This document shows positions 1 to 7,320 of a stretch of 7,320 bases of DNA, piece by piece. A model generated the notes under the pieces. The model saw nothing but the letters and a program-made list of their open reading frames with translations, was not told the origin of the DNA and made no database searches. The stretch spans positions 1-7,320 of the forward strand of contig WYEI01000132.1 of NCBI GenBank assembly GCA_009903905.1, read 5' to 3'. Positions within the stretch are counted from its first letter, which is position 1. Each line of letters starts with the position of its first letter. A program made the translations under genes and the position numbers. The stretch is from Pyrobaculum sp. (GTDB lineage: Archaea > Thermoproteota > Thermoprotei > Thermoproteales > Thermoproteaceae).

Positions 1-676
1 TCAAGAACTCGACGTAGTTGAACTCGCCCGGCTTCGCCAAGATTACGACGGGCCTCGCGGAGATTACGACGCCTAGTCTAAGCAGAGGCTCGGAATACAG
101 CCTGTCGAGCTCCTCCAGAGGAGCCTCCGCCTCGTCAGGCGCATCCGGCGGGCCGGGCTGAGGCGAAGCCGCCGCGAGGGAGGGGGCGGAGAAGTCGACG
201 GAGACGGAGACCTCCCTCGGCATCTCGAAGGACGGGGCGATACCTGCTGACCTGAGCTGGAGCGGGGCTATGCGCGGGGGCTCAAGGGAAAGGCCGAGCC
301 GCATCTGGGGTGCCTCCTTAAAGGAGACTATAATGGGCTTGAGAGATGCAGTAAGGGATCTCGCCGGGGGGACTCCGTATTCGAGCTGGAGGGAGATCTG
401 CTTAGGCTTTCCGAATGAGGGGGAGAGAGGTCTAAGCCTTAAGTCGATTTTGGCGATCTGCGGCAGGTAAAAGTCTAGTTGGTATGAGAGCGGCCGCGGC
501 GTCTCGGAGACAAGCTTTACAAGTCTCAGCCTAACCTCTACCGTCTGCTCAACCGCTTCTTTAGGCATAGCGCGGGGCGTCTCCGCCGCCGCCGTCTCCC
601 TGCGCCTCAGCACCCTAACGACGTATAGGAACTCCTCAGGGAATGTTCCCCGTTGAAGTTCCACTGCTACAGCCAT
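1..676 (-). CDS. Unrecognised protein with proline-rich beta-strand repeats (partial, C-terminus outside window)
   Basis: I do not recognise this family. The reading frame opens at an ATG (676-674) and stays open through base 1, giving 225 visible residues without a stop, so the C-terminus lies beyond the left edge. Three parts are visible. Residues 1-75 are a mixed head. Residues about 76-168 are a chain of short alternating-hydrophobic strands separated by prolines, roughly every 15 residues (segments such as IDLRLRPLSPSF, QISLQLEYGVPP, MRLGLSLEPP, VSVSVDFSAPSL). Residues about 169-188 are a Pro/Ala/acidic linker, after which a new domain begins (LLRLGVVISARPVVILAKPGEF). There is no signal peptide or membrane segment. 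The start overlaps the end of the 370-residue gene by 10 bases (ATGGCTGTAG) and has an AGGTGA ribosome site four bases upstream, so the two are probably translated together from one transcript. The function is unknown; the repeats suggest a scaffold or surface-binding role, which is speculation. Confidence 0.75.
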   Translation of the reverse strand, partial: MAVAVELQRGTFPEEFLYVVRVLRRRETAAAETPRAMPKEAVEQTVEVRLRLVKLVSETPRPLSYQLDFYLPQIAKIDLRLRPLSPSFGKPKQISLQLEYGVPPARSLTASLKPIIVSFKEAPQMRLGLSLEPPRIAPLQLRSAGIAPSFEMPREVSVSVDFSAPSLAAASPQPGPPDAPDEAEAPLEELDRLYSEPLLRLGVVISARPVVILAKPGEFNYVEFL

Positions 677-1779
677 ATAGTCACCTTGTCAATACCGGGC
701 TCGGCCAAGCCGAGAAATAATATAGGCGAGAACTTCTCTACAAAATCGAGATATGAAACAGAGACAGTTCGTTGATAGGAATATCTGCGCCCTTCTGAGA
801 CCCCAGACGAGTAGTAACGAATCTCCCAATAAGTTATCTGTACAATTCCATTTCCAATTTTTACCTCTATCCTAGGCTCATACAGCTCCTTAGCTGGTAT
901 GCCCGCAACCTCTAATATATCGTAAATCTGATATTTATTTAGATAGGCTTTGTATTCATCATCCCCGTAGATTCTGTAGAGCTTGTCTATGACATGGGTC
1001 ACTAAGTCGCCTACTGTGTCTTTCTCGTGGCCGTAGAGTCCCAGCTCTTCGTCGAGCTCCTTGCCTAGGCCGGGCGCGATTCTTAGGCCTATCTTCACGC
1101 CGTATCTCTCCATAAGCGCCGCGACGGCGCCGTCGAAAAGCTTCTCGCCGTACATCAACCTGAGGTATGGCTTCGGCGTAAGTCTAAGCGAATATAGGAA
1201 GAATGTGAAGGGGTTGTAGAGGGGGAGGAGCCTAAGCCCCGCGTTCAGAACCTCCTCATACGCGCCCACGAGATCCCTAGCATCCCTCACCTCGTACCTC
1301 CTCGGTTTAACCTCCACCGAAACCTCTTTGGGGACGCGTCTATACACCTCGTAGAGAACCCTCTCGACCTCCCTGAGGGTGTTGATTACGTCCGTCTCCT
1401 GCTCCGTGATTTTGCCGAGCTCTTGCGGCATCTTGCCGGCCTTAAGCGCGTTGACCAGCTTGTTAAGCGCGTCGAGACTCACCTCAAAACCCAGCTTCTC
1501 TCTGAAGAACCTCGCCGCCGAGCCCTCGGGGAAGCAGCTCTGCTCGATCACGCCTTTGTCTACGCATTCCTGCCTCACGCCGCCGAGGAGCATCTGGAGG
1601 GCTAGCTCCCTGTCGCCGCCTCTCAGGACTTGCGCCAAGTCGCCGGATAGCCGGCCCAAGACATCCTGCCTCGCCTTCAGGAAGCTGACCAACGCGGAGT
1701 AGAAGGCGCCCAGCTCCTCCCCGAAATACCTAACCCACGTAGACTCATCCCAAAACTCCACAGTCACGTTAACAGCCAT
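667..1779 (-). CDS. Unrecognised 370-residue protein, mostly helical with a beta-rich C-terminus
   Basis: I do not recognise a family. The protein starts at an ATG (1779) with no ribosome site, consistent with a leaderless transcript, and ends at TAG (667-669). Residues about 10-150 are charged, helix-like segments (for example FYSALVSFLKARQDVLGRL and NTLREVERVLYEVYRR). A middle part (about 165-300) is also mostly helical, with an aromatic patch around residues 187-210 (LYNPFTFFLYSLRL). Residues about 302-370 alternate in a strand pattern (RIEVKIGNGIVQITYWEIRYY). Only two cysteines (C72, C82) are present, too few for a zinc finger or Fe-S site. No Walker, nuclease or methylase motif is seen. 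There is no signal peptide; the aromatic patch is too interrupted for a confident membrane helix. It overlaps the next gene by 10 bases and the two probably act together. Its place beside methylase and nuclease genes is the only functional hint. Confidence 0.8.
   Translation of the reverse strand: MAVNVTVEFWDESTWVRYFGEELGAFYSALVSFLKARQDVLGRLSGDLAQVLRGGDRELALQMLLGGVRQECVDKGVIEQSCFPEGSAARFFREKLGFEVSLDALNKLVNALKAGKMPQELGKITEQETDVINTLREVERVLYEVYRRVPKEVSVEVKPRRYEVRDARDLVGAYEEVLNAGLRLLPLYNPFTFFLYSLRLTPKPYLRLMYGEKLFDGAVAALMERYGVKIGLRIAPGLGKELDEELGLYGHEKDTVGDLVTHVIDKLYRIYGDDEYKAYLNKYQIYDILEVAGIPAKELYEPRIEVKIGNGIVQITYWEIRYYSSGVSEGRRYSYQRTVSVSYLDFVEKFSPILFLGLAEPGIDKVTIWL
681..686 (-). promoter_or_regulatory. 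Ribosome binding site of the left-edge gene
   Basis: The minus strand reads AGGTGA, an exact complement of a TCACCT anti-Shine-Dalgarno, four bases before the ATG at 676. It lies inside the last codons of the upstream 370-residue gene. It supports this start and a coupled two-gene transcript. Confidence 0.6.
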
Positions 1780-1794
1780 GTAGATCTCTACTTG

Positions 1795-1808
1795 AATAAA
1801 AAATTTGT
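1795..1808 (-). promoter_or_regulatory. Possible TATA-type promoter for the 370-residue gene
   Basis: The minus strand reads ACAAATTTTTTATT here, an AT-rich block whose centre is about 20-25 bases before the ATG at 1779. That spacing and the absence of a ribosome site fit a leaderless start. The match to the archaeal TATA consensus is loose, and the same T-run could instead terminate the upstream gene. Confidence 0.35.
1798..1803 (-). terminator. Possible T-run terminator after the EVE-like gene
   Basis: Six consecutive T on the minus strand begin 16 bases after the stop codon at 1819-1821. Archaeal termination commonly uses such T-runs without a hairpin. The site overlaps the proposed promoter of the next gene, so both readings cannot be separated from sequence alone. 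Confidence 0.25.
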
Positions 1809-1818
1809 TAACTGGGGT

Positions 1819-2277
1819 CTACCGCAACGGCTTCAGTAGCTCTGCCAGCTTCTCCGCCAGCTCTGGCTTCACTGTCTGTATGCCTGGTAGTATCCTTACG
1901 CCGAGTTCCTCCAGCCGCCGCCTGTCTGGCAGGCGCCATTTGGCCGGGTCGTAGGGGCTCTCTATCACCCCCTCTGCCGCTTTCTCTGCCTTTATGGGGA
2001 GGAGGTAGTGCCACTCGCCGGAGGGCCAGTACCTCCCCGAGAACTCCCTCACGTCGAGGAGGCGGCCGTAGAGGACGAGCCCGCCCTCGTTATACTGGTT
2101 CTTCGTTACGTAGAGAAACACGCCTATCCCCGCCTTGACGCGGCTGTCCACCCGGCCGGCCCCCCACAGGAAGACACCCGCGGGGAACTGCCTAATCAAC
2201 TCAGAACGCCTCCCCACGAAATCACCTAAGCTGTGAAGAAAATTCTCAAGCGACCCCTTGAGAAGGAGATAACTCAT
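1819..2277 (-). CDS. Small EVE/PUA-like domain protein (possible modified-base reader)
   Basis: This 152-residue protein has the look of the PUA-like superfamily (EVE, ASCH, DUF365-type archaeal proteins). Residues about 47-96 give the typical order: a Gly-led strand (AGIGVFLYVTKN), a second strand with a turn (GGLVLYGRLLDVREF), then a Trp-rich segment leading into a final strand (YWPSGEWHYLLPIKA). The C-terminus ends with a proline-containing turn and a helix (TVKPELAEKLAELLKPLR), also common in these proteins. Members of the EVE/YTH/ASCH group are known to bind modified bases in DNA or RNA and often sit beside restriction or methylase genes; a DNA-modification-sensing role here is inference. 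The ATG at 2277 lies about 26 bases after a good TATA box with no ribosome site, so it is likely leaderless and forms its own transcription unit. The assignment rests on pattern only; a different PUA-like or OB-like fold is possible. Confidence 0.6.
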   Translation of the reverse strand: MSYLLLKGSLENFLHSLGDFVGRRSELIRQFPAGVFLWGAGRVDSRVKAGIGVFLYVTKNQYNEGGLVLYGRLLDVREFSGRYWPSGEWHYLLPIKAEKAAEGVIESPYDPAKWRLPDRRRLEELGVRILPGIQTVKPELAEKLAELLKPLR

Positions 2278-2297
2278 AGCTCATTAAATCCACTGCA

Positions 2298-2315
2298 ATA
2301 TATAGTTTCCTTTTT
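2298..2315 (-). promoter_or_regulatory. BRE/TATA promoter of the EVE-like gene
   Basis: On the minus strand AAAAGGAAAC is followed directly by TATATATT. The TATA centre (about 2302) is 25-26 bases before the ATG at 2277, the usual spacing for a leaderless archaeal start, and the purine-rich GGAAAC just upstream fits a BRE. The purine run begins at the stop codon of the methyltransferase gene. This is the best-looking promoter in the window. Confidence 0.7.
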
Positions 2316-3336
2316 ACCTTCTAGGCCTGAACTTAAGTAGGAAAAGGCGTCTTCCCTTTTTTGCGCGTCTCTCGCCTAAATCAACGAGGGAGACACTTAG
2401 GCCGGCCTCCTCGCCGAATTTGGCCAGGATTTCGTGAAGTGGGACATACACGTCGCCGAGCACTGAATCGCCAATGGTGTACCAGGCCTCAGCCTCGAGC
2501 CTCTGCGCAAGTAGGTGGATGTGCCTCCGCATATAGTATAGGTATTGAGACAAGAAGCGCTGGTACCCCCTAGCCCTCTTTCCTCCCGGCTTGACGTCTA
2601 GGGGCGTGTGTAGCTTCCAGCTCCTCGCCGCCGCCTCGCAGGCGGGGAGCTGTAGGTCCCTAGCCCTGGGGGGATCTACGCCGAGCCACAGAAGCTCTAT
2701 CTGCGTATGCCGCACGTAGTCTACGTTGTTGGCGAAGGGCGGGCTGGTCAAGACGCCGCAGACTCTGCGCGGCATAAGCCACGTCGAGTCGCCCAAAACG
2801 ACGTCGCCGCGTCTCCCCCCTAGAAGCTTCAAGTCCTCCTTCGCGGCCCTCAGCATCGTCTTGAAGTACTCCTCTGGGTCGCCGCGGGCCTCGCCGCCTC
2901 TGAAGCGGGGCGCCGGCGAGTACTTGAACCTCGAGAAGCGCCGCGCCACGTTGAACAAAACGCCGGCTTCAAGCGCCGTGTGGACGCGCCTAGACAGCCT
3001 CAGAAGCTTCTCGTAGACGTCTTCCCGGTAGTAATTCGCCAGGCGCGGGTCTGGCCTCAGCGCCGCGTGGGTCTCCGGGGCTACCTTAGCCGCCGCGGTG
3101 ACGACCGCCGCCGGGTTCGCGTCGACACCCACAAACCTACGCTCCCTGAGAAGGGCCTCCACCCCCACGGTGCCCGACCCCATAAACGGGTCATACACCG
3201 CTTCGCACTCCACCTCGCGAAAAAACGCCTCCACAACCCCGGGGGTCAAGCCATGCTCCGTATAGACCAGAATACGGTGAATCGGCTTGTCAGCCCAGTA
3301 GTTACCTGAGGCACCTTGACTGTTTAAAACATCCAT
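2314..3336 (-). CDS. DNA amino-methyltransferase, TSPPF type (N4-cytosine or N6-adenine)
   Basis: This is an S-adenosylmethionine-dependent DNA methylase by motif. Numbering from the chosen ATG gives 340 residues. A motif X-like segment occupies about 13-36. Motif I is DPFMGSGT (49-56). Motif II is VGVDAN with D72. Motif III is GDS (182-184). The catalytic motif IV is TSPPF (197-201), followed by an ANNVDYVRHTQIELLWLG stretch. S/TSPPF is typical of N4-cytosine enzymes but does not exclude N6-adenine. The order X-I-II-III-IV differs from the beta-type order (IV before I) of M.PvuII. About 100 mostly helical residues lie between motifs II and III and may be the target-recognition part. A TTG start at 3357 is possible, but the ATG at 3336 has a GGGAGGT site ten bases upstream, so I prefer it. 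It overlaps the helicase gene by 35 bases and is probably cotranscribed with it and the nuclease. The target sequence cannot be read from the protein. Confidence 0.85.
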   Translation of the reverse strand: MDVLNSQGASGNYWADKPIHRILVYTEHGLTPGVVEAFFREVECEAVYDPFMGSGTVGVEALLRERRFVGVDANPAAVVTAAAKVAPETHAALRPDPRLANYYREDVYEKLLRLSRRVHTALEAGVLFNVARRFSRFKYSPAPRFRGGEARGDPEEYFKTMLRAAKEDLKLLGGRRGDVVLGDSTWLMPRRVCGVLTSPPFANNVDYVRHTQIELLWLGVDPPRARDLQLPACEAAARSWKLHTPLDVKPGGKRARGYQRFLSQYLYYMRRHIHLLAQRLEAEAWYTIGDSVLGDVYVPLHEILAKFGEEAGLSVSLVDLGERRAKKGRRLFLLKFRPRR

Positions 3337-4834
3337 AGACGGCTCTACCTCCCTCAATTAACTCCATCATTTTCTTGCCTGTATCGCTAATTCTTTCGTC
3401 ATAAATCCCGCCGCGACGTAAACTGAAATTCTTAAGACACTCGACGCAACCTATCGCGACGAGTAGCCTCCTGTGGCGGCTGAGCTGCACGTTCAGCAAC
3501 TCAGGCTCTCTGGCGTACAACGTCGCAAACATCTCCGCCAAGTTCGATGCCGCGTACTCCTTACCCAGCATAGTCACCACGAAGTCCTGCTCCCCGCCAA
3601 TCATAGCCTGCACGGTGTAGCTGTTGTCAAACCTCAGCCCCAGCCGCCCCATCTGAAAGTCAATAGACCAAGACATGTCGGTATATATCGAGGTCGCCGC
3701 CAAGCCCAGCCCTCCCCCAAGGCCTTGGGACCAAAGGTATAGGGCTAACGTGGCGTAGAAACCCAACTTGGCCCGGGTCTCGTCCAACGTGTCGCCGCTC
3801 TTAAAGGCATCCACGTCAAGAACAGCAAGGGGGATCTTTGAGCTGATGGCCTCCTCCAACAGGGAGACTACCTGTTGCACCTCGGCCTTGCTTACGTTTA
3901 TGTACTTATTCATCTGGGTAAGAACGTTTCTGGAGTCGAAATTAAACCCGGAAAGCCGTCGCGACCCGTCCTCCAGCGCTTTTAGCAATCCGCCGTAGTA
4001 CCCGGCGCTTATGGGCTCATGCGACGGCTCCGGTAGCCTAAATGTTACATCCAGCAATTTATAGAGATGCTCAAGCCCGCGCTCTCTTAATTTCCGCTTC
4101 ACCACATTCATCAGCAGTATGTCGCGGCCGTACTCGGTGATTGATATGGCTTGCTGGGGGTCGCCAAGTGCCACAAGGGCCTCAGGGAAGTCTCTATACT
4201 GGCTGGCCGCAATCCTGCGCACCATGGGGATGAGGGCGCGGAAATAAGGCGATTTACTCGACTCATCCACAATGACCTTAATAGGCCTCTTACCCCCTTT
4301 ATCTTCTATATATGGACGCTGGAACTCGGTGGAGAAGATGAGCCGCACGTTTTCGTCGATTTTAAGATCTACCATCTTGGCGGCATCTATGCCGTCGCCG
4401 CATGCCTTCTGCAGAGCCGGCCTCCGGCTGCTTTTGATCCTGTAGCCCAGCACCCTCACCACGTCGGGAATCCCCCGGGCCCACCTACACCTCTCCCCCG
4501 GGTCAGGCGCAACTTTCCTTAAAATCGCCGCCAACACCCTGACACAGGCGTCGAAGACAAGCTCGTTTGTCGGCGCTATGTAAAATATAAGTTCGTTAAG
4601 CTCCAGAAGTTGATTAACAATATATTCCTCGGCCAACAGCTCCACTATGTACGTCTTGCCGGACCCCGGCGGACCTTGAACAGCGGCAAGCGGCACGTCA
4701 AGGTCTAGCCTCAAGGCCTGATAAGCTAGCCGGTAGCTATCACTATAGGCCGGGAAGCGGGATAGATCCAGCCGCCTCCTGGGAGCCTCCGCTTGAACAA
4801 ACGCCCTTTCAAGGCAGTTCTCGACGGTCAACAT
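3302..4834 (-). CDS. SF1 UPF1/Dna2-like helicase
   Basis: The 510 residues carry a full set of superfamily 1 helicase motifs in order: Walker A GPPGSGKT (54-61), motif Ia APTNELV (87-93), motif II VDES (189-192), motif III GDPQQ (224-228), a motif IV-like TFRLP followed by YYGGLL (264-284), motif V GGEQDFVV (413-420) and motif VI LSRHRR (451-456). The DES motif II, the TFR motif and the GGEQD motif resemble the UPF1/Dna2 branch (compare DEA, QYR and QGxE), so ATP-driven unwinding or translocation on DNA or RNA is expected. It is shorter than most Dna2 or UPF1 helicase regions and begins almost directly at the helicase core. It starts one base after the stop of the Fe-S nuclease gene, has no ribosome site, and an in-frame TAA lies two codons before its ATG; translation is probably coupled. 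The pair looks like Dna2 split into two subunits. The methyltransferase gene overlaps its 3' end. Confidence 0.88.
   Translation of the reverse strand: MLTVENCLERAFVQAEAPRRRLDLSRFPAYSDSYRLAYQALRLDLDVPLAAVQGPPGSGKTYIVELLAEEYIVNQLLELNELIFYIAPTNELVFDACVRVLAAILRKVAPDPGERCRWARGIPDVVRVLGYRIKSSRRPALQKACGDGIDAAKMVDLKIDENVRLIFSTEFQRPYIEDKGGKRPIKVIVDESSKSPYFRALIPMVRRIAASQYRDFPEALVALGDPQQAISITEYGRDILLMNVVKRKLRERGLEHLYKLLDVTFRLPEPSHEPISAGYYGGLLKALEDGSRRLSGFNFDSRNVLTQMNKYINVSKAEVQQVVSLLEEAISSKIPLAVLDVDAFKSGDTLDETRAKLGFYATLALYLWSQGLGGGLGLAATSIYTDMSWSIDFQMGRLGLRFDNSYTVQAMIGGEQDFVVTMLGKEYAASNLAEMFATLYAREPELLNVQLSRHRRLLVAIGCVECLKNFSLRRGGIYDERISDTGKKMMELIEGGRAVYGCFKQSRCLR
3347..3355 (-). promoter_or_regulatory. 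Ribosome binding site deciding the methyltransferase start
   Basis: The minus strand reads GAGGGAGGT, ending ten bases before the ATG at 3336. It lies inside the coding end of the helicase gene. It would be downstream of, and useless for, the alternative TTG start at 3357, so it favours the shorter protein. Confidence 0.6.
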
Positions 4835-4835
4835 A

Positions 4836-6566
4836 TTAAATTACAGGCCCGAAAAGTCTGTATAGTCTCCACTTCACCTTGTAACCTGCCTCAAAGGCAA
4901 CACGCTTGGCCTCCTCCATGTTCCAGCCCTCCTCCTCTGCAAGCTTCTTCACAGCCCGCTGAAAAGCGTCGATAGCCATAAGCTCGATATGTGTAAGATC
5001 CACGTTGCTCTCCACAGCGACGACGCCACGGCTAAGCTTCTCCTCGCGACTCAACAAATCTCTAAGGAGGAAGTACGACAACTTAGTAAACTTACCCTCA
5101 AACGAGACGACTACGCGCAACTCATCGCCCTCCCTTAAAACCTTATCCACATTACCGGAGAAACTCGTGGAGTAAATAATCTCCTCCGAATCCCCCAGGA
5201 AGATAGTGACCGGCTTCCCCTCCCTAACCGTCAAAGGCACGCCTCTCCTCTCCTCCTCCTCTCTAACACTCCTGATGAGGTCCGCCTTAAGCTCTTCTTC
5301 GTCAACCTCGATTCTTTCGAAAAAGTCGGCACGGGCACCCCCCTCCAGCCGAATAAACCCACGTACCCAGCTCATCTTCGCTATAGAGTAGAAAGGAAGA
5401 AGCGCGTTTTCCCGCACCCCGTAGACCCTGTAGCGCGTACGCCACGCCAGCTGATGTACCTCGTCGGGGTTCTGCTTCGAGAAGAGGTAGAACTTACACG
5501 CCTCTTTGAGCCTACAGGAGCCGCAGGGGTAGCTAGTATTGACGTGGGGGTTGAGCGTATACCCCTTATTCCTCAACGCCTCGGGCACATATCGAAACAC
5601 CACCTTTCCACCACTCCCACACAACGCCTTCTCCTTCTCACGATCCCAGGAACTGTCAACCTTCTTCAGGTTAAGCATAGAGAGGATCAGATGTGTCGCG
5701 GCAAGCTTAATCTCCTTCAAGATCTTCTCCTCGCTCAGCCTAGTGGACTTCGCAGTTTTAAAACAACGAGAGATAGAATACGGGTTTTTTCTACCCTTAT
5801 CCCTAATCACCACAGGGAATACGGCGCATTCCTCCACAGCCTTTGCGCCGTCTTTGAAACCAAGCCTATGCGCGACCATAATAGAGTAGACATAGCCCTG
5901 GGCGATCTCGTCGGGGCTGGGCGTCGCGCCGCCCTCCATGCCGAGGGATGTCTTCCACTCCACCACGACGGCGCGCCGTTTCGCCGGCTCCTCCACCACG
6001 AGATCAGGAACCCCCCTAACGTGTATCTTGTAGTCAAACAACTGAAGCTCAGCCCGCACCCGCGCCTCCGAGACGTCTAAAATCTGCATTGCATCAAGCT
6101 GACGCATAAACTGCACAAAAACCCTCGCCATCTTAACCGCAGAACGGATGACCGCATCCCCCCGGGTGGTCCGGGCCTCCTCCTCCAGCGGAGGCACCCT
6201 AGCCTCCCGAAGCTCGTTGTAGGCGGCATTCACGTAGCTATCCACCGCACCCAAAGCCTTGTCGAATTCGCGCGTTATAATAAAGTCGACAAACAGCCTC
6301 GGCACAGCCACAGCCAAAACCTGATGAACCGACTGACCCTTGCCGGGAAACACGCTGGTAGACGCCGCCAAGTCGCTCGCCCCCATAATCTCGATAAGCC
6401 TAGCCTCAAAAGGACACCGCCCCACAGCCCTAGCCACAGACGCCGCCTTCACAAGATGAGAAGTCCCCCGAAGACCCTCCTTCAGCCTATTCCTACAGTC
6501 GGCCAAATCCCCCACAATGTCGTATAAAACCTCAACGTTCAACATTCCAATCTCGTCAGAATCCAT
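4836..6566 (-). CDS. Cas4/Dna2-type Fe-S cluster PD-(D/E)XK nuclease
   Basis: Numbering from ATG 6566 gives 576 residues. Residues about 45-360 show the signature of the Cas4/Dna2/AddB nuclease group. There is one N-terminal cysteine (C51, in GRCPFEARLI), a histidine in GQSVHQVL (H81), a GVPD motif with D188, the VEWK motif with E203 and K205, a QGY motif (Q223), and a C-terminal cysteine trio CGSCRLKEAC (C348, C351, C357). The four cysteines can bind a 4Fe-4S cluster; H, D, E, K are the expected metal/catalytic residues. All key residues are present, so it should cut DNA, probably single-stranded ends. Residues about 440-576 form a beta-rich part and terminal helices, reminiscent of the barrel and stalk between nuclease and helicase in Dna2. 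It is far longer than Cas4 (about 200 residues), and no cas gene is nearby. A GTG start at 6581 is possible, but ATG 6566 has a TATA-like box at a leaderless distance. It leads the operon with the helicase and methyltransferase. Confidence 0.85.
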   Translation of the reverse strand: MDSDEIGMLNVEVLYDIVGDLADCRNRLKEGLRGTSHLVKAASVARAVGRCPFEARLIEIMGASDLAASTSVFPGKGQSVHQVLAVAVPRLFVDFIITREFDKALGAVDSYVNAAYNELREARVPPLEEEARTTRGDAVIRSAVKMARVFVQFMRQLDAMQILDVSEARVRAELQLFDYKIHVRGVPDLVVEEPAKRRAVVVEWKTSLGMEGGATPSPDEIAQGYVYSIMVAHRLGFKDGAKAVEECAVFPVVIRDKGRKNPYSISRCFKTAKSTRLSEEKILKEIKLAATHLILSMLNLKKVDSSWDREKEKALCGSGGKVVFRYVPEALRNKGYTLNPHVNTSYPCGSCRLKEACKFYLFSKQNPDEVHQLAWRTRYRVYGVRENALLPFYSIAKMSWVRGFIRLEGGARADFFERIEVDEEELKADLIRSVREEEERRGVPLTVREGKPVTIFLGDSEEIIYSTSFSGNVDKVLREGDELRVVVSFEGKFTKLSYFLLRDLLSREEKLSRGVVAVESNVDLTHIELMAIDAFQRAVKKLAEEEGWNMEEAKRVAFEAGYKVKWRLYRLFGPVI

Positions 6567-6584
6567 ATACAATCCAACCACCCC

Positions 6585-6601
6585 CTTAATAAGTTTAAAA
6601 G
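6585..6601 (+). promoter_or_regulatory. Promoter of the DUF1156 methylase gene
   Basis: The same AT-rich block read on the plus strand, CTTAATAAGTTTAAAAG, precedes the ATG at 6616. The CTTAATAA half is centred about 27 bases upstream, the expected distance for a leaderless start. The two divergent units therefore seem to share one core promoter region, which could let one regulator control both. Confidence 0.45.
6586..6600 (-). promoter_or_regulatory. Promoter of the nuclease-helicase-methyltransferase operon
   Basis: The minus strand reads TTTTAAACTTATTAA, centred 26-31 bases before the ATG at 6566. This fits an archaeal TATA element driving a leaderless or nearly leaderless transcript. A G-rich GGGGGTGG follows and could act as a weak ribosome site instead. 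Confidence 0.5.
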
Positions 6602-6627
6602 CAAATTATAGAGATATGAAACTTATT
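6588..6627. repeat. 9-bp inverted repeat across the divergent promoter (possible operator)
   Basis: AATAAGTTT (6588-6596) and its exact complement AAACTTATT (6619-6627) are separated by 22 bases, with arm centres 31 bases apart, close to three helical turns. One arm lies in the TATA block of both promoters and the other covers the first codons of the plus-strand methylase. A dimeric regulator could bind here; chance is possible in AT-rich sequence. Confidence 0.35.
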
Positions 6628-7320
6628 GAACGCTGGCTACCCACAGAATACCTCTCCATAGAGGCCGCAAGAGAAAGAGGAGCACGATTTCCGCCGCTTT
6701 TCTGGCTTCACATATGGTGGGCTAGGCGCCCCTTAATCGGTATGCGTACGGTCATTGCGGCTTCTCTTGTAGATGCCGAGGGCGTAGATGAGAGGCGGAG
6801 AGAGGAGTTCCTTAGGGCCATCTGGCTTAAGGTGGGCAACAGCAGGAGGAGGGAGTCGAGCTACCCCGGCCAGCCTGAGAGGCCGGCGTATAACTACAAC
6901 CCCCTCGTAGACGTCCTAGAGAAGCTCGCCGGAAGACCCCTCCGCGAGGTGAGGCTACTCGACGTCTTTGCGGGAGGCGGCTCTATACCCTTTGAGGCCT
7001 TGCGGCTGGGCGTAGGCGAGGTGGTGGCTGTGGAGTACAACCCCGTGGCCTACGTCATCCTCAAGGCCGTCCTCGAATATCCCATGAAGTACGGCCAAAG
7101 ACTGGCAAACGACGTGGAGAAGTGGGCCCACTGGATGCTAAACGAGACAAGGAAAAGACTAGCCCCCTACTTCCCGCGGCACCCCGAGGGCAACCCCACT
7201 AGCTACATCTGGGTGCGTGTCTACAGATGCCCCATCCACGGCGTAGATATCCCAGCCGTCACATTTACAAGACTCTCCGAAAAGAGGGACTACGGCCTGA
7301 AGGTCGAATACAGCAACGGT
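6616..7320 (+). CDS. DUF1156-family DNA methylase (COG1743-like), partial, C-terminus outside window
   Basis: The frame opens at ATG 6616 and is open to the right edge, giving 235 residues. The N-terminus has the DUF1156 signature: IERWLPTEYLSIEAARERG, then PPLFWLHIWWARRPL (26-40), which must be kept and so fixes the start. Motif I for S-adenosylmethionine is DVFAGGGS (116-123), with the acidic residue E140 in VAVEYNP. Residues about 198-214 (WVRVYRCPIHGVDIPAV) match the start of the zinc-ribbon insertion of this family, though the usual second cysteine is a histidine (C205, H208). Proteins of this family are annotated as adenine-specific DNA methylases, usually 800-1000 residues long; the catalytic (N/D)PPY motif is expected beyond the edge and cannot be checked here. 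It is transcribed divergently from the nuclease operon across 49 bases. In other archaea such methylases are often found with DUF499 ATPases (from memory), so the next gene outside is worth seeing. Confidence 0.88.
   Translation, partial: MKLIERWLPTEYLSIEAARERGARFPPLFWLHIWWARRPLIGMRTVIAASLVDAEGVDERRREEFLRAIWLKVGNSRRRESSYPGQPERPAYNYNPLVDVLEKLAGRPLREVRLLDVFAGGGSIPFEALRLGVGEVVAVEYNPVAYVILKAVLEYPMKYGQRLANDVEKWAHWMLNETRKRLAPYFPRHPEGNPTSYIWVRVYRCPIHGVDIPAVTFTRLSEKRDYGLKVEYSNG

Follow-up and report, generated by a model that had tools for sequence, protein, structure and literature searches.

A probable DUF499/DUF1156-type restriction locus of Pyrobaculum in which a two-gene Dna2-like effector appears to replace the SWI2/SNF2 helicase-nuclease

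The window, by which we mean the whole 7,320-nucleotide Pyrobaculum stretch analysed, holds seven genes (Table 1), all of which had been named by an earlier sequence-only reading and all of which proved to be open frames where it had placed them. Six lie consecutively on one strand, with overlaps or gaps of less than 40 bp between neighbours, and both edge genes (the 2–676 frame and the DUF1156 gene) are incomplete. That reading had also posited a shared divergent promoter; the nuclease and DUF1156 genes do diverge around an AT-rich gap with a TATA-like TTTAAA, and this gap may serve as a promoter for both. Named close relatives come from Pyrobaculum sp. (nuclease, P2) and Thermoproteus sp. 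(P2), and the window DNA gave no match when compared with phages.

Table 1. Genes and intergenic feature of the window, with the basis for each assignment.
Feature	Position	Strand	Basis or remark
Unrecognised protein P1, cut by window start	2..676	-	Second gene of P2-P1 unit; 10-bp overlap with P2
Unrecognised protein P2	667..1779	-	First gene of separate two-gene unit (probable)
EVE-fold protein, predicted modified-base reader	1819..2277	-	AlphaFold2 model and Foldseek matches
Small TSPPF (N4/N6 amino) DNA methyltransferase	2314..3357	-	Overlaps end of helicase gene; N6_N4_Mtase E=9.5e-7
SF1 helicase, UPF1/Dna2 type	3302..4834	-	1 bp downstream of nuclease gene; full SF1 motif set
Cas4/Dna2-like 'iron-staple' PD-(D/E)XK nuclease	4836..6581	-	Motifs, four cluster cysteines, PF12705 on homologues, weak PADLOC DruK/Cas4 matches
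Gap between divergent nuclease and methylase genes (putative shared promoter)	6567..6615		AT-rich; one TTTAAA at 6594-6599
DUF1156 (HmaB-type) DNA methyltransferase	6616..7320	+	N-terminal 235 aa, runs off window; PF06634 and HmaB matches

RecB-type nucleases are recognised by the motifs H, D, ExK and QxxxY. The window nuclease has all of these together with the four cluster cysteines of the Cas4/Dna2 iron-staple enzymes (C56/C353/C356/C362, with a C-x2-C-x5-C at the end), and across the 20 nuclease loci examined here, the window and 19 relatives, C56, H86, D193, K210, Q228, Y232, C353, C356 and C362 are invariant, while site 208 is E in 18 loci and D in two. The 575–576 aa length of homologues favours a start at 6566 over 6581. 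A number of these homologues carry PF12705 as a precomputed annotation; a profile of the family found no sensible solved relative in the PDB (best E=0.5), and the Cas4/Dna2 label thus rests on the motifs, PF12705 and weak PADLOC matches. The adjoining helicase conserves Walker A, DE, GDPxQA, R, GxE and SR motifs, and its profile, unlike the single sequence, which had no sequence match in the PDB, identified UPF1/NAM7 as the best solved relatives (E about 1e-9). Nuclease and helicase genes are neighbours in all 20 loci, on the same strand in 19 (L181 is the exception), and are separate genes throughout; the fusion of nuclease and SF1B helicase in one chain that defines Dna2 was seen in none. 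The distance matrices of the two proteins are closely correlated (r=0.97; none of 5000 permutations as high).

In 20/20 loci the nuclease has a DNA-modification gene no more than 2 kb away, either a DUF1156 methylase (11 loci) or a DndC-like sulphurtransferase (nine). A randomly chosen gene would have a DUF1156 gene within 5 kb with a probability of about 0.2%, a rough value from 62 hits, where the DUF1156 listing has 65 rows. The window gene is an Hma-type DUF1156 N6-type methyltransferase (PF06634, E=1.4e-13; PADLOC HmaB, E=2.7e-22), with base specificity predicted. A gene for a DUF499 AAA+ ATPase was present in all ten relatives of DUF1156 type; the window ends inside its methylase, and by analogy the ATPase is expected just beyond the edge. 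The small TSPPF methylase occurs in 9 of the 11 DUF1156-type loci, in none of 42 control DUF1156 loci, and in none of five DndC-type loci tested. Four loci fetched after the pattern had been set served as a held-out check, and all four have the nuclease, the helicase and a modification gene. The profiles for nuclease, helicase, DUF1156, DUF499, small methylase and DndC-like protein were built from the studied loci, which therefore match by construction; none of them drew on the controls or the held-out four, and the DndC-like profile did not draw on L045 either.

The nuclease itself is patchily distributed, occurring in only 13 of 229 Thermoproteia genomes, on which ground a core-genome locus was rejected, and in two of 256 genomes of the class to which the Bathyarchaeota MAG belongs; it gave no match in plasmids and viral contigs. 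A third match in that class, of 40 residues (G259), was dropped before counting, and matches of 32–80 residues in G594, G606, G614 and G710 were likewise left out. The co-occurrence that the sequence-only reading had proposed to look for was borne out, in that the core genes are conserved together while the flanks vary (RNA polymerase genes, a Piwi protein, AAA ATPase/TOPRIM genes). The nearest relatives whose neighbourhoods were compared are only about 35% identical to the window, and relatives of 55–97% identity exist outside that comparison.

In Hma systems the effector includes a SWI2/SNF2 helicase (HmaA), and none was found within the window. Of the 65 rows of the DUF1156 listing, nine fall in nuclease loci; 44 more are represented by 40 control regions, G220 and G199 by the additional controls L041 and L044, and ten short or weak rows were taken in only at the end. 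The first 42 controls include five in which no full methylase is present and several that are cut off by a contig edge, all of which were kept in the count. With a threshold of 300 bits, under which L114 (a 23-bit match) counted as none, the SWI2/SNF2 helicase was found in 0/10 DUF1156 loci with the SF1/Fe-S effector versus 30/42 controls (Fisher p=4e-5), and in 29/32 controls with full methylase and DUF499 (Fisher p=2e-7), p values that overstate independence because the loci share descent. The SNF2 profile started from the two controls L041 and L044 and was then extended over all loci, so that control matches are partly by construction; the absence in case loci was read with the same profile. 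Adding the ten late rows, of which three have SNF2 and none the nuclease, brings the controls to 33/52. The nuclease in turn is absent from all 42 and all 52 control loci; the two effectors are mutually exclusive. Controls without SNF2 (12/42) include some that end at contig edges and L151, which does not, and in L140 and L152 a 718–738 aa frame matches a helicase profile weakly; other effectors may therefore exist.

In the methylase tree the window gene falls in a nine-row clade of SF1-linked methylases (SH-aLRT 99), with only 21% of the alignment columns filled by the window sequence. The effector label needs two changes on this tree, L020/L021 lying inside an SNF2-linked clade, and the order of effectors in the nine-row clade hinges on the root of an unrooted tree. 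The joint presence of DUF1156 and DUF499 in 10/10 relatives, and of SNF2 in 0/10, indicates an Hma-like restriction system in which the usual effector has been replaced.

These observations bear on whether the pair might instead be a Dna2-like repair or replication enzyme that merely sits beside restriction genes. Dna2 and bacterial Bad combine these two domains in the same way, and replication and repair are where Dna2 acts (PMC7430649); an unfused UvrD and Cas4-like pair in a non-defence context is also mentioned for Clostridiales in a passage of PMC5704561. A housekeeping enzyme fits poorly, though, with a pair confined to so few genomes, with a modification gene close by in every locus, with the mutual exclusion of pair and SNF2 effector, and with nuclease and helicase trees that each split by modification partner, and we regard this alternative as unlikely.

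The remaining genes of the window are less regular companions. The EVE-like protein had no Pfam match and no sequence match in the PDB; its AlphaFold2 model (pLDDT 92) most resembled, by Foldseek, the McrB EVE reader (6p0g, E=3.6e-5), then THYN1, PH1033 and 2eve, with TM-scores of only about 0.5. The modelled fold is thus EVE/PUA-like, and binding of a modified base is predicted. The family occurs in six of the 229 Thermoproteia genomes, twice beside DUF499/DUF1156 systems and three times within 7 kb of another methylase recognised by profile, and the regions fetched around the 19 relatives yielded no match to it. Its place beside canonical DUF499/DUF1156 systems or other DNA methylases in other archaea makes it plausibly an accessory rather than a core component. 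One could suppose that the EVE protein reads a modified viral base and that the pair is a modification-dependent, type IV-like nuclease, instead of one that spares methylated host DNA. The closeness of the EVE fold to the m5C reader of McrB would suit such a role, as would archaeal EVE-DUF499 operons that are predicted, in a section of PMC7641849, to restrict modified DNA; but the EVE gene does not accompany the same core in relatives, where two methylases are conserved instead, and we give this possibility little weight.

P1 and P2 had no match in Pfam, PADLOC or NCBIfam, and a confident structure model of P2 had none in the PDB by fold (best E=0.23). The P2 family occurs in 35/229 genomes, many of the matches being weak, and in six of seven contexts fetched the gene after P2 is P1-like or a recurrent large one: in L076 and L077 the P1 profile matches there, and L078, L079, L080 and L082 have a related gene of 414–590 aa. 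One genome, G126, has a P2 gene some 9 kb away from the canonical DUF499/DUF1156/SNF2 locus L118. The regions fetched around the 19 relatives yielded no match to either protein. The sequence-only reading had joined all seven genes in one self/non-self system, and the close packing of six same-strand genes speaks for such a larger unit, as does the G126 arrangement. That EVE, P1 and P2 go undetected around the relatives, and that P2 is widespread with a partner gene of its own, makes a seven-gene system improbable. P1-P2 were rejected as members, since they recur together elsewhere and are missing from what was fetched around the relatives, and they probably form a separate two-gene unit. What stands of the proposal is the core, two methylases, nuclease and helicase, as one recurrent unit.

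That reading had recognised no named system here, and the missing SWI2/SNF2 effector agrees with it, but the locus is a close cousin of the Hma or DUF499-centred 'BREX-related' (BR) systems, types 1–3. These are alike in the DUF1156 N6-type methylase, in DUF499 as far as the ten DUF1156-type relatives show, and in a helicase-plus-nuclease effector, which in them is a SWI2/SNF2 helicase fused to a PD-(D/E)XK or HKD nuclease (types 1 and 2), or with PglZ (type 3); here it is an SF1 helicase with a separate Fe-S nuclease, and there is an extra small TSPPF methylase. The main text of PMC12839542 contains no match for Cas4, Dna2, UPF1, UvrD or RecB, its sole match for SF1 being a reference title. 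The COG1743-DUF499-SWI2/SNF2-EVE operons of archaea described in part of PMC7641849, which L041 and L044 resemble, share the methylase, the expected DUF499 and a standalone EVE protein and differ in the helicase family of the effector. Dna2 and Bad (bacterial DNA2-like helicase-nuclease) share the four-cysteine RecB-family Fe-S nuclease and SF1 helicase, here divided between two genes beside modification genes. UvrD-Cas4-like fusions linked to Type III R-M or Dcm, reported in a portion of PMC5704561, share the PF12705 Cas4-like nuclease, SF1 helicase and modification contexts; as described there they are fused and UvrD-type, whereas ours are separate, UPF1-type, and found with DUF1156/DUF499 or DndC-like genes. 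Among the matches listed for the seven window proteins (for the TSPPF methylase, the best 25 of 41 in PADLOC) there were no BREX genes (PglZ, BrxC (DUF6079), BrxL and related) and no DISARM DrmA, DrmB or DrmC, and ten proteins of L003 had no BREX matches except methylase cross-matches. BREX, DISARM and MADS were rejected, the matches listed for window proteins being cross-family methylase or P-loop matches only.

We consider it likely that the locus encodes a restriction-modification-like defence that belongs with the DUF499/DUF1156 systems (Hma, 'BREX-related'), its two-gene Dna2-like effector taking the place of the SWI2/SNF2 helicase-nuclease. In such a system, the two methylases, DUF1156 and small TSPPF, would mark host DNA as self, each perhaps acting on one strand of an asymmetric site. 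The DUF499 ORC/Cdc6-like ATPase, judging from its family, would scan DNA, assemble on unmarked DNA and recruit the SF1 helicase; this may then unwind invading or replicating DNA 5' to 3', a polarity suggested by analogy with Dna2 and Bad, and the Fe-S nuclease would cut the single strands so made. Recognition of modified viral DNA may be a further task, carried out by the EVE protein.

In the sister class the partner gene is of the DndC/PAPS-reductase type known from Dnd, Ssp and type-4 BREX, and the effector is again the SF1/Fe-S pair. Five of the DndC-like proteins scored 91–118 bits against the 290.4-bit cut-off of NCBIfam TIGR03183, below what would make them DndC; six that were aligned conserve the PP-loop SGG[KR]DS and C118, C228 and C231, and by sequence a DndC-like protein had no match in the PDB. 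The DndC-like model matches 171/229 genomes at E 0.001, the PAPS-reductase superfamily being common, and exceeds 200 bits in only four, all nuclease-adjacent and all the model's own sequences. DndD and DndE profiles had no match among the neighbours scanned, which were part of each DndC-type locus, and 23 neighbour proteins used as queries included none common to all nine loci. A pair of class-I methyltransferase-like genes is common to L045, L179 and L180. A P-loop protein of about 530–590 aa with an I(I/L)DEFE motif recurs in L179, L180 and L019 (the AAA_22 match is weak in the two scanned), and L179 and L180 also have a gene of 375–399 aa in common.

It is conceivable, at somewhat less than even chances, that the split Dna2 (UPF1-type SF1 helicase and Fe-S nuclease) is an interchangeable archaeal restriction module, one lineage gating it by methylation and DUF499, another by a DndC-like mark that is probably sulphur-based. 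In published accounts the widespread Hma/BR systems have SWI2/SNF2 helicases; here a Dna2-like pair occupies that helicase's place. If the module reading is true, base-methylation and phosphorothioate-type defence would have a new effector class in common, and the occurrence of one pair family beside DUF1156 or DndC-like genes suggests that what reads the mark is separable from what cuts. The loci would give a role to genes annotated only as hypothetical, Cas4-like or PD-(D/E)XK, and they offer an archaeal set for direct tests of whether a Dna2-like enzyme can be gated by a DNA mark.

Open frames over the whole 7,320 nt of the window give seven genes, six leftward and one rightward, and the named relatives are Pyrobaculum sp. 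and Thermoproteus sp. Pfam and PADLOC searches of the window proteins supported the enzymes named in the sequence-only reading. Two are methylases, one of the DUF1156 family and one an amino-methylase carrying a TSPPF motif; the others are a P-loop helicase and a PD-(D/E)XK/Cas4-like nuclease, the last matched weakly. The same searches gave no family match for the EVE-like protein or for two further proteins, P1 and P2.

Coordinates of window genes and of features in the fetched genomic regions (L-numbers)
Region	Position	Strand	Feature	Match
Window	2-676	-	P1	
Window	667-1779	-	P2 (P2-P1 unit, 2-1779)	
Window	1819-2277	-	EVE-like protein	
Window	from about 6616, cut by window end	+	DUF1156 (HmaB-type) methylase	Pfam + PADLOC
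L003	71-1543, 19123-20917		Flanking ATPase genes	AbiEii/OLD-like AAA
L024	12507-15317		936-aa protein	Weak Piwi domain (E=2.9e-7)
L019	5855-7624		P-loop protein	I(I/L)DEFE motif
L179	629-2260		P-loop protein	I(I/L)DEFE motif
L180	13455-15038		P-loop protein	I(I/L)DEFE motif
L045	3611-5226		Gene pair	Class-I methyltransferase-like
L179	5961-7755		Gene pair	Class-I methyltransferase-like
L180	6020-7670		Gene pair	Class-I methyltransferase-like
L140	12046-14262		718-738 aa frame	Weak, SF1 helicase profile
L152	2130-4286		718-738 aa frame	Weak, SF1 helicase profile
L076	7448-8560		~370-aa gene	Weak PADLOC PDC-S27 (E=1.7e-12)
L077	7971-9077		~370-aa gene	
L041	12778-19526		Further methylase, SF2 helicase and ~700-aa protein	
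L043	2158-9442		Further methylase, SF2 helicase and ~700-aa protein	

A protein search, with scoring of the 7997 candidates that had the most shared words, returned at least 52 relatives of the nuclease, the closest among those listed being 97% identical; jgi or ena records account for most, and one is named as coming from a Pyrobaculum MAG. Alignments placed its cysteines at C56 and C353-x2-C356-x5-C362 and its motif residues at H86, D193, E208-x-K210 and Q228-x3-Y232, all invariant over 20 loci bar E208 (D in two). A RecB-family nuclease with four cysteines is the 'iron-staple' layout described for DNA2, AddB and bacterial Bad (PMC7430649). As the nuclease profile matched no solved structure by sequence search, we base the Cas4/Dna2-like iron-staple label on these motifs and PF12705. 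The helicase gene begins 1 bp past the end of the nuclease gene; its product retains all SF1 motifs examined in the alignment, and UPF1/NAM7 are the best matches of its profile.

A scan of species genomes yielded three nuclease loci (Aeropyrum, Acidilobaceae and Bathyarchaeota). The nuclease was present in 13 of the 229 Thermoproteia genomes and matched in 3 of 256 from the class of the Bathyarchaeota MAG (one a 40-residue fragment, left out), while a phylum-wide draw gave matches in 16 of 398 genomes: eight known before, four new loci that were added, and four short weak ones left out. Across the resulting 20 loci, window included, the helicase gene is adjacent to the nuclease gene and a DNA-modification gene lies within 2 kb in every case; the pair lies on the same strand in 19 and is divergent in L181. 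The core system is real, conserved and of patchy distribution. In the Bathyarchaeota locus L003 ATPase genes lie on both flanks, one with a TOPRIM partner, and the weakly Piwi-like protein of L024 directly adjoins the SF1-type system.

The modification partner is of two kinds. Eleven loci, the window among them, have a DUF1156 methylase, and all ten of these outside the window also encode the DUF499 ATPase that the sequence-only reading had suggested looking for. In nine (L019, L022, L028, L029, L045, L178-L181) the partner is instead a PP-loop protein of the PAPS-reductase family. PADLOC DndC identified it in six (E about 1e-33 to 2e-38). In L019 and L029 it matches a PAPS-reductase Pfam family and scores below threshold with TIGR03183, and in L045, which is cut by a contig edge, it was assigned by profile and TIGR03183. 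We call it 'DndC-like' and no more, since the five proteins scanned score well under the curated DndC cut-off. Nuclease and helicase trees of 16 loci, built before the last four were found, each separate the two partner types completely (support 99/97 and 98/97); the window and L045 sit on long branches. The two distance matrices correlate at r=0.97, a value that none of 5000 permutations reached. As a held-out check, the four loci added later all turned out to be DndC-type, with nuclease, helicase and modification gene side by side. Some DndC-type loci also share a methyltransferase-like gene pair and a P-loop protein that is possibly a DUF499/SspC counterpart. L019 lies about 10 kb from L146, a canonical DUF499/DUF1156/SNF2 locus that holds three DUF1156 genes, in an apparent shared defence island.

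The closest known systems are Hma and the BREX-related (BR) types, which are alike in the DUF1156 methylase and the helicase-nuclease plan but differ in effector. Known DUF499/DUF1156 systems have a SWI2/SNF2 helicase, mostly nuclease-fused, as described for Hma (PMC8565338) and for BREX-related types 1-3 (PMC12839542), and PADLOC labels HmaA a SNF2/DEAD-box helicase. DUF1156 matches occurred in 53 of the 229 genomes (65 rows). Among 42 control loci without the nuclease (40 fetched regions and two already in the set), 30 had a SNF2 helicase and none had the SF1/Fe-S helicase-nuclease pair; of the 32 controls that have both DUF499 and a full methylase, 29 had the SNF2 helicase. The ten DUF1156 loci carrying the SF1/Fe-S pair had no SNF2 helicase. 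Adding ten weak DUF1156 rows left the counts at 33/52 and 0/52. The small TSPPF methylase follows the SF1 type (9/11 loci versus 0/42 controls), and one genome, G121, carries both kinds of locus (L023, L130). On the DUF1156 tree (quick method, SH-aLRT support) the SF1 label requires two changes: the SF1-linked methylases form one nine-row clade that includes the window, plus L020/L021 within a SNF2-linked clade. In L020/L021 a change from SNF2 to SF1 is well placed on the tree; which of the two came first in the nine-row clade depends on the root. Because 12 of the 42 controls, some reaching contig edges, lack a SNF2 helicase, and frames in L140 and L152 weakly match the helicase profile, further effector types may exist. 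In a deep clade of the methylase tree, made up of L145, L151 and L152, the fetched stretches hold no DUF499 and no SNF2. The earlier view that the locus matches no named system holds on the helicase, close as it is to Hma/BR all the same.

The suggestion that all seven genes form one system survived for the core of methylases, nuclease and helicase. P1 and P2 are probably not members: neither was detected in the fetched surroundings of 19 nuclease relatives, and P2 has its own recurrent partner-gene family. P2 occurs in 35 of the 229 genomes (many matches weak), followed in six of seven fetched contexts by a large gene of one family, which the P1 profile recognizes in two; nuclease and DUF499 were absent from the seven stretches, and in G126 a canonical DUF499/DUF1156/SNF2 locus (L118) lies about 9 kb from the P2 gene of L078, in a further region. 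The P2 model is confident (pLDDT 91) and found no solved match in a PDB search. P2-P1 is a recurrent archaeal two-gene unit (window, L076-L080, L082), with three P2-like frames in a row in L077 and related ~370-aa genes adjoining it in L076 and L077.

The EVE-like assignment was upheld by a predicted model (pLDDT 92) matching the McrB EVE domain, THYN1, PH1033 and 2eve at TM about 0.5. Because the regions retrieved around the 19 relatives showed no gene for it, we treat it as a plausible accessory. The family, present in 6 of the 229 genomes, adjoins a canonical DUF499/DUF1156/SNF2 system in L041 and L044, has another methylase within 7 kb (by profile) in L039, L040 and L043, and has no such methylase or system nearby in L042, neighbourhoods that fit the archaeal EVE-DUF499 association described in PMC7641849. 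Five homologues (P0055, P0058, P0063, P0067, P0068) have an extra ~60-residue N-terminal domain whose two CxxC pairs look like a zinc ribbon. Near the EVE genes of L041 and L043 are a further methylase, an SF2 helicase (954-1168 aa; Dpd/BREX/Druantia-like matches) and an unrecognized protein of about 700 aa.

If the system works as Hma/BR systems do, the methylases would protect host DNA, the DUF499 ATPase would scan and then assemble, and the helicase-nuclease would degrade DNA without the mark, perhaps cutting single strands produced by the helicase as for Bad, described as a 5'-to-3' helicase and ssDNA endonuclease (PMC7430649). Within the passages covered, open-access papers gave no earlier account of an SF1/Fe-S effector that goes with DUF499 or DndC. 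According to PMC12839542, about a fifth of its type-1 BR taxa gave no fusion and have other nucleases close by, so its supplement may already list some SF1-type loci without comment. The window system is best read as an Hma/BR-like variant in which an SF1/Fe-S effector stands in the place of SNF2, so that it falls outside Hma/BR by its helicase. Its most interesting aspect is the wider pattern, in which one effector family stands beside two predicted marking chemistries.
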